In this document: positions 1 through 64,000 of the stretch, piece after piece
Layout: each line of letters begins with the position of its first letter
Position numbering within the stretch: position 1 is the stretch's first letter
DNA from: Ignisphaera aggregans DSM 17230
Lineage (GTDB): Archaea > Thermoproteota > Thermoprotei_A > Sulfolobales > Ignisphaeraceae
NCBI GenBank assembly: GCA_000145985.1
Contig: CP002098.1
Location: forward strand, 434,001 to 498,000
Length of the DNA: 64,000 nt
Reading direction: 5' to 3'
Translations under genes and position numbers: made by a program
Notes under the pieces: generated by a model
Seen by the model: only the letters and a program-made list of their open reading frames with translations
What the model was told of the DNA's origin: nothing
Database searches by the model: none

Positions 1-11
1 ACAGAGTATCT

Positions 12-1214
12 ATGGAGATGGGCAACAAAAGAATAACAAGGACGTTGTCGATAGGGAGAAAATATCTATCAGTAGAATTCAGAATACCAGGCATGGTAAA
101 AATATATGCAGCATCATCTGTAGATTCTCAGCAATCACTAATTGGTGATGAGAGGAGGTGGTGTATACATCTAGTAGCCGACAAAACCAGTCAATATCCA
201 AGTCTGTGCTACGAAAGGAAAATGTATATAGCACCAGAAAACATGTCTAGGTATCTACCACAAGGATATGTATCTCCATGTATACCAGATAGTAGTAGAA
301 CATGTATGAAGATCCCAATAATGATTATAGAGAACATAGGCTCTAGGTCTGGTATGGTTACAGGGGCTATAGGATTACCAGTGATATACAGATCCAATGT
401 AAATCTTGTATGGGCTGTTGGAAACTTCGTTAAAAGTATATATGGAGCTATACCCCTAGTTAGCAGTATAAACGTTGGTGGAGCTACAATAAGCGATTTC
501 TACAGACTTAGTGCAGGTGGCTGTATAACGATACCTAATTCGGTTTGTTGGAGATGGATTTTTGCAAGACCTATATATGCTATATACAGCACATACTATG
601 TATGGTTATCAGAGTATATCTCGCAGTTTTTGGGAGGTCTAGATACATATACATGTATACAACAAGGTATGTGTGTATATACTAACGATACAGCTATATC
701 ATCAATAACATATCTGGGCTACGCCATTGAGAGCGATGGTAAAAAAGAGATTATTAGTAATGCCTCACTAGGATATCCACCATCAGCACTAATATCATTT
801 ATATTTAGGGGTACAAGTTCAAGTAATGCAACAAAACTTAATGTTGGAGAAGAAATAACTCTGGCTGATATTATTGGTAAATATGGGCCATCATATATTT
901 TTGGTATAGGTATACCTGTGGGAGCAATAGCAGCATATTTCATAAATGCTATCGCTAGTAGTGCTAATCCAGCCCTCTTGGAATTTGTATCGGCATTTAG
1001 TGTAGGGATAACACAATCTACACCAATGGGCATTGAGGGGGGTCTAGAGGGGAGAATTAGGAACTATGGCTCTGCAGCGGGTAAGGTGAGCGTAGGATAT
1101 GACGTACCTGTGGTTGTATATGTTAGGGTTAGTAGCTATGAATATGTCATGGGTAGCTATAGATTTAAGGTGCCTATAGGCATATACTTTACTGTTTTTG
1201 GAGCCTCTGCTTGA
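12..1214 (+). CDS. Hypothetical protein, cysteine-containing, probably extracytoplasmic; possibly 5'-partial
   Basis: I do not recognise this family. The 400-residue product is rich in Gly, Ser, Ile and Tyr and has little charge. Its roughly ten cysteines are spread along the chain, several in close pairs (about residues 93/101, 171/178 and 217/223), as in disulfide-stabilised surface proteins of hyperthermophilic crenarchaea. Two hydrophobic stretches near residues 300-340 could be membrane-associated, but I see no clear signal peptide. The reading frame stays open to the left edge and no ribosome site is visible before the ATG, so the true start may lie outside the window. It is convergent with the ferredoxin downstream. 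Function unknown. Confidence 0.6.
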   Translation: MEMGNKRITRTLSIGRKYLSVEFRIPGMVKIYAASSVDSQQSLIGDERRWCIHLVADKTSQYPSLCYERKMYIAPENMSRYLPQGYVSPCIPDSSRTCMKIPIMIIENIGSRSGMVTGAIGLPVIYRSNVNLVWAVGNFVKSIYGAIPLVSSINVGGATISDFYRLSAGGCITIPNSVCWRWIFARPIYAIYSTYYVWLSEYISQFLGGLDTYTCIQQGMCVYTNDTAISSITYLGYAIESDGKKEIISNASLGYPPSALISFIFRGTSSSNATKLNVGEEITLADIIGKYGPSYIFGIGIPVGAIAAYFINAIASSANPALLEFVSAFSVGITQSTPMGIEGGLEGRIRNYGSAAGKVSVGYDVPVVVYVRVSSYEYVMGSYRFKVPIGIYFTVFGASA

Positions 1215-1256
1215 TTTTATAATCTAAAAATATTTATTTTGCTGGTATTCCATAGG

Positions 1257-1457
1257 CTATTCTCTTATGGCTCCATATGGACATGTATATATACATATCT
1301 TTATGGAGCATTTTCTACATTTGTTGTAGTCTATCTTTATATATCCATCTATATCCATGTATATTGCTTTGAATATACATGTATCTATACATGTTGTACA
1401 TTTTTTGCATACTGTATAGTTTATATATGGAGCCTTGTTTTTCTTGGCTATACCCAT
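1257..1457 (-). CDS. Small di-cluster 4Fe-4S ferredoxin
   Basis: A 66-residue protein with two cysteine clusters. The first is C-x2-C-x2-C-x3-C (CKKCTTCIDTC). The second is C-x2-C-x4-C-x3-C followed by Pro (CRKCSIKICIYTCP). This arrangement binds two [4Fe-4S] clusters in bacterial-type ferredoxins, soluble electron carriers for oxidoreductases such as 2-oxoacid:ferredoxin oxidoreductases. The first cluster lacks the usual Pro after its last Cys (Phe instead), and the second has a wider internal spacing, as in PorD-like or polyferredoxin domains. It stands alone and is divergent from glmS, 60 bp away, so its redox partner is not apparent. The overlapping plus-strand frame is rich in Tyr and Cys only because it is antisense to this gene. 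Confidence 0.8.
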   Translation of the reverse strand: MGIAKKNKAPYINYTVCKKCTTCIDTCIFKAIYMDIDGYIKIDYNKCRKCSIKICIYTCPYGAIRE

Positions 1458-1517
1458 TGTATTTCCTTGTATATTGCTTATATATTCAGCTCTATATATC
1501 TAGATTAGGCTGGTATT

Positions 1518-3386
1518 GTGTGTGGTATTATAGGTGTTGTGTTATCTAGGTGTGGTGTGCTTGGGAAGCCTCTTGGTAGTGTGCTTAGGGATTGTCTGAA
1601 GAGGCTTGAGTATAGGGGTTATGATTCTGTTGGTTTTGCTTTGATTGGCTGTGGTGGGGGTATTGTTGTTAGGAAGTCTAGGGGTATGATAGATGCTGTT
1701 TCTGAGAAGCTTGGATTTGATTTCTATGATGGCTATATAGGTATTGGGCATACTAGATGGGCTACACATGGAGCTCCAAGTGATGTTAATGCTCATCCAC
1801 ATACAGATTGCTTTAATAGGCTTGGAGTTGTTCATAATGGTATTATTGAGAATTATAGAGAGTTGAAGGAGTATCTAGTTGATAGAGGCCATAGATTTGT
1901 TTCTGATACTGATACAGAGGTTATTCCACATCTTATCGAGGAGTTTAAGAGGAATGGCTATAGACCTTATGAAGCTTTTAAAAAGGCTGTAGAGCTTTTG
2001 AGGGGTACATATGCAATTATTGCTATAGATGTTGATGAACCTGATAAAATATTTTTCGCCAGGAATACCTCTCCTCTCATTATAGGTTTTGGAGATGGTA
2101 TGAATTTTATTGCTAGTGATATACCTGCCTTCCTAGAGTATACGAGGAGAGTTCTAGTTCTAAATGATGGTGAAGCTGGATACATAACAAGTAGTTTTGT
2201 TAGAGTTGAGAGGATTGTTGATGCTAATGGCGGTAGGATGTGGGTTGAGGTAGACTTCTCTAGGAGGGTCAGGGTAATAGGTTGGAGTGCCGAGATGGCT
2301 TCTAAGGGTGGATATAGACACTATATGCTTAAGGAGATTCATGAACAGCCATATGCAGTTTCAATGACTCTAAGCTCTCTCTCAGAAAATATTGAATATA
2401 TTGACAGTGTTGTAAAGCTTATTGCAAAAGCTGATAGAGTTATTATTACAGGTGCTGGTACATCTTTCCACGCTGGATATATAGCCGCTCTTCTACTCAA
2501 TAGATATGCAGATATATTTGTACTACCAATAATTTCTTCTGAAGCTATGTGGTGGATGAATAGTGTTGGAGAGAAAGATATTGTTATTGCCATTAGCCAA
2601 TCTGGAGAAACTATAGATACATTGAAGGCTGTTAGAGAAGCTAGAAGGAGGGGGGCTTTGACAATAGCTATATCAAATGTCCTCGACTCTACAATCCCTA
2701 GGGAATCAGATATAGCTCTATATACAAATGCTGGTCCTGAGATAGGTGTTGCAGCTACAAAGACATTTACAGCACAGGTTGTTCTTCTAAGCTATCTAGC
2801 TATAAATGTTGCTAGATATAGAAATACTTTGAGGGAGTCTGAAGCTATAGAATATATCAACTCTTTGAAGAATCTACCTACACAGATAAGAAATGTTTTG
2901 AATATCTATGAAGCTAGAATAGCTTCTATAGCAAATGAGATTAGAGATAAACAAAATGCTTTCTTCCTCGGTAGAGGACTAGGATTACCGCTATCTATGG
3001 AGGGCGCCCTGAAGCTTAAGGAGATTGCATATATACATGCAGAAGCATATCCAGCTGGAGAATCTAAGCATGGACCTATAGCACTTGTTGAAGAGGGCTT
3101 TCCAACAATATTCACAATAGCTAGCTCTGTTGAGGGTGAGCTTATTAGGAGTAATATTGAGGAGATGAAGGCTAGAGGCTCTATGACTATAGCTGTATAT
3201 CCAAAGAATCTAGAGGATATTGAAAAACTTGTTAGGATATCTATAAAGATGCCTATAGCAAATGATTTTACTGTTGGAGCTCTCTATATAGTTCCACACC
3301 AGTTATTAGCGTATTACACATCTGTGAAAAGAGGGTTTGATCCAGATAAACCTAGGAATCTAGCTAAAACTGTGACAGTCTTCTAG
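1518..3386 (+). CDS. glmS: Glutamine--fructose-6-phosphate aminotransferase (isomerizing)
   Basis: Makes glucosamine-6-phosphate from fructose-6-phosphate and glutamine, the entry to UDP-GlcNAc used for glycans and protein glycosylation. The 622-residue length is normal. The N-terminal Ntn glutaminase begins MCGIIG with Cys2 as nucleophile (GTG start), and has the HTRWATHG motif near residue 78 and HNGIIENY near 106. Two SIS isomerase domains follow (GAGTSFHAG and ISQSGET in the first half; the second ends with DKPRNLAKTVTV). The next gene, a GlmU-like nucleotidyltransferase, starts immediately after the stop, so the two form a UDP-GlcNAc operon. Known family, high certainty. Confidence 0.97.
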   Translation: MCGIIGVVLSRCGVLGKPLGSVLRDCLKRLEYRGYDSVGFALIGCGGGIVVRKSRGMIDAVSEKLGFDFYDGYIGIGHTRWATHGAPSDVNAHPHTDCFNRLGVVHNGIIENYRELKEYLVDRGHRFVSDTDTEVIPHLIEEFKRNGYRPYEAFKKAVELLRGTYAIIAIDVDEPDKIFFARNTSPLIIGFGDGMNFIASDIPAFLEYTRRVLVLNDGEAGYITSSFVRVERIVDANGGRMWVEVDFSRRVRVIGWSAEMASKGGYRHYMLKEIHEQPYAVSMTLSSLSENIEYIDSVVKLIAKADRVIITGAGTSFHAGYIAALLLNRYADIFVLPIISSEAMWWMNSVGEKDIVIAISQSGETIDTLKAVREARRRGALTIAISNVLDSTIPRESDIALYTNAGPEIGVAATKTFTAQVVLLSYLAINVARYRNTLRESEAIEYINSLKNLPTQIRNVLNIYEARIASIANEIRDKQNAFFLGRGLGLPLSMEGALKLKEIAYIHAEAYPAGESKHGPIALVEEGFPTIFTIASSVEGELIRSNIEEMKARGSMTIAVYPKNLEDIEKLVRISIKMPIANDFTVGALYIVPHQLLAYYTSVKRGFDPDKPRNLAKTVTVF

Positions 3387-3395
3387 GTGATTCCT

Positions 3396-4547
3396 ATGGA
3401 GGTTGTCGTTCTTGCTGGTGGAAAGGGTTTAGGTATGCAGAAACTCACCTTGGGACAGTCAAAACTCTTTGTAAAGATTGTTGGTAGACCTATAGTTGAA
3501 TGGGTTTTAACAAATCTCTATATGGCTGGGCTAAAGAGGGTTGTAATTGTAACTGATAGACCTAGTCTATTTGAGGATATAACTATTAGGCTTGGCGATA
3601 AGATGATGTTTGATGTAAGGATTCAGAGGGAGGAGGAGATTGTTGGAGCTATTAAGGAAGCTGGAGATGCTATATCCAAAGGAGCTCTCGTTGTCTATGG
3701 AGATACAATTGTTCCCTATACCGCGTATAGATATATCTTGGATGTATATAGGGAGAGGAGACAGCCTGTTCTACTAGTTGTTCCTGAGGAGGATGTATCT
3801 AGATATGGAGCTATATATATGGATAGCTATGGATATATAGAGAAATTTATTGAGAAACCAAAGGCTGTAGATACCTCATATGTTTTTGGAGGCATAGCTA
3901 TACTAAATGAAGGTATTGTAAAGCTTATCGAATCAGGTAAGAGTCTTGATGAAAGTATTAATAGCTATATAGAGAGAGGTGGAAGGATATATGCTGCTAT
4001 ATGGAGTGATTGGTGGATAGATATAGACTACCCCATAGATATTCTAAAAGCTATATACTATCTCTTAAACGATTTGAGAGAGAAGAGAATATCTGGCAAG
4101 GCTAAAATAGCATCTACAGCAGTTATAGAGGGACCCGTAGTTATAGAGGATAACGTCGAGATAGATCATTACACAGTTGTCAAAGGTCCTTGCTATATAG
4201 GGAGGAATAGCTTTATAGGGACACACAGCTTTATCAGACCATATACAGATATAGAGGATGGAGCTACCATTGGGAGCTATACAGAGATATCATGGTCATT
4301 AATATCTAGTCGTGTCACGATAGGTAGAGGGTCTTTCATAGGCTTTAGCGTTATTGGTGAAGAAGCTATTATAGAGCCAGAGGTAAAGACAAATCTTCTT
4401 ATAAGAGAGTATTCAGAGGATGTAATGGCAAAGGCTATGAAGGTAAAGGCTAGGGGGTATGAATATCTAAAAGCAGGTTCAGTTATTGCATCTAGAACTA
4501 GAGTCCCTATGGGAACAATTCTTCGCCCAGGTGAAGAAAGACTCTAG
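3396..4547 (+). CDS. GlmU-like sugar-1-phosphate nucleotidyltransferase / left-handed beta-helix protein with degenerate signature
   Basis: Two-domain protein: an N-terminal nucleotidyltransferase (Rossmann) domain of about 230 residues, then hexapeptide repeats forming a left-handed beta-helix (about 245-345). This resembles archaeal bifunctional GlcN/GlcNAc-1-phosphate uridylyltransferase/acetyltransferases. Position after glmS supports a role in UDP-GlcNAc synthesis. The signature loop reads AGGKGLGMQKLTLGQSKLF: the usual Arg of GxGxR is Gly and the Pro of PK is Ser, so catalysis may be altered, while the later Lys is kept. A GTG abuts the glmS stop at 3387, but the ATG at 3396 (MEVVVLAGG) better fits the family N-terminus, so I chose it. 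Confidence 0.85.
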   Translation: MEVVVLAGGKGLGMQKLTLGQSKLFVKIVGRPIVEWVLTNLYMAGLKRVVIVTDRPSLFEDITIRLGDKMMFDVRIQREEEIVGAIKEAGDAISKGALVVYGDTIVPYTAYRYILDVYRERRQPVLLVVPEEDVSRYGAIYMDSYGYIEKFIEKPKAVDTSYVFGGIAILNEGIVKLIESGKSLDESINSYIERGGRIYAAIWSDWWIDIDYPIDILKAIYYLLNDLREKRISGKAKIASTAVIEGPVVIEDNVEIDHYTVVKGPCYIGRNSFIGTHSFIRPYTDIEDGATIGSYTEISWSLISSRVTIGRGSFIGFSVIGEEAIIEPEVKTNLLIREYSEDVMAKAMKVKARGYEYLKAGSVIASRTRVPMGTILRPGEERL

Positions 4548-4578
4548 TGTTTAGCATATAGAGATAATAGCTTTCTAC

Positions 4579-4588
4579 TCATTATATA
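4579..4588 (+). promoter_or_regulatory. Candidate TATA box of the IPCT/DIPPS gene
   Basis: ATTATATAAG in the 80-bp spacer after the GlmU-like gene, about 42 bp before the chosen ATG at 4630. Spacing fits an archaeal TATA element with a short leader carrying the GGTGA ribosome site at 4621-4625. Confidence 0.4.
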
Positions 4589-4629
4589 AGATGCATATTT
4601 TGTTTCTCTAGATATTGATTGGTGAAAGA

Positions 4630-6510
4630 ATGGATAGACTAGTAGGCGTCATACTTGCAGCTGGATTTGCAACTAGACTTAGAAATGTCTTGGATGGAAA
4701 GCCCAAGGCTTTGATAGAGCTCGAACCTGGTGTATCAATTATTGATCTAACTATAAGGAATTTTCATGATGTTGGTATAAGGGATATATTTGTTGTTACT
4801 AGGAAGGAGCTTGTAGAGCAATTCTATGGTAAGCTACCTAGAGAGAGGGTGCTGGTTGTAGATGTTTCTGAGGGTGATGGGAATCTATGGACATTTTATA
4901 ATGGTTATGAAAAACTTGTTGAAATGGGTATAAAGTCTGATTTTATTGTTGTTATGTCTGATCATATCTTTGAGAGAAGAATGTTGGAAAAGCTTATTGA
5001 GGCATATAGAGAGTCTAGTGATATTCTTCTTCTATGTATTGATAGAAGGCCTAGGGGTAGGGATGTTGCTGAGGGTCTTAAGATACATGCTGATGAGGAT
5101 AGAGTTGTAGAGGCTGGAAAAGGGATTCCACCTATTAGTGGTATAGATACAGGGCTATTCATAGTTCCACAAAGCATTGGTTACGCAATGAAGAGAGTTG
5201 TTGGTGAGAGGGGTAGGAAGGCATCTTTTGCAGATCTAATAAATTTTCTGGCTAGCCAAGGACTTGTTAGAGGTGTTGATGTCACAGGTTTTTTGTGGCA
5301 GGATATAGATACTGTAGAGGATATTTCATATGCAAGAAGATTGTATTGGAGGATTCTGAAGAGGAACTTGGTTAAGGATAGCGATGGTGTTATATCTAGA
5401 TATTTGAATAGAAAGATATCTACAGCCATAAGTATCGCTCTATATAGAAATAGGATATTTGTCAATCCAAATATTGTTACAGTTGTAGTAGCTATAATAG
5501 GTGTTGTTGGAGCTCTAATGACAATGTTTATTGATAGATTTATAGGTTCTATAATGGTTATAATATCATCTATACTCGATGGGGTTGATGGAGAGATTGC
5601 AAGATTATACAATAGAACTTCATTTATAGGTTCTATCCTAGACCATGTTCTCGATAGAGCTGTAGACTCTCTATATCTTGTAGCAACATACTATATAGCT
5701 CTATCAACATCGTCTATACCCCAGGAAATTCTATTGATACTTCTTGCAACCAGTTTTATGGGGATATTCCTAGTTGGATATCTAAGTGCTGTAGCTGAAA
5801 GAGATATTGTGATTAGGGTTAGAAAAGGTTTTCCTCCAGCTACAAGAGATGTTAGAATAACTGTATTAGCTATCTGTACAATACTTGGATATCCAGAGCT
5901 CGGACTCATATATATCTCTATAGCTTCATTAATATTCATTGCAAAGATATTTATCTATACATATAGTGCTAGGAAAAGTGTTGGGATGGAATCTAGAGTA
6001 GTTCGTAAAGAGAAAAGTATTTGGCCATCAACACCTGTACAGCCTAGGATACTCCTAGAAGATTTTCTATATAGATTAGCTCTAGCGATACTAACTATAT
6101 ACTCTACAACAGAATTGATAAATATACTTACAGAGCATAGAGAGTCTATAGGAATCTACTCAAATGTTCTCATAGATACTATAACAGTCATAGGCATAAT
6201 ACTACTAATATATTTCTTCATAGGGATAGTAAAAATCATAGCTACATATCTATACCACATAAGAAACACTATTATTGTAAAGATATGGATAGCTCCGGGA
6301 GTCTATGAAAGAATTGTGAAGGAAATCATAATTCTAGCTATATTGTTACTTCTAAGAATACTCATAAACATTATACTTACAGCTAATAGAATTAGTGGGC
6401 CAATAGCATCACTAATATGTCTATCGCTTAATGTATCTACAATAGCAGTATTAATGTTCATAGCTATAGAGGTTATAAGAGCTTTAGAACACAAGATATT
6501 TAGAATTTAA
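4630..6510 (+). CDS. Bifunctional inositol-1-phosphate cytidylyltransferase / di-myo-inositol-phosphate-phosphate synthase, with extra C-terminal membrane domain
   Basis: Makes the compatible solute di-myo-inositol phosphate of hyperthermophiles: CTP plus inositol-1-phosphate gives CDP-inositol, which is then condensed with a second inositol phosphate at the membrane. Residues 1-235 are a nucleotidyltransferase (VILAAGFATRL, then KPKAL). Residues 270-430 are a CDP-alcohol phosphatidyltransferase with the full D-x2-DG-x2-AR-x8-G-x3-D-x3-D motif near 317-342. The family is usually about 430 residues. Here some 180 more residues with about four or five hydrophobic segments follow, which I cannot assign. 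An upstream TTG at 4615 is possible, but GGTGA at 4621-4625 points to ATG 4630. Confidence 0.88.
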   Translation: MDRLVGVILAAGFATRLRNVLDGKPKALIELEPGVSIIDLTIRNFHDVGIRDIFVVTRKELVEQFYGKLPRERVLVVDVSEGDGNLWTFYNGYEKLVEMGIKSDFIVVMSDHIFERRMLEKLIEAYRESSDILLLCIDRRPRGRDVAEGLKIHADEDRVVEAGKGIPPISGIDTGLFIVPQSIGYAMKRVVGERGRKASFADLINFLASQGLVRGVDVTGFLWQDIDTVEDISYARRLYWRILKRNLVKDSDGVISRYLNRKISTAISIALYRNRIFVNPNIVTVVVAIIGVVGALMTMFIDRFIGSIMVIISSILDGVDGEIARLYNRTSFIGSILDHVLDRAVDSLYLVATYYIALSTSSIPQEILLILLATSFMGIFLVGYLSAVAERDIVIRVRKGFPPATRDVRITVLAICTILGYPELGLIYISIASLIFIAKIFIYTYSARKSVGMESRVVRKEKSIWPSTPVQPRILLEDFLYRLALAILTIYSTTELINILTEHRESIGIYSNVLIDTITVIGIILLIYFFIGIVKIIATYLYHIRNTIIVKIWIAPGVYERIVKEIIILAILLLLRILINIILTANRISGPIASLICLSLNVSTIAVLMFIAIEVIRALEHKIFRI

Positions 6511-6599
6511 ACCAAATTATTTTCAATAACGATTTAGATATTGAATAACATATAGACTTATTAACTCAGAACATCAGCATTATTGTAGAGGGCGGTATC

Positions 6600-7499
6600 T
6601 TGATAGAGGTTAATGGTGTTACAAAGTTTTTTGGTGACTTTAAGGCATTGGACAATATATCTTTTGATGTTAGGAATGGTGAGGTTGTTGGCTATGTAGG
6701 ACTTAATGGTGCTGGAAAGACGACCACTATACGTATAGCTGTAGGTGTTCTAAATCCTGATTCAGGTGATGTTCTGATAAATGGGCATTCTATAGTTCGT
6801 GAGAAGAGGATTGCCTCTAGATATATTGGGTGGGTTCCAGAGATACCTATATTTGAACCTGATGCCCGTGCCCTTGACTATTTTGTTTATCTAGCTGGAT
6901 ACTATGGGATAAGTCCTTCGGATGCTCGTAGCCTTGGCCGTAAGCTTCTTGAGGAGGTTGGACTTGGTGATGCGATTAATAAGAAGCTTAAGGAGTATTC
7001 ACAGGGTATGAGGAAGAGATTTGCACTTGCAGTATCAATGATTAGTAATCCAGATAACTATGCATTTGACGAAGTATTGAACGGTCTCGATCCACAGGGT
7101 ATAGCATATTTCAGAGATTTGACTCTGAAGCTACGTAGAAATAGATGTGCAGTTCTATTCTCATCACATATACTGAGTGAGGTTGAGGCTATAGCTGATC
7201 GTGTAGTCTTCATACATAGGGGGAGGATAGTAGCTGTAGAGACCATGGATGAGATAAAGGCTATGGCAAACCCAGGTCTATACATAAAGCTTGATCGTAT
7301 AGATGGAAAAGTTAGAGATCTTCTATCACCATATGGTGAAACAAGAATTGAGAGAGGCTATATAGTGATAGTAAATCCACCTCAAGACCCATCAGAAATA
7401 CTGTCTATACTAATCAAAAATGGGTATAAAGTACTTGAATATAGACAGGGGCATTCACTAGAGGATGTATTCTTTAGAATAATAGGTGAAAAGAGATGA
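6600..7499 (+). CDS. ABC transporter ATP-binding protein (ABC-2 exporter type)
   Basis: ATPase subunit of an ABC-2 type transporter, paired with the permease that overlaps its end by 4 bp. Walker A is GLNGAGKTT (residues 34-42), the signature is YSQGMRKR (about 133-140), and the switch His lies in FSSHIL. Walker B reads YAFDEVLNGLDP: the usual DEP is DEV, a mild departure, with the catalytic Glu kept. The C-terminal 70 residues form the extra domain common in this subfamily. TTG start preceded by a purine-rich GAGGGCGG site. Substrate unknown; such pairs export lipids, drugs, antibiotics or peptides. Confidence 0.92.
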   Translation: MIEVNGVTKFFGDFKALDNISFDVRNGEVVGYVGLNGAGKTTTIRIAVGVLNPDSGDVLINGHSIVREKRIASRYIGWVPEIPIFEPDARALDYFVYLAGYYGISPSDARSLGRKLLEEVGLGDAINKKLKEYSQGMRKRFALAVSMISNPDNYAFDEVLNGLDPQGIAYFRDLTLKLRRNRCAVLFSSHILSEVEAIADRVVFIHRGRIVAVETMDEIKAMANPGLYIKLDRIDGKVRDLLSPYGETRIERGYIVIVNPPQDPSEILSILIKNGYKVLEYRQGHSLEDVFFRIIGEKR

Positions 7500-9022
7500 A
7501 ATCTCTGATACCAGTACTACATGATTTTAGAAAAGCATTTCTAAAACCAGCTATATTGGTATTGCTCCCAATATTCATTGTACTAGGTATAGCTATGTCA
7601 TATTTTGTGATGTCAATAGTTTCACAGCAATATCCAGCAACAAATATTATTGCTATAGCTATATATAATGGCAGTATTTGTGAAGCCCATGGATATATAT
7701 ATGATGTTACTGGTAATCCGACAAGCGGAGAGCTTGTAGTAATGGATCAGAAAGGCAGTGTTATATATAGTAAAAACCTAGATTCATATTTTAGTATTAG
7801 TGGGGATGATCTATGTAAACTATTTAGTGAGGAGAGTATTAGGATACAGCTGAAGAGTGGTTATGGTAAATATGATGTTAATCTACGTAGAGGTGTAGTA
7901 CCATCGAGGAGTGGAGTTGGTGAAGTAAGATATGTTCTTCTCTATACAGGTGATACAAAATTTGATATTACAAATGTTGCTATACCAAAATTGTATAGGT
8001 TGATTATCTTAAGTAATACTAGAGGTGAAGCCCGTTTAATACTTGGTATAGCAAATGTTACAAGTGGTATTTTCTCAGGGCTTAACATGGTGATAGACTA
8101 TGGTTTTGCTAATCTACAGGTATCTGATATTATGAGAAGCTTATCACAATCCATTGAAATTGTTAGGAATATCTCATTTAAGAGGCTTGGAATGGTAAAT
8201 ACTAGTATCATCAATGTTTTTGACCTATCTATTAACAAAAGTGCCACTACACTTATTCTAAGGCTTACATATCCAGATAATCGTAGTGAATATCTCTTAG
8301 AGCCATATATAGGAAAACCTGATGCTGAAACTCTCTATGTAGGTGGCTTAGTAGCTCCTACCTCTAGTATTGGTTATAGCCTATTTGCACAGTACTTCCC
8401 AATAATACTTCTATATCTAGCATATGTCTTGGTAGCAAAACCACGTAGTAGTGGTGCACTGGAATTTGTTTTGGCACGCCCAATAACGAGACTAGATCTA
8501 TATCTAGTTAGGTATCTAGCAGGCATATTGATTACGGTCATAGCATCCGCACTATTTCTACTAGGAATAGGTATAGCGTCAGCTATACTTATCGGTATAA
8601 CCCTCGACATATACTCATTCACCATACTGTATCTAGGTCTCATAGCAGCACTAACCAGTTTCTACTCACTATGCTACATGGTGGCAAGCTCAACTAGATC
8701 AAGTTCATATCTTGCTATAGCCATAGCACTATATCTCCTATTCGCCATGTTCTGGGGCATGATAGCTCTAGCAATTAGCTATATATCTGGAGGTGGATTA
8801 ATGGGTGTAACAGAGACTGGGTATAAGATATCGTATCTAAATCCCCTATCTCCAGCAACAATATTTGCACCATATTATGTACAGAAACACTATAGTATAT
8901 CAACAACAGCTAGTGAGGATCTTATAAACCCTATACTAGCAATTCTATCCCCTATTGCATGGATTGCAATAACATTTACTATTGGGTATATAAGGTTTAG
9001 AAAAATTAATTTATCATCATAA
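7496..9022 (+). CDS. ABC-2 type permease
   Basis: Membrane partner of the preceding ATPase (ATGA overlap). One N-terminal transmembrane helix (about residues 17-42) is followed by a roughly 240-residue extracytoplasmic domain, then about five to six C-terminal helices from residue 290 on. The cytoplasmic stretch with KPRSSGALEFVLARPITR matches the coupling region typical of ABC-2 permeases. The large external domain suggests interaction with a bulky or extracellular substrate. Substrate not identifiable. Confidence 0.88.
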   Translation: MKSLIPVLHDFRKAFLKPAILVLLPIFIVLGIAMSYFVMSIVSQQYPATNIIAIAIYNGSICEAHGYIYDVTGNPTSGELVVMDQKGSVIYSKNLDSYFSISGDDLCKLFSEESIRIQLKSGYGKYDVNLRRGVVPSRSGVGEVRYVLLYTGDTKFDITNVAIPKLYRLIILSNTRGEARLILGIANVTSGIFSGLNMVIDYGFANLQVSDIMRSLSQSIEIVRNISFKRLGMVNTSIINVFDLSINKSATTLILRLTYPDNRSEYLLEPYIGKPDAETLYVGGLVAPTSSIGYSLFAQYFPIILLYLAYVLVAKPRSSGALEFVLARPITRLDLYLVRYLAGILITVIASALFLLGIGIASAILIGITLDIYSFTILYLGLIAALTSFYSLCYMVASSTRSSSYLAIAIALYLLFAMFWGMIALAISYISGGGLMGVTETGYKISYLNPLSPATIFAPYYVQKHYSISTTASEDLINPILAILSPIAWIAITFTIGYIRFRKINLSS

Positions 9023-9122
9023 AAATATATTTTTGCTATGCCTTAGCTGTACCTCTAATGACTATAGATGATATGAATATCTCTAATATCTTTAGCACTA
9101 TCCTAGATATTATCAGGAGTAC

Positions 9123-9469
9123 TCAAGCTATAGTTATATAGAGTCCATAGCCTATGCTATAGCCTACTATCAATCCTCTCTGTATGATGTATATATAGTG
9201 CATTAATATTGATATGCTTATGAATAGAGCTAAATACCATCTGTTTATAGGATTAGCTGTAGTAAATATTGGTATCTCTAGAAATATCATGGCGAGTATC
9301 AATATCTGTAATACTATTAGTATCATTATTCCTATATCTATTCTACTAATAAGAATTGATAATCCATGTATATTCTCCCCCTGTACCGATATTGATCTAC
9401 CATGGGAATAGTAGTGCTATCATATAGTACTATGACACCTATTACCCCTATAGCTATTCTCCAATCCAT
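9123..9469 (-). pseudogene. Small hydrophobic membrane ORF, apparently frameshifted
   Basis: Two minus-strand frames together make one plausible protein of about 110 residues. The first begins with ATG at 9469 (MDWRIAIGVIGVIVLYDS) and gives a signal-like hydrophobic helix. The second, open frame carries a polar, secreted-looking stretch (HGRSISVQGENIHGL) and then about three transmembrane helices, ending at 9123. The first frame stops at a TAG after about 42 codons, and the second has no convincing start of its own except an internal ATG at 9326. A single-base slip near 9400-9425 would join them. It could be a decaying gene, a sequencing error, or chance open frames in AT-rich DNA. Function unknown. 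Confidence 0.35.
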
Positions 9470-9504
9470 ATTTTCACAGCAAATACTAATTAGCTTCTAT
9501 AGTA

Positions 9505-10092
9505 TTAAAATATATCTGTTTGCTTTATCTCATTCTCTATCTCCTCAATAAATCTCTTTACTATCTCTATTCTTCTAAAAGCTATCCTCCTACCCTCATC
9601 AGTATACATCATATCTGGTAATCTAAGTATCTTCTCCTTTATATGTCTTATAGCATCCTCTATACCCCTACCAATCTTTCCAGAGTATAGAAAAACTCTC
9701 GCTATTCCTATGGCACCTAGAGCATCTATCTTATCAGCATCACTAAGAATCATACCCTCTATATATCTAGGTCTATATCCATATGTATATGAATGAGCTA
9801 GAATTGCATCTACAACCCTCTCTATCTTGCTACTATCATATCCCAATAACGATAGTATCTCTCTAGCAATTTCAGCAGAGCACTTGGCATGGTTATCAAC
9901 ACATCTATTCCTGCCAATATCATGGAGAAGTGTTGCAAGTTCCAATATCTCTAAATCTACATCACTATACTTTGATGCTATAGCCATAGCAATTCTTCTA
10001 ACTCTAACTATATGTGGATATCCATGATCATCATCGCTAGACATTGATAGAGAAACTATCTTCTCAACAATTCTAACAATATCGTTAGACAT
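9505..10092 (-). CDS. HD-domain metal-dependent phosphohydrolase
   Basis: A 195-residue HD superfamily hydrolase. The metal-binding set is visible: H27 in HGYPHI, H57-D58 in LLHDIGR, H100 in LAHSY and D118 in SDADKIDALG. The organisation matches the uncharacterised YedJ-like HD group (the HSYTYG and SDADKIDALGAIGIAR blocks). Likely a soluble phosphohydrolase on a nucleotide or other phosphate ester; the substrate cannot be told from sequence. Its start is divergent from the DUF996 gene with about 78 bp between. Confidence 0.85.
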   Translation of the reverse strand: MSNDIVRIVEKIVSLSMSSDDDHGYPHIVRVRRIAMAIASKYSDVDLEILELATLLHDIGRNRCVDNHAKCSAEIAREILSLLGYDSSKIERVVDAILAHSYTYGYRPRYIEGMILSDADKIDALGAIGIARVFLYSGKIGRGIEDAIRHIKEKILRLPDMMYTDEGRRIAFRRIEIVKRFIEEIENEIKQTDIF

Positions 10093-10132
10093 ATGCCATC
10101 ACACCTCTATAAAATTATCTAGAAATGAAATA

Positions 10133-10142
10133 CTTATATTAG
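10133..10142 (+). promoter_or_regulatory. Candidate TATA box of the DUF996 gene
   Basis: CTTATATTAG about 30 bp before the ATG at 10171, in the 78-bp divergent spacer. Spacing predicts a nearly leaderless transcript. Confidence 0.35.
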
Positions 10143-10170
10143 GGCTTCCATAAATAGCTCTTGTTGGAGT

Positions 10171-10752
10171 ATGACTGATATATCTAGTGCAAGAATTATA
10201 TGTGGCATAGGATCTATATTAATGCTATTAATATTCATACCAATCATAGGAATAGCACTCTTTATAGCTGGTATAATACTTGTTGCTATTGGTATTAAAC
10301 GGATATCTGATGCATTAAAGAGGGAGGATATATATAGAAACTATCTAATATATTTAGTTCTAGGTGTAATAGCTATAGTAATAATCTATATAGGTATTAT
10401 AGGCATTGCTATTAGATGGTTTACAGGTTATACACGCCCAATACCAAGAATATCTTCTCCAAATATTATAAGAATTTCACTAGAGGTGATAATTGTATTG
10501 GTAGTTGCATGGATAGTATTTATACTATCTTCACTATTCTATAAGAAGAGTTTTGATGAAATTGCAAAAACCTTTAATATAAGTCTCTTCTCAATAACAG
10601 CAATAATATATCTAATAGGCTCAATACTCACAATAATTGGTATAGGACTTATACTAATCTATATAGCAATAATACTACAGACAATATCATTCTTTATGCT
10701 ACCGGAGAAAATAGAGATAAAAACACCATCACAACAAGTATCCCTAGTATAG
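10171..10752 (+). CDS. DUF996-like integral membrane protein
   Basis: A 193-residue protein with four to five hydrophobic helices. The N-terminal pattern (two glycine-rich helices, then GIKRISDALKREDIYRNYL and further helices) resembles the archaeal DUF996 family, whose function is unknown. It stands alone between the HD hydrolase and a toxin-antitoxin locus. The last 20 residues are polar and probably cytoplasmic. Confidence 0.75.
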   Translation: MTDISSARIICGIGSILMLLIFIPIIGIALFIAGIILVAIGIKRISDALKREDIYRNYLIYLVLGVIAIVIIYIGIIGIAIRWFTGYTRPIPRISSPNIIRISLEVIIVLVVAWIVFILSSLFYKKSFDEIAKTFNISLFSITAIIYLIGSILTIIGIGLILIYIAIILQTISFFMLPEKIEIKTPSQQVSLV

Positions 10753-10762
10753 ATACTTAGAG

Positions 10763-10880
10763 CTATAGCCCCCTCAACGTCTAAACACTTTTTGATACAT
10801 CTAATCACTTCTACCACCTCAACTATTTACTCTATACAATCCTTCAGAGGCATACACTTGCTCTCAATGCTTTGTTTCTA
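10763..10880. repeat. Repeat B, copy 1 (degenerate, related to about 17570-17690)
   Basis: This stretch is recognisably similar to about 17570-17690, sharing for example TTTTTGATACATCTAAT and a matching run of CT-rich sequence. Read on the minus strand, both copies look like the decayed C-terminal end of one gene: copy 2 gives IPLKNYIEQIVEIVEK then a stop, and copy 1 gives a mutated version with an internal stop. It lies just upstream of the DUF433/DUF5615 pair. Confidence 0.55.
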
Positions 10881-10899
10881 GATGACTATTTTCTAAAGG

Positions 10900-10914
10900 G
10901 TTTCTCTAAGAAAC
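10900..10914. repeat. Short perfect inverted repeat upstream of the DUF433 gene
   Basis: GTTTCT-CTA-AGAAAC, six-base arms around three bases. It lies about 25 bp before the TATA box of the toxin-antitoxin pair, so it may be an operator, but chance is possible in AT-rich DNA. Confidence 0.3.
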
Positions 10915-10938
10915 ACAAAATGTTATGATAAATAATAA

Positions 10939-10946
10939 TTTATAAA
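10939..10946 (+). promoter_or_regulatory. TATA box of the DUF433/DUF5615 toxin-antitoxin operon
   Basis: TTTATAAA preceded by an A-rich BRE-like run. It lies about 60 bp before the ATG at 11005, leaving a short leader that carries the GGGGTGAT ribosome site at 10993-11000. Confidence 0.55.
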
Positions 10947-11004
10947 CGTATTAAGGAAAAGGAAATATGTAGTTAGATGAGATAGAATATTAGGGGTGAT
11001 ATGT

Positions 11005-11241
11005 ATGGAGGAGTTATTGAAGCGTATTGTTGTTGATCCTAAGGTTATGGGTGGTAAGCCTGTGATACGTGGGACGAGGATAACTGTTGATTTGATACTG
11101 GAGCTTCTTGCCTCTGGTATGACTCCAGAGGAGATTGCTGAAGATTATAAGATAAGTGTTGAGGATGTGCGGGCTGCATTACTATATGCTGCAAAGATTC
11201 TAGGACGTGAGGAGATAATGATTGTCGAGGCAAAGACTTAG
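11005..11241 (+). CDS. DUF433 antitoxin
   Basis: A 78-residue DUF433 protein, a small helix-turn-helix antitoxin (VapB45-like) that normally pairs with a DUF5615 PIN-like toxin. The hallmark is IVVDPKVMGGKPVIRGTR followed by LLASGMTPEEIAEDY. A GTG at 10996 is also possible, but GGGGTGAT at 10993-11000 overlaps it and is well placed for the ATG at 11005 (MEELLKR). The toxin gene overlaps its end by 20 bp, as is usual for such pairs. Confidence 0.88.
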   Translation: MEELLKRIVVDPKVMGGKPVIRGTRITVDLILELLASGMTPEEIAEDYKISVEDVRAALLYAAKILGREEIMIVEAKT

Positions 11242-11455
11242 ATTGCTTCTTGATGAGAATATTGGTTTAAGGGTCTATGAAGAGCTTAAGAGAAGAGGAT
11301 ACGAGGTACAAATAGTTATTGAGGAGCTATGTAGCGCTTGGATGGGGGTTCTCAGAATAGCTTTGAACAATGATAAGATTGTAGTAACTATGGATAAAGA
11401 TTTGGCTACTTGGCACAGACATATAATCCTCCCATGCCACATTATATGTTCCTGA
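11222..11455 (+). CDS. DUF5615 PIN-like toxin, C-terminally shortened
   Basis: The N-terminal 62 residues match the DUF5615 PIN-like fold: LLLDENIGLRVYEELKRRGYEV with the first acidic pair, then IALNNDKIVVTMDKDLA with the second acidic cluster. Members are usually about 110 residues with a further strand after the DKD motif. Here the sequence turns into an unrelated tail (HRHIILPCHIICS) at about the point where repeat A begins (11431) and stops at 77 residues. So the toxin is probably inactive or altered. TTG start within the antitoxin gene. Expected role of an intact member: ribonuclease toxin inhibited by the DUF433 partner. Confidence 0.7.
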   Translation: MSRQRLRLLLDENIGLRVYEELKRRGYEVQIVIEELCSAWMGVLRIALNNDKIVVTMDKDLATWHRHIILPCHIICS

Positions 11456-11570
11456 AATGGTACTGAGACCTTTGTTTGAATCATAACAAAGCTTTATAAC
11501 TTATCACTATATTACGAATAACATAGAAAATCCATTGAATGTATACATAATTATCAGTTTTCGGCTATGG
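11431..11570. repeat. Repeat A, copy 1 (about 140 bp, matches about 17434-17572)
   Basis: Aligned by eye, about 80% of bases match copy 2 with only small gaps. Shared blocks include CACATTATATGTT, GAATCATAACAAAG and ACATAGAAAAT. It carries a promoter-like AACAAAGCTTTATA motif but no gene. Its left end coincides with the point where the DUF5615 toxin loses similarity to its family. Its right end abuts the 3' end of the ECF ATPase gene. Confidence 0.75.
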
Positions 11571-11578
11571 CTCTTGTG

Positions 11579-12433
11579 TTAATATCCTTTGGTTTGTTGA
11601 GAACCACATATAGAGTTCTTGATACAGCTGATAATGTCTTTCTCATCTATAGGGGTTATAGATGATTTTAGTGCTCTACATATCTTTGTGTATAGAGGTT
11701 CCTGTATACCAAAGCTCTCTATATCTATCTTATTTAGTATTTCTATTGGGTTTCCATATGCTATAACTCTTCTATTTAGTATCAATATTTTTGTTGCTAT
11801 TCCAAGTATATAATCTATATCGTGTTCAACTATTATCATTGTATTTCTCTTTCTCCTCCATATATCCTCTATAGCTCTATAGAACACTCTTTTTGTTGCT
11901 GGATCTATATATGCACATGGCTCATCCATAAGTATTATATCTGGTTCTAGAGCTATTATCGATGCTAGTAGAACTCTTTGTAGTTGCCCCATAGACAATG
12001 TGTTTATCTGTCTATTTCTAAGATCCTCTATACCCATTATCCTTAGAGCTCTATTAACCCTATCAATAATGGTGTTTCTATCTAGACCTAGATTCTCTAG
12101 AGCAAAAGATATCTCCTCCTCAACACTCAACATAAATATCTGATTAACAGGGTTTTGAAATATTGTTGCTATTCTACCTATAAGCCTCTTAAAACCCTCT
12201 CTAAATACATCTATACCGAGAATAGATATATAGCCCTCTACAAAAAGCCCTCTATCCCTAAGAATATCCATGCCGCCAGATAGAATCTTTATCAATGTAG
12301 ATTTACCACCACCACTAGGACCAGTAACAACAACTATATCACCACAGTCAATATCTAGAGAAACATCTTCAAGAATATAGCTATTCCCAGCCCTAACACT
12401 AAGATTCTTTATTTCAATACATTTTACACCCAT
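11579..12433 (-). CDS. ECF transporter ATPase (second ATP-binding subunit)
   Basis: ATP-binding subunit of an energy-coupling-factor vitamin transporter. Walker A is GPSGGGKST (38-46), the signature is LSMGQLQR, Walker B is IILMDEP, and the switch His lies in IIVEHDID. It is the last gene of a five-gene minus-strand operon: S component, pantoate kinase, ATPase, T component, ATPase. It overlaps the T gene by 10 bp. Paired unlike ATPases are standard in ECF modules. Parts of this gene recur at 23576-23656 and 26751-26868, the remains of a lost second operon copy. Confidence 0.92.
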   Translation of the reverse strand: MGVKCIEIKNLSVRAGNSYILEDVSLDIDCGDIVVVTGPSGGGKSTLIKILSGGMDILRDRGLFVEGYISILGIDVFREGFKRLIGRIATIFQNPVNQIFMLSVEEEISFALENLGLDRNTIIDRVNRALRIMGIEDLRNRQINTLSMGQLQRVLLASIIALEPDIILMDEPCAYIDPATKRVFYRAIEDIWRRKRNTMIIVEHDIDYILGIATKILILNRRVIAYGNPIEILNKIDIESFGIQEPLYTKICRALKSSITPIDEKDIISCIKNSICGSQQTKGY

Positions 12434-13182
12434 ACCAAAACACCTATCAATATAGATATAGAGATAACAACAAGGATATCTATATACCCAAGCCTCTCAA
12501 CATATGTGTAGCTCCTCCTATGACTATAGCCAAAACCTCTTAGATATAGAGATAGAGAAACTTCATCCAATCTACTAAGAGTAACTATAAATAGAGGTAT
12601 AAATAATGATAACAAAGATCTAATTCTATCAAGAAAACTCCTCCCAGAGTCAAAACCTCTTAGACTCTGTATATAGTAAATCTCTATGAAATCTGATAGA
12701 AGTATAGGTATAAATCTTAGTGATAGGAGAATCATATAGATATAGATATATGGAATACCTATATAGCTAAAAATTCTAGCAATAGACTGGAGTCTTGTCG
12801 TTGAGAATAGTATTCCAAAGCTTATAACAAGTATATATATTCTTAGAGATCCTATAGCTATAGACCTTAGAAGAGCAATAATACTATTTATCGATATTCC
12901 TCTAGATGATAATCCATATATAAAGATAAATATAGATATAATGCCTATGAATATAGCTGGAGAGAATAACATTCTTAGGAATCTTCTATGCTCAAGACCT
13001 ATAATACATAGAATTGTTATATAGATTGAATATATCGCTAATCCATATATATCTAAAATTATTGCCATAGGTATAGATATTATTGCTAGAAATATCTTTG
13101 TCAGTGGATGTAATCTATATAGTAGCTTCCTCCCCTCTACAGATATAAAGTATTCCTGTAGAGAATCAACTAATAGCCTCAC
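12424..13182 (-). CDS. ECF transporter transmembrane (T) component
   Basis: A 252-residue membrane protein of the CbiQ/EcfT type: about five hydrophobic helices with a long cytoplasmic region near residues 165-215 holding the Arg/Gly coupling motifs (SLRGFDSGR and LYLRGFGYSHRR). These bind the two ATPases. It sits between and overlaps both ATPase genes. It forms the energising module with them and recruits the S component encoded first in the operon. Confidence 0.88.
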   Translation of the reverse strand: MRLLVDSLQEYFISVEGRKLLYRLHPLTKIFLAIISIPMAIILDIYGLAIYSIYITILCIIGLEHRRFLRMLFSPAIFIGIISIFIFIYGLSSRGISINSIIALLRSIAIGSLRIYILVISFGILFSTTRLQSIARIFSYIGIPYIYIYMILLSLRFIPILLSDFIEIYYIQSLRGFDSGRSFLDRIRSLLSLFIPLFIVTLSRLDEVSLSLYLRGFGYSHRRSYTYVERLGYIDILVVISISILIGVLVWV

Positions 13183-14072
13183 TGTCGACAGATCTTCTCA
13201 CCAATGGAATCTTTTCTAGATAATATGTATGTAACTATATCATCTATATCCCTAAAATCTATGGCTATTAAATCTCTCAATACTCTTGATACTCTATGGA
13301 TTTGCGGTGGAATAATATTATACTTATACAGCGTATCCATATCAATATCATTTATATTCCCTCTATATACAATCTTTCCATTGCTTAAAACAGCTATATC
13401 TATATCCCTATTAATCATATATAGAAAATCTATATCATGTGTAGCTATAGCTATAGATATGCCTAGGAAATCTATAGAGCTATTAATAATATCTGTAAGT
13501 ATCTTCTTAAGATTATAGTCGAGACCTGCTGTTGGCTCATCTAGAAATAGTGTATATGGATTATGTATCAATGCTGATGCTATAGCTATTCTCCTTGCCT
13601 CACCCTCACTAACTGTTAGTGGTGATCTATCTAAAAGATGTTCTATTCCAAACATTGTTGCAATCCTAATAGCATTCTCTTTAGCTATATCAATATCTAT
13701 ACCAATATTTCTAGAAACTGTTATAAGCTCATCGAGAACATTATCGCTGTGAAACATCATCCATGGGTTCTGAGGGACATAGCCTATATATCTAGCTATA
13801 TCTCTAAGCCCAAGACTCTTTGTATTAACTCCACATATATATACATCTCCTTCAACTGGTCTATATATACCTGATAAGAGTTTTAGTAGTGTTGTTTTTC
13901 CAGATCCATTAGGACCTATAAATGCTACTATCTGCCTCCTCCCTATAGATATATCTATTGGCCCTAGAGAGAAACTCTCTCTATATCTATATACAGCTCC
14001 TCTAGCTACTACAATCTCATCTATGTTACATCTATCTCTAGACAGTTTATTGGTCTCCATATATATATCCAT
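13179..14072 (-). CDS. ECF transporter ATPase (first ATP-binding subunit)
   Basis: Walker A is GPNGSGKTT (53-61) and Walker B is LFLDEPTAGLD. The signature is VSEGEARRIAIA, a degenerate LSGGQ (Gly replaced by Glu), whereas the partner ATPase has a standard one. Such asymmetry is common in heterodimeric ECF ATPases. The predicted start overlaps the pantoate kinase gene by 52 bp; the internal ATG at 14060 (METNKL) still overlaps by 40 bp, so the exact start is open. It is coupled to the T gene by a 4-bp overlap. Confidence 0.9.
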   Translation of the reverse strand: MDIYMETNKLSRDRCNIDEIVVARGAVYRYRESFSLGPIDISIGRRQIVAFIGPNGSGKTTLLKLLSGIYRPVEGDVYICGVNTKSLGLRDIARYIGYVPQNPWMMFHSDNVLDELITVSRNIGIDIDIAKENAIRIATMFGIEHLLDRSPLTVSEGEARRIAIASALIHNPYTLFLDEPTAGLDYNLKKILTDIINSSIDFLGISIAIATHDIDFLYMINRDIDIAVLSNGKIVYRGNINDIDMDTLYKYNIIPPQIHRVSRVLRDLIAIDFRDIDDIVTYILSRKDSIGEKICRQ

Positions 14073-14941
14073 CTAGGATTCAATTTCTTTACATACTCCT
14101 CTACATCATTTATATATTCTCTCTCTACAAACATAAATATTCCCTCACCTATCATATTCATAGATGCTCCTACAACACCCCTCAAACTATTAACACTCCT
14201 CAGAATCTCTGCTATATACCCTCTAGCAAAACCTGTTTTAATAGCAAAGCTATAGCACTCCCTAATAAATACCTCTGGAGTTGGCTCCTCAAGTATTCTA
14301 CCAAGGGTTTTCACACCTATTATCCTTATTCTCTCAAGTTCTTCATGAGATGATAATATGGATTCCTTTGGTATAGGTTTATAGAATGCTGTTAGTGCTA
14401 TAATCGTATTGTCTATCGGTATATGCTCTATCTCTGCATAAAATGGGCCTCCAGCCCTCTTAACAATAACTATACCTCCACAAGGATTTAAAAGACCTAC
14501 AACAGTTCCTAAACCAGTTTTACATACTATATCAGCCTCATGAGCAACCTCAGCAATTTGTCTAAGAGTTGTCTTCAACTTTAATGCTCTTGCTATAGCT
14601 ATAGCTATTGCTAGTGCAGAAGAACCACTAGATCCATAGCCACCGCCTATAGGTACAAAGACTCTTTGATTAATAGTAATATTGTATCTATCTATACCAA
14701 CTTCCCTAGTCATTCTATCAACTATATATCTAGCTATACAACTATCGATCTCCTCACCATTTACAATATTTCTAACAATCCTTACATCTCTATCAACATC
14801 TAGATCTATCGATAGCTCTAGCTCTACACCCCTATCAACTAGAAGACCACCACCATATGCACCTGTAGTCTCAAGCTTATCTGTTATATGTGGAACAAAG
14901 AATCCTGATAAACCTGCTGGAACCCTTGTTCTAATCTTCAT
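14021..14941 (-). CDS. Pantoate kinase, GHMP family
   Basis: GHMP-fold kinase of about 306 residues resembling archaeal pantoate kinase, which phosphorylates pantoate in the archaeal route to 4'-phosphopantothenate and CoA. The family-like N-terminus is RVPAGLSGFF, and the GHMP ATP-binding loop is PIGGGYGSSGSSALAIA (about 94-110). A later Gly-rich segment (GASMNMIGEG) matches GHMP motif 3. The match to this subfamily is from memory; other GHMP kinases are possible. It lies within an ECF transporter operon, overlapping the S component by 4 bp, which hints at uptake of a CoA precursor. Confidence 0.75.
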   Translation of the reverse strand: MKIRTRVPAGLSGFFVPHITDKLETTGAYGGGLLVDRGVELELSIDLDVDRDVRIVRNIVNGEEIDSCIARYIVDRMTREVGIDRYNITINQRVFVPIGGGYGSSGSSALAIAIAIARALKLKTTLRQIAEVAHEADIVCKTGLGTVVGLLNPCGGIVIVKRAGGPFYAEIEHIPIDNTIIALTAFYKPIPKESILSSHEELERIRIIGVKTLGRILEEPTPEVFIRECYSFAIKTGFARGYIAEILRSVNSLRGVVGASMNMIGEGIFMFVEREYINDVEEYVKKLNPRWIYIWRPINCLEIDVT

Positions 14942-15654
14942 ACCCTTCTATACCACCTCTCAATAGCTCTAACTATAGGTGGTGTTAATATTAGGAGAAA
15001 TGGTATCTCTGTATAATAAGTCCATAGGAACCATAGCAATGAAGCTACAACTGGCAGATTTCTTTCTCCACTTGGCAATGGGAAGAACTGGCTGAATAAC
15101 CATACACCTATCCCTATATATAGAGAGCCCACCATAAGCCCTATGCTATATGCCAATAACTCTCTAGGCAATATATATCTCCTTGCTATAGATAGTGCTA
15201 ATAATGTTACCGCTATTGCTATGGCTGTAATAGCTGTATATATAATAAATAAAGCTGTATCTAGATATCCATAGAAATATAGTGCTATAGTCATTATAAG
15301 GGGTATGAACTGTATTGCTATAGATGCTATAAATAGATATTTCGAATCCTTCTTAACCCTATTTAGTATATATCCAATTAGATAGAATCCTATGAAATTA
15401 GCTGGAACTCCTACAGATAGACTTAATAAAGCATTTCCATGTACATACATATCACTTATAAATATACCTATAGCAGCACCTATACCACCAACAATAGGGC
15501 CGAAGACCTCTGAGAATATAGCTGGAATAAATACAGCTGGCCAAAACCTTACAACACCTACAGCAGGTGCAAATATTCCTAGATATGTTGCTATACCCAT
15601 TAATGCATAGAGAGATGCGCTAAATACTATCAACACTATATCTCTAATGCTCAT
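14938..15654 (-). CDS. ECF transporter substrate-binding (S) component
   Basis: A 238-residue protein with about six transmembrane helices and a glycine-rich N-terminal half (PAVFIPAIFSEVFGPIVGG, then an S-component-like third helix). Size, helix number and position at the head of an operon with EcfT and two ATPases support an S component that binds the substrate. The substrate is uncertain: pantoate kinase next door suggests pantoate or pantothenate, while divergent ribH suggests riboflavin. Its first 90 or so bases and its upstream region are duplicated at 26870-27030. Confidence 0.75.
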   Translation of the reverse strand: MSIRDIVLIVFSASLYALMGIATYLGIFAPAVGVVRFWPAVFIPAIFSEVFGPIVGGIGAAIGIFISDMYVHGNALLSLSVGVPANFIGFYLIGYILNRVKKDSKYLFIASIAIQFIPLIMTIALYFYGYLDTALFIIYTAITAIAIAVTLLALSIARRYILPRELLAYSIGLMVGSLYIGIGVWLFSQFFPLPSGERNLPVVASLLWFLWTYYTEIPFLLILTPPIVRAIERWYRRV

Positions 15655-15724
15655 TAATTCTCACACAAAAGAAAGATGTTTATCAAATATAAAAAGCTCT
15701 ATAACACTCGGTAGTAAATAGAAC

Positions 15725-15732
15725 TTTATATA
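15725..15732 (+). promoter_or_regulatory. TATA box of ribH
   Basis: TTTATATA about 33 bp before the chosen TTG at 15766, predicting a leader of roughly 10 bases with an AGGTG ribosome site at 15759-15763. It lies in the 111-bp region divergent from the ECF operon. Confidence 0.55.
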
Positions 15733-15765
15733 CTAGTACTGCCTAATATACATTGTGTAGGTGTA

Positions 15766-16230
15766 TTGTGGTTGCGGCTGGGAATAGTTGTTTCTGAGGT
15801 TAATGCAGAGTTTACGGAGAGAATGCTGGAGTCTGCTAAAAAATGGGCTGCATCCCTTAATGCTGAAGTTTCATATATCCTCCGTGTCCCTGGATGTTAT
15901 GAAGCTCCTCTAGCTGTGAGAGAGTTGCTCTCGAGGAACGATGTTGATGCTGTAGTTGTTTTAGGATCTATTGTTAAGGAGACATCCCTTGAAGAGTATC
16001 TCTTCAATCAGGTGGTGAGGAAGCTCCTAGACCTCTCACTAGAATATGGAAAGCCTGTATCTCTAGGTATAGCAGGCCCCGGTGTATATTGGGATGATGC
16101 TGTGCGTAGAGCTGGTGCCGAGGCCTATGCTAAGATGGCTGTGGAAGCAGCTATTAGAATGGTGAAATGTTTAGAGAAGCTTCGAGGCATAAAGCCTTCA
16201 AATAATTCCCTAGAGATCAATTGTATTTAG
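15766..16230 (+). CDS. ribH: 6,7-dimethyl-8-ribityllumazine synthase
   Basis: Condenses 5-amino-6-ribitylaminouracil with 3,4-dihydroxybutanone 4-phosphate, the penultimate step of riboflavin synthesis. At 154 residues it has the family size. RVPGCYEAPLAVREL (about 40-54) and DAVVVLGSIVKETS (about 65-78) match the substrate-binding blocks, followed by the AGAEAY and C-terminal helix region. The usual GAT/H element after the second block is replaced by KETSLEEY, as in divergent crenarchaeal forms. TTG start chosen from the AGGTG site just upstream. Monocistronic and divergent from the ECF operon. Confidence 0.85.
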   Translation: MWLRLGIVVSEVNAEFTERMLESAKKWAASLNAEVSYILRVPGCYEAPLAVRELLSRNDVDAVVVLGSIVKETSLEEYLFNQVVRKLLDLSLEYGKPVSLGIAGPGVYWDDAVRRAGAEAYAKMAVEAAIRMVKCLEKLRGIKPSNNSLEINCI

Positions 16231-16662
16231 TGTGGAGATGAAAGCATCAAAACAGTTAAATAGATAGCTGTATACAGATATTGATTTAGTATATAGATGT
16301 TGGCTATAAGTGCCTCTATGTTCTACTGCTTCCCATAGGCTTAATTTATCTTATCTTTAATTATCAACCTAGCAATGTGATCCACAAGCAGTTCTAAGTC
16401 ATTAATGGTTTTTGAGCTTCGTGAACTTTCTCCTTTCAGATGCAACATTAAATAAAATAGTGAATTCTGGGAACCGTAATAGTAATCGATCTAGTTACAG
16501 CCTCCCACAAGTTTTGCATGTTAGATACAACTAACATAATTCAAGGTATAAAGATACAATTTATATGGACATGGTTTCTGAATTGGTAATAGATGTTCAC
16601 AAACTATCCCAATTGCTAGAATGGATCACAACTGTGTTGATATTGATAGAGTTTACTCCTCT
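16231..16662. other. Gene-free stretch
   Basis: About 430 bp between ribH and the VapC gene, which converge here. I see no open frame of coding character, no RNA gene and no clear repeat. Confidence 0.5.
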
Positions 16663-17115
16663 TTATGGGACGACTTTGAGCCATGAAACTCTCTTAAAGT
16701 CTTCATCAAAAGTCAAGATTGTGTCAATACCGTAGTGCCAACAAGTTAATGCTATTTGGGCATCATTAGGAAGGAGTTTAAAATCCTGCATTATTTGAAG
16801 ATACTCATTATAGTTAAAGTAGTCATTTACTATTTCAACGTTTAAATCTCTTAGAAGAGATCCTATAGCGTCTATTACCTCTCTAGGATATCTCTGTTTT
16901 ATAATTAACTTTCTTAAATCATATCTTCCCCTAATCATTCCTCTCTGTCTGTAATACTCATATGTTGCTACATAAAGAGCCTCACTAATACCAATCCCTG
17001 AAATTATGAAATATAAATCGTGGTATGTCTCTAAGATTTGTTGAGCTAGGTTACTCTTCTCAGTTTTGAGAAGAATGCTGGGTATAGAGCTAGTATCAAT
17101 GTATGTAAGTCTCAC
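16663..17115 (-). CDS. vapC: VapC-type PIN-domain ribonuclease toxin
   Basis: A 150-residue PIN domain with the acidic catalytic set: D7 (YIDTSS), E45 (GISEAL), D118 (LLPNDAQIAL) and D137/D139 (TFDEDF). VapC toxins cleave tRNA or rRNA and are held inactive by the co-expressed antitoxin. It starts 4 bp inside the end of the upstream VapB gene, so translation is coupled. The middle is long and helical, but all active-site positions are present, so it should be functional. Confidence 0.9.
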   Translation of the reverse strand: MRLTYIDTSSIPSILLKTEKSNLAQQILETYHDLYFIISGIGISEALYVATYEYYRQRGMIRGRYDLRKLIIKQRYPREVIDAIGSLLRDLNVEIVNDYFNYNEYLQIMQDFKLLPNDAQIALTCWHYGIDTILTFDEDFKRVSWLKVVP

Positions 17116-17309
17116 TGAATATAAGTCTCTTCTTCAAGTTCTAGTAACTCTTGAATTGATGATCTTCCTAGGATTCCTCGATACTTCTTGAGTATTCTTC
17201 TTATATCACGCTTAATGGTGATCAATACCTCTTCTCCTTCCTCAAGATCTACTGGTTCTAAAGGTTTGAAGACTCCATTTTCATAACGTACACGTATGAC
17301 TCTGGACAT
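17112..17309 (-). CDS. vapB: VapB-type antitoxin (DUF104/AF2212-like)
   Basis: A 65-residue protein beginning SRVIRVRYENGVFKPLEPVD, the typical beta-hairpin of the AF2212/DUF104 antitoxins (the YENGVFKPLE block), followed by LEEGEEVLITIK and a C-terminal helical tail that would wrap the toxin. The gene directly precedes vapC with a 4-bp overlap. A palindrome and a TATA box lie just upstream, consistent with autoregulation. Confidence 0.9.
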   Translation of the reverse strand: MSRVIRVRYENGVFKPLEPVDLEEGEEVLITIKRDIRRILKKYRGILGRSSIQELLELEEETYIQ

Positions 17310-17327
17310 CTGTCCGCACCTAACTAC

Positions 17328-17342
17328 ACTATAATGTATAGT
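17328..17342. promoter_or_regulatory. Palindromic candidate operator before vapBC
   Basis: ACTATA-ATG-TATAGT, a perfect 6-base inverted repeat with a 3-base centre, 19 bp upstream of the vapB start and directly downstream of a CTCTATAAG TATA-like box (minus strand, about 17342-17353). It would overlap the transcription initiation region, where a VapB-VapC repressor complex could act. Confidence 0.5.
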
Positions 17343-17433
17343 CTTATAGAGATTATGTTTACAATAAAATAAATCTTAATAGAAAATTACTAATAGTTTT
17401 GTTCTTATACATTTGCTAAACCTTTAGGATATT

Positions 17434-17690
17434 ACCATGTCACATTATATGTTCTCGATAGTACTGAACATCTACTGAATCATAACAAAGTTTTATAGCA
17501 TATCACTGCCCTACAGATGACATAGAAAATTCATTGAACATCTACATAATTAACAATTTTCTGCTATAGCTTTATTATCATCTCTAAACATTTTTGATAC
17601 ATCTAATTACCTACTTTTCTACTATCTCCACTATTTGTTCTATATAGTTCTTTAGAGGTATATACTTCTTCTTAGGAATACAAAGATTCA
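17434..17690. repeat. Repeat A plus repeat B, copy 2
   Basis: 17434-17572 matches repeat A at 11431-11570, and about 17570-17690 matches repeat B at 10763-10880. Here A and B are adjacent. In the first locus B lies before, and A after, the DUF433/DUF5615 genes. On the minus strand B reads as the C-terminal end of a small lost protein (IPLKNYIEQIVEIVEK, stop at about 17627). A plausible N-terminal part (DEVDKLGKEVGNE) continues to about 17735 in a shifted frame, so this is probably a gene relic. Confidence 0.65.
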
Positions 17691-17936
17691 TTTCCAACCT
17701 CTTTGCCTAGCTTATCAACTTCATCCAAAATTTAAATAAAGCTATTAATGTAGGTATTAAGGGTAATTAGAAATGGTGAAAATTATTGGAAGTTAAGAGG
17801 GATTGTACATTTATAGGCATTATCTCTATGGATAATATCTATTCTCTATGTGGATAAAAATGTATCAGAGATACACAAAACTTATTATCTGTCTAAGCAA
17901 AGATTAGTATTCGTTATGAGCAAAGAGTAGATATTT
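17691..17936. other. Gene-free stretch upstream of the winged-helix gene
   Basis: Apart from the possible relic at its left end, I see no gene. It presumably contains the promoter of the downstream regulator, but no clear TATA element could be picked out. Confidence 0.4.
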
Positions 17937-18575
17937 ATGGTGCAATATAGAAGTGTAGATGCAGCAAATTCTTCTCTTCATGTTAGGCGAGGTTCTGTAG
18001 AGATTATACATGTTATTCTTAAGTATTTATCTGAAAGCTTATGTGCCTTAAAGACACATATTCTATATGTATCTAATTTGAATTCTAAGACCTTAGAGAA
18101 ATATCTTAATATACTATTAAAGAATAATATAGTTAAGGTTGATGACCATAAGTGTTATATGTTAACAGAGAAAGGCTATGAACTGCTCCTTAATCTTGAG
18201 AATATAGTGGAAATTCTAGATAATGAGAATGATATTGATAGTATGTTAATTAGGGTTAAAGCTAGGATAGATAAAGCTCTTTTAAACTATGGGAGTAGCT
18301 CTATAGAGATAGTAATAGCTGATGATAGAGATGCTGAGAATGCTCTTAAAAAGGTTATCAAAAGCTATCTACTCTATGCTACAGGTAGAAAGAATGTCTA
18401 TGTATTAATACCATTTAAAGCTTATAGAATACTCATAGACTTTATAAAATATATAGAATTTCTATCAAATAATGTTATACCATATGAATACTACGATGTA
18501 CATGAACTAGCTGAACGTCTAAAAGAGAAGCTTATAGAGATAAAGAATATGAAGAATGGTACATGGGATATATAG
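17937..18575 (+). CDS. Winged-helix DNA-binding protein (predicted regulator)
   Basis: A 212-residue protein. Residues 20-90 look like a winged helix: a recognition segment SKTLEKYLNILLKNNIVKV followed by a wing strand YMLTEKGYELLLN, typical of archaeal regulators. The remaining 120 residues are a mixed alpha/beta domain of unknown type (KNVYVLIPFKAYRILIDF). No metal or ligand site is apparent. It is convergent with, and 16 bp from, the last gene of the surface-fibre locus, so it may regulate that locus. That is inference from position only. Confidence 0.7.
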   Translation: MVQYRSVDAANSSLHVRRGSVEIIHVILKYLSESLCALKTHILYVSNLNSKTLEKYLNILLKNNIVKVDDHKCYMLTEKGYELLLNLENIVEILDNENDIDSMLIRVKARIDKALLNYGSSSIEIVIADDRDAENALKKVIKSYLLYATGRKNVYVLIPFKAYRILIDFIKYIEFLSNNVIPYEYYDVHELAERLKEKLIEIKNMKNGTWDI

Positions 18576-18591
18576 ATGAAAATGATCTAGC

Positions 18592-19629
18592 CTATGAAGA
18601 TATAGAAGAAGGTTCAAAAATATATTCATAGACAATGTCTTCGTCTATAACCATAAAACGTATATTCCCTCCATCTCTAACCATTGCTATAGGCTTCTTT
18701 CTCAATGTAGATATCTTTACAAGCTCCTCAAAATTATCTATTAAAACTCTATTGTTATTCTCTATAGATATTCTACTACAGGTTATTATTATATCGCTAT
18801 ACTTCTTCAAAATTCTATCTATAGGGCTCTCCCTAGTTCTCCTGCTAAGAATTATTATTGCTGTTAGTAGTGGTGATGATATTAGTATTAAGATAAAGCT
18901 ATAGAATCTAGCTACACCTACCCCTATATCCATACCCATAAACCTTATATATGTAGGTATAACAATATTTCTAGAATCTATATATCTATCCTCATTACCA
19001 GTTATAGATACTGTTATAATTGGTTTTGTATAGTCATATGATAGTTTTATTGTTGGTGTTAGCTCTAATCTATATGTCTTGTCAATAGTTTTTATAGCTA
19101 TATCTATATAGTATGTATAGATAATATCAATACTTTTAGATGACACTCCTATCTCCTTATCCATAGCATTGACATAGCTCATTATCTCTTGAAAATCTAT
19201 ATATAGATAGTTCTCCTTATCTAGTATACTATCTATATCTCCCTGATCTATAACTATAGATCTATTCCAATTTGGTGTATTTATTATTCTTACAATTCTA
19301 TATACACCCTCTATACCCCTTATAGATATATCTGCACTAACTCTATATCTATAGGAGATATTCATACCATTGAATAGCTTTGCATATATAGGTTCACCCA
19401 TCATGATAATACTCCTATTATTATAAACAATAGAGTTCTTTACATAGACTCTATAACCTATATCAAGACTATGATAAATCTCAGCAGTTTTAACAGTTTT
19501 TGTAGTCTCTAGAGGAACACTATATGAATATACTAGAAGCGTTAGAGATGCTATAAGTATTGTTGATAGAACTGCTATAGCTATAAACATTAGAAGTCTT
19601 CTATCTATCTTTAGAATATCTATAAACAT
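18592..19629 (-). CDS. DUF5305-like membrane protein of the fibre locus
   Basis: A 345-residue protein: N-terminal transmembrane helix (about 14-36), an extracytoplasmic beta-rich domain (about 40-240), a second helix (about 243-262), then a cytoplasmic tail. The tail ends VLIDNFEELVKISTLRKKPI with a final Y-rich strand, the pattern I recall for DUF5305. That family often accompanies SipW-type signal peptidases and TasA/camelysin-like proteins in archaea and Firmicutes. Its start shares one base with the signal peptidase stop, so the two are co-translated. Probable role: accessory factor for secretion or assembly of the fibre subunits; unproven. Confidence 0.7.
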   Translation of the reverse strand: MFIDILKIDRRLLMFIAIAVLSTILIASLTLLVYSYSVPLETTKTVKTAEIYHSLDIGYRVYVKNSIVYNNRSIIMMGEPIYAKLFNGMNISYRYRVSADISIRGIEGVYRIVRIINTPNWNRSIVIDQGDIDSILDKENYLYIDFQEIMSYVNAMDKEIGVSSKSIDIIYTYYIDIAIKTIDKTYRLELTPTIKLSYDYTKPIITVSITGNEDRYIDSRNIVIPTYIRFMGMDIGVGVARFYSFILILISSPLLTAIIILSRRTRESPIDRILKKYSDIIITCSRISIENNNRVLIDNFEELVKISTLRKKPIAMVRDGGNIRFMVIDEDIVYEYIFEPSSISS

Positions 19630-20819
19630 TATAACACCTTGAAAATCCTTCTCCCCATATATATAGTTAGGAAAAAGAATAGTGTAGATAAAAAGTTTAT
19701 CTTATCGACAAATACTATATCCATGTATAGAATAGGAATACCAATATATGGAATAACAAATATTGTTTTACCAATAACATTATTTTCTGTAACTATAAAT
19801 GGATCTATATCTCTATTTGCATCACCCTTTGTAATATATCTAATACTTCCATTGCCCAATGGAATAATATCTATAACTCTATGCATAACAATTTCTCCAT
19901 TTGGTGATAGAAATGCTATTATATTATTTCTCTCTATATCTTTTATAGGTAGTGTAATAGCTATATCACCAATATTCATTGTTGGAGACATACTTCCACT
20001 AGAAACTATGTATAGACCTATATTTGCTATCCTTAGATATATTATTATAGCTATAGATACCATTAACACTCTAGCAATTATATGTCTCCTCCTAAGAAAT
20101 TTTCTAAGATAGTACTCATATACATCGTATTCATATATAGCTATATATATAAGTATTAGGTATATAGCTATAAGCAGTATGTTTATAGCTGACGATATGC
20201 TTAGAGGTATGTTTGGTAGTATGGGTACTGAGTATAGATATATTTTATCTATAGATGAAAATGTTATTGTTGATACTATACCACTAGATATATATAGGAT
20301 TGACAAGAATATATGTTTAGTATATATAGGTAATAAATCTATGAAAATAAAGTTCACAATCTCTCTATACCCAGATGATAAAAGCGATAAATATTTGGTA
20401 TACGGATTCTCTAAAAGAGATAGAAATAGAGATATAGATAATATCCAATAGAAACTCCTCCCAAATCTATCAAGAACAACAGCTCTAAAACACTCAATAG
20501 CAAGAGCTATTGGTATAACCCTAAGAAGACCAAATAAAATACCACTAAACTCTATAGCTAGAGGATTACGACCAAAACCCCTTACAATACCTAGAACAAT
20601 ATCATTAGCAATTCTAATCAAGAAGAAAAACACTATTAACCCAAACACCTTTGGCTCATAAATCTTAAATCTATTGCTATAAAGAAGTCCAAATACTATT
20701 AATGAAAGTGAAAATGGTAGAACATATGCTATGAGCCCTCGAGGCACTATAAATAGAGGATATAGATAGATAACTAGGATTAGAGCTATAGAGAGTAAAA
20801 CCCTTGAATATCTATACAT
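19629..20819 (-). CDS. SipW/Sec11-type signal peptidase I fused to an N-terminal polytopic membrane domain
   Basis: The C-terminal 150 residues are an archaeal/ER-type signal peptidase: catalytic Ser276 in SSGSMSPTMNIGD, His313 in MHRV (His replaces the bacterial Lys, as in SipW and Sec11), and Asp333/Asp337 in KGDANRD. A C-terminal helix follows. The first 240 residues are an unusual extension with about seven hydrophobic segments and no motif I recognise. Archaeal signal peptidases are usually about 150-200 residues, so this is a clear fusion. It lies directly downstream of three secreted fibre-subunit genes, suggesting it is their dedicated peptidase, as SipW is for TasA in Bacillus. Confidence 0.88.
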   Translation of the reverse strand: MYRYSRVLLSIALILVIYLYPLFIVPRGLIAYVLPFSLSLIVFGLLYSNRFKIYEPKVFGLIVFFFLIRIANDIVLGIVRGFGRNPLAIEFSGILFGLLRVIPIALAIECFRAVVLDRFGRSFYWILSISLFLSLLENPYTKYLSLLSSGYREIVNFIFIDLLPIYTKHIFLSILYISSGIVSTITFSSIDKIYLYSVPILPNIPLSISSAINILLIAIYLILIYIAIYEYDVYEYYLRKFLRRRHIIARVLMVSIAIIIYLRIANIGLYIVSSGSMSPTMNIGDIAITLPIKDIERNNIIAFLSPNGEIVMHRVIDIIPLGNGSIRYITKGDANRDIDPFIVTENNVIGKTIFVIPYIGIPILYMDIVFVDKINFLSTLFFFLTIYMGRRIFKVL

Positions 20820-20875
20820 ATAGATACCTATAAACAGAATTTAATTAGAAGAGAAAAACATTTTAATTAAATTAA

Positions 20876-22132
20876 TTAAGGATCTATCGAAAAGTAATCT
20901 ACAAGTACAACAAAGTTATTAGACTTATCATTCTCTATCTCAAACCTCAGCTGATAACTTCCCAGCGATAAACTACAAGGTACGCTATAATTTCTATAGG
21001 GTATACCACCACTAGGACCTCTACCATAAACTATTGTTTGACTACCCATACACACCCAGTTACTACCATCCCACACACCAAACCTCAGAGTCACACTAGC
21101 ACCACTATCAGCCACCTGATCAACCTTATACCTTATCACTACATTAAATGAAGTACTCTCACTAACTGTAAAGCTTTGATAAAGCCAAGCAAACGCATCA
21201 GTAGTATCTTCACCTTTAAGCTCGCCATCAAACTTAGCAGCACAACCATCTAGAGCTGGATCCTTCCCCTTATCATCCTTAGCAGCATCCCATTTTGTTT
21301 TACTCTTCCATTTATTGTCAAAACCTATAGTCCAACCATCAAGCTTACACCTATTTCCAACCGTGAAGTTATCGTTGTTTATGGTTGGCTTGTATGTTGG
21401 TGGTGTGGTGGTTGTTGGCGGCGTAGTTGTAGTTGTTGGTGTTGGTGTAGGATTAGGTGTTGGAGATGGGCTAGGAGTAGGCGTTGGTGTAGGTGTTGGA
21501 CAAATTAATTCGTTCCACTGTACTGCTACTAGACTTACACCAAATGATAATGTTGATCCTTCTGGAGCATCTTGAAGTACTATTATCTTAATTGTTAGAT
21601 CTGTATCATAACCTGGGTGTAGCTGTTCACAGTACTCTGGGCCTTCCCATATCACCAATAGATCTGGTTTTCCATCACCATTTACATCAAGATATTCATA
21701 TCCACTAGTAGGGGAATGTTCATATCCATTTATAGTTAGTTTCCAGACCTTTATAGGTATGGTCCCAGTATTAGCTATAGATACGCTAACCTCTGTATAG
21801 TACCATGGATAAACATTGTTTAGAGTAATATCTAGCTTATGACCATCTTCAGTTATTGATGCTGAAGTACAGCCAACATTTTTATCCATCTGCTCCGGCT
21901 CATCTGAAGGTGGAATTATATTCCAGTCTTTACCATTGGTGTGATCACAAGAATCAAGCCATTCTGCATTCTGGAATTTCCAATCAACATCACCCATAGA
22001 TACTGAGACGTTGACCCTTAGTGTTTCACTCCACATAGCAATGACAGAGGATATCAATATTATTGTTATTATGGAAAAAGTGAAAAATTTATATTTATAG
22101 GAGTACATTGATGTATAACCTCTCTCAGTCAT
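20876..22132 (-). CDS. TasA/AbpA-like secreted subunit fused by a Pro/Thr linker to a beta-sandwich-like domain
   Basis: A 418-residue secreted protein. The signal peptide ends after Ala32, and the mature protein begins MWSETLRVNV, shared with both upstream paralogs. Residues 33-215 are the fibre-subunit domain ending LVAVQWNE. A low-complexity linker of Pro, Thr and Ser runs from about 217 to 255. The last 160 residues look like a beta-rich, jelly-roll or carbohydrate-binding type domain with aromatic residues and a closing VVLVDYFSID strand. It may be an adhesive or tip subunit. Its start overlaps the previous stop (TAATG). Domain identity of the C-terminus is inferred from composition. Confidence 0.75.
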   Translation of the reverse strand: MTERGYTSMYSYKYKFFTFSIITIILISSVIAMWSETLRVNVSVSMGDVDWKFQNAEWLDSCDHTNGKDWNIIPPSDEPEQMDKNVGCTSASITEDGHKLDITLNNVYPWYYTEVSVSIANTGTIPIKVWKLTINGYEHSPTSGYEYLDVNGDGKPDLLVIWEGPEYCEQLHPGYDTDLTIKIIVLQDAPEGSTLSFGVSLVAVQWNELICPTPTPTPTPSPSPTPNPTPTPTTTTTPPTTTTPPTYKPTINNDNFTVGNRCKLDGWTIGFDNKWKSKTKWDAAKDDKGKDPALDGCAAKFDGELKGEDTTDAFAWLYQSFTVSESTSFNVVIRYKVDQVADSGASVTLRFGVWDGSNWVCMGSQTIVYGRGPSGGIPYRNYSVPCSLSLGSYQLRFEIENDKSNNFVVLVDYFSIDP

Positions 22133-22797
22133 TAACTAGGTACGTAGTACTCATTCCACTGAATAGCCTCGAAACTTACAGTGAAACTAAGTGTTGATCC
22201 TTGCGGAGCATCCTGCAATACAGTGATATCTAAGCTTATATCAGCACTTTGACATGGATGTAGCTGAACACCAAAGTTATCTCCCCACCATATCAATACA
22301 TCAGATTTTCCATCGCCTGTAAGATCCAGATATAATCCCTCCTTCAGTGGTTGTGCATTTAGTTCATAGAATTCTTGGTTATCAATTATTATTCTCCATA
22401 TCTTTATAGGTATAGTACCATCATTGTGAACCTTAAATGCTATATGTGTATAGTACCATGGATAAACATTATAGAGTGTTACCCTCATAGTATCGTAATC
22501 TCCATCACCATCACTATCAATTAGTGTTACATCTGTACAACCAACATCCTTATCAAGCTGATCTGCTCCCGGCTCTGGCAAGTAGGATGCATTCCAATCA
22601 TTTCCCCTGAAATATCCATAGCCAGGTTGAAGACCGCAAGCATCAAGCCATGTTGTCGGTCCTGAAACGATTTCCCAGTCAACCTCACCAGTACCAACAG
22701 CTACATTAACTCTTAGTGTTTCACTCCACATAGCAAGAGTAGCAACTGTTAATAGTGTAAGTAGTATGAGTGAAAAAGATATTAATCTTCTATTCAT
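22132..22797 (-). CDS. TasA/AbpA-like secreted fibre subunit (paralog 2)
   Basis: A 221-residue secreted protein. The signal peptide (about 1-22, ending TLA) is followed by AMWSETLRVNVAVGTGEVDW, nearly identical to its two neighbours. The body contains acidic Asp-rich turns (DSDGDGDYD and DLTGDGKSD) like calcium-binding loops and repeated 'YPWYYT' and 'GTIPIKIWR' blocks also seen in paralog 3. It ends FEAIQWNE. The overall design matches TasA/camelysin-type and archaeal bundling-pilus subunits, in which the mature N-terminal strand completes the next subunit. 32 bp separate it from paralog 1. Confidence 0.75.
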   Translation of the reverse strand: MNRRLISFSLILLTLLTVATLAMWSETLRVNVAVGTGEVDWEIVSGPTTWLDACGLQPGYGYFRGNDWNASYLPEPGADQLDKDVGCTDVTLIDSDGDGDYDTMRVTLYNVYPWYYTHIAFKVHNDGTIPIKIWRIIIDNQEFYELNAQPLKEGLYLDLTGDGKSDVLIWWGDNFGVQLHPCQSADISLDITVLQDAPQGSTLSFTVSFEAIQWNEYYVPS

Positions 22798-22829
22798 TGT
22801 CTAACCCCACTATATCTTTCTACGCCTTG

Positions 22830-23378
22830 TTATGGTACCTCGTTCCACTGAGCAAATGTTAGTGTAACCTCAAATGTGTATGTACTCTTCTCTGCAGCAC
22901 CTTGAAGTACTGTAATATGTAGTGTATAGGTGCTATTGTATCCAGGATCTATCTGCGTATCCTCAGGTACTGTCAAACTTACAGATAGAGCTTCTTTATC
23001 ATATTCTGATATACTGGAGCTGAGGAGTTTTACAGGTATTGTACCAATATTATCGATAACTAGACCCACATCAACACTATATCCAGGATAAGCATTATCT
23101 ATAGTGACAAGTAGTTTTATAGGATTACCCTCACCATCTCTTACCTCTACACTAATATCACAGCTAGCAACATCTTTACCTTCTGTGTTGTGGAAGCCTT
23201 CTGCCTGTGGATCTGCCCCTTTATCACTGCAGTACCAGTCTGAGAATTTTACCTTTACTTCACCTGTATTTACCGCTACATTTACCATCAGTGTTTCACT
23301 CCACATAGCTAGTGCTGTTCCCAATACCATTGCTATTAATGCTAGTGTTAATCCAAATAGGGTTTTTTGTTTATACAT
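22830..23378 (-). CDS. TasA/AbpA-like secreted fibre subunit (paralog 1, smallest)
   Basis: A 182-residue protein and first gene of the fibre operon. Signal peptide 1-24 with a T-A-L-A cleavage site, mature start MWSETLMVNVAVNTGEVKV, then the shared elements ('NAYPGYSVDVGLVIDNIGTIPVK') and a C-terminal strand LTFAQWNE. It lacks the Asp-rich loops of paralogs 2 and 3 and is the closest in size to TasA and AbpA, so it may be the main subunit. No class III (type IV pilin) signal is present, so processing should be by signal peptidase I. Function is by analogy with TasA/AbpA. Confidence 0.75.
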   Translation of the reverse strand: MYKQKTLFGLTLALIAMVLGTALAMWSETLMVNVAVNTGEVKVKFSDWYCSDKGADPQAEGFHNTEGKDVASCDISVEVRDGEGNPIKLLVTIDNAYPGYSVDVGLVIDNIGTIPVKLLSSSISEYDKEALSVSLTVPEDTQIDPGYNSTYTLHITVLQGAAEKSTYTFEVTLTFAQWNEVP

Positions 23379-23845
23379 GTTTTACACCCATTCCGCTAGC
23401 TCTATTGCCTTAAGGTGTTAATATACATAGTGCATGTTTAGTAGGGTTTCTAGATATGTATCTAAGGTTCATTGGTTTTTAGTTGAATGTATCTAAATGG
23501 ATATTCTTCTTAGAGATTATATCTATATAGTGATTTTAGAGGTTTCTATGCATATTGCTTTTTTTAATGCATTTTATAATGTCTTTCTCGTCTATAGGGT
23601 TTATAGATGTTTTAGTGTTCTACATTATCTTTTGTGTATAGAGGTTCTTGTATTCCGTACCCCTTACTATCATATTATATCATCTGGTTCGGATATCTTT
23701 CCCAGGACTGCTATTGCTGTAGCTACTGAAGGTCAGAGGGGTAGAGCTGATGCTTTTCTGATAAGTACTTCACTGATGATTAATCCAAGAAATATATTTG
23801 AATATATTTAAAAAATCTTGTATAAAGTTGTAGTGATTAAGATTA
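23379..23845. other. Intergenic stretch with an ECF-ATPase relic
   Basis: 467 bp between the fibre operon and the cellulase gene. It contains the duplicated ATPase fragment at 23576-23656. An open plus-strand frame at 23497-23811 crosses that fragment antisense and is not convincing as a gene. Confidence 0.5.
23576..23656 (-). pseudogene. Fragment of a second ECF ATPase gene (3' part)
   Basis: About 80 bp matching 11631-11710, the 3' part of the intact ECF ATPase gene, with roughly 87% identical bases by eye and several small insertions or deletions. Shared runs include AATGTCTTTCTC and GTGTATAGAGGTTC. The orientation is the same as in the intact operon. It is a non-functional relic lying downstream of the cellulase gene. 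Confidence 0.75.
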
Positions 23846-26338
23846 TTATCTAAATATGTTTATTTCATACCATATGGTGCTATAGGTGTTGTTGATATAT
23901 AGAGCTCTATATCCTTCACTGGAGATCATATCTATTCTCTCTCTTGGAAGACCTCTGCTATCTAGAACATATGCAAAAGCATTATACTGTGTTTTTATCA
24001 TTATTGTTGCATTTATTCCCTCGACTATTGTTGGTGGTCTGCCCCAGTTGCCAAACGTGGTAATTTTTAATCCATATGTATCTGGAATAGATGTCATATT
24101 GGTTGTAGCTGTAAATAGCAATTTTCTAGAGTCATACTCATATATATTCATTCCAGTGTTGAATACTGCTCCAATAGCTATTACAAGTATCTTCTTTGTA
24201 TCTTTAAAGCTTTGTCCATCTAATACGTGTAGAGCTATTGTTGCATATCCATTAAGCATAGTTTCTCCAACTTCTATTACCACATCCCCAAAATCAAATC
24301 TTCTTCCACTAATAAATCCTGTTAATACTATGCTTCTCGATGTATTTACTATAAATACACATTTATCGACTCCATAGCTACAATCCCATATAAGTTCACC
24401 AGTATCACTAACATACACAGGTTTATCTGGCATACTAACATCTTTAATAGATATGATATTTGTTGATGGTCTTGTCCCATTTGTTGTAACAAGACCTACA
24501 CCATGAAGTAGTGGTATGTGTGGTGGTGCTATATGTAATCCATTTGGAAGATTCCAAACACTAGCTCTTAACGATCTTATCAACTCTATCTCTGTTTCTC
24601 TAGAGAGTTCCACTGGTACCCAGTATCTAGCTGGAGATACATCTCCTCTTATGAACAACATATACGCCGTTATCATTAGAGGCCATCTAGCTGGGTCCTG
24701 ATCAAATTCAAGGGTACCTCTTATCATCTTAGAATCAAAGACTGCTGGACCCGATGGACCGCCATAGGAGTAAGGCATTATTGCATCCCAGTCTTGGAAA
24801 GCTGCATAGGCTGGAAGGAGAATGAAGCCCTCACTTCTATACATATTTGGTGCTGGATGATTATATTCACTAACTGTATATGGCTTACCGAATATCTTTG
24901 TATATGCAAGTCTTATAATTGTGCTACCCAGGGGATTGTTAACCATAGCATCGTTTACAACATAGAAATCATTTCCACTGCCAACAGGATATCTCCAGTA
25001 GTGGTGAGTATCAACAACATCTAGGTTTTGCTGTATATTTGGTGTTCCACCAAATACAACTTGTGTACCTATGACAAGCTGTTTAACACCTATCTCCTCC
25101 TTCAAATATCTGTACATCTCCATGTAGAAATCATATTCTAGTCTCCACAGAAACTCCACCCAATCCCTCTGAGCAGTCTCTGGACGTGTCCTATATTCAT
25201 CCAATGTAAATATCTTTATAGCACCATTTTCAAGATATTCACCTGGTTTTAGTGAGCCCCAGCTCTTTAGCAAGTTCTGTGTAGATCCATATTTCTCCAA
25301 TAGATATTCATTCCATTTCTTCTGAAGCTCATTCTTAAATAGCATTGGAAGTCTGTCTATAGCTCCATCAAGCCAGCCAAATATTATTCCATATTCATTT
25401 AGAACCTCTATAAATGCAATTGCAGGTTCATCCTTATATGCAACACCGGTATATCCATTCACATGTGTAAACAGTTTATATGCAAACTCTTTAACTAGTT
25501 GTTTCGCAGGTTCGTAGAAGAATGGCAAAATATGTTTATCCTTCACCTGCTGTATCTGATCCACCTCCTTAGGAAGTCCATCATATGAAGAATAGCTCCT
25601 ATAACACATAAGATTTATATCCACATATATTCCATTCTCCTTAAGTTTGTATATCAGATAATCAAGTCTATCGAGCTTCTGTGGATCAAGTTCTCTTGTA
25701 CTTGGTATCTTAAAGATGTTGCGTGATGGATCCCAGTTTTGATCCATTGCATGTATCCTAACCAGATTCACACCATATTTAGCTAGTCTCTCTACATACT
25801 GATCTACTATAGATGGTGGTGCAAAGATCCAGGAGCCAACAACACTAACTCCCAAGAACTTGATTCTCTTATCACCAACATATAGATGGCCATCTGAACC
25901 CACATAAACAAAACCATACTTTCCAGCGGGTTTATCTAAATACTGTGAGAGGTCGAATGATGAAGCTGCATTGTCGTTCCATGGAAGGACAAATTCAAAG
26001 AGTTTTTGCTCTGTACCTCGCGTTATTATCGTAGTAGTAGGTGTGGGCATAGATGTTATAGTTATGGTCTGAGGTATTAATTCTGTTGTTGTCACAGTCT
26101 CAACAATAGTTGTAGGCTGTGTAACCGTAAGTTTTGTAGTTAGTGTAGTTGGTATAGTTGTAGTAGTTGTAGCTGTCATCAATATGGTTTCAGTAGCTAT
26201 TTGTGTAAATGTCGTTGTACTTACTACAGTTTGTGTTACTGTGGTTGATGGCATTATATTTGTAAAAGGCGCTACTGCTATACCAACTATAATCCCTACA
26301 ACAATTCCTATTGCTAATAACAACACAAGTCTGTTCAT
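23846..26338 (-). CDS. Cell-surface multidomain cellulase, EBI-244-like (GH5-type TIM barrel)
   Basis: An 830-residue protein with an N-terminal membrane anchor or signal (about 4-24), a Thr-rich glycosylatable stalk (about 31-106), a short beta-rich segment, then a TIM-barrel hydrolase (about 155-600) and C-terminal beta-rich domains (about 600-830). Catalytic candidates are Glu315 in EVLNEYG (acid/base) and Glu491 in TVSEYNHP (nucleophile), with HAMDQNWD and DTHHYWRY as substrate-cleft motifs. Length and domain order resemble EBI-244, a cellulase from an archaeal enrichment whose relatives include Ignisphaera. Expected to cut beta-1,4-glucan or mannan outside the cell. Start preceded by GGGTGGGTG. 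Specificity not determinable. Confidence 0.82.
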   Translation of the reverse strand: MNRLVLLLAIGIVVGIIVGIAVAPFTNIMPSTTVTQTVVSTTTFTQIATETILMTATTTTTIPTTLTTKLTVTQPTTIVETVTTTELIPQTITITSMPTPTTTIITRGTEQKLFEFVLPWNDNAASSFDLSQYLDKPAGKYGFVYVGSDGHLYVGDKRIKFLGVSVVGSWIFAPPSIVDQYVERLAKYGVNLVRIHAMDQNWDPSRNIFKIPSTRELDPQKLDRLDYLIYKLKENGIYVDINLMCYRSYSSYDGLPKEVDQIQQVKDKHILPFFYEPAKQLVKEFAYKLFTHVNGYTGVAYKDEPAIAFIEVLNEYGIIFGWLDGAIDRLPMLFKNELQKKWNEYLLEKYGSTQNLLKSWGSLKPGEYLENGAIKIFTLDEYRTRPETAQRDWVEFLWRLEYDFYMEMYRYLKEEIGVKQLVIGTQVVFGGTPNIQQNLDVVDTHHYWRYPVGSGNDFYVVNDAMVNNPLGSTIIRLAYTKIFGKPYTVSEYNHPAPNMYRSEGFILLPAYAAFQDWDAIMPYSYGGPSGPAVFDSKMIRGTLEFDQDPARWPLMITAYMLFIRGDVSPARYWVPVELSRETEIELIRSLRASVWNLPNGLHIAPPHIPLLHGVGLVTTNGTRPSTNIISIKDVSMPDKPVYVSDTGELIWDCSYGVDKCVFIVNTSRSIVLTGFISGRRFDFGDVVIEVGETMLNGYATIALHVLDGQSFKDTKKILVIAIGAVFNTGMNIYEYDSRKLLFTATTNMTSIPDTYGLKITTFGNWGRPPTIVEGINATIMIKTQYNAFAYVLDSRGLPRERIDMISSEGYRALYINNTYSTIWYEINIFR

Positions 26339-26611
26339 AATTCACCCACCCTATTCAATAGTAGCTATTTTTGAAAATAAAAACTTATGAATGAATCAAT
26401 ATGTTAAACATGAAGAATTGTAAGAGAGGTGTGATTTCCTATAAAGACAGAGCAATTTGTTGTTATATAAATCTCCACCTCGTCACAAACATTGTATTGA
26501 AAATCAATAATTATCTATAAGGTTAATGAGTTCTGCATCTAGCTGATAACTTATAAGCCTTATATCTTCTCTACATAATCCTCCCAACTTCCTTCTTAGA
26601 GTATCATAAGG

Positions 26612-26750
26612 CTATTCATCAACTCCCTCCGATATTATAGAATATTGTATCTTAATCCCATTATCCTCAGAAACAGATATTATAGCTCTAGCAACATCTA
26701 GTGGAGATCCTCTAGATACCTTATATCTCAATCTCTCTAGCCAAGAGATT
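26612..26750 (-). pseudogene. C-terminal remnant of an unrecognised gene fused to the ECF-ATPase relic
   Basis: The minus-strand frame from about 26803 to 26612 starts in the ECF ATPase relic (SMGQLQRVLLASII) and after 'TLE' passes into ISWLERLRYKVSRGSPLDV and on to a terminal EGVDE. This part looks like a real protein C-terminus (charged, amphipathic) but is not part of the ECF ATPase. The junction at about 26750 is therefore a rearrangement point. The parent family is not recognised. Confidence 0.45.
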
Positions 26751-26868
26751 TCTAGAGTTATTATTGATGCTAGTAGAACTCTTTGTAGTTGTCCCATAGA
26801 CAATGTGTTTATCTGTCTATTTCTAAGATTCTCTATACTCCCATTATCCTTAGAGCTCTGTTAACCCT
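26751..26868 (-). pseudogene. Fragment of a second ECF ATPase gene (middle part)
   Basis: Matches 11946-12062 of the intact ECF ATPase gene with over 90% identical bases by eye, including a run of some 30 identical bases around ATAGACAATGTGTTTATCTG. It covers the signature-motif region. A one-base insertion (CTCCC against CCC, near 26840) breaks the frame. Confidence 0.85.
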
Positions 26869-26869
26869 A

Positions 26870-27030
26870 CAACAAGTGCAAATATTCCTAGATATGTTGT
26901 TATACCCATTAATGCATAGAGAGATGCATTAAATACTATCAACGCTGTATCTCTAATACTCATCAATTCTCATACGATAGAAAGATATTCGCCAAATATA
27001 AAAACTCTATAACACCTGGTGGTAAACAGG
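26870..27030 (-). pseudogene. Fragment of a second ECF S-component gene with its upstream region
   Basis: 26870-26963 matches 15561-15654, the 5' end of the S-component gene (ATG equivalent at 26963). 26964-27030 matches its upstream region 15655-15720, including AAATATAAAAA and CTCTATAACAC. It is joined directly to the ATPase relic, so the kinase, first ATPase and T genes of this copy have been deleted. Confidence 0.85.
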
Positions 27031-27039
27031 ACCAAAATG

Positions 27040-27048
27040 TTTAAAAAA
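27040..27048 (+). promoter_or_regulatory. Candidate TATA box of the bactofilin-like gene
   Basis: TTTAAAAAA about 25 bp before the ATG at 27066, spacing that predicts a leaderless transcript. Confidence 0.4.
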
Positions 27049-27065
27049 CCTTAGATAGCTCTGTA

Positions 27066-27731
27066 ATGCAGATGTCTATGGCTATAGAGGAACTTAATGT
27101 CTCTGGAAATATAAGGTTGAAGGGACCTATAAAGATCGGTCATGTTAAGGTTTCTGGAGCTATTGTTATAGATGGCTCTGTAGATGGTAATGATATAGAT
27201 GTTGCTGGGGTTATGAAGATAGATGGAGATCTATCTGTATTTAGTCTAGATGTAGCTGGAGCTATAAGAGTTAGTGGATTGATAAGAGCTAAACAGATAT
27301 TTGTTTCTGGGGATATAAGATCTGAAAAGGGGATAGAGTCTGAGAGAATTGTTGTTAAGGGAAAAGCATCTAGTAGCTATATGAAGGGTATTGAGATAAG
27401 ATTATCTGGAGAGATGTATATTGATAGAATTATAGCTAATAAGATATATATAGCTAAGGATACAGAGGTAAGAGGCTCTATAGAAGCATGCGAGATTGTT
27501 GTTGATAGGGGGGCTGAGATAGAGAGGGTATATGGAAGAACTATAGACATAGGGAGAGATGCAGAGATTAAGATTGTTGAAGGTGAAAATATATCTATTG
27601 AGAAGGGAGCTGAGGTATCCCTGGTTAGATATGTAAAGAGTATAAATATTGCAAAGGATGTTGATATAGAGAAGATTGAGAGGATAGAGAAGATATCTAT
27701 AGATCTAGAGTACTGCTATCACCAGCCATAG
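27066..27731 (+). CDS. Bactofilin-like polymer-forming beta-helix protein
   Basis: A 221-residue protein made almost wholly of short repeating beta-strands: 'VSGxIxIxGxVxGxxIDVAG' repeated about every 16-20 residues in the first half, then more charged strands. This matches the polymer-forming cytoskeletal (bactofilin/DUF583) right-handed beta-helix. There is no signal peptide or membrane segment, so it is cytoplasmic. Bacterial bactofilins build filaments that organise shape or envelope; the archaeal role is unknown. ATG codons at 27066, 27072 and 27078 are all possible. The MFS gene follows 64 bp downstream. Confidence 0.7.
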   Translation: MQMSMAIEELNVSGNIRLKGPIKIGHVKVSGAIVIDGSVDGNDIDVAGVMKIDGDLSVFSLDVAGAIRVSGLIRAKQIFVSGDIRSEKGIESERIVVKGKASSSYMKGIEIRLSGEMYIDRIIANKIYIAKDTEVRGSIEACEIVVDRGAEIERVYGRTIDIGRDAEIKIVEGENISIEKGAEVSLVRYVKSINIAKDVDIEKIERIEKISIDLEYCYHQP

Positions 27732-27795
27732 AATATATTATAGAGATACCTAGTAGCTCTATCCAAAAGATATATTCATCTATATTGGTGTTTAT

Positions 27796-28965
27796 ATGCA
27801 TAGATATATAATTGCATTGCTATGCCTTGGATATACAACAACAGCAGTTATACAGCTCTCAACATTCAATACACTAATACCATATATCTCTAGAGAACTA
27901 GGATTCTCAATAGATCTTGCAGGGATTCTTATATCTCTAGGAGCTTTTGCATCATTGTTTATGCCTCCTATTATAAGCTATACAATGGATAGATATAGTA
28001 TCTCAAAGATTATCCTAGCTACACTAGCTATATTCACAATATCTAATCTAGCTATATCATTATCACAAAACATCTTTGTAATAGCTATCGCAAGACTTTT
28101 AATTGGTATGTCAATGCCATTTACATGGCCTATATGCTCAAGGATAGTTACAGAATATATCCCGAGACATAGGCAGAGTCTATATACATCTATATATGAT
28201 TCTGGATCCTTGATAGGATTAACAATAAGCTATCTTATAGCATCTCTCCTAGAGAATAGCTGGAGAATATGTCTTATGGTTATAAGCATTATACCTATAG
28301 CATTTGGTATAATCTATATAGCTATAAATAGATCTTCACCTATAGAGATATCGTCTAGAAGAGGTAGTAGTCAATCTATAGATAGTGGTAAAGTATATCG
28401 CTACCTCCTAGTACTCTTCCCAGCATTTTTCCTAGGATTATTTCAATGGAACCTGGCTCTCTCATGGCTATCTACATATCTTATCAATGAGCTTAGCTAT
28501 AGACTCATAGATATAGCTCTCTATATGGTTCTAATGAGCTTTATAGGTGTTTCTATAGAGATTTTCTCTGGATATCTATCGGATAGAATCGGAGATGTTA
28601 GGGGTGTTATAAAAGCTATAAATATAGGTTTTATATCTACATCAATAATATTTATATTAATACCATTTTCATCTGATAGATACATAAAGTTTATGATGGT
28701 TTCGTCAACACTAGCATTATTTAGAATATCTGCACCGGCTCTATGGTCTCTAATAGGATTTGTTATACCTAGAGAGTTTCTAGCTAGGTTTAGCTCTATA
28801 TATACTTTGGGAGGACCTCTATCAGGAATATTTACAACATTGGTAAGTGGCTATATAGCACACATATATGGATCTTTCAACTATAGCTTTATTCTGGCTG
28901 GCATAGTAACACTATTATCATCAATGCTATATACATACTCTATACATTTAGTAAATAAACAATAG
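27796..28965 (+). CDS. Major facilitator superfamily permease
   Basis: A 389-residue protein with about 12 transmembrane helices and a central hydrophilic loop (about 180-200, RSSPIEISSRRGSSQS). The MFS A-motif-like loops are present: YTMDRYSISKI after helix 2 and GYLSDRIGDVRG in the second half. The family moves small solutes by secondary transport; the substrate cannot be deduced. It is convergent with the dehydrogenase downstream (ends abut). Confidence 0.85.
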   Translation: MHRYIIALLCLGYTTTAVIQLSTFNTLIPYISRELGFSIDLAGILISLGAFASLFMPPIISYTMDRYSISKIILATLAIFTISNLAISLSQNIFVIAIARLLIGMSMPFTWPICSRIVTEYIPRHRQSLYTSIYDSGSLIGLTISYLIASLLENSWRICLMVISIIPIAFGIIYIAINRSSPIEISSRRGSSQSIDSGKVYRYLLVLFPAFFLGLFQWNLALSWLSTYLINELSYRLIDIALYMVLMSFIGVSIEIFSGYLSDRIGDVRGVIKAINIGFISTSIIFILIPFSSDRYIKFMMVSSTLALFRISAPALWSLIGFVIPREFLARFSSIYTLGGPLSGIFTTLVSGYIAHIYGSFNYSFILAGIVTLLSSMLYTYSIHLVNKQ

Positions 28966-29847
28966 CTATTCCCTCACAATATTCCTACCCCTTTTAGCTA
29001 ACTCAACTAGGTATTCCCCTATCTTAGTATAGTCGAAATCTCCATAGCCTTCAGCTGTAGCTAATGTTAATAGATTTGATATTGAGCTACTTATAAATGC
29101 TGGAATATTCTTAATCTGAAGGGTTTTTGCGACATAGCTATAATCCTTTGCTGCAAGTCTAAGTCTGAAGCTAGGCTCTTTAACAGGACCTGTAACCCTA
29201 TGCCAGTATCTCTCGATAGCTGTTCCAAACCATAGATTCTTAGCTATTTCTCTAAAGAGCTCTTTATCTATACCCCATGCCTCTAACATAGCTAGACTCT
29301 CAGATAATACTATTGGGAATGACATTCCGACATTGTTTAGAGCAAGTTTTAATACAGATGCCTTTGGTATTTCTCCAACATATATAGACTTAGAGCTATA
29401 GAGATCTATAACACCTCTAGCCTCTCTATAAACATTCTCATCACCTGCAACTATAGATAGAAGACTACAGCTCTTAGCAGCATCAACACTTCCATATACT
29501 GGAGCCTCCAGATACCTCTTACCAATATTCTCATATATATACATACTCATCATCGGTGTAATGGTACTAGCATTAATTATTATAGAGCTATTCTTTGAAT
29601 ATACAATACCATTAGAACCAAATACAACATCTCTTAGTGCATCATCATCAGCTACAAAGACTATTATAAACATAGCTCTATCAGCTACCTCCCTAGGACT
29701 ATCAACAACAACACAATTAACCTCTCTACACAGTGCTTCAGCTCTAGATCTAGTTCTATTATATACAACTACACCTATATTCTTATTCCTTAGACATCTA
29801 ACAAGATTAGATCCCATTAAACCTAGACCAACAATACCTATATCCAT
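28966..29847 (-). CDS. Beta-hydroxyacid dehydrogenase (3-hydroxyisobutyrate / 6-phosphogluconate dehydrogenase family)
   Basis: NAD(P)-dependent oxidoreductase of about 293 residues. The N-terminal Rossmann fold is GIVGLGLMGSNL, with NRTRSRAE at the end of the second strand (Arg/Thr there favours NADP). The substrate-binding block is EAPVYGSVDAAKSCSL, and the catalytic Lys is in LKLALNN. Relatives reduce or oxidise 3-hydroxyisobutyrate, tartronate semialdehyde, succinic semialdehyde or similar. The first ATG-like start gives MMHMD; the ATG at 29847 fits the family N-terminus and a GTGTGATG site. Confidence 0.85.
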   Translation of the reverse strand: MDIGIVGLGLMGSNLVRCLRNKNIGVVVYNRTRSRAEALCREVNCVVVDSPREVADRAMFIIVFVADDDALRDVVFGSNGIVYSKNSSIIINASTITPMMSMYIYENIGKRYLEAPVYGSVDAAKSCSLLSIVAGDENVYREARGVIDLYSSKSIYVGEIPKASVLKLALNNVGMSFPIVLSESLAMLEAWGIDKELFREIAKNLWFGTAIERYWHRVTGPVKEPSFRLRLAAKDYSYVAKTLQIKNIPAFISSSISNLLTLATAEGYGDFDYTKIGEYLVELAKRGRNIVRE

Positions 29848-29911
29848 ATGCATCACACAGCTATGTATATATCCAAAAGACTAAAATATTATTATGTTTT
29901 CTATAGCACGG

Positions 29912-31060
29912 CTATGGATAGCTCCTTATTCTTTGTCTAATCGCTAGATATACTGGGACTAGAATAGATATTGTTATAGCGATAAATACAGTAGGCTGTG
30001 TTGGTATAACACCTTTATCTTTGTATGGAATATTAAGTGCATATACAATCCATCTACGTTCAGAATCTCCTGCAACATATACTGTATACTCATCTGCTAC
30101 TACCCTAGGTACAACAATACTATTTTGAAGCGTTATAGAGCCAATAATGCTTAGATTCTTATCCATTATAGTTATATAGCTACCACTAAAGCCATATATC
30201 CTATCCGAGTCGCATAATAGAGATAGAAAATCGAAACTATAATCACTACTTCTATGTATCGCTACAGGATTTCCAAACATATCAAACTTCATAATACTTG
30301 AACCCCTAGAACGTATTCCAGATATATAGGCATATCCATTAGAATCAAAACACATTGATGATACTGCATCAAGGATATACTCATCATCCCCACGATATGT
30401 AATAATCTTCTTAACACTAAAATCTCTATCCAGTATAGCAATAGATGTTATATTTAATCCGGGGCATACACTAATAATCCAGATATCACCTACAGCAGAG
30501 TTGATGGAGGTTTCAAGGATACAACTAAGAAAACCTTGAATATCATATTCGTGGATAGCATTTAGAAGTTCTAGATCGGGGGATCTTTTCTCTATATGGC
30601 TATGTGTATCAATATAGATATATTCGCCATCTGAAAATATTTTAAGTCCTTTAACATCGGCTTTCTTAACAATATTTAGATTCTTATCAAATACATATAG
30701 ACCTACTCCACCAATAACATATAGTTTATCTCCTAAGGCTACACAGTCTATAAATTCTCCTTCTAGTGATGTATCAATCCAAGTTTTCTCAACTCTTCCG
30801 GTATACCTATTTATAAACACTATATATGGATTATCAGGAGCTGGATAGAATGTAGGGATATGATATGTTTTTACATTGACATATCCTATAGCAACAACAT
30901 AGTTACTGAATATACATATAGATAGAAGACTATTAAGCGGTGGAACAGCTATATAACGTATCCATCTAACGCTAAAGCTATTCTCAGCATAGATCATATC
31001 TATATTAGCTAATAGAGCTAGGGATATTACTATAATTGGTATGAGCAATGATCTATACAA
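29912..31060 (-). CDS. Secreted, membrane-anchored beta-propeller-like protein
   Basis: A 382-residue protein with an N-terminal signal (about 4-25), repeated WD-like or NHL-like strands ('VFINRYTGR', 'VFDKNLNIV', 'AILDRDFSV', 'IMDKNLSII'), and a C-terminal helix (about 356-373) with a short basic tail. The repeated 'D/K-x-N/D-L/F-S' turns suggest a six- or seven-bladed propeller facing outside. No enzyme motif seen. TTG start preceded by GGTG. A TATA box lies 33 bp upstream. Function unknown; perhaps binding or sensing at the cell surface. Confidence 0.7.
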   Translation of the reverse strand: MYRSLLIPIIVISLALLANIDMIYAENSFSVRWIRYIAVPPLNSLLSICIFSNYVVAIGYVNVKTYHIPTFYPAPDNPYIVFINRYTGRVEKTWIDTSLEGEFIDCVALGDKLYVIGGVGLYVFDKNLNIVKKADVKGLKIFSDGEYIYIDTHSHIEKRSPDLELLNAIHEYDIQGFLSCILETSINSAVGDIWIISVCPGLNITSIAILDRDFSVKKIITYRGDDEYILDAVSSMCFDSNGYAYISGIRSRGSSIMKFDMFGNPVAIHRSSDYSFDFLSLLCDSDRIYGFSGSYITIMDKNLSIIGSITLQNSIVVPRVVADEYTVYVAGDSERRWIVYALNIPYKDKGVIPTQPTVFIAITISILVPVYLAIRQRIRSYP

Positions 31061-31092
31061 ATCGTTGCACCCTATCTCTCCTGTTGAAAAGA

Positions 31093-31102
31093 CTTTATAA
31101 AT
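31093..31102 (-). promoter_or_regulatory. TATA box of the beta-propeller gene
   Basis: ATTTATAAAG on the minus strand, 33 bp before the TTG start at 31060. Confidence 0.5.
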
Positions 31103-31151
31103 ATATGGTTTATATATAAATCTAGTGAATGAGTATAGGAGATGTAAAAAA

Positions 31152-32297
31152 TTAGGCTTCTATAGGTCTATACATAAGGTTTTCTAGGAATCTTATTCTC
31201 TTCTCTATTGGTGGATGTGTTGATAATATTTCTTCTAGTCCAAAGAATGGTTCTGCTAATGCATATATGAATAATGCTTTTATCTTGCTATCCTCTAACC
31301 ATCTCTTAGCACCATAGCTTCTATAGTATGTATCTAGAGATTCTAGAGCATTTATCATAGCTCTTGGCGATGTTACTTTAGCCCCATGTGCATCTGCATA
31401 GTATTCTCTTAGTCTTGATAGTGCTAGTACTGCTATCTGTATCAATATACTTACGACTATTAATATTATTCCTGCTATTAATAGGAGTACTCCTCCAGAT
31501 GACTCTCTCCTCCTATTGCTTCCACCACCATCGACATATCTATATGTCATACCTGCAAACATTAGAAATCTTCCAAGGAAGTATATAACTGATGGGAATA
31601 AACCAAATATCATCATTATAGCATTATCTCTATGCTTATGATGACCAAGCTCATGTCCTATGACAGCCTCTAGCTCCTCCCTACTCCTAACAGTCTTCAT
31701 AAGACCTCTTGTTACAGCTACATACCTCCCCATTACAGGTGATGAATATGCAAATGCATTTGGTATAGGCATATCTGCTACCATAGCCTTTGGAGGCTCT
31801 ATACCAGCTCTCATAGCAACTCTATTAACTATCTCCTGAAGCTCTGGATCATATCTACAGCCATATGACAAGTTTATGAGTGCTGGAGAGATAAGCCAGG
31901 ATATAAATGATGGTATAGCTGCAAAGAGAAATGCTATAAGACCTACGGTTGTTACAAACTCTACTCCAAAGATATATGCAAGTGCTGCTATAACAAATAT
32001 TGTTGCTCCTATAACAGCTGTTGATGTTGATATCATAGCTGATCTAAGATGATCCATATCTACAGGTATTCTATTCCTAATAAACCTCTCTAAACCAATA
32101 CCAGCTAGTATCAGGGTTGTAATCGCTACTGCATATGCAGCTATATCAATAAGCCACCAACTCCACCAAAACGGAAATAGACCCCAGCTAAATCCTATCC
32201 CTGGTAGTAGTACAGATATTATTAGCTGAACAACTGTTAGCACAAGTATTGTTATTGCTAACAGACTTAGTATTAGCAAAAGCTTTCCTCTAACCAT
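31152..32297 (-). CDS. htpX: HtpX-like membrane zinc metalloprotease (M48)
   Basis: A 381-residue integral membrane peptidase. Helices lie at about 5-30, 45-68, 90-115 and 118-140. The zinc motif HELGHHKH (about 218-225) follows EELEAVIG, then more membrane segments and the third ligand region REYYADAHGA. HtpX degrades misfolded membrane proteins and acts in envelope stress. Length and order match archaeal HtpX. It is followed by a 263-bp spacer with no gene. Confidence 0.93.
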   Translation of the reverse strand: MVRGKLLLILSLLAITILVLTVVQLIISVLLPGIGFSWGLFPFWWSWWLIDIAAYAVAITTLILAGIGLERFIRNRIPVDMDHLRSAMISTSTAVIGATIFVIAALAYIFGVEFVTTVGLIAFLFAAIPSFISWLISPALINLSYGCRYDPELQEIVNRVAMRAGIEPPKAMVADMPIPNAFAYSSPVMGRYVAVTRGLMKTVRSREELEAVIGHELGHHKHRDNAIMMIFGLFPSVIYFLGRFLMFAGMTYRYVDGGGSNRRRESSGGVLLLIAGIILIVVSILIQIAVLALSRLREYYADAHGAKVTSPRAMINALESLDTYYRSYGAKRWLEDSKIKALFIYALAEPFFGLEEILSTHPPIEKRIRFLENLMYRPIEA

Positions 32298-32519
32298 AGC
32301 CTAGACCTCTAGAAACACAATGCCTCTAGATGCTTATTAGCTTTAAATATAGTGAAGCAAAGACAATCAGACAAATGCCTTTACATCACATCTCAGAACC
32401 GGGGACATTCTTCATCCATTTATAGATGTATGTAGTAGATTATTAAATTATTATTATCTTTGTAGACTATCCTCATAGACATATTTCTACTACTTCTCTA
32501 TATAGCTATTTAGAAAAAG

Positions 32520-32527
32520 TTTATATA
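32520..32527 (+). promoter_or_regulatory. TATA box of the MscS-TM-like gene
   Basis: TTTATATA preceded by an A-rich BRE-like AGAAAAAG run, 35 bp before the ATG at 32562. Confidence 0.5.
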
Positions 32528-32561
32528 TTTAGGAAATAATATATGTGAGTGGGATAGAGAT

Positions 32562-33404
32562 ATGGCTAGTCTAGAAGAAGTACTAAATACACTATGGCGG
32601 TCATTTATAAACATACTTCCAGGAGTTATTGCTGCTGTTATATGGATAATTGTGGGAGCTATTGTAGCTATTGTTGTTGGAGACATTGTTACAAGAGTTG
32701 TTAGGAGATATATCGAGAGACCTCTAACACTTACACCATTTGGAAAAACTCTTGCAACACTAGGTCTAGAATTCTCTGAACTTATAGGTGGATTAACAAA
32801 GGCATTCATCATTGCCATAACTCTTGTTGCTGCTATAGGCTATATACCTCTTGAGGGAGAGGCTGGAGCAATGATATATTCTGTTGTTAACTATCTACCA
32901 TATCTTATAGGGGGTATAGCACTAATTACTCTCGGCCTTGTTCTAGCTATAGCACTTGCGCGATACATAGGATCTATCCTTGGTGCAAGTTTTGGTGAGA
33001 CATATAAGCATGTAACTACATTGATAGAAAATCTACTTCTGGTTGGTCTAATAGCTGTAGTATTGACAGTATCATTTACATTATTAAAAATACCCTCAGC
33101 CTTTATCTATCCTCTACTACTTGGATCTCTAGCTATAGCCGTAGGAATATTTATATCTATAGAGGCTTTCAAAGCTATTGAGGCAAACTTTCCAAACTTT
33201 AGACCTTTAACACCATTTATACAGTTTATATTGATATTAGCATTCCTATTAATAGGTATGACAGCGATATTCAGCCAATATCCAGTTGTTGGAGATGTTA
33301 CGAAGATGTTATCTATAGGTATAGCTATAGCCTTTGGAATAGTCTTAATACCAATAGCATTCTATCTAGCTAAAAAAGCTCTTATAGAAGCTGGAAGAAG
33401 TTAG
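32562..33404 (+). CDS. Mechanosensitive-channel-like transmembrane-helix protein
   Basis: A 280-residue membrane protein. Two segments match the 'conserved TM helix' domain seen with MscS-like channels: IAAVIWIIVGAIVAIVVGD followed by VVRRYIERP near the start, and a second Gly-rich helix pair around residues 100-140. About seven hydrophobic helices in all. The MscS beta-domain is not evident, so it may be only the membrane part of that family. Possibly an osmotic or mechanical response protein. Confidence 0.65.
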   Translation: MASLEEVLNTLWRSFINILPGVIAAVIWIIVGAIVAIVVGDIVTRVVRRYIERPLTLTPFGKTLATLGLEFSELIGGLTKAFIIAITLVAAIGYIPLEGEAGAMIYSVVNYLPYLIGGIALITLGLVLAIALARYIGSILGASFGETYKHVTTLIENLLLVGLIAVVLTVSFTLLKIPSAFIYPLLLGSLAIAVGIFISIEAFKAIEANFPNFRPLTPFIQFILILAFLLIGMTAIFSQYPVVGDVTKMLSIGIAIAFGIVLIPIAFYLAKKALIEAGRS

Positions 33405-33417
33405 CAATATAATTAAA

Positions 33418-33969
33418 TTATTTTTTATATAATTTCAATATATATATACATCCATCAGAACCTCTTATAACATCTATGCATTCTCTAGTATAGTAGCAAT
33501 AAGCAACAATACTACATATCAAAGCGTCAGCTATATCCTTATTAGAGATAGAATTTCTATCAATCTCTATCCCAAGACCATCAGCAAGCTCTATAACACT
33601 TCTAAATCCAGATGATTTTAATGCACTCTTTGGATGAGTCTCTATAACCTCTATACCCAGCCTCCTAACAATGTTATATAGATTCCATGCCCTTTGAGTC
33701 AATATAGCCATACCCCTTAGAGTTGGTGGTAAAACTCTATAGCCCTGGCTAATAGCCTTTCTATCAACATCTCTAACAATAGGTTTCTCAATAATTGGAG
33801 CATCTATAGCTAGTACAATAGGTCTATCAATATCTATTTTTCTAACAATTTCATTATCACCATATAGACATAGCATATCTAAAGTCTTTCTATAGTCAAT
33901 ATCTATAGATACATAGCCACTACACCTCTTTGACGAACCAGCTAAATCTAATCCAGATACTATAACCAT
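33418..33969 (-). CDS. DUF429-like protein (predicted RNase H-fold nuclease family)
   Basis: A 183-residue soluble protein. Conserved blocks of DUF429 are visible: GLDLAGSSKRCSG at the N-terminus, LAIDAPI (about 51-57), RDVDRKA, the LPPTLRGMAILTQRA helix, and ETHPKSAL (about 109-116). The family is predicted to be a metal-dependent nuclease from its fold, with no firm biochemistry. It is convergent with the previous gene across a T-rich 13-bp spacer. Confidence 0.8.
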   Translation of the reverse strand: MVIVSGLDLAGSSKRCSGYVSIDIDYRKTLDMLCLYGDNEIVRKIDIDRPIVLAIDAPIIEKPIVRDVDRKAISQGYRVLPPTLRGMAILTQRAWNLYNIVRRLGIEVIETHPKSALKSSGFRSVIELADGLGIEIDRNSISNKDIADALICSIVAYCYYTRECIDVIRGSDGCIYILKLYKK

Positions 33970-34027
33970 TACAATAACCAGTTAGAATAATTAGCATAGA
34001 GATTTATAAGGATAATACATTTATCTC

Positions 34028-34597
34028 ATGCTAGAGATATCTATGTATAGAACACTACTTACAATAGGTAAAAACCTTGGTCTAATACCTGTAGTAGGTT
34101 TTTGGATTATAGCAACTATATCTATAGGATATAATCCATGGTTTAATATATGGAAACATGCATTTAGTGATCTTGGGGCAAAGGATGCTGTAAACCCTTG
34201 GATATATAACTATGGCTTAATAGTCCTTGGAGCTATAACAATGCTTTACAGTATATATCTTGCTTATGTATCATGGAATAAGTTTATAGTGTTCTCATCA
34301 GCATTAATCTTTGTTGCAGGAATATTTCTATCACTAATAGGTATCTATCCTGGGGGAACTAGACCACATACATTTGTATCTACATGGTTCTTTATACAGT
34401 TCTTTATAGCTCTTATACCAATGGCTATAGGATTTATATTTAGTGGAAAGTATATAGATGCATTATTTCAAATAATAATATTTATAGCTGCACTACTTGG
34501 TGCTATACTAGTTAAATGGCCTTCAGTAGCTTTAATAGAAGCATATGAGATATTATTGATAGATATTGTAGTTATACATCTATGGATTAGACTATAG
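34028..34597 (+). CDS. DUF998-like integral membrane protein
   Basis: A 189-residue protein with about six helices. The diagnostic motif of DUF998, 'FSDLG...NPWIYNYGL', is present (about 46-62), along with PGGTRPHTFVS in the middle loop. Function unknown in archaea. It precedes tldD by about 50 bp and could be co-transcribed. Confidence 0.8.
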   Translation: MLEISMYRTLLTIGKNLGLIPVVGFWIIATISIGYNPWFNIWKHAFSDLGAKDAVNPWIYNYGLIVLGAITMLYSIYLAYVSWNKFIVFSSALIFVAGIFLSLIGIYPGGTRPHTFVSTWFFIQFFIALIPMAIGFIFSGKYIDALFQIIIFIAALLGAILVKWPSVALIEAYEILLIDIVVIHLWIRL

Positions 34598-34651
34598 ATT
34601 GTTGTTAGCTTATATATTCTAGTGTTTTATGTAATAGTGTTAGGGGTGAAT

Positions 34652-36079
34652 ATGGAGGACTTGATTATATATGCTGTTGACTATGGACTAAGGCTAGGGG
34701 CTAGATATGTAGAGGCAAGGTATCATAGAATTGATGGATTTAGTATTACATCTAGGAATGGTGCTATTATTGCTTCTGGTATAGACTCTTCTGAGGGTAT
34801 TGGGATAAGAGTTCTTGTTGATGGTGCTATAGGTTTTTCCTCAACAAATAGACTTGATAGAGAGTCTATTAGAATTGCTGTTGAGAATGCTTATAGAGAT
34901 GCTAAGAATCATTCAAAGTTTATGAAGAGACCTATAGAGTTTGGAGAGGCTAGACTTGGGAGAGCTAGATATAGTGTTATTGAGAAGAAGCCTTTTAACT
35001 CTATAGATATAGAGTCTAAGGTTGAGATACATAGAGATCTATGGGATAGAGCTTCAAGTTCTGTTAAGGAGGCTAGGCTAGGGGTATTGACTATAAGCTA
35101 TGGAGAGTTTATTGAGAGTAAAATTGTTGTTAATAGTGATGGTGCATATATAGAGAGTACCATTCCTAGAATATCAATGTATTATAATATAGTTGTGATG
35201 CATCCTGAGAAGGGATCTCTACAGAGATTTGAACAACTGGGAGCTAGTGGAGGTCTTGAGTGGCTAGATATATGGAGACTTGATGAAGCTATACCAAATG
35301 AGGTTAAGATATATGAGAAAGCACTTCTAACAGCTATAGAGCCTCCAAAAGAGGAGATACCTGTGGTAATCGGTAGCGAGATTGTTGGTCTAATTGTCCA
35401 TGAGAGCTGTGGACATCCTAGTGAGGCTGATAGGATTCTTGGTAGAGAGGCTGCACAAGCAGGTAAAAGCTTTATCAAACCAAATATGATTGGGGAGAGA
35501 ATAGGGAATGAATATGCTACAGTAATAGATGATCCAACTATACCTAATAGCTATGGCTTCTATCTATATGACGACGAGGGTGTTGCTGCAAGACCTAGAT
35601 ATCTATATAGAGAGGGTGTAATAAACGAGTTTCTCCATAATAGATGGACAGCAAAGATATTTGGTGTAGAGAGCAATGGTGCTGCAAGATCTATGGACTA
35701 TATGAGTGAGCCAATAATAAGAATGTCAAATACATATCTAAAGCCAGGAGACTATAGCTTTGAAGAACTTATAGAGGATATAGATCTCGGTATATATATG
35801 AAGAGCTATATGGAGTGGAATATAGATGATGAGAGATGGAGCCAGAGATATGTAGGTCTAGAAGCATATCTAATAGAAAGAGGAGAACTAAAAACATTTG
35901 TTAGAAATCCAGTTCTAGAGATAACAACAAAAAGTTTCTATAGCCTCATAGATGCTGTGGGAAAAGAGCTTAGATTCTATGCAGGTACATGCGGAAAAGG
36001 AGAACCAATGCAAGGAGTACCAGTATGGTTTGGAGGACCAGATGTAAGACTCAAGAAAATTAGAGTTAAAACCCTATAA
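34652..36079 (+). CDS. tldD: TldD, metal-dependent peptidase subunit
   Basis: A 475-residue protein with the zinc motif HESCGHPSEAD (the TldD HExxxH) and the N-terminal and C-terminal TldD domains (FRNPVLEITTKSFYSLIDAV and GTCGKGEPMQGVPVWFGGPD near the end). TldD with TldE forms a heterodimeric protease that degrades unfolded peptides. The partner TldE lies about 19 kb away at 55005-56351 rather than beside it. A start at 34622 is possible, but GGGGTGA at 34643-34649 selects the ATG at 34652. Confidence 0.95.
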   Translation: MEDLIIYAVDYGLRLGARYVEARYHRIDGFSITSRNGAIIASGIDSSEGIGIRVLVDGAIGFSSTNRLDRESIRIAVENAYRDAKNHSKFMKRPIEFGEARLGRARYSVIEKKPFNSIDIESKVEIHRDLWDRASSSVKEARLGVLTISYGEFIESKIVVNSDGAYIESTIPRISMYYNIVVMHPEKGSLQRFEQLGASGGLEWLDIWRLDEAIPNEVKIYEKALLTAIEPPKEEIPVVIGSEIVGLIVHESCGHPSEADRILGREAAQAGKSFIKPNMIGERIGNEYATVIDDPTIPNSYGFYLYDDEGVAARPRYLYREGVINEFLHNRWTAKIFGVESNGAARSMDYMSEPIIRMSNTYLKPGDYSFEELIEDIDLGIYMKSYMEWNIDDERWSQRYVGLEAYLIERGELKTFVRNPVLEITTKSFYSLIDAVGKELRFYAGTCGKGEPMQGVPVWFGGPDVRLKKIRVKTL

Positions 36080-36131
36080 CATATAAAATAAAATATTTTA
36101 TCTCACTTCAACATAATCTAGATGAGGAGAA

Positions 36132-36139
36132 TTTATATA
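36132..36139 (+). promoter_or_regulatory. TATA box of the HEPN/MNT pair
   Basis: TTTATATA, 26 bp before the GTG start at 36165, so the transcript is likely leaderless or nearly so. Confidence 0.5.
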
Positions 36140-36164
36140 TTGTCTAAGGATCTGTATATCCTAG

Positions 36165-36590
36165 GTGTTTTACTTGAGTGGTGAATATGTTGATAGACTG
36201 AGGAAAAGAGCCTTAAGCTTCTTATCAGAGGCTGAAAGGGTTTCTGATCCAAATCTAGCAATATTTCTAGCTGAGCAGAGTCTTCAATTATATGTAAAAA
36301 GTGTTTACTATGAGCTCTTTGGATCTATGCTTAGAGGTCATAAGATTAGAGAGCTTCTAGCTATATTAATAAAATCTTTAGAGAGTCATGGCTATAAAGC
36401 TTATGCTGATGAAATTCTAAGATTTGTTGATGAACATAGAAGAACTCTTATAGAGTTAGAGACAGCTTATACAATGGCTAGATATGGAGAAATTGACTAT
36501 AGTGTTAATGATGTTAAACAGGCTATAGACGTTGTTAGAAAGCTTATAGAGATTTTGGATCAGGTGTGTAGAGGTGTTAAGCTGGGTTAG
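36165..36590 (+). CDS. HEPN-domain protein (toxin half of HEPN/MNT pair)
   Basis: A 141-residue all-helical protein of the HEPN family. Typical features: AEQSLQLYVKSVYYELFG early on and the 'TAYTMARYG' segment (about 103-111), which corresponds to the conserved Tyr-x-x-x-RY region. HEPN proteins are ribonucleases or scaffolds paired with minimal nucleotidyltransferases, which inactivate them by modifying this Tyr. The MNT gene overlaps its end by 17 bp. The canonical Rx4-6H pair is not obvious, so RNase activity is uncertain. Confidence 0.82.
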   Translation: MFYLSGEYVDRLRKRALSFLSEAERVSDPNLAIFLAEQSLQLYVKSVYYELFGSMLRGHKIRELLAILIKSLESHGYKAYADEILRFVDEHRRTLIELETAYTMARYGEIDYSVNDVKQAIDVVRKLIEILDQVCRGVKLG

Positions 36591-36912
36591 ATATCATTTT
36601 GAGCATCTCAGAAGATGGAGGGAATATGCTGAGAAAATTTGTAGCTCTATAAAAAGTCTTGGACTGGAAGCAGAGGTCTATGTTATTGGAGGTGTAGCAG
36701 AAGATAGAATAACTGTTCTAAGCGATATAGATATTCTCATAGTTGTAGAAAATATTGATCCATCTACAAAGAAAAAACTTGCTATAGATATTATGGAGAA
36801 AGCTATAGATAGCTATGGACTCCCTTGGGATGCACCTATAGAACTCCATATAATTGATAGAAATGATATGAAGACATATTTTAGATTATCAAAGACAATC
36901 AAGATATGTTGA
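36574..36912 (+). CDS. MNT-domain nucleotidyltransferase (antitoxin half)
   Basis: A 112-residue minimal nucleotidyltransferase. The signature is VIGGVAEDRITVLSDIDILI (about 38-57): GG followed by the S-D-x-D metal-binding pair, then a third acid in IELHIID. MNT antitoxins AMPylate or otherwise modify the HEPN toxin. GTG start inside the HEPN gene, with a GGTGTG site upstream. The pair is complete and apparently intact. Confidence 0.85.
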   Translation: MLSWVRYHFEHLRRWREYAEKICSSIKSLGLEAEVYVIGGVAEDRITVLSDIDILIVVENIDPSTKKKLAIDIMEKAIDSYGLPWDAPIELHIIDRNDMKTYFRLSKTIKIC

Positions 36913-36951
36913 TAGAACAGTATTAAAAGTCTTCTCAATCCATAGACATTG

Positions 36952-37368
36952 TTATCTCAATATTGATTTCTTGGTATTTATACTCTCAAGAATGAATATC
37001 GATATAGATACTATCGTTATAATTATCATCAATAATCTATCAGAATTAAATCCATCTATAGATATGAGAAGTATTTCACCTATTAAAAGACCTATGAAGA
37101 ACATTGCATATACCATAAGTCTTGGGATGAGCTTCTGTCTAAATACTATAAATCCGTCGATGTTTATCACCCTGGAAACCCTATATCCATAAGAATCCTC
37201 TCTAACTATACCTAGACTCAATAGCTTCTTCATATGGTAGTGAACAGTACTTACAGGTATATTTAATGCTCTAGAAATCTCTCTAACTCCCTGTGGATCC
37301 TTTGACTCTAGCAAATAGAGATATATCTTAAGAGCAGTTCTACTAAGATCATCCTGTGGTCTAGACAT
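36952..37368 (-). CDS. Membrane-anchored winged-helix transcriptional regulator
   Basis: A 138-residue protein. Residues 8-70 are an ArsR/IclR-like winged helix: GVREISRALNIPVSTVHYH (recognition helix) then KLLSLGIVREDSYGY (wing). Two transmembrane helices follow (about 82-102 and 110-127) with a short basic tail. So it is a one-component regulator tethered to the membrane. It is divergent from the secreted beta-propeller gene, and the 145-bp spacer holds inverted repeats it may bind. Confidence 0.82.
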   Translation of the reverse strand: MSRPQDDLSRTALKIYLYLLESKDPQGVREISRALNIPVSTVHYHMKKLLSLGIVREDSYGYRVSRVINIDGFIVFRQKLIPRLMVYAMFFIGLLIGEILLISIDGFNSDRLLMIIITIVSISIFILESINTKKSILR

Positions 37369-37391
37369 AGATACTCACTAAATTCTATACA

Positions 37392-37416
37392 ATTTGAATA
37401 TCTTTAAAATTCAAAT
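37392..37416. promoter_or_regulatory. Inverted repeat 1, candidate operator
   Basis: ATTTGAAT and ATTCAAAT, perfect 8-base arms around a 9-base AT-rich centre, between the membrane HTH gene and the beta-propeller gene. Confidence 0.5.
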
Positions 37417-37429
37417 GTTAAAATACTAA

Positions 37430-37461
37430 TTGTTCAAGTCTCTGAACAAATATGTTCAAGG
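37430..37461. promoter_or_regulatory. Inverted repeat 2 plus half-site, candidate operator
   Basis: TTGTTCA-AGTCTC-TGAACAA at 37430-37449 has perfect 7-base arms. A further TGTTCA half-site follows at 37453-37458. This cluster lies upstream of a TTTTTA box at about 37469-37474 for the beta-propeller gene and is a good candidate site for the divergent regulator. Confidence 0.55.
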
Positions 37462-37513
37462 ACTAGACTTTTTACAGCTTGATGCACAATAATATTCCTA
37501 GAGGGTGAAGATA

Positions 37514-39799
37514 ATGAGTAAATCGTTTTACTATACACTAGGAATAATAGCATTGATACTAGGAATCATAACACCAATAACACTAAGAATATACTATCCA
37601 ACACCAGAGAAAACAATAACAATACTCCAAACAACAATCTTACCAACACCAACAACAGTAACAATAGATCAAGGCATAACAAGAACAATTACAACAGAGA
37701 TCACTGTGACCAGCACTCCATCGCCAAGTATGCAAATAGAAAGCTGTTCCATTGGGCAAGGAGCTATTGCAACTAGTACTCCATATACAATAGCTAGAAA
37801 AAGCGAAGTATTGTTAGAGCCATTAGAGGGGGTTCAAACATTTAACAACTACGATGAACTAATAAGCTTTCTGTCAAGAGCATCAAATATACTAAATACA
37901 TATATTCCATATGGCCTACCTGTTCTTTTTGCTGCTGATGTTCGTGTAGTTCCATTATCACTACCTGCACCACTACCCGCTTCAGCTAAAGTCTCAGGAG
38001 AAGTTGGGTCTTCAAGAGTTTCATCTACAAATATACAGGTTGAGGGTGTTGATGAGCTAGATATTGTTAAGACTAATGGTAGGATAATAGCTGTTGCATC
38101 ATCTAATAAGGTGTTTATAGCTGATGTTGCTGGAAAGAGGGTTGCTAGTGTGATAGATATTGGTAATGAGAATATCAGGGGATTATTCTTAGTTGATAAT
38201 AGGCTTGTTGTTATAGCTGAAACCTCTGTTGTTAGACCTATGGCTATAGCTCTAGATGTTAGTAGACAGATGGTTATTCCTTCAGGTATTTCAAATACAT
38301 CTATCCTTATATATAGTATAGATGATATGTATAGTCCAGAACTACTATCGAAATACTCTATAACTGGTTATGTATTGAGTGCAAGAGCCATCAATAGCTA
38401 TGTGTATATAGTAACACAATTGTCGTTATCTAGGGATCAGATAATTATTCCTCTAGTTAATGGAGTTCCAATACCTGTTAAGAGTATAGGTATTGTAGAT
38501 CCTCTGCCAAATTACTATACAAATATAATGGCTATCAATATAGAGTCTCTAAATGCATCTACATATTCATTTCTAACAGGATCTAGTAGCTGGATGTATA
38601 TGTCTTTAGAAAGACTCTATATAGCTAAGGGGGAGAGCTATGATATTCCAAGAGCATATATAGAGTTTTTCAAAATAGCTATAAAATATCTGCCAGAGGA
38701 TATAGCTAAGGAGATTGGTAAAGCTCTTGATGAAGGAAATATAACTAGATGTTATGAACTATTCACCAAATATGTCTCATCATTGGATTCTGAGAAGAGG
38801 ACAGAACTTATAAAATCATTAGAAAGGGAGTTAGAATCAATAAGATTTTCACAGTTAACAAAATTCTATGTATTTAATGTTGATGGGATAAAGATAGAAT
38901 ATAGAGGAAGCTTTAGTGTGCCAGGAGTACTACTAGATCAGTTTGCTATGGAGGAATTAGATGGATATTTCATAGTTGCAACAACATCTACAAATATGAG
39001 TATCAAGATGAATATATATGAAGAACCTATTATTACTCAGGTCGCTAAGGAGGCTATTGTTATAGAGTGTTCTAGGGATATATGTGTAACACGCACATTA
39101 ACACCATCTGTAGCTAAGGAGGAGAAGACTAGAAGTGGTCAGATAAATATCTATGTATATATGGCTCCAGTTGGTGAGACCAGAAATAATGTGTATACCA
39201 TAAGGCTTAAGGATCTTAGTATAGCTGGGAGATTAGAGGGGCTGGCACAGGGTGAGAGAATATATGCAGCTAGACTCATTAAGAATACATTCTTCCTAGT
39301 AACATTTAGACAGATAGATCCTCTATTTGCAATAGATCTAACAGATCCTGAGCAACCAAAGGTTCTAGGCTATCTAAAGATACCTGGATTTAGTGAATAT
39401 CTCCATCCAATAGATAGAGATAGATTGCTTGGAATAGGTGTAGAGAATAATGGGCTAAAAATCTCTCTATTCGATATATCTGATCCAACTAAGATGTATG
39501 TAGTTTCAGAGATAAAAATACCAGATAGCTGGAGTCCTGTGTTTGGCGATCACCATGCATTTACTATAGATCCTGACTACAAAACATTTTACATACCTAT
39601 ATCGTGGTACTATGGAGGATCGGGAATAATAGCTATTGGTTATGGAGGAGATATGCTGAAGCTGAAGAAGATTCTAGATCATGAAGATGCTGTGAGAGTT
39701 ATCTACATAGGTAATGAGACTTTCACAATATCGCCAAGCTCTATAAAGATTTTTGATACAGAAACTCTTGAAGAAATAGGAATAATAGTATTACAGTAA
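37514..39799 (+). CDS. Secreted beta-propeller protein (PF09826-like, COG4880)
   Basis: A 761-residue secreted protein: N-terminal membrane segment (about 5-24), a Thr/Pro-rich stalk (about 25-75), then a propeller-type domain. The diagnostic block of this family is present near residue 180: 'TNIQVEGVDELDIVKTNG'. Blade-like repeats follow to the end. No enzymatic motif. It probably faces the outside, anchored by the N-terminus. A GTG at 37505 is possible, but GAGGGTGA at 37501-37508 is well placed for the ATG at 37514. Divergent from the membrane-anchored regulator. Confidence 0.8.
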   Translation: MSKSFYYTLGIIALILGIITPITLRIYYPTPEKTITILQTTILPTPTTVTIDQGITRTITTEITVTSTPSPSMQIESCSIGQGAIATSTPYTIARKSEVLLEPLEGVQTFNNYDELISFLSRASNILNTYIPYGLPVLFAADVRVVPLSLPAPLPASAKVSGEVGSSRVSSTNIQVEGVDELDIVKTNGRIIAVASSNKVFIADVAGKRVASVIDIGNENIRGLFLVDNRLVVIAETSVVRPMAIALDVSRQMVIPSGISNTSILIYSIDDMYSPELLSKYSITGYVLSARAINSYVYIVTQLSLSRDQIIIPLVNGVPIPVKSIGIVDPLPNYYTNIMAINIESLNASTYSFLTGSSSWMYMSLERLYIAKGESYDIPRAYIEFFKIAIKYLPEDIAKEIGKALDEGNITRCYELFTKYVSSLDSEKRTELIKSLERELESIRFSQLTKFYVFNVDGIKIEYRGSFSVPGVLLDQFAMEELDGYFIVATTSTNMSIKMNIYEEPIITQVAKEAIVIECSRDICVTRTLTPSVAKEEKTRSGQINIYVYMAPVGETRNNVYTIRLKDLSIAGRLEGLAQGERIYAARLIKNTFFLVTFRQIDPLFAIDLTDPEQPKVLGYLKIPGFSEYLHPIDRDRLLGIGVENNGLKISLFDISDPTKMYVVSEIKIPDSWSPVFGDHHAFTIDPDYKTFYIPISWYYGGSGIIAIGYGGDMLKLKKILDHEDAVRVIYIGNETFTISPSSIKIFDTETLEEIGIIVLQ

Positions 39800-39829
39800 T
39801 TTTCTCTATAACAATTCTTTTTTACTACT

Positions 39830-41101
39830 CTACCTCATTATCCTTGGTCTACCTATCTTTAGTGTGAATATAGTTTCACTATTGACTATCCTTCTAATTA
39901 CTAGGAATACAGCTAATCCATAGAATATATTTGATATAGATGCAGCAATAAGTGATGTATTATCTCCTAAGAGTACAAGTTTTGGTAGGAATACTGTATT
40001 GGCTATAGGTATTAGTGATACTACTAGTCTTGATGTTGATGATGATGTAATATCTATGAACATAGGTATGTATATCAATATGACTAGAGGACCCATAACA
40101 TTTCCTAGGAGTGCTTGTGCTGTTCTTACATCTTGTGCAAGAGAGCCTAGGAGTATAGCTATTGCTAGAATAAGTATTGCAGCTCCAGATATATTTAGTG
40201 CAATACTTGGGTATAGTGTTGGTGGTAGTGTTGGTGTGGATATCTGTTGCTGTTGTTCTAACCCAATATTTATCATCCCAAATGTATATGAGAATAGTAG
40301 TAATCCGTATGCAAGCATATATATAAGTCCTATGACTAGTGATACAAAGATCTTTGCCCATACTATACTCATTCTACTTATTGGCAATGTTAGTAGTGTT
40401 TCAAACATTCTCTCCTCCTTCTCTATAGCCATACTAGTAACAACTATTTGTGAAGCCATTATAACTAACATTAGCACTATCAATGGTACAAATATTGTTG
40501 AAACAGTTATAACTCCCATAAACATTGATGGATTTGAAACCCTCTGACTACCAATAAATCCATATGACTCTATATCTATGGGCCTAGATATAAAGTTATA
40601 GGAGAGATTTCTCTCTGTAACTATACTCTGTAATACCTTTTTCGAATAGCTCTCTACCAATCTAGAAGCACTCTCTATAAGACTAGATTCACCTATTGTT
40701 AGAGCTGAGAAGGATATATATGTCACAATCTTTGCCTGTATATTTCTAGAGATATTGCTACTAAATCCCTTTGGAATAACATATAGTATCTTAGTATTAG
40801 TTAATTCAAAAACTCTTGAAATATTATTTATATAGCTAGGATCAACATTTACTACATATACACCAATACTCCTCAGATAATCTATAAAATCCCTGGAATA
40901 TATATCGTTATCAATATCAATAACACTTACACTACCACTCTCCCTAACAGCCTGTTCAACCTGTTGCCTAACACCATATATTGTAACACCATATAGTATT
41001 CCAATCATGATTAGAGGTACTATAAGCATTGCTATAAGTATCTTTGGATCTCTTGCAACACTCTTCAACTCCTTCTTAACAAATAACCAAAAGGCAGTCA
41101 A
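39830..41101 (-). CDS. ABC-2 type permease (NatB-like)
   Basis: A 423-residue permease: first helix about 20-40, a large external loop (about 45-190) and five or six C-terminal helices (about 195-405). The cytoplasmic EKEERMFETLLTLPISR (about 226-242) is the hallmark coupling region of NatB/ABC-2 permeases. Its TTG start overlaps the ATPase stop (TTGA). Substrate unknown; relatives export Na+, drugs or lipids. Confidence 0.9.
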   Translation of the reverse strand: MTAFWLFVKKELKSVARDPKILIAMLIVPLIMIGILYGVTIYGVRQQVEQAVRESGSVSVIDIDNDIYSRDFIDYLRSIGVYVVNVDPSYINNISRVFELTNTKILYVIPKGFSSNISRNIQAKIVTYISFSALTIGESSLIESASRLVESYSKKVLQSIVTERNLSYNFISRPIDIESYGFIGSQRVSNPSMFMGVITVSTIFVPLIVLMLVIMASQIVVTSMAIEKEERMFETLLTLPISRMSIVWAKIFVSLVIGLIYMLAYGLLLFSYTFGMINIGLEQQQQISTPTLPPTLYPSIALNISGAAILILAIAILLGSLAQDVRTAQALLGNVMGPLVILIYIPMFIDITSSSTSRLVVSLIPIANTVFLPKLVLLGDNTSLIAASISNIFYGLAVFLVIRRIVNSETIFTLKIGRPRIMR

Positions 41102-41835
41102 ATTCTTTCACCTACAAGCTTAATGAATACCTCCTCAAGATTTTCAGCACTATACTTCTCCTTTAACTCTCTAGGGCTACCTATCTCCATAATCTTTCCA
41201 TTATGGATAATAGCTACTCTATCACATAGATACTCAACTTCAAGCATATTATGGCTACTCATAAGAACTGTCACCCCTTTCTCCTTTGCATAGCTTCTAA
41301 TAGCATTTCTAACATGTACAGCATTAACAACATCTAAACCTGCTGTAGGTTCATCTAGTATAGCTATCTTTGGTTTAACCATAAGAGTTTTTGCAACTAG
41401 AAGTCTTCTAAGCATACCCTTACTATAGCTCTTAATCTTATCATTAATCCTATCCCCTAGTCCACTAAGCCTTATACCCTCATCAACCATGCTAACAACC
41501 TCAGATTCTCTAGAGCTATACAGTCTAGCTATAAACTCTAGAAATTCTCTACCAGTGAGATACTTATATCCACCAGCTTCCTCAGGAAGATAGCTAATGA
41601 TCCTCCTAACCTTATCAGCCTCTCTAACAACATCATATCCACCAACAATAACAGTACCACGTGTTGGCTGAAGAATAGTTGCAATAATCCTAAGAGTAGT
41701 TGTCTTCCCAGCACCATTAGGTCCTATAAGACCGAATATCTCTCCATCATAGACAGAGAATGTAGCTCCATCAACACCTTTAACACCATTTGGATAAATC
41801 TTAACAAGATCCCTAACATCTACAGCTATAGACAT
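41098..41835 (-). CDS. ABC transporter ATP-binding protein (NatA-like)
   Basis: A 245-residue ATPase. Walker A is GPNGAGKTTT (about 34-43), the signature is YSKGMLRRL, Walker B is IAILDEPTAGLD, and the switch His is in MSSHNM. It partners the permease gene it overlaps downstream. Upstream at about 41870-41879 is an ATTTATAAG promoter box on the minus strand, roughly 35 bp before the ATG. Confidence 0.93.
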   Translation of the reverse strand: MSIAVDVRDLVKIYPNGVKGVDGATFSVYDGEIFGLIGPNGAGKTTTLRIIATILQPTRGTVIVGGYDVVREADKVRRIISYLPEEAGGYKYLTGREFLEFIARLYSSRESEVVSMVDEGIRLSGLGDRINDKIKSYSKGMLRRLLVAKTLMVKPKIAILDEPTAGLDVVNAVHVRNAIRSYAKEKGVTVLMSSHNMLEVEYLCDRVAIIHNGKIMEIGSPRELKEKYSAENLEEVFIKLVGERI

Positions 41836-42050
41836 GGTAACTACCTCTTAAATCTCTTTTAGAAACCAGCTTATAAATCTTCCTATCTCTATCAACAACC
41901 CCTCTACTGCTACAAGATCCATTCCTACGCCATCTACTCCAAGTTTATTTATAGCTACATCTATAAGGAGAGCCAAAGAACCATAGTGTCTAGCTCATGT
42001 TTAGACGTAACATTTAGATATGTTATAGCATATATCTACATTCAACGCCT
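41836..42050. other. Gene-free stretch
   Basis: It contains the minus-strand promoter box of the ABC operon near 41870-41879. Nothing else is recognisable. Confidence 0.4.
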
Positions 42051-42283
42051 ATGTCCCTAACAGCTGATTTTATTGTTGAGCTCTTTGAGAGAGGTGTAAG
42101 GGCTAGGAAGAGGCCTGCAGAGCTCCTTGTCTCAGGATCTCTGACCTAGATAAGAGGATTGATTCATTGGATAAAAGACTGGATTATGTGACAAAGATCT
42201 TGTGGACACTTGCAATAGGGGTAATAGCAACACTTGTAGCAAACATAGTAATCCTAGTCCTTACACGAGGAGTAATAAGATAG
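42051..42283 (+). pseudogene. Frameshifted relic of a coiled-coil / C-terminal membrane-helix protein
   Basis: Frame 1 from ATG 42051 reads MSLTADFIVELFERGVRARK then about 12 more residues to a TAG. The adjacent frame then reads DLDKRIDSLDKRLDYVTKIL followed by a clear transmembrane helix (about 20 residues) and a stop at 42283. Joined by a one-base shift near 42130-42150 they make one short protein: a helical start, heptad-like 'LDKR-DSLDKRLDYV' coil and a C-terminal anchor. The coil resembles, in style only, the heptad protein at 60087. Either a decayed gene or a sequencing error. Function unknown. Confidence 0.55.
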
Positions 42284-42464
42284 AGCCAAGGGCTAAATAT
42301 CGCTTCCAATATTCTCTTCACCACCCATCTTCCCTACCTTCTAAAGCTTCACACCTACTACAAGTAAAGCGTCTCTCAGAAGTTTAGCTCATTAAGTCTT
42401 GAGATTCTAATACCTGAATTGTTGTAGCAATCCAGTTTTTGGCAATACTTTGAAGCTTTGTAGA
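42284..42464. other. Gene-free stretch
   Basis: About 180 bp between the relic and the retropepsin-like gene, with no recognisable coding, RNA or repeat signal. Frames reading through it are compositionally poor. Confidence 0.4.
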
Positions 42465-42830
42465 TTAGTAGAGTAATATGGTCCACTCCTTAAGTCTACC
42501 TGTAACAGGATCTACCTGAAGTCCCAAGACTTCAAGGACCGTAACACCTATCAACACCTTATCTATAACATCTGATATGACTGCAGATACAATATCTTCC
42601 TTACCCTCGAGCTCAATCCAAACTCTTGTTCTCTCAAGCTCAATCCTACCACCAGCGGTCATTACTGGTACCTTACCTGTAACCTCTAGTCCCAACTCGT
42701 TAGCAAGTCTACGGGGTATAGCAGTCAGTGTTGCACCGGTATCAACAAGAGCATCAACTTCAATGACTCTCCTCTTACTAGGATCCCCAATTCTCGCCTT
42801 AACCCATACATGGCCCATGTACCGACCCAA
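42465..42830 (-). CDS. Retropepsin-like (clan AA) aspartic protease family protein
   Basis: A 121-residue protein with the half-pepsin motif ALVDTGATLTAIP (about 26-38) and the second hydrophobic-Gly block VLIGVTVLEVLGL (about 92-104). Such single-domain proteins act as homodimers like retroviral proteases. They are common and uncharacterised in archaea. The gene stands alone on the minus strand. Upstream neighbours are not obviously related. Confidence 0.8.
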   Translation of the reverse strand: MGRYMGHVWVKARIGDPSKRRVIEVDALVDTGATLTAIPRRLANELGLEVTGKVPVMTAGGRIELERTRVWIELEGKEDIVSAVISDVIDKVLIGVTVLEVLGLQVDPVTGRLKEWTILLY

Positions 42831-42886
42831 AATATTGTGTTTCTAGATCCTTATAACCTTTTGATTAGGCCTAGGTACTGCTTGTA

Positions 42887-43807
42887 TCAGTTTCTAGATA
42901 CTGCTATCTTTATAGAGCATTTGTCTAGAAGAGGTATGTATTCCTCTTCACCTCTTTTTAGCAGTCCATCCTCTGTAACTTTCTCTCCCCATCCTATACA
43001 GGTATATGCCTTTCTTATCAATCTATTTCTATGTTGGATAGAGTCCTTAAATGATGTTGGACAGAAATGTATAGCTATATCAATACCCTCTCTATATGCT
43101 CTTCTAATAATCTCTTCAGCTGTCTCTCTACTACCCTTAACAGTCTTTCCATCCTCATTAGCTCTATAGCCCCTCAAAGAGATTTGTTCAGCATTTGTCT
43201 CTGTAATCTCAAGCTCATTTAGATTAACAAACTTTACACCTATTTCATTTGCCTTTAACACTATTCTCCACAGTCTATCGAAATCATTTGGGATTACAGG
43301 TATCTCTATACCTACATCCATAGATGTCTCTCTAACTGTATACCCTACTAATCTCCAAATACTATCATTAACTATATGGAATCTTATCTCATCGAGACCA
43401 ATTCTATCGAGATATTTTATAGAGCTTTTTGTTGCTCCAAATCCAGATGTATATAGATGTATATGGAAGTCTCTACCCATAACATTCTTTATCATCTCTA
43501 TAACTCTTACAGTAAGATCATATCTCTGAAAAGGTTCTCCACCAGTTATAGAAGCTCCTTCAGCTCTTATAACATATAGTTCATCGAGTATATCCTCAAC
43601 CCTATAAATCCTCTCCTCATCTATATAGAAAGCTCCTGCTTTTCTCCTATCATAACTTATAGGGCAGTAGAAACAGTTTATGCCACAGATACCAGTTATA
43701 AATATAACTGCCTTTGAACCTGTCATACATAGTTTACAGCCCTTTGCTAAATCTCCATACCATATACCTAGAGTCTCACTACTAACTAATCTATGTGCAT
43801 AGCCCAT
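42887..43807 (-). CDS. Radical SAM protein (PflA-like)
   Basis: Radical SAM enzyme of about 306 residues. CGINCFYC (C-x3-C-x2-C) binds the 4Fe-4S cluster; GGEPF is the SAM-binding motif. Two further cysteines, GCKLCM, lie upstream. Organisation is like pyruvate-formate-lyase activating enzyme relatives and archaeal COG2108-type proteins. The longest frame overlaps the nucleotidyltransferase gene by 80 bp. The ATG at 43807 (MGYAHRL) reduces this to 17 bp and I prefer it. Substrate unknown. Coupling to the upstream nucleotidyltransferase gene suggests joint action. Confidence 0.82.
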   Translation of the reverse strand: MGYAHRLVSSETLGIWYGDLAKGCKLCMTGSKAVIFITGICGINCFYCPISYDRRKAGAFYIDEERIYRVEDILDELYVIRAEGASITGGEPFQRYDLTVRVIEMIKNVMGRDFHIHLYTSGFGATKSSIKYLDRIGLDEIRFHIVNDSIWRLVGYTVRETSMDVGIEIPVIPNDFDRLWRIVLKANEIGVKFVNLNELEITETNAEQISLRGYRANEDGKTVKGSRETAEEIIRRAYREGIDIAIHFCPTSFKDSIQHRNRLIRKAYTCIGWGEKVTEDGLLKRGEEEYIPLLDKCSIKIAVSRN

Positions 43808-44528
43808 ATTTCTCAACCTTTCTTCTAAACAATGTATTCTCACTACATAGCTCCTCAATAGCCCTCTCAATCTCCTCGAAATACGGTATCTCCCTCTCTA
43901 TGAAGAGACCTGTATGCCCCTCTCTAGCTCTTCTAGTAAGAGCTTCAACTCTATCCCTAACAACATTTATAGATATACCAAGTCTTTTAGCTACATAGCC
44001 CTCATAACCTATAACAGGAAATTCTCTATGCCCCCTATCTGTAGGCTCTATAAACATAAGCTCCTTATTTACTCCACAAACCCTTCGATCCATATATAGA
44101 TCATTAAGAGTCGCCATACCGCTAAACCTATAGTACTCAATCTCTATAGGCTCAAGCTCTACTATTGGTATAGATATACTTTGCTCCTCTAGATGATCAA
44201 GATATAGATAGATCTTTGGTGTATGTCGAGGTGTTGGCTGAACAACCACAATACTATAGATCTTAAAGCTGTTACCCTCCAAACAGAGTTTGACAATTCC
44301 ATATGGATAAGGCTTAAGTAGAGATACATCAATATCACTATCAGTGTCTACATCACCTCTAGCAATACTTCCATGAACGATAGCTATATCTATACCACAC
44401 CTCTTCAGAGCCTCAAGAATCCTTATGCCCTTTAGCCTCTTCTCCCTTAGGATTCTCCAGTGATTCTCATCATATATAACTTCTCTAGCATAGCCATCAA
44501 GATAAAAATCATTACTACTTATATTCAT
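43791..44528 (-). CDS. Nucleotidyltransferase-fold protein with C-terminal helical domain
   Basis: A 245-residue protein. Residues 43-75 contain the pol-beta-type nucleotidyltransferase motif HGSIARGDVDTDSDIDVSLL (GS then D-x-D). A second half (about 140-245) holds charged helices, including EALTRRAREGHTGLFIERE. Unlike the MNT at 36574 it is long and has no HEPN neighbour. Its end overlaps the start of the radical SAM gene. Likely transfers a nucleotide to a protein or small molecule; target unknown. Confidence 0.78.
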   Translation of the reverse strand: MNISSNDFYLDGYAREVIYDENHWRILREKRLKGIRILEALKRCGIDIAIVHGSIARGDVDTDSDIDVSLLKPYPYGIVKLCLEGNSFKIYSIVVVQPTPRHTPKIYLYLDHLEEQSISIPIVELEPIEIEYYRFSGMATLNDLYMDRRVCGVNKELMFIEPTDRGHREFPVIGYEGYVAKRLGISINVVRDRVEALTRRAREGHTGLFIEREIPYFEEIERAIEELCSENTLFRRKVEKYGLCT

Positions 44529-44579
44529 TGGCTATAGACCCTTATATACTAGCTAAACAGAGTATCTAGAGGTATCCAT

Positions 44580-45806
44580 ATGATAGATATAGTAATGCTT
44601 ATAGTGATATATATAGTTTTAACATCAATAATATATATAGTGACTAGAGGTAAGGATATAGCTATCTATGGAAAGAGGATAAGGTTTATCCCAGGAGGAT
44701 TCCTAGCCTTTATAGGCAAAGAAAAAACTCCTATTGTACATCGTCCAGTTGGGAAGAAAGTATCATTAATACTTATAATTACTATGGTCTTGGGTATGGC
44801 TATATTCTACATATTCTTTCTACCAATTATACTAAGAGAAACAATATTTTCATATATATTCTATGCAACTGGAAAAACATCTACACCTCCACAACCATCA
44901 GTAGTTCCAATACCAATGATCTTTATGTTTAGAGATATACTGATTTATATCATTGTCGCTATAGGAATAGGGGTAATAGTTCATGAAGTTGCTCATGCAA
45001 TTATAGCTCTGAGAGAAGGTATTAAGCTTAGAAGCTGGGGTATTGGAATAGTATTTCTAATGCCATTAGCATTTGTAGAACTAGATGAAGAACAATTCAA
45101 TAGAGCTCCAGCAAGAAGTAGACTAAATATAGTTTCAGCAGGTTCTTTTGCAAATGCTCTAATAGCTCTAATAGCATTTATTCTCTTAATATCTCTAAGA
45201 TATTATATTGTACAGATCTTTGGAAATCCCGTTATAGTCCCCATGGTCACATCAATAGACTGCTCTCTCTGTAATACAAATCCTATATGTCCAGCTAGAG
45301 TATTTGGAGCACCAACAATAATATATTCTATAAATGGCACTAGACTCTATAGCTCTCTACAAATAGGACAGATATTACTTCACACACAGCTTAACTCTAC
45401 AATACCAATAACCATATGTTCTGCTGGTGGAGAATGCAAAAATATTTCAATAGTATTAGATGCCTATAATGAAGAGATATTCAATAGAAATGGAACAAAA
45501 GTCCCATGCCTAGGAGTAAGACTACAAGATGTAATAGCATTTGAGAGAAATGGGCATATATATGTTAATCAGATGATAATCGAATTAACAAATTATTTAG
45601 CATATATATTTATGATTAATTTAAGCCTCTATGCATTTAATGCAATACCACTCATAATATCTGATGGCAGTCTCTTTATATCTATATTATCAGAGTTATT
45701 CAGATGGCTAAAGCCATTATCTAGATCAAGGGTTATAGATATCATAAATATCTTCATAATAGCTATAGCAACAGGTATATCAACATATCTATTGTTGAGG
45801 CCTTAG
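44580..45806 (+). CDS. Site-2 protease-like membrane metallopeptidase (M50)
   Basis: A 408-residue integral membrane peptidase. The zinc motif HEVAH (about 139-143) is in a transmembrane helix, and the third ligand region is NAIPLIISDG (about 359-368), matching the NxxPxxxxDG motif. Between them is a PDZ-like or inserted domain with four cysteines in SLCNTNPICP. Site-2 proteases cut membrane-bound regulators. There is no obvious substrate nearby. rimI follows 2 bp after its stop. Confidence 0.88.
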   Translation: MIDIVMLIVIYIVLTSIIYIVTRGKDIAIYGKRIRFIPGGFLAFIGKEKTPIVHRPVGKKVSLILIITMVLGMAIFYIFFLPIILRETIFSYIFYATGKTSTPPQPSVVPIPMIFMFRDILIYIIVAIGIGVIVHEVAHAIIALREGIKLRSWGIGIVFLMPLAFVELDEEQFNRAPARSRLNIVSAGSFANALIALIAFILLISLRYYIVQIFGNPVIVPMVTSIDCSLCNTNPICPARVFGAPTIIYSINGTRLYSSLQIGQILLHTQLNSTIPITICSAGGECKNISIVLDAYNEEIFNRNGTKVPCLGVRLQDVIAFERNGHIYVNQMIIELTNYLAYIFMINLSLYAFNAIPLIISDGSLFISILSELFRWLKPLSRSRVIDIINIFIIAIATGISTYLLLRP

Positions 45807-45808
45807 CG

Positions 45809-46249
45809 ATGAATATTAGGGTTGCAGAGGTTAGTGATATAGATGTTATCTATGGTCTAGAGACAAAATGTTTTAGGGATCCATATCCAAGAGAACTTCT
45901 GAGAATGCTTCAGGCATTATATCCACAGCTATTTTTAGTTGCAGAAGAGGGTAATAGGATTATAGGCTATGTCTCAGGGCTTATAAGAACTGATGGTTTT
46001 GGGCATATAGTGTCTATATGTGTTGATCCAGAGTATAGGAGGAGGGGTGTTGGAAGAGCTCTTATGGTAGCACTAGAGAAGCGTATGAGGGAAATATTTG
46101 GTATATGTATGTTTAGATTAGAGGTAAGAGTATCTAATACCAATGCGATAAAGCTCTATGAATCTCTTGGATATAAGATTCAGCTTAGGATACCTAGATA
46201 TTATACTGATGGAGAAGATGCATATCTAATGATAAAAGACTCTTGTTAA
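45809..46249 (+). CDS. rimI: Ribosomal-protein-type N-alpha-acetyltransferase (GNAT)
   Basis: A 146-residue GNAT acetyltransferase like archaeal RimI/Ard1, which acetylates protein N-termini using acetyl-CoA. The acetyl-CoA loop is RRRGVGRALM (about 71-80), and the ending is LYESLGYKI then YYTDGEDAYLM, both typical of the family. It follows the site-2 protease gene by 2 bp, so is probably co-expressed with it. Confidence 0.9.
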   Translation: MNIRVAEVSDIDVIYGLETKCFRDPYPRELLRMLQALYPQLFLVAEEGNRIIGYVSGLIRTDGFGHIVSICVDPEYRRRGVGRALMVALEKRMREIFGICMFRLEVRVSNTNAIKLYESLGYKIQLRIPRYYTDGEDAYLMIKDSC

Positions 46250-46361
46250 ATGTTTAATTAATTCTATCGGTATCTTCTATAGACTTTTTACTAGTATTCT
46301 AGATGTTGATTTGTATAAGAATTCAAAACTTGTGTATGTATAGTGTAGATCTAGTGGTAGA

Positions 46362-48767
46362 ATGTCTGCTAGTGATATAGAGATATACATACTTGATGCT
46401 AGTTATGAGGTTATTGGGGGAGAGCCCCATATAGTTATATGGGGTATTGATAGAGATGGTAGAAGAGTTCTTCTTAGGGATAGGAGGTTTAGACCATACT
46501 TCTATGCTATTATAGATAAGAATTTCTATGATAAGATAGATATATTGCTATCATCTATAAAGAGGCTTAGTAGACCTAGATCACCAATAACATCTCTTGA
46601 GATTGTTGATAAGAAGTTCTTTGGTAAACCTGTCAAAGCTATAAGAATTACTACTATGCTTCCTGAAGCTGTTCGTGAATATAGAGATGATGTTTCTAAG
46701 ATACCGGGTATAGAGAGAGTTGTTGAGGCTGATATAAGATTCTCTATGCGTTATCTTATTGATAACGATATATATCCATGTACATGGCATAGATTTAGAG
46801 TTGTAGAAAGACCTAGATCTGGTGAGTATAGAGTTGATGCAGAGTATGAGGTTATAGATATTTTGCATAGGGTTGAAGAATTTGTTCCACCTAGGTTAAG
46901 GGTATTAGCATTTGATATAGAGGTTTATAATCCTAGGGGTATACCCAAGGCTAATAAGGATCCCATAATCATTATATCTCTGTACAACTCTGATGGAGAG
47001 TATATAGAGTTTACAGCAAATGATAAAGATGATAGGAATCTTATCAAGAGTTTCATAGACTATGTACTTAAATATGATCCAGATATTATTGTTGGATATA
47101 ATTCAAATAGATTTGATTGGCCATATCTTATAGAGAGAAGTAGATTTCTTGGGATAAAACTCGATGTATCTAGAAGAAGGGGTGTAGAGCCATCACCTAG
47201 TGTCCATGGACATATCTCTGTTCCTGGAAGACTAAATGTAGATCTATATGATTTTGCTGAGGAAATGAGTGAGATAAAGATTAAGAGTCTTGATGAGGTA
47301 GCAGAATATCTAGGTGTTATGAAGAAGAGTGAGAGAACTAATGTTCCATGGTATGAGATCTATAGGTATTGGGATGATGAGAAGCTTAGACCTATACTTC
47401 TAAGATATGCTAGAGATGATGCTATTTCTACATATGGTATAGCTGAAAAGATACTTCCATTTGCTATTCAGCTATCTAGTGTAACAGGTATTCCACTTGA
47501 TCAGGTTGGAACTGCTAGTGTTGGTTTTAGACTTGAATGGTTCTTGATTAGAATTGCATATATGAGAGATGAGCTTGTTCCAAATAGAATTGAGAGAGAG
47601 TATGAGCCTTATAGAGGTGCTATAGTTCTTGAGCCAAAGAAGGGTGTTCATGAGGATATAGCTGTATTAGACTTTTCAGCAATGTATCCAAGTATAATGA
47701 TGAAGTATAACATAGGTCCAGATACCCTTGTAAAAGATCCTGAGATATGCAAAGAGGATAAATGTTTTGAGGCTCCAGAGACGGGATATAAATTTGTTAA
47801 AGAGCCTTCAGCATTCTTTAAAATAGCTCTAGAGATATTGGTTAAGGCTAGAAAGATTGTTAGGGAGCAGCTGAAGAAATATTCTGTAGACTCTATAGAG
47901 TATAGAGTTCTTGATGCAAGACAGAGAGCTTTAAAGATACTTGCAAATGCATGTTATGGCTATATGGGTTGGGTGGGAGCTAGATGGTATTGCCGTGAAT
48001 GTGCTGAAGCTGTTACAGATTTTGGTAGAGAGACTATTAGAAAAGCTATAGATATAGCTAGAAATCTAGGTCTAGCTGTTATATATGGCGATACAGATTC
48101 TCTATTCGTTAAATACGATAAGGAGAAGATAGATAAGCTGATAAAAACTGTTGAGGATGTATTAGGGCTTGAGATAAAGATTGATAAGATATATAGAAGA
48201 GTATTCTTTACAGAGGCAAAGAAGAGATACATTGGTTTAACAGATGATGGAAGAATAGATGTTGTTGGATTTGAAGCTGTTAGAGGTGATTGGGCAGAGA
48301 TAGCTAAGGAGCTACAGGAGAAGACAGCAGATATAGTTCTAAAGACTATGGATCCAAAGAAAGCTGTAGAATTTGTTAGAAATGAGATTGAGAAATTGAG
48401 GAAAGGTGTGAGTGAGGGCTCTATACCAATAGATGGATTCATTATATGGAAGACAATTACAAAACCATTAAAGGAATATGAAGTTGATGCTCCACATGTA
48501 GTAGCAGCTAAATATCTTGAGAAAGCTGGGTATAGGGTTGAGGTAGGTGATAAGATAGGATATGTAATTATAAGGGGAAGTGGGAAGATATCTGATAGAG
48601 CAAGACCATATATAAATGTTGATGTTAGAGATATAGATATAGATTACTATATAGAGCATCAGATAATCCCAGCTGTTATAAGAATACTTGGATACTTTGG
48701 TATTACTGAGAAACATCTTAAAACTGTTGGAAGAACTGGAAGATCATTGTTTGACTATAGAAAATAG
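46362..48767 (+). CDS. polB: Family B DNA polymerase
   Basis: An 801-residue replicative-type polymerase with 3'-5' exonuclease. Exo I is LAFDIEVY (about 179-186), Exo II is VGYNSNRFDWPYL, and Exo III is YARDDAISTYG. Polymerase motif A is LDFSAMYPSIM, motif B is LKILANACYGYMG, and motif C is YGDTDSLF. A later Lys-x-Tyr lies in KKRYIGL. Length and motifs match crenarchaeal PolB of the B3-like group. All catalytic acids are present. It lies downstream of rimI with about 110 bp between. Confidence 0.96.
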   Translation: MSASDIEIYILDASYEVIGGEPHIVIWGIDRDGRRVLLRDRRFRPYFYAIIDKNFYDKIDILLSSIKRLSRPRSPITSLEIVDKKFFGKPVKAIRITTMLPEAVREYRDDVSKIPGIERVVEADIRFSMRYLIDNDIYPCTWHRFRVVERPRSGEYRVDAEYEVIDILHRVEEFVPPRLRVLAFDIEVYNPRGIPKANKDPIIIISLYNSDGEYIEFTANDKDDRNLIKSFIDYVLKYDPDIIVGYNSNRFDWPYLIERSRFLGIKLDVSRRRGVEPSPSVHGHISVPGRLNVDLYDFAEEMSEIKIKSLDEVAEYLGVMKKSERTNVPWYEIYRYWDDEKLRPILLRYARDDAISTYGIAEKILPFAIQLSSVTGIPLDQVGTASVGFRLEWFLIRIAYMRDELVPNRIEREYEPYRGAIVLEPKKGVHEDIAVLDFSAMYPSIMMKYNIGPDTLVKDPEICKEDKCFEAPETGYKFVKEPSAFFKIALEILVKARKIVREQLKKYSVDSIEYRVLDARQRALKILANACYGYMGWVGARWYCRECAEAVTDFGRETIRKAIDIARNLGLAVIYGDTDSLFVKYDKEKIDKLIKTVEDVLGLEIKIDKIYRRVFFTEAKKRYIGLTDDGRIDVVGFEAVRGDWAEIAKELQEKTADIVLKTMDPKKAVEFVRNEIEKLRKGVSEGSIPIDGFIIWKTITKPLKEYEVDAPHVVAAKYLEKAGYRVEVGDKIGYVIIRGSGKISDRARPYINVDVRDIDIDYYIEHQIIPAVIRILGYFGITEKHLKTVGRTGRSLFDYRK

Positions 48768-48788
48768 AAGAATAAAAATATATTCTAT

Positions 48789-50063
48789 CTAGCTCGATAT
48801 ACCAAAAATGTCTTGGAATGTCATTACAATAATGTTTTCAGGCTTCTTAGCTATACTACCTATTCTAACACCTATCAATAGCTTTATCCCTTTAGATGAT
48901 GCAACATCTAATAGTCTTTGGGTAACAATGCCATCGAATAATATACCAAGTATCTTCCCAGGCTCTATCTGCTGAATCTTATCTATAAGATCTCTCACAG
49001 GGACTCTCTCAATAATATTCCAATTTTGATCAATTAGTATTGCTTCTAGGGTTCCCATAAGCTTTTTCCCCTCTTCTATAATACTTAATGGTATCTCCAT
49101 AGTCTCTGTTGGAGGAGCTACCTCAGGCTTTGGAACTTCTACCTTGGGTTTTACCTCAGCCACAGCTTCAAGAATTTGTTGTATCTGTGGCTTTGCTTCA
49201 GCTACAGTTTCCTGTATCTCTACCTTCTTCTCTTTCTCTAGAGACTCTAGAAATTGCTTAGCTGGTATAGCATTCTTTAATGCTTTTGCAATTTCCTTTG
49301 ATGTCAGCTCCTCTACCTCCTTACCAGGTGGAGCTCTTGCAACAAGATCTATATCAGCAACTCTTATAACCTCTTTAGCAATAAGCTCACCTGCTCTATC
49401 ACCATCGACAAATAGTATAACGTTTTTCTTAGATGCTAATTTAATTATTGTCTCAGGAACCTTTGATCCATGAGCACCTTCAAGAGCTATAACATTTCTA
49501 TATCCATATCTAAGCATGTTTAGTACATCAGCTCTTCCCTCAACAACTATAATAGTATCACTCTTATCTATATCTGGACCAGCAGGAAGTTTTTCAGGTC
49601 CATAGTAGACTAGCTCTGCAATTCTAACACTCTCTGAAATATTATTTATAATCTCCTTTAGATCAGGTGCTTTCTCTACAAAGAACTTTTTCGCTATCTC
49701 TGTTGCTCTCTCCATAATCTTCTTTATCCTTTCAGCTCTAATATCAACAATATCTACTACCTGTATTCTTGCTGAATATGGTCCTACCTTCTCAACATTT
49801 TCTATCATAGCTGCTAGTAGAGCTGTTTCTATTCTATCTAAATTCGAGGGTATTAGTATTTCCCCTATAGTCTTTCCTCCCTGTGTTTTTACATCAACAC
49901 TTATCCTCCCAATCCTACCCTTATCCTGTAGATCCCTAAGATCAAATTCCTCTCCAAATATACCCTCTGTATATCCAAATATAGCTCCTATTATATCAGA
50001 TTTCTCTACCTCCCCATCAACCTCTATTTTTGCTCTAATAATATATTTAGACATTTCCTCCAC
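48789..50063 (-). CDS. dnaG: Archaeal DnaG-type primase (TOPRIM protein)
   Basis: A 424-residue archaeal DnaG. The TOPRIM domain holds VVEGRADVLNM (about 173-183, catalytic Glu) and FVDGDRAGE (about 217-225, the DxD). An N-terminal DNA/RNA-binding part precedes it. A charged, Pro/Lys-rich linker (about 285-330) leads to a C-terminal domain. In archaea DnaG acts with the exosome as well as in priming. Its start is 5 bp from the TyrS stop, so it is in an operon with tyrS. Confidence 0.93.
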   Translation of the reverse strand: MEEMSKYIIRAKIEVDGEVEKSDIIGAIFGYTEGIFGEEFDLRDLQDKGRIGRISVDVKTQGGKTIGEILIPSNLDRIETALLAAMIENVEKVGPYSARIQVVDIVDIRAERIKKIMERATEIAKKFFVEKAPDLKEIINNISESVRIAELVYYGPEKLPAGPDIDKSDTIIVVEGRADVLNMLRYGYRNVIALEGAHGSKVPETIIKLASKKNVILFVDGDRAGELIAKEVIRVADIDLVARAPPGKEVEELTSKEIAKALKNAIPAKQFLESLEKEKKVEIQETVAEAKPQIQQILEAVAEVKPKVEVPKPEVAPPTETMEIPLSIIEEGKKLMGTLEAILIDQNWNIIERVPVRDLIDKIQQIEPGKILGILFDGIVTQRLLDVASSKGIKLLIGVRIGSIAKKPENIIVMTFQDIFGISS

Positions 50064-50068
50064 ATCCC

Positions 50069-51154
50069 CTATCTAGTTACACTTTTCTCAATATCCTTAA
50101 GCTCCTCCCATAGATCTTTATTAGCCTGTAGCATATCTCTTATAGGCTTTACAATCTTTATAAGCTCTTTAGCTACTGTATTTTTAAGATCTAATGGATG
50201 TATCTTCCCCTCTCTATAGAGATTCTCAAGCTCCTCATAGCTATAGACCTCTATAGACCCTCCATACTCAGGCTTTCTATCAATAACAAATCTTTTCTTC
50301 TCACCACGAAATACTATGTATTTAGCTATAGACATTATAGGATTATTCTCAACTTCTCTCGGGGGGCAGTAAGCAGATCTTATCTTTCTCTCTATAGCTT
50401 CATCAGAATCTATAACAAATATAGCATCCTCAGGTTTAGACTTACTCATCTTTGTTTCAGCAGCTATATCATCTATCTCCATACCCTCGAAACTCATTCT
50501 CGATACACCTTTAAGTGATGGTAGAAGTGGTGTATGTATAGCTATAGGCTTCTTAAAACCTAGTTTCTCTGCAACATCTCTTGCAAGCATATGTGCCTTT
50601 CTCTGATCTAATCCACCAAGAGCTATATCTAGATCCATTTCAAATATATCTGCTACCTGCATCAATGGATAGATAAGCTTAGAGAAATCAAGTTCAGCTT
50701 CATCAGCTCTTCTACCAAGTATTGTCAAAGCTCTCTTAATCCTACTCAAACTAGAGCTCTTAGCTATTCTAAGAACCTTCTCCCAGTAGCTAACTCTAGA
50801 CACAATATCCTCTGCATAAACTATTCTAACTCTAGACATATTAACTCCTATAGCACTAAGAACATATGCAACATGTCTAGCAGCAGCTCTTATAAGATCC
50901 ATATTACCTCCAAGCTTATCATTTATCCATGCATGCCATGTAGCTGCATAGAGAATCATCTCAACCCCTGCATCAACAAGATCCTTAAACTTATATGCCC
51001 ATATAAGCCAACCCAGATGAAAGATACCACTAGGTTCAAAACCTATGTATCCTCTAATATCCTTTTTATTTAAAAAGATATTTCTAAGTTCATCTTCTGT
51101 AACAATCTCAACAGTATTTCTCTTCACAAGCTCTAAACGTTCATCTACATTCAA
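50069..51154 (-). CDS. tyrS: Tyrosyl-tRNA synthetase
   Basis: Class I aminoacyl-tRNA synthetase, archaeal form. The HIGH-type motif is in GIFHLGWL (after YIGFEPS), and the KMSKS loop is KMSKSKPEDA. The mid-region GGLDQRKAHMLARD and MSFEGM match the tyrosine pocket. The longest frame starts at 51181 (MRLVYWCC), but a TTG at 51154 (NVDERLEL) with a GGTG site upstream fits the family N-terminus better. Co-directional with dnaG. Confidence 0.94.
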   Translation of the reverse strand: MNVDERLELVKRNTVEIVTEDELRNIFLNKKDIRGYIGFEPSGIFHLGWLIWAYKFKDLVDAGVEMILYAATWHAWINDKLGGNMDLIRAAARHVAYVLSAIGVNMSRVRIVYAEDIVSRVSYWEKVLRIAKSSSLSRIKRALTILGRRADEAELDFSKLIYPLMQVADIFEMDLDIALGGLDQRKAHMLARDVAEKLGFKKPIAIHTPLLPSLKGVSRMSFEGMEIDDIAAETKMSKSKPEDAIFVIDSDEAIERKIRSAYCPPREVENNPIMSIAKYIVFRGEKKRFVIDRKPEYGGSIEVYSYEELENLYREGKIHPLDLKNTVAKELIKIVKPIRDMLQANKDLWEELKDIEKSVTR

Positions 51155-51289
51155 ATAACAACACCAATATACTAATCTCATAGTTAAATAGTATTAGAAA
51201 GGGTAAAAACTTATCATAGTTCTATATCCTCTTTAGCTTAGCTATTCCAGCTATAAATTATTGTAATATATCATGAGTAAAGCTAATAG

Positions 51290-52951
51290 CTATTTACCAT
51301 ATAAAACATCTATAATAGGCTCTAGATATAGTTCTACAATAGCTATTGGATACTCTATACCTAGCTTCTCAAGAATCTCAGGATTTACTTCACCAAAGAC
51401 ACCTATAACCCTATTATTCATCTCTATACATCCACATCTACCACTAATGTATATAGGATTTGAACAGCTATGTATAGAGATATTTCTTTCTATTCCAAGT
51501 TCTCTTAGAACTGCAAAGAGATCTGCATGGATTTCCTCAAATCTAATCTCACTATCCATTAAAGCAAAGACACATCTAAATTCATTTCTCCATCTATTAT
51601 AACACTCTAGACATTTTGTAACAACCTCTCCAACTTCAAATATCTTTATTGGTAGAGGTGTATGTTGAGATTCTCTCAATACTAATAATATTGATGCTAC
51701 CATACTATTTCTTATAGCATCAATCTCACTTGATATAGGATTTACAATTCTTAGATATTCTCCTTGTTGTATAAGGTCTAAGATTTTTGATGGAAGTATT
51801 GTTAATGTGTTTATCTCAGTATATCCAAGTCCTATAAGTACATCTCTAACTATATTACTAACAACTCTATATCTATCTACACCATATCTATATACTGGGG
51901 GTATAGCCTCAATACCGAGTGCATCATATCCTATTCCTATAGCTATATCTTCAACTATATCGACTTGGTGAAGAATATCGGCTCTATATGGGGGAACTAA
52001 AACATCTATACTAGTCTCATCTATCTTCTCAACAATATATCCCATTCTTGTAAGAGCATCTCTAGCCTTAAGAATAATCTCTTTCTTCTCTATCCCAAGC
52101 CACATAGATGCATATTCAGTATCTACAGATCTCTTTCTCCATGTTAAATCAGGTGTATAGTCTGTATAGTTTGGATAAATTATTCTAGCTCCTATGATAC
52201 TACCTCCATAGAATACAAGGCTATGTATAATAGCATTTAGGACTATCTTAATAGCATTGATATCTATACCTGTTACATCTATAAGAATATTTCTAGTCGA
52301 TGGCTCTAGCCTAGTTATATCACTATTTATAACAGGTGGAAGAGAGATAATTTCATTGCCTGAGAATATAGCTGGATGCATATTGCCATCGAGAGATATA
52401 TCTCCATAGAGCTTCCCCTGATCAAGTCTATTCAAAACCTCTCTTATAGTCATAACCTCAGATGTGTGTAGAGGTATCATCTTCTCTCTATCTATATCGA
52501 CATATAAATATCTAAGTGTTTTCGATGGAAGTTTATCGAGATCATGAATACCTATAGCAACCTTCCTCCGATTTCTACCAAAAGTTGTATGTAGCCTCTC
52601 TTGAAACTCTATCAATTCCTTAAGAATATACTCATCCATTTCAACATTTCTTACTGCTGCTATAGCTATATATGGTCTCTTTATAGGTGGCTCTACATAG
52701 ACATCAAAATCTATGCTAGTTACATTAAACATCTTTGGCTTCTCTAAACCTAGATAGAGTCTAGCTGCATATGCTATACCCTCTGTAGAGAACATGTCTA
52801 TCCTATCGCTTTGAACCTCTATAGCTATAGTTCCATCCTCCTCAATCTCAGTCTCACACTTTAGATTAAACAGTACATCTCTTAGTCTATCAACATCGTC
52901 TATACCTATAAGCCCTAGGATCCTTGGGAGAAGAGTTCTAACTACAGGCAT
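51290..52951 (-). CDS. pheT: Phenylalanyl-tRNA synthetase beta subunit
   Basis: A 553-residue archaeal PheT. It binds PheS to form the heterotetramer that charges tRNA-Phe. It has the N-terminal archaeal domain, the B3/B4 region, the B5 tRNA-binding domain (PPYRADILHQVDIVEDIAIG, about 331-350) and the terminal editing/core region. Its 5' end is 6 bp from the PheS stop, so the two form an operon. Confidence 0.95.
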   Translation of the reverse strand: MPVVRTLLPRILGLIGIDDVDRLRDVLFNLKCETEIEEDGTIAIEVQSDRIDMFSTEGIAYAARLYLGLEKPKMFNVTSIDFDVYVEPPIKRPYIAIAAVRNVEMDEYILKELIEFQERLHTTFGRNRRKVAIGIHDLDKLPSKTLRYLYVDIDREKMIPLHTSEVMTIREVLNRLDQGKLYGDISLDGNMHPAIFSGNEIISLPPVINSDITRLEPSTRNILIDVTGIDINAIKIVLNAIIHSLVFYGGSIIGARIIYPNYTDYTPDLTWRKRSVDTEYASMWLGIEKKEIILKARDALTRMGYIVEKIDETSIDVLVPPYRADILHQVDIVEDIAIGIGYDALGIEAIPPVYRYGVDRYRVVSNIVRDVLIGLGYTEINTLTILPSKILDLIQQGEYLRIVNPISSEIDAIRNSMVASILLVLRESQHTPLPIKIFEVGEVVTKCLECYNRWRNEFRCVFALMDSEIRFEEIHADLFAVLRELGIERNISIHSCSNPIYISGRCGCIEMNNRVIGVFGEVNPEILEKLGIEYPIAIVELYLEPIIDVLYGK

Positions 52952-52957
52952 ATCGTA

Positions 52958-54415
52958 TCACTGTGATAGTTTCATTTTATATAATGGGAATCTCCTAATA
53001 AACTCTATATCCTTAGAGAATAGAAGTCTTATATCATCAATTCCATATACGACCATCGCAAGACGCTCTACACCCATACCCCATGCACCAACAGGACTAT
53101 TTACACCTAGAATCTCTAGCACCTCTGGTCTAAACATACCTGCACCAAAAACCTCTATCCATCCATATCCAGGTACATATCCATACCCCTCAACACTTGG
53201 CTCTGTAAATGGGAAGTAAGCTGGTTTAAATCTATATTTCTCTATACCCATATACCTAAGGATCTGGCTTAGCAAACCGAGTAGTTTTCTAAAACTGAAG
53301 TCTTTCTCCATAATAACGCCATCAAAATTTGTAAACTCTGGAGAATGTCTAGCATCAGGATTATCTCTTCTAAATACTCTTGCAATTGTATATAGTCTTA
53401 CAGGAGGCTCTCTATATATAGATAGGAATCTTGCTGTAACAGCAGTTGTATGAGATCTTAGGATAAGTCTAGAAGCTTTCTCCAAACTCCAGCTATATCT
53501 CCAACCAATACTTCCACAACTACCACCAAACTCATGAACATTCCTAGTCCTCTCAACAATATCCCTAAAGCTATCTAGATTAGCATAACCATCAACAACT
53601 AGAATATCATGTATATCTCTAGATGGGTGGTCCTGGGCCTGGAAAAGTATATCAAAATTCCATATCTCTGGAATAACATAGTCATCTCTAACCTCAACAA
53701 ATCCTAGTCTCTCCATAATCTCTCTAATCATATCGATAAACTCTTTAAAGAAATGCTTCTTACCAGGATAGACAACAGGTGGATTAGCTTCAACATTATA
53801 TGGCTTCAATACAGCTTTTCTCCACATACCGCTAACAATAACATCTCGTGAAAGTCTTGAGATAATAGTACCCTGTTCAATAAGATTTCTAGCTTCTTCA
53901 ACTCCTATCACAAGTCTAACTATTCTAACCTTTCTCTTCTCAACATTAATTAGCTTCCTCTTTACAAGTTCTTGAAAAACACTATCGTTATAGATATCTA
54001 TAGAGACTTCAGATACATTTGAGAAAATCTTTAGATACTCCCTATGTTTATCAAGCGGTATATATTTTATGTATTTAGCAGTATTATTCTCAATAGATAT
54101 CCATCCCCTTCTCCTAGCCCAGCCAATACCAATAACAGTAAAATCCTTACCAAAAGTATTCTCTATACGATCTATAGAGACAGCTCCTCCAGAATCCCTA
54201 ATAAATAGTGTTATAACCTCCTCTGGAAGACCATCAACATATCTAATACCCTCCTCACTAGTCTTAGCAAATATCTTCTCAATCTCATCAACACTTACAA
54301 TACCCTTAGACCTTAGAAGTTCAACTAATGGTGATATAGATGATGCATCTCTATTCAATATCCTTGCAAGCTCCGATAACTCTACATCTCTATTTATCTC
54401 TACAAGCTTCTTCAA
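52958..54415 (-). CDS. pheS: Phenylalanyl-tRNA synthetase alpha subunit
   Basis: A 485-residue PheS. N-terminal winged-helix tRNA-binding domains (about 1-200) precede the class II catalytic core: HPSRDIHDILVVD (about 260-272), motif 2-like YTIARVFRRDNPDARHSPEF, and motif 3-like GWGIERLAMVVY-type sequence (GAWGMGVERLAMVVYG). Archaeal/eukaryal type. Upstream of pheT in the same operon. Confidence 0.95.
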   Translation of the reverse strand: MKKLVEINRDVELSELARILNRDASSISPLVELLRSKGIVSVDEIEKIFAKTSEEGIRYVDGLPEEVITLFIRDSGGAVSIDRIENTFGKDFTVIGIGWARRRGWISIENNTAKYIKYIPLDKHREYLKIFSNVSEVSIDIYNDSVFQELVKRKLINVEKRKVRIVRLVIGVEEARNLIEQGTIISRLSRDVIVSGMWRKAVLKPYNVEANPPVVYPGKKHFFKEFIDMIREIMERLGFVEVRDDYVIPEIWNFDILFQAQDHPSRDIHDILVVDGYANLDSFRDIVERTRNVHEFGGSCGSIGWRYSWSLEKASRLILRSHTTAVTARFLSIYREPPVRLYTIARVFRRDNPDARHSPEFTNFDGVIMEKDFSFRKLLGLLSQILRYMGIEKYRFKPAYFPFTEPSVEGYGYVPGYGWIEVFGAGMFRPEVLEILGVNSPVGAWGMGVERLAMVVYGIDDIRLLFSKDIEFIRRFPLYKMKLSQ

Positions 54416-54563
54416 TACCTCTATCTCTCCAGCTGATAAAGGCTGTATCTGTGAAACAATAATGGATCCCTCTAAAACTAATTACAATCTAATCACTACA
54501 CCAAGTATTTAAACTTTTAGATAAGTATCAACACATAAGATTGTAGATAAAAGGTAGTTAAAT

Positions 54564-54851
54564 TTATAGAGACTTCAATCTTCTAACAGTATCTAGAAAT
54601 AGATTGGGATCTATATAAAAGAGGTATTTATCTTCTCTAGAAAGTCTAAATACATAGCTATGAATCTCGAGGAGTCTCTTTAAACAATCTAAATCTTCTG
54701 CACACTCCCTTGGATCTATATAATAGAAATTCTCTATCCATGAAATAGAGAACTTTAGTACATCGCTATTCTCATCTATACAGAGAACTCCCTCCTTCGT
54801 ACATATCTCTTTAGCAAAACTCTTTAAATACTCTATAGAGTCTATAAACAT
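54564..54851 (-). CDS. Hypothetical acidic small protein
   Basis: A 95-residue soluble protein, rich in Asp/Glu/Leu/Tyr, with no recognised domain. Three cysteines occur in 'CTKEGVLCIDE' and 'ECAEDLDC'. It has a convincing ribosome site (GTGTGATG before the ATG) and normal codon use, so is likely real. It lies between the pheS and tldE genes, all on the minus strand. Function unknown. Confidence 0.6.
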   Translation of the reverse strand: MFIDSIEYLKSFAKEICTKEGVLCIDENSDVLKFSISWIENFYYIDPRECAEDLDCLKRLLEIHSYVFRLSREDKYLFYIDPNLFLDTVRRLKSL

Positions 54852-55004
54852 TTTTCATCACACATATAATAGCATATATAATTTAAACCCTAATACAGAT
54901 ATTATACTAGGATGTATATATATTTTTCGTCAAAATATTTATGATTCTAATCACAAAATTTAATTTATCAATTATCTTTAGTAAGGATTTCTAAGAAACT
55001 ACCT

Positions 55005-56351
55005 CTATATAATATGTTTTGATATATGTACATCTTTTATAGCTACATATGGTAGTCTTGATGGTGTTTCTACCTCCCACCACTGTATATTGTAGAGCTC
55101 TTTTCCTATCATTTCAATGTTATTGAGTATTCTTGGAAATGTATCTGCAATTCTTATCTTTGTTATAGGTATTAGATTTCCGTTCTCTATATAGAATATG
55201 GCATCTCTCGCAATTGTTGAGAATATTCCCTCTACATAGTTTTGTAACCTTGTATACCAGTTATTTGTTATAAGTATTCCTCTACCTATATCTCTAATCA
55301 TATCATCTATCTTTATATCTCCTGGAGCTACATATATATTCCATGGTGTTGGTGATATCCATCCAGCATTAGCTGTAGATATAGCGTTTAGGGCTCTAGC
55401 TGTCTTAGTATTGTGCAGAATGTTTTTTAGTACACCATTCTCTATAATAGGTTTATTAAATGTTTCTAGACCCTCATGATCAAAACTCCTTGCACCAGGT
55501 AGACTAGAATCCCTTGGACAGTCATACACACTTAGCTTATCTGAAGCAACTTTATCACCAACTCTATTCTTCATAAATATAGATGTGCCAAATAGTATAG
55601 AGAAACCTGTTGCCATATTAACTATATAGTCTAGGAGATTTCCAAATACCATTGGACTTAGAATTACATTGTATATCCCAGGCTCTATATTTCTACGATT
55701 TTTTGAATCTACAGCATATCTAGATGCTATAGAAGCCGTCTGAATAAGTCCATCTATATCAATCTTTGTTGAAGTAAAACTCCATTGCCCACTTCCATCA
55801 GGTTCTGAAAATGCTCTAATAGAGCTTTGGAGAAATGTCTTCTTCTCACTCAATACAACATCTGTTGATGTAGCTAATAGTTCATCTATATATCCTAGCT
55901 GAATTACACCTGCAACACTATCTATCTTCTCCCTATGTGATACCTCAATAACAATTTCTGTAAGCCTGGAAATATTATCCATATAGTTTATGATAGAACT
56001 ATCAAAAGTATCTCCAATAAAACTAATTTTACTAGGTCTTGGTAGAGGTGCATATAGAGGAGATTCAGAAATCTTATCAGCAATCTCAATAAGTCTCTCA
56101 ATAGGTTTCATAACATCATCTATAGATTTTGGATGAAGCTCTAAACCCATAATCCTTCTATTCCTAGATAGATATAGAGACACATCAAAAGAACTCCATC
56201 TCTGAACAACACTAGGTTCACTATTAGCTATCTTAGCCATAACCCTTCTGTAATCCCTAATAAGTATAGCTACCTCATCAAAACCCTCTCCAGCTATACT
56301 TCTAACAATCTTATTAGCATAATCAATATAGCTACTCATATAAAACACCAC
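55005..56351 (-). CDS. tldE: TldE/PmbA-like protein, partner of TldD
   Basis: A 448-residue TldE/PmbA-family protein, the non-catalytic partner of TldD: no HExxxH motif. Diagnostic blocks include 'NIEPGIYNVILSPMVFGNLL' in the middle and 'GARSFDHEGLETFNKPIIENG', with a C-terminal core (about 370-420) containing 'NYVEGIFSTIARDAIFYIENG'. TldD is at 34652-36079 on the other strand. In many genomes they are adjacent. Confidence 0.92.
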   Translation of the reverse strand: MVFYMSSYIDYANKIVRSIAGEGFDEVAILIRDYRRVMAKIANSEPSVVQRWSSFDVSLYLSRNRRIMGLELHPKSIDDVMKPIERLIEIADKISESPLYAPLPRPSKISFIGDTFDSSIINYMDNISRLTEIVIEVSHREKIDSVAGVIQLGYIDELLATSTDVVLSEKKTFLQSSIRAFSEPDGSGQWSFTSTKIDIDGLIQTASIASRYAVDSKNRRNIEPGIYNVILSPMVFGNLLDYIVNMATGFSILFGTSIFMKNRVGDKVASDKLSVYDCPRDSSLPGARSFDHEGLETFNKPIIENGVLKNILHNTKTARALNAISTANAGWISPTPWNIYVAPGDIKIDDMIRDIGRGILITNNWYTRLQNYVEGIFSTIARDAIFYIENGNLIPITKIRIADTFPRILNNIEMIGKELYNIQWWEVETPSRLPYVAIKDVHISKHII

Positions 56352-56487
56352 AAACTATCCTTTTATAGATACAGATAAATCCCAGGTTTAAATATTCTAT
56401 GTATCTCCTATTGTAGAACTATTGATAAAACTATAGAATACTGATATAGCAAAAGTGTTAAGGGATAGATACTATTGTTTGATACTA

Positions 56488-57099
56488 TTACCTCTTAGAG
56501 CTTCTTATAATCTCTATAAAGTATCTATGTATTCTTGTATCTCCTGAGAGCTCTGGATGAAATGTTGTTGCAATTATATTTCTCTGCTGTACAAATATAT
56601 GTGAATCACTGAGTTTTGCATGGGATATAACCCCACTCCCTATCTCTATCACCGCTGGTGCCCTTATGAATATAGCTCTAAATGGCTTCTCTCCCAATAT
56701 AGGTATAGCTATATCTACCTCAAAACTCTCTCTTTGTCTACCATAGTAGTTTCTCTCAACAACAATATCTAAAACTCCTAGGGTATTTGTCAACTCTTTA
56801 CCAGTCTTTCTATCAATAGCCTTTTTAGCTAGGAGAACAAGTCCTGCACATGTTCCAAATGCTGGATATCCAGATTTTATAAAGTCTCTTAGATCTATAT
56901 CCATATTCATTCTATTGATTAGCTTTGTAATCGTTGTACTTTCTCCACCTGGAATTATTATTCCATCTACATTCCATAGATGTTGAGATCTATAGATGTT
57001 TACCACATCACACTGTATTCCAAGCTCTTTACAGCTCTCATTAACCATATATCTATGTTCATCTATCCCTCCCTGAAAACCTAGTATGCCTATCTTCAT
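56488..57099 (-). CDS. pdxT: Pyridoxal 5'-phosphate synthase glutaminase subunit
   Basis: A 203-residue glutaminase that supplies ammonia to PdxS. Triad: Cys in GTCAGLVLL (about 83), and His/Glu in FHPELSG (about 175-178). The oxyanion region GGESTTI is present. Its start abuts the PdxS stop, so the two make the PLP synthase operon. Archaeal deoxyxylulose-5-phosphate-independent vitamin B6 pathway. Confidence 0.95.
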   Translation of the reverse strand: MKIGILGFQGGIDEHRYMVNESCKELGIQCDVVNIYRSQHLWNVDGIIIPGGESTTITKLINRMNMDIDLRDFIKSGYPAFGTCAGLVLLAKKAIDRKTGKELTNTLGVLDIVVERNYYGRQRESFEVDIAIPILGEKPFRAIFIRAPAVIEIGSGVISHAKLSDSHIFVQQRNIIATTFHPELSGDTRIHRYFIEIIRSSKR

Positions 57100-58146
57100 C
57101 TATACTCCCCTCACCTGGAGAAGCTCCTCAGGTTTTAGCTGTCTAATATCTATACCCATCATAGACTTCTCCTCACTAACCATAGCCTGTGCCTCTACAA
57201 CAATCTCTGGATCAAACCACATAGATGTTGCTAAAACTATAGCCTCTGCCCTCACCTGTGGATCCTGACTCTTAAATATACCAGAGCCAACAAAAACACC
57301 ATCAGCTCCAAGCCACATCATTAGAGCTGCATCTGCTGGTGTAGCTATTCCTCCAGCTGCAAAATTTACCACGGGTAGTCTCTTTAGCCTAGCTGTAAGC
57401 TCTAGAATCTCTGGTGGTACCCCTATCTCTCTAGCCCTTCTAACTCTATCCTCTTCAGACATATTTGAAACGCTCATTACATCCCTCATAATGCTCCTCA
57501 TATGCTTAACAGCTTCTGCAACATTACCTGTACCAGCCTCACCCTTAGTTCTAATCATAGCTGCACCCTCATAAATCCTCCTAAGAGCTTCACCAAGATC
57601 TCTAGCACCATTGACGAATGGCACCTTGAATAACCATTTATTTATATGTCTCTCCTCATCAGCAGGTGTAAGAACCTCACTCTCATCAATCATATCAATA
57701 CCTATTTGCTCAAGTATAACAGCCTCCATATAGTGACCTATTCTAACCTTAGCCATAACAGGTATTGTAACACTCTCTAAAACCTCTTGAATCCTCTTAA
57801 CACTAGCCATTCTAGCAACACCACCACTCTTCCTAACATCATATGGAAGCTTATCTAAAACCATAACAGATACAGCACCAGCATCTTCAGCTATAGATGC
57901 TTGTTCAACATTTGTAACATCCATACAAACACCATATTTTTGAAACACAGGGAAACCATACTTTACCCTAAGTGTACCCTTCTCAGGAATGGTAATAGCC
58001 TCTGGAAGTCTCTCAGGTCCATATCTAAAGTATATCCCCTCAGATTTCAGCTTATCGCTAACCTCAGCTAGTCTATAGAAAAACTCTACAATGTTATTAA
58101 AACCTACATCAATTAGATGAGTATTCCAAGCTCTCTTCAATGTCAT
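57100..58146 (-). CDS. pdxS: Pyridoxal 5'-phosphate synthase lyase subunit
   Basis: PdxS makes PLP from ribose-5-phosphate, glyceraldehyde-3-phosphate and ammonia. Family blocks: [36 protein letters not shown] (catalytic Lys region), [18 protein letters not shown], and [18 protein letters not shown] with [12 protein letters not shown]. At 348 residues it is longer than the usual 290-300 because of an N-terminal extension of about 60 residues before 'LRVKYGF'. A GTG at 58155 is possible, but GTGATT upstream fits the ATG at 58146 better. Confidence 0.93.
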
Positions 58147-58155
58147 ACAAATCAC

Positions 58156-58574
58156 ATAGCGGATATACTATGAAGTTGTTATTAAATCTTAATAGAATAT
58201 TTACATCGAATATTGATCTTGTACCAAATATCAAAGTCTTCTTAACCCTATACAAGTTAGTAATACATATCTCTACAACCTCTCCATCTAAACAATGTAC
58301 TGCTGATAGATCTAGCCATATCCCTCTCTAGTTTTGGAATAAGCTACAAATATCGACAAGGTCTTGTACTGATAGCTCTATACAAAATAGCTTCAATGAT
58401 AATTCAAGACTATACCTATGATTTGTGTTTCATAAGCTATCTAACTATTGTCCAATCTCATTATGCTGCATGAAACAACCTCTATATCTTTAACTGCTTC
58501 TCAACATGGTTCAAAGTATGTTATATAGAAACCATTTTTAGGTATAGCTCTAGAATATTCCTATTTTAGTACAG
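58156..58574. other. Gene-free stretch
   Basis: About 420 bp between the divergent pdxS and Nudix genes. One minus-strand frame of about 70 codons (about 58107-58325) has no plausible start and overlaps pdxS; I do not call it. Promoters for both flanking genes must lie here, but no strong TATA element stands out. Confidence 0.45.
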
Positions 58575-58583
58575 GTGTTGATC

Positions 58584-59036
58584 GTGGATAGAGAGTATCC
58601 TGAATATGCAATTGCAGCTGTAGGAGCTGTACTAATTAAGGATGGCATGATTCTATTGATTAAAAGAGGGTATCCTCCTAGAGAGGGTTTCTGGGCTATT
58701 CCAGGTGGAGCTATAGAGGCTGGAGAAACCATATATGATGCTGCTAAACGTGAACTCGAAGAAGAGACAGGACTTTTAGCAGAGCCATTAGGAGTTATAG
58801 CTATATCTCAAGCCATCTTTAGAGAGAACTATAGGATAAGATTTCACTATATAATAATAGATGTCTTATTTAATCAAGATACTATTAAGGGTTCTCTAAA
58901 ACCTGGTGGAGATGCTATAGATGTTGCATGGATACCACTAGAAGAAGTATTATCTAGAGATGATGTAACTATAACAACAAAGAGATTAGTTAGGAATATA
59001 GTTGAGAAAGGTATTAAGGTAATAGATATAGTCTAA
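58584..59036 (+). CDS. Nudix hydrolase (ADP-ribose pyrophosphatase-like)
   Basis: A 150-residue Nudix enzyme with the full Nudix box: GGAIEAGETIYDAAKRELEE followed by ETG (GX5EX7REUXEEXGU). Relatives hydrolyse ADP-ribose, NADH or mutagenic nucleotides. The substrate is not clear from the sequence. A GTG at 58575 and a TTG at 58578 are possible, but an AGGTG site at 58573-58577 suits the GTG at 58584 (DREYPEY). Confidence 0.88.
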   Translation: MDREYPEYAIAAVGAVLIKDGMILLIKRGYPPREGFWAIPGGAIEAGETIYDAAKRELEEETGLLAEPLGVIAISQAIFRENYRIRFHYIIIDVLFNQDTIKGSLKPGGDAIDVAWIPLEEVLSRDDVTITTKRLVRNIVEKGIKVIDIV

Positions 59037-59254
59037 ATCTTTTAATTTCGTATATGAAACATAATAGAATGGAGTAACACGATGTGAACCATATAAATTG
59101 AATTGAAGGACAGACAATAGTTCAGCATCATAACGATGTTTACTGAATAATGTAGTGTGAGAATAATAGGGTTAAAAATCCTATGGTATATATAGAGATG
59201 CGAAGATTTGTATTATAGAAGGTATGAAGTAAGTATAGGCTATTAGGTGTTTAT

Positions 59255-60004
59255 ATGAGTAGTACTAAGATTAGGATAGAGGTTATCGGTATTGTTCCAG
59301 ACGATTTTCTAAGATTTATTGAAAATGTTTTGAATGATTTTTATTCTAGGGTTGATGGTCCTTTGTTTGTAGAGGTATATATCTATTCTACGAAATATGA
59401 TAAAATTGTGTATATGGAGAATCTTGCTACTAGATATGGTGTTACCGTTATTGGCGATTTCATAACTATGCATGAGGCATGGAGTGGTTGGCCAAGGATT
59501 CATATAGATTTTGAATCATGTTCAAAGCTCAGTAAGCATTATATAAAAGCTCTTTTAGTTCATGAGGCTGCACATTCTATTCTTCATGGCTCGCCTCTCT
59601 TCTATGCTATAGATATTCCACCTAAATTATTAGAGAATCCTATAGCTCTAGCTCTAATTTATTTAGCATCAACAATTGCTAAGGATATTGATGTCTATAG
59701 ATTTCTAAGTGAAAAGGGCTTTATAGATGAGATAGAGACCTACAATGAGTTTATAGTAGAACATCAATTAGAGGATAGATGTACAAATAGTTTTGAGATA
59801 TATACATTAGCAAAAATGCTTATACCATGTCTCTATATAAAGAGATGCAAACAGCTAGAAATACCTATGAATTGTAGGGATATAGCTATGACCATCATCG
59901 AGAAGCTTAAGACTATAGAGAAAGAGATTATTGATCTAGATCTATCTAAAGCAACACTAAAAATATTCCATACCCTACAAAACCTACATAATGAATCACA
60001 GTAA
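59255..60004 (+). CDS. Hypothetical protein with HEAAH zinc-protease-like motif
   Basis: A 249-residue soluble protein. Residues about 104-110 read LVHEAAHSILHGS, matching HExxH of zinc peptidases, after a beta-strand and the WSGWPRIHIDFE motif. The C-terminal half is helical and includes 'LASTIAKDIDVYRFLSEKGF' (Asp/Glu-rich helix that could give a third ligand). I do not recognise the family. GGTG 8 bp before the ATG supports the start. The coiled-coil gene follows 82 bp downstream in the same direction. Confidence 0.7.
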   Translation: MSSTKIRIEVIGIVPDDFLRFIENVLNDFYSRVDGPLFVEVYIYSTKYDKIVYMENLATRYGVTVIGDFITMHEAWSGWPRIHIDFESCSKLSKHYIKALLVHEAAHSILHGSPLFYAIDIPPKLLENPIALALIYLASTIAKDIDVYRFLSEKGFIDEIETYNEFIVEHQLEDRCTNSFEIYTLAKMLIPCLYIKRCKQLEIPMNCRDIAMTIIEKLKTIEKEIIDLDLSKATLKIFHTLQNLHNESQ

Positions 60005-60086
60005 TGCTATAAATATAAATAGAAATATTTTATAAATAAACAATATTTATTAACCCTAGTAAACTAATAGATATATGTGAATCATA

Positions 60087-60857
60087 GTGACATCACCCCA
60101 ACTATCACCAGAACTAATATCATCTCTAGCCTCTCTAGTAACTGTAGTCATCTCTATCTCTAGTCTTGGTTATTGGCTTGGCAAAAAGTTTGGTGAGATT
60201 AATGCCAGGTTTAGAGAAATTGATATGAGATTCAAAGAAATTGATAAGAGGTTTCAGCAAATAGATGAGAGATTCAGGGAGATTGATAGGAGATTTGAAG
60301 AAGTCTATAGAAGATTTGAAATTATAGATAAAAGATTTGAAGAAATTGATAGAAGATTTATTGAGATTGATAAGAGATTTATGGAAATTGATAAGAGGTT
60401 TACTGAGTTGGAGAATAGATTGAGTAAAAGGATTGATGAGGCTGAGAGAAGGCTTAGTGAGAGAATTGATAGAGTTGAATTAAGGCTTAGAAGATTGGGT
60501 GACGCATTTACAAGCTACCAAGAATTTCTTATGAGATATTTTGTATCTGAAGGAGTTCTAAGACGTGAAGCAGCTGAAGTTATTCTTACAGAAGCTAGAA
60601 ATATTATGAGATTAGCTATCACAAATCCATTCACTAAAGAAGAATGGAAAAGATTAAAAGAGCTATTGGATAAGAGTGAGAAGGAGGATCTAACAATTGA
60701 GGAAGCCTATGAACTTCTAAATCTAGCAAGAAAAGTCATTGATGAATATGGGGAGTATCCAGAGGCATGGAAGCTACATATGTATGCAGCTATGATGGTA
60801 GGATTTGCATGGAAGAAGCAGAGGGAGAGGGAAGAGAAAGAGAGGAAGAAGGAATAA
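60087..60857 (+). CDS. Heptad-repeat coiled-coil protein with N-terminal membrane anchor
   Basis: A 256-residue protein. Residues 12-30 are a hydrophobic helix, then about ten near-perfect heptads of 'RF-x-EID-K/R' (about 36-110), continued as a more degenerate coil to about 135, and a charged helical C-terminal domain to the end. It starts with GTG. The heptads make a 21-bp coding repeat. Related archaeal proteins of this style have no known function; they may be spacers or membrane-associated scaffolds. Together with the relic at 42051 it suggests a small family here. Confidence 0.75.
   Translation: MTSPQLSPELISSLASLVTVVISISSLGYWLGKKFGEINARFREIDMRFKEIDKRFQQIDERFREIDRRFEEVYRRFEIIDKRFEEIDRRFIEIDKRFMEIDKRFTELENRLSKRIDEAERRLSERIDRVELRLRRLGDAFTSYQEFLMRYFVSEGVLRREAAEVILTEARNIMRLAITNPFTKEEWKRLKELLDKSEKEDLTIEEAYELLNLARKVIDEYGEYPEAWKLHMYAAMMVGFAWKKQREREEKERKKE
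60208..60415 (+). repeat. 21-bp coding tandem repeat encoding heptads
   Basis: About ten imperfect copies of a 21-bp unit, each encoding R-F-x-E-I-D-K/R. Typical units read AGATTTGAAGAAATTGATAG plus one base. Copies differ mainly at third positions and at the x residue, so the protein pattern is conserved more tightly than the DNA. Confidence 0.8.
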
Positions 60858-60963
60858 TCCTAGAAACTTCTTCACTATAGATATCCTTCTAGCTTAGCTA
60901 TATCCATACCTAAGTATAGATTATGGTTGGTATAGAAGGAGTTATTTTAATAAATTGGAATGT

Positions 60964-62433
60964 TTATGGCTCAAGAATTATTTCTGCCAGTACCTTGTTT
61001 AGATTTGTATCAAAGCTAAATGCAATCATATCGTAGTATTGTGAAAGATCAATGTTATTCCATCCAGATAATAGAGCTATAGAGTCGCTAGATGTTTTTG
61101 TCAGTAGATCATATTCTACTATTCTCATTTTTATATCTTGTGATACATATATCCTTAACCTCTTTACTGTAAAGCCTTTTAGTGGTATACCGCCAAACCA
61201 TCCAAAGAGACCTGTGTTATTCTGTATATATTCTCCATCGAATATCCATATCCTGATAGGTGTCCAAGGCTTTGTGAATAGATCTTTTATAGGTATGGCA
61301 AATATACCTCCATCACCTGTTCTATAGGTATAAGCTGGACAGTGATTTGCATATGAAGTTCCTAGATAGAGATATTCTCCATCGCTAATCATTCCCGATA
61401 CAAAACCTGTTGTCGATAGTATTTGAGGCACAACAGGATCTACTCTAATGAGAAGTCCAAATGTTGTTCTTAGAGCTGGTTCTGTAAGTCCTTCTGATGG
61501 GTTTACAGCTATAATAGGTATTCCTAGGGGATAGACTTTCTGTGTTCTAAGCCCAGGTATATATGCAGGTCTTTCTGATTCTGGACTTACAATTTCTAGG
61601 AATGGATAGAGCATATGTCTATCTCTATATGGATCTGAAACTATCATAGCACCCCCATAGAATGAGATTAATCTATTCTGAATCTGAACTATCTGCCCCC
61701 CATCTCTCTTTATAGATACCTTTCTACCAGGTTCTAATGCATATTCAAATTCTTCGATAACTCTACTCTCATTGCTAATAATATCGTATATAGCTATAGC
61801 AGAATTCTCCATATGAGCAGGATTAAATAATGTGGCAAATATCTTATCGTCTTTCAACTCCATTTTATACACAGTTCTATTCCTAATTAGCCACTCAACC
61901 TTTCTATCAGATAGATATATCCTCCATAAACCAAGTTCTGCATATCCATCAGCTCTAGAAAAGTATAGAACATCTTCATGGCCATCATATAGAAGATCTG
62001 TAACCTCACCATACCAATGATTTGGAGGTATCTTATCATCCCACTTCCTATACCATAGAAGCTCAACTTTACCATTCTCATCAACTGTATGTATATGGCT
62101 ATACTTCTCCCTCATATCCTGTCTAGCCAAAGTCCTATCCGTAGATACAAGCAGCCCTGGTGGTGCCTTTATCCATCCACCAACAAAAACCAGATCCCTA
62201 GACCATGTTATAGCACCATGAGTATCTCCACCAGCCCTAGGTGCTCTACCAATAAGACTGTAGCTATATATAAGCTTTCCATCCATATAAATCTTTCCAG
62301 CGTTTCCTTCATGAACAATAAATGATCCATTCACAGGATGAAAAGCCATATAAAAACATCTAAACTGATTATTCCCCATACCAATTTCATCATGTTGTAT
62401 AAATCTTCTTAGATGTAGATTACTGTAGGTCAT
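60964..62433 (-). CDS. DUF2139-like protein, likely beta-propeller
   Basis: A 489-residue protein resembling DUF2139 of crenarchaea. Recognisable features are the N-terminal block 'FRCFYMAFHPVNGSFIVHEG', 'GDTHGAITWSRDLVFVGGW' and many Trp/Tyr/Gly-rich strands with 'DGEYLYLGTSYANH', which suggest a seven-bladed propeller. There is no signal peptide. It lies immediately downstream of a solute-binding protein gene on the same strand, so it may serve carbohydrate or peptide uptake. No catalytic residues identified. Confidence 0.72.
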   Translation of the reverse strand: MTYSNLHLRRFIQHDEIGMGNNQFRCFYMAFHPVNGSFIVHEGNAGKIYMDGKLIYSYSLIGRAPRAGGDTHGAITWSRDLVFVGGWIKAPPGLLVSTDRTLARQDMREKYSHIHTVDENGKVELLWYRKWDDKIPPNHWYGEVTDLLYDGHEDVLYFSRADGYAELGLWRIYLSDRKVEWLIRNRTVYKMELKDDKIFATLFNPAHMENSAIAIYDIISNESRVIEEFEYALEPGRKVSIKRDGGQIVQIQNRLISFYGGAMIVSDPYRDRHMLYPFLEIVSPESERPAYIPGLRTQKVYPLGIPIIAVNPSEGLTEPALRTTFGLLIRVDPVVPQILSTTGFVSGMISDGEYLYLGTSYANHCPAYTYRTGDGGIFAIPIKDLFTKPWTPIRIWIFDGEYIQNNTGLFGWFGGIPLKGFTVKRLRIYVSQDIKMRIVEYDLLTKTSSDSIALLSGWNNIDLSQYYDMIAFSFDTNLNKVLAEIILEP

Positions 62434-62526
62434 ATTTCATTCACACAGTATAAGAAGATATAATAGTGGAATTAAAAAGTTAGTAAAAAATTATTAAGTA
62501 AATTATTATTAAGTGTTTCTAACAAT

Positions 62527-64000
62527 CTATTTCTTTGGTTTTATTACGAAGTATCCTATTGCGAATCCTATTATTAGTAGTACTATTGCTAGTATTATTG
62601 TTGTTGTCCATTCTGTTACTGTTTGTGTTACTGTTGTTGATGTTGTAACTGTTGTTGGAACTGTAACAGTTGTTGCCATAGTTGATGTAGATACAACAGT
62701 AGTTGTTACAACAACAGTAGTAGCACCAGGAATAGGTGTAGGTGAAGGACTTGGAGATGGTGAAGGTGTTGGAGTAGCTGTTGCTGTCTGAGCCAATAAC
62801 TCAAAGAATTTTGACGCTGGCACTCTGTTTTGAGGCTTTAGAAAGTCTGGTATTGTTGGTGGTTCTCCTGGTCTAGCCTCTCTAGCAGGTTTTAGCTGGA
62901 ATAATACGAATAGGAATCCTGGATCCCAGCTTGTTGCATAGAAAGCTCCGTATTTCTCAATCCTCTCCTTATTAGGCCATCCATACCAGTAAGCCTCTGA
63001 ATACTCATACCAGTGTGGATCCTGTCCAAGTATGAGTAGTGGTAGGTCTCTCAGCCATATCTCCTGTAGCTTTCTATAGAGCTCCACTCTCTTAGCATCA
63101 TCCCACGTTCTACCAATTTCATCTAGTATATCAAATACTTCTGAATTATTGTATCTCGATATAGGACCTGACCATGGATTAGTACCTAAACGTATATCCA
63201 TAGCAACATCGAAGTTCACCCATGGTGATGAGGGCCCCATTCTAGTGCTGTGTAACCACCATACGGCCTCATAATCACCACTAGCAACTTTGTTCCATAC
63301 AACGCTGAAGTCATAGTTAACTACATCTACCTCTATACCAAGGGTCTCTCTCCACCAATCTGCAAATACGGTAGCACTACCTATAGTAGGTACCCAGCCT
63401 GTTACAACCATTAATGAGAATCTAAATGGTTTTCCATCTGGTAGTTCTCTAATTCCATCTCCATTCCTATCTACTATCCCTGCTTCATCTAGAAGCTTCT
63501 TGGCGTTCTCAATAGTTGCTTCCTTCAAAAATGAATCAACAAGGTCTCTAGCGAGGTATCTCTCTGTTCTCTCTAAACCAGGTATTATTGGCACTGGATA
63601 TAGTTTTGGTGGCATGAGAGCGCCTGAGTAAGCCGTTTCCGAAGCTTTTCTTATAGCCTCCATATTGTTTGCAAGTAATGCGTAGTACAGAGCTTTTCTA
63701 ACTCTAATATCGTTAAATGGGTATTTCTCTAAGTTAAATGCTAAAAACACAACACTTCCACCCCACCAACAATTCGTGTGGTTGGCTATACATGCCTGGT
63801 TATCGAATACACCCTTTGTTGGATCTGCTTGTAATATCTCCCATACTCTATCAACATAGTGTGACATCTGGTCTCTATTATTCTGCATCCACTCTAGTCT
63901 TACCTGCTCATCGCTTGTTGGTGTTATATGTACGACATATTTTGGTGCTGGTAATCCAAAGTATTTCTTGCCCCACCAATCATCTACTCTCACATATGCC
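62527..64000 (-). CDS. ABC transporter substrate-binding protein (family 5), C-terminal part; runs off the window
   Basis: The visible 488 residues are the C-terminal part of a family 5 (peptide/oligosaccharide) binding protein, with the typical 'NLEKYPFNDIRVRKALYYAL', 'GIVDRNGDGIRELPDGKPFRF' and 'YRKLQEIWLRDLPLLILGQ' blocks. It ends with a Pro/Ser/Thr-rich stalk and a C-terminal transmembrane anchor with KPKK, the crenarchaeal way of tethering binding proteins. The frame is open to the right edge, so the N-terminus is missing. Permease and ATPase genes are presumably outside the window. Confidence 0.9.
   Translation of the reverse strand, partial: AYVRVDDWWGKKYFGLPAPKYVVHITPTSDEQVRLEWMQNNRDQMSHYVDRVWEILQADPTKGVFDNQACIANHTNCWWGGSVVFLAFNLEKYPFNDIRVRKALYYALLANNMEAIRKASETAYSGALMPPKLYPVPIIPGLERTERYLARDLVDSFLKEATIENAKKLLDEAGIVDRNGDGIRELPDGKPFRFSLMVVTGWVPTIGSATVFADWWRETLGIEVDVVNYDFSVVWNKVASGDYEAVWWLHSTRMGPSSPWVNFDVAMDIRLGTNPWSGPISRYNNSEVFDILDEIGRTWDDAKRVELYRKLQEIWLRDLPLLILGQDPHWYEYSEAYWYGWPNKERIEKYGAFYATSWDPGFLFVLFQLKPAREARPGEPPTIPDFLKPQNRVPASKFFELLAQTATATPTPSPSPSPSPTPIPGATTVVVTTTVVSTSTMATTVTVPTTVTTSTTVTQTVTEWTTTIILAIVLLIIGFAIGYFVIKPKK

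Follow-up and report, generated by a model that had tools for sequence, protein, structure and literature searches.

A locus in the heat-loving archaeon Ignisphaera aggregans DSM 17230 likely encodes a mixed donor-strand fibre of the AbpX/TasA type, whose subunits would be cut by a signal peptidase of their own and which would have a DUF5305 protein at its base. The window, i.e. the whole stretch of DNA analyzed, comprises 64,000 nucleotides (CP002098.1, positions 434,001 to 498,000). Five minus-strand open reading frames at positions 18592-23378 encode three secreted paralogs (P1, P2 and P3), the signal peptidase (SP) and the DUF5305 protein, in the positions and on the strand given by an earlier note. 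The tight spacing it reported is also borne out, with 1-bp overlaps between P2 and P3 and between SP and the DUF5305 gene, a gap of 32 bp between P1 and P2 and one of 56 bp between P3 and SP. The features are as follows.

22830..23378, minus strand: P1, secreted pilin-like subunit (182 aa)
23253..23306, minus strand: putative P1 donor strand, residues 25-42 (MWSETLMVNVAVNTGEVK), directly past the predicted cleavage A24↓M25 (alignments, AbpX N-terminus)
22132..22797, minus strand: P2, second pilin-like subunit (221 aa)
22678..22731, minus strand: putative P2 donor strand, residues 23-40 (paralog alignment, family comparison)
20876..22132, minus strand: P3, two-domain pilin-like subunit (418 aa)
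21983..22036, minus strand: putative P3 donor strand, residues 33-50 (paralog alignment; the monomer AF2 model assigns no strand)
21383..21502, minus strand: P3 Pro/Thr-rich linker, residues about 211-250 (sequence; pLDDT 26-67)
20876..21382, minus strand: P3 C-terminal domain, residues about 251-418 (AF2 model, Foldseek)
19629..20819, minus strand: SP (396 aa), with an N-terminal membrane part of ~250 aa and a catalytic domain
19722..20072, minus strand: SP catalytic S26 domain, residues 250-366
18592..19629, minus strand: DUF5305 protein (345 aa; PF17231)
17937..18575, plus strand: HTH_45 / Sso10a-like winged-helix protein (212 aa), convergent with the operon

A viral contig scan gave no match, and a sigma-70 promoter scan, with a model unsuited to archaea, gave no site above chance.

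The pilin paralogs and their relatives

P1, P2 and P3 share the start AMWSETLxVNV, in each case past one hydrophobic segment, as had been claimed. A common QWNE end was found at the termini of P1 and P2, and in P3 this motif forms residues 205-208 and is followed by the linker and a domain of ~170 aa; the description "ends in QWNE" is thus true of the pilin domain and not of P3 as a whole. The paralog signature does not reflect chance, since a family profile picks out exactly these three genes in the I. aggregans genome and has matches in 46 of the 398 genomes of the phylum. The P1 orthologue is the first cassette gene in most loci, and P1 is probably the main subunit of the fibre.

By sequence comparison, the nearest solved relative of the paralogs is AbpX of Pyrodictium abyssi (PDB 9sj2, 9rhp), the subunit of a fibre described as donor-strand-exchanged, ABP-like and bundling (PMC11952670). 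The match is significant for P1 (E=4.5e-8, phmmer) and for the family profile (E=9.1e-13), which places them among the AbpX-type bundling fibre subunits by homology, and weak for P2 (0.0032) and P3 (0.018) alone. The earlier designation of a TasA/AbpA-like fibre locus therefore holds insofar as the relatives are donor-strand fibres, but the closest of them is AbpX, not AbpA or TasA, and the link to TasA is remote and below curated cut-offs. Searches of P1-P3 with Pfam, NCBIfam and PF12389 gave no TasA/camelysin match over a curated cut-off (P1: no match to PF12389 or NF046066; P2: 14.1 vs. 450 bits with NF046066, none with PF12389), and by that measure the three proteins fall outside the family. 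Sub-threshold PF12389 matches occur in 3 of 41 family members, and AbpX itself scores 19.3 against a cut-off of 22.5. With hhalign, a deep family alignment scored 39.1 against TasA, compared to a maximum of 24.0 in 100 shuffles, with AFNDI aligned on the AMWSE-type starts, and 49.3 (probability 90.5%) against TasA plus archaeal camelysin; the similarity extends over the N-terminal strand and the first sheet. The deeper alignment was needed, as a small paralog alignment recovered just the C-terminal QWN motif (probability 23%), and a single archaeal camelysin (from locus L132) scored no better against the family profile than shuffled sequences (20.1 vs. 21.1); only TasA, or TasA together with camelysin, scored high. 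Homology of the paralogs to TasA thus appears remote but detectable at the profile level.

The paralogs could instead form a cannula-like sheath or tube, or S-layer associated proteins, rather than thin fibres, and Pyrodictium cannulae also polymerise by donor strand complementation, going by a title in the reference list of PMC12326000. We consider this very improbable, given that neither the family profile nor P1, P2 or P3 matched a CanA chain and that significant similarity was confined to a bundling fibre.

The AF2 model of P3 is confident and beta-rich over residues 71-210 (pLDDT about 88-97). Its C-terminal domain is modelled as a beta sandwich that weakly resembles MAM/CBM61 jelly rolls and is, on its Pro/Thr linker, probably an adhesin. 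No fibre protein, TasA and AbpA included, was among the best 50 Foldseek matches of the whole P3 model, because the C-terminal domain dominated the search. Matches to FG-GAP and internalin were disregarded, as acidic GDG loops and the Pro/Thr linker account for them.

Signal peptidase, cleavage site and shared donor strand

SP passes the archaeal signal peptidase I model TIGR02228 (70.3 bits, cut-off 51.85) and has a Ser/His/Asp active site, with S276, H313, D333 and D339 invariant in 25 cassette homologues, and it belongs to that family on both counts; its membrane segments were assigned by hydropathy. The genome has two further signal peptidases, one of them a short housekeeping type of 168 aa encoded elsewhere. 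The view of SP as a dedicated peptidase agrees with its gene neighbourhood, which links it to the fibre: it adjoins pilin genes in 32 of 34 testable loci and is distinct from the 168-aa enzyme. The label "SipW-type" fares less well. SP does match the SipW equivalog model NF046067, though sub-threshold (58.5, cut-off 190), but as a name the label is weak, because a Ser/His active site is the norm for archaeal signal peptidases.

AbpX is cut at A↓QW, since counting from the Q of A↓QWSETL to the end gives 163 residues, just as many as chain 9sj2_C has. In P1-P3 the predicted site A↓MWSETL parallels this start one residue ahead of W, which argues for the proposed mature N-terminus at MWSET; the putative mature start xWSETL lies directly past Ala in all three paralogs. 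Tryptophan occupies P2' in 109 of 113 family members, and the SipW-cognate signal model TIGR04088 matches 13 of 41. In TasA, which is processed by the dedicated SipW, P2' is Phe (PMC10269814). The conserved N-terminal strand MWSETLxVNV is predicted to be the donor strand, and chain 9rhp_A has GQWSETLSLSATISTG at its C-terminus, as expected for a strand-complemented monomer.

Whether one fibre contains all three paralogs can be weighed from these strands. P1, P2 and P3 may form fibres or coats of their own, with P3 acting independently as a secreted binding protein; identity between P1 and P2 is only about 34%, and Zestosphaera has a lone P3-like gene (L085), the one sequence homologue of the P3 C-terminal domain, with no SP or other pilins nearby. 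However, donor strands are more alike among the paralogs of one locus than between loci (67% vs. 56%; 0 of 10000 permutations as high), whereas for the bodies the two values barely differ (29.1% vs. 28.4%). Several subunits are encoded together in Bacillus cereus and B. subtilis as well, TapA and TasA having one common N-terminal strand (PMC10151520). Separate assembly is accordingly rated unlikely. The signal regions show the same tendency (28% vs. 21%), and besides co-assembly, gene conversion at the 5' ends could explain the within-locus likeness of signal peptides and donor strands.

The conserved cassette and the DUF5305 protein

Pilins, long signal peptidase and DUF5305 protein form a conserved cassette, often flanked by an HTH_45 gene, which is new to this analysis. 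The conserved unit extends past 18592-23378, as 25 of 40 loci have an HTH_45 gene, here at 17937-18575 on the plus strand, next to the cassette. The 212-aa product of this gene (HTH_45 match, 5.6e-17) is probably a regulator of the cassette.

The DUF5305 protein narrowly passes PF17231 (30.1 bits, gathering cut-off 29), and of the 21 cassette members aligned, 19 also match that model (E<=0.1; best 3.7e-20). Its AF2 model (mean pLDDT 89.8) has a transmembrane segment (10-36), an outer beta-sandwich (41-236), a second transmembrane segment (237-263) and a small cytoplasmic alpha/beta domain. Foldseek found no significant relative of this model (best 6.8e-3, mostly beta sandwiches), and a TapA-like or TasA-like assignment was dropped for that reason. 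No mention of DUF5305 was found in the literature searched.

DUF5305 adjoins SP in 24 of 27 loci and occurs together with a pilin in 32 genomes vs. about 7 expected, by a statistic that ignores phylogeny. It is not strictly required, since it is absent at the AbpX locus (L121) and at L105 and L106. Its most likely role is that of a candidate fibre base or anchor, or of a processing or handover partner. A cofactor of SP outside the fibre base, serving stability or substrate presentation, is a serious possibility that falls somewhat short of even chances: the two genes overlap, one other genome encodes an SP-DUF5305 fusion protein (L135), and DUF5305 is paired with SP in 11 of 14 loci chosen from genomes without a pilin match in the phylum profile search. 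This alternative survives two points against it, namely that no DUF5305 gene lies next to that of the housekeeping peptidase and that the large modelled outer beta-sandwich and the cytoplasmic domain seem more than a peptidase subunit needs.

In the preferred reading of a mixed fibre, which draws on genes, homology and cassette conservation, P1, P2 and P3 would be exported through Sec and cleaved at A↓MW by the membrane-embedded signal peptidase of the cassette. The freed strand MWSETLxVNVxV would slot into the open beta sandwich of the neighbouring subunit, and the fibre would grow as this step is repeated. P2 and P3, with the same strand as P1, would probably enter the same fibre, where P3 would show its C-terminal binding domain on the Pro/Thr stalk. 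DUF5305, next to SP in the membrane, would most likely take the processed subunits as base, anchor or handover partner, and HTH_45 would probably regulate the gene set.

At L132, DUF5305 and SP lie beside a true PF12389 camelysin (48.9 bits). Sulfolobaceae DUF5305 loci were considered as thread loci and dropped, the 237-aa secreted protein there having no PDB match. We tentatively suggest, as a speculative extension, that DUF5305 and its partner SP may serve archaeal donor-strand fibres in general as a membrane platform, coupling subunit cleavage to capture of the freed strand at the fibre base for subunits of more than one family (AbpX-like proteins, camelysin and secreted but unassigned proteins of Sulfolobaceae). 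For the assembly and anchoring of such fibres the cassette names two concrete candidates, SP and DUF5305, as these are kept with the subunits even where the subunit family changes. The compact gene set makes the assembly machinery testable, and the two-domain paralogs suggest a route by which such fibres gain binding functions.

Comparison with known fibre systems

The Sulfolobus acidocaldarius thread (Saci_0406, putative cap Saci_0405) is likewise a Sec-secreted, class I processed donor-strand fibre, for which no definite chaperone or usher was found and the assembly pathway was stated to be unknown (PMC9715654). It differs in being described as independently evolved, and searches with P1-P3 gave no sequence match to it.

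Loci L105 and L106, which we take to be of the Pyrobaculum type, carry pilins of the same family and a long peptidase, but no DUF5305. In the thermoproteote Pyrobaculum calidifontis, AbpA forms a TasA-like fibre by donor-strand assembly (PMC9674648, PMC10903470), although the searches gave no direct match in sequence to an AbpA chain.

The TasA/TapA/SipW system of B. subtilis and the CalY/SipW system of B. cereus share with the Ignisphaera locus a dedicated signal peptidase, an aromatic P2', subunits with a common N-terminal strand and overlapping genes (PMC10151520, PMC10269814). In contrast, P1-P3 fall under the TasA/camelysin family cut-offs, and the described Bacillus operons are without DUF5305, long peptidase and HTH_45.

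The AbpX locus has a single subunit gene, no adjoining DUF5305 and no two-domain paralog, and AbpX is without the QWNE end. Nevertheless, its subunit is homologous to the Ignisphaera paralogs, the A↓xWSETL start and the YPG and NxGTIP motifs are common to both, and a long signal peptidase of the same type is encoded after the AbpX gene.

Gene content of the locus

The source genome is a single contig of 1,875,953 bases, within which the window is G000:C1:434001-498000. Reading of the ORFs bears out the five-gene minus-strand cluster with short spacings described in the earlier note:

22830-23378 (-): P1, 182 aa
22132-22797 (-): P2, 221 aa
20876-22132 (-): P3, 418 aa, with a Pro/Thr linker and second domain after QWNE
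19629-20819 (-): signal peptidase, 396 aa, after the pilin genes
18592-19629 (-): DUF5305 protein, last of the five genes
17937-18575: HTH_45 winged-helix gene, convergent with the operon

P1, P2 and P3 each have a single N-terminal hydrophobic segment (hydropathy) followed by the proposed common start AMWSETLxVNV, whereas QWNE, proposed as the common end, is not the terminus of P3. The C-terminal domain of P3 has one homologue, a stand-alone protein in Zestosphaera (L085; 75% identical), and its model, of moderate confidence, resembles jelly rolls in Foldseek, among them TmCBM61 and the MAM domain of neuropilin (TM by target 0.46-0.49); a role as an adhesin or in sugar binding is conjecture. 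Of the nine membrane segments that hydropathy predicts in the peptidase, seven fall within residues 1-265 and the other two at the C-terminal end. In the AF2 model of the DUF5305 protein (mean pLDDT 89.8), an outer beta-sandwich is flanked at both ends by a single membrane helix, and a small domain lies in the cytoplasm.

The gene immediately upstream of the operon, 23846-26338 (-), encodes an 830-aa secreted or membrane-anchored protein that bears a Thr-rich stalk and is weakly similar to GH42/GH5. At 16663-17309 (-), an AF2212-like antitoxin and a PIN-domain protein are encoded, a likely toxin-antitoxin pair.

AbpX homology and conservation of the cassette

AbpX (PDB 9sj2), which forms the donor-strand exchanged bundling fibre of Pyrodictium abyssi (PMC11952670), is matched by P1 (E=4.5e-8) and by the family profile of 41 sequences (E=9.1e-13). 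The AbpX gene was located in a relative (L121; 100% identity over the 133 residues used), where the stretch from the Q of A/QWSETL (slash, cleavage site) to the stop spans 163 residues; this is the exact length of the solved chain and thus fixes the cleavage site. Because P1-P3 align with that site, they are predicted to be cut at A/MWSETL. In the second deposited AbpX chain, 9rhp_A, the C-terminus bears GQWSETLSLSATISTG, as would be expected had the N-terminal strand been relocated there to complement the monomer. Trp occupies P2', the second residue after cleavage, in 109 of 113 family members; TasA has Phe there, and in B. subtilis it is cleaved by a dedicated SipW (PMC10269814).

Loci were collected by pilin match alone, so that the cassette neighbours are an independent observation. 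The long peptidase adjoins the pilins in 32 of 34 loci with room (exceptions L085, L087) and DUF5305 adjoins the peptidase in 24 of 27 (exceptions L072, L073, L076), the two genes overlapping in 15 of 23 measured cases; HTH_45 is a flanking gene at 25 of 40 loci. A short (~185 aa) and a longer (~225 aa) pilin are present in most loci, and in several there is also a larger third pilin whose C-terminal part differs (e.g. SdrD_B-like). Of 398 genomes sampled from the phylum, 46 carry the pilin and 64 carry DUF5305; both occur together in 32 genomes vs. ~7 expected (Fisher 7e-19, uncorrected for phylogeny). Occurrence within the genus is patchy (3/11 genomes), the same cassette genes being found on a contig of Ignisphaera sp. 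RSNS13. AbpX-family proteins (YWTETLDINGTVTTGTLDV) are also encoded on a contig binned as Chloroflexi (L089), which could mean mis-binning, gene transfer into bacteria or the existence of a bacterial branch.

Signal peptidase and DUF5305 in other loci

Fourteen DUF5305 loci were fetched from genomes lacking a match in the phylum-wide pilin search, two of which (L134, L138) proved to hold weak pilin matches. By our reading of gene content, a signal peptidase is nearby or fused in 11 of the 14, that of L125 scoring 38.9 bits, below the cut-off of 51.85, and those of L126-L128 being called by the GYSMxPxLKPG motif only. The partner protein in L132 is a true camelysin (PF12389 48.9 bits; TIGR04088 21.5 vs. 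cut-off 19), and L135:6913-8499 encodes a peptidase-DUF5305 fusion of 528 aa (TIGR02228 77.6 vs. 51.85; PF17231 29.8 vs. 29); in G275, a second genome of that genus, the DUF5305 match coincides with a frame of 523 aa. Given the camelysin, the fusion and the 11 loci, the linkage of DUF5305 is to the peptidase plus its exported partners in general. This conserved partnership was not found in the literature searched, and it adds to the interest of the system.

A second TIGR04088 match (...SFSYFSDSEWAEATFTAG; residues 202-221, 21.4 bits) in the archaeal signal peptidase at L132:3029-4027 follows a membrane segment and resembles a donor strand tethered to the membrane as part of the peptidase. Elsewhere in the I. 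aggregans genome (G000:C1:1229500-1245500; L096:6389-10307), the third signal peptidase, of 376 aa with a long C-terminal extension, neighbours a 659-aa protein and a 199-aa secreted protein for which a PDB search gave no convincing relative; this may be a second locus for a surface fibre or coat, of a different family. Short ORFs at L096:13600-15600, with FYSLLGVS, STPFWEF and LLPFGSF recurring in three frames, look like a CRISPR repeat array.

Probable co-assembly of the paralogs and relation to TasA

Every short pilin was compared with every long pilin across 24 non-redundant loci having both. Identity within vs. between loci was 67.1% vs. 55.8% for the donor strand and 28.3% vs. 21.4% for the signal peptide (each 0/10,000 permutations as high), and 29.1% vs. 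28.4% for the body (p=0.026). Such concerted strands and signal peptides are consistent with subunits whose strands must fit one another's grooves and whose signal peptides are removed by a single peptidase. The within-locus similarity could also stem from gene conversion of 5' ends, which would affect compatibility in the same way. Two pilins of one locus (L075:10001-10561, L075:16233-16853), identical in signal peptide and donor strand and different in body, suggest 5'-end exchange or conversion between paralogs. Divergent pilin-like proteins that keep the N-terminal strand (L055:5544-6131, L063:9523-10140, L066:11234-11833, L123:4856-5533, L124:4692-5357) lack the C-terminal QWNE where the end was read, those of L123 and L124 lying away from the cassette; they are candidate caps or initiators with a TapA-like role.

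We propose that subunits would be exported through Sec and cleaved at A/MW by the cassette peptidase, the freed N-strand inserting into the next subunit so that a mixed fibre grows by repeated insertion; these steps draw on homology to AbpX and TasA. From genomic linkage only, DUF5305, in the membrane beside the peptidase, may be the fibre base or a handover partner, and HTH_45 may be the regulator.

In family-model searches no operon member reached the TasA or camelysin cut-offs. The deep family profile and TasA could be aligned across the N-strand plus the first sheet (score 39.1; maximum of 100 shuffles 24.0), TasA plus archaeal camelysin scored 49.3 against the family profile (probability 90.5%), and the SipW-cognate signal model TIGR04088 was matched by 13 of 41 family members at E<=1 (best 0.0011). 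We conclude on sequence grounds that P1-P3 are remote homologs of TasA belonging to the AbpX group. The earlier note was right in essence, and the predicted fibre of this locus adds a new member to the AbpX group.
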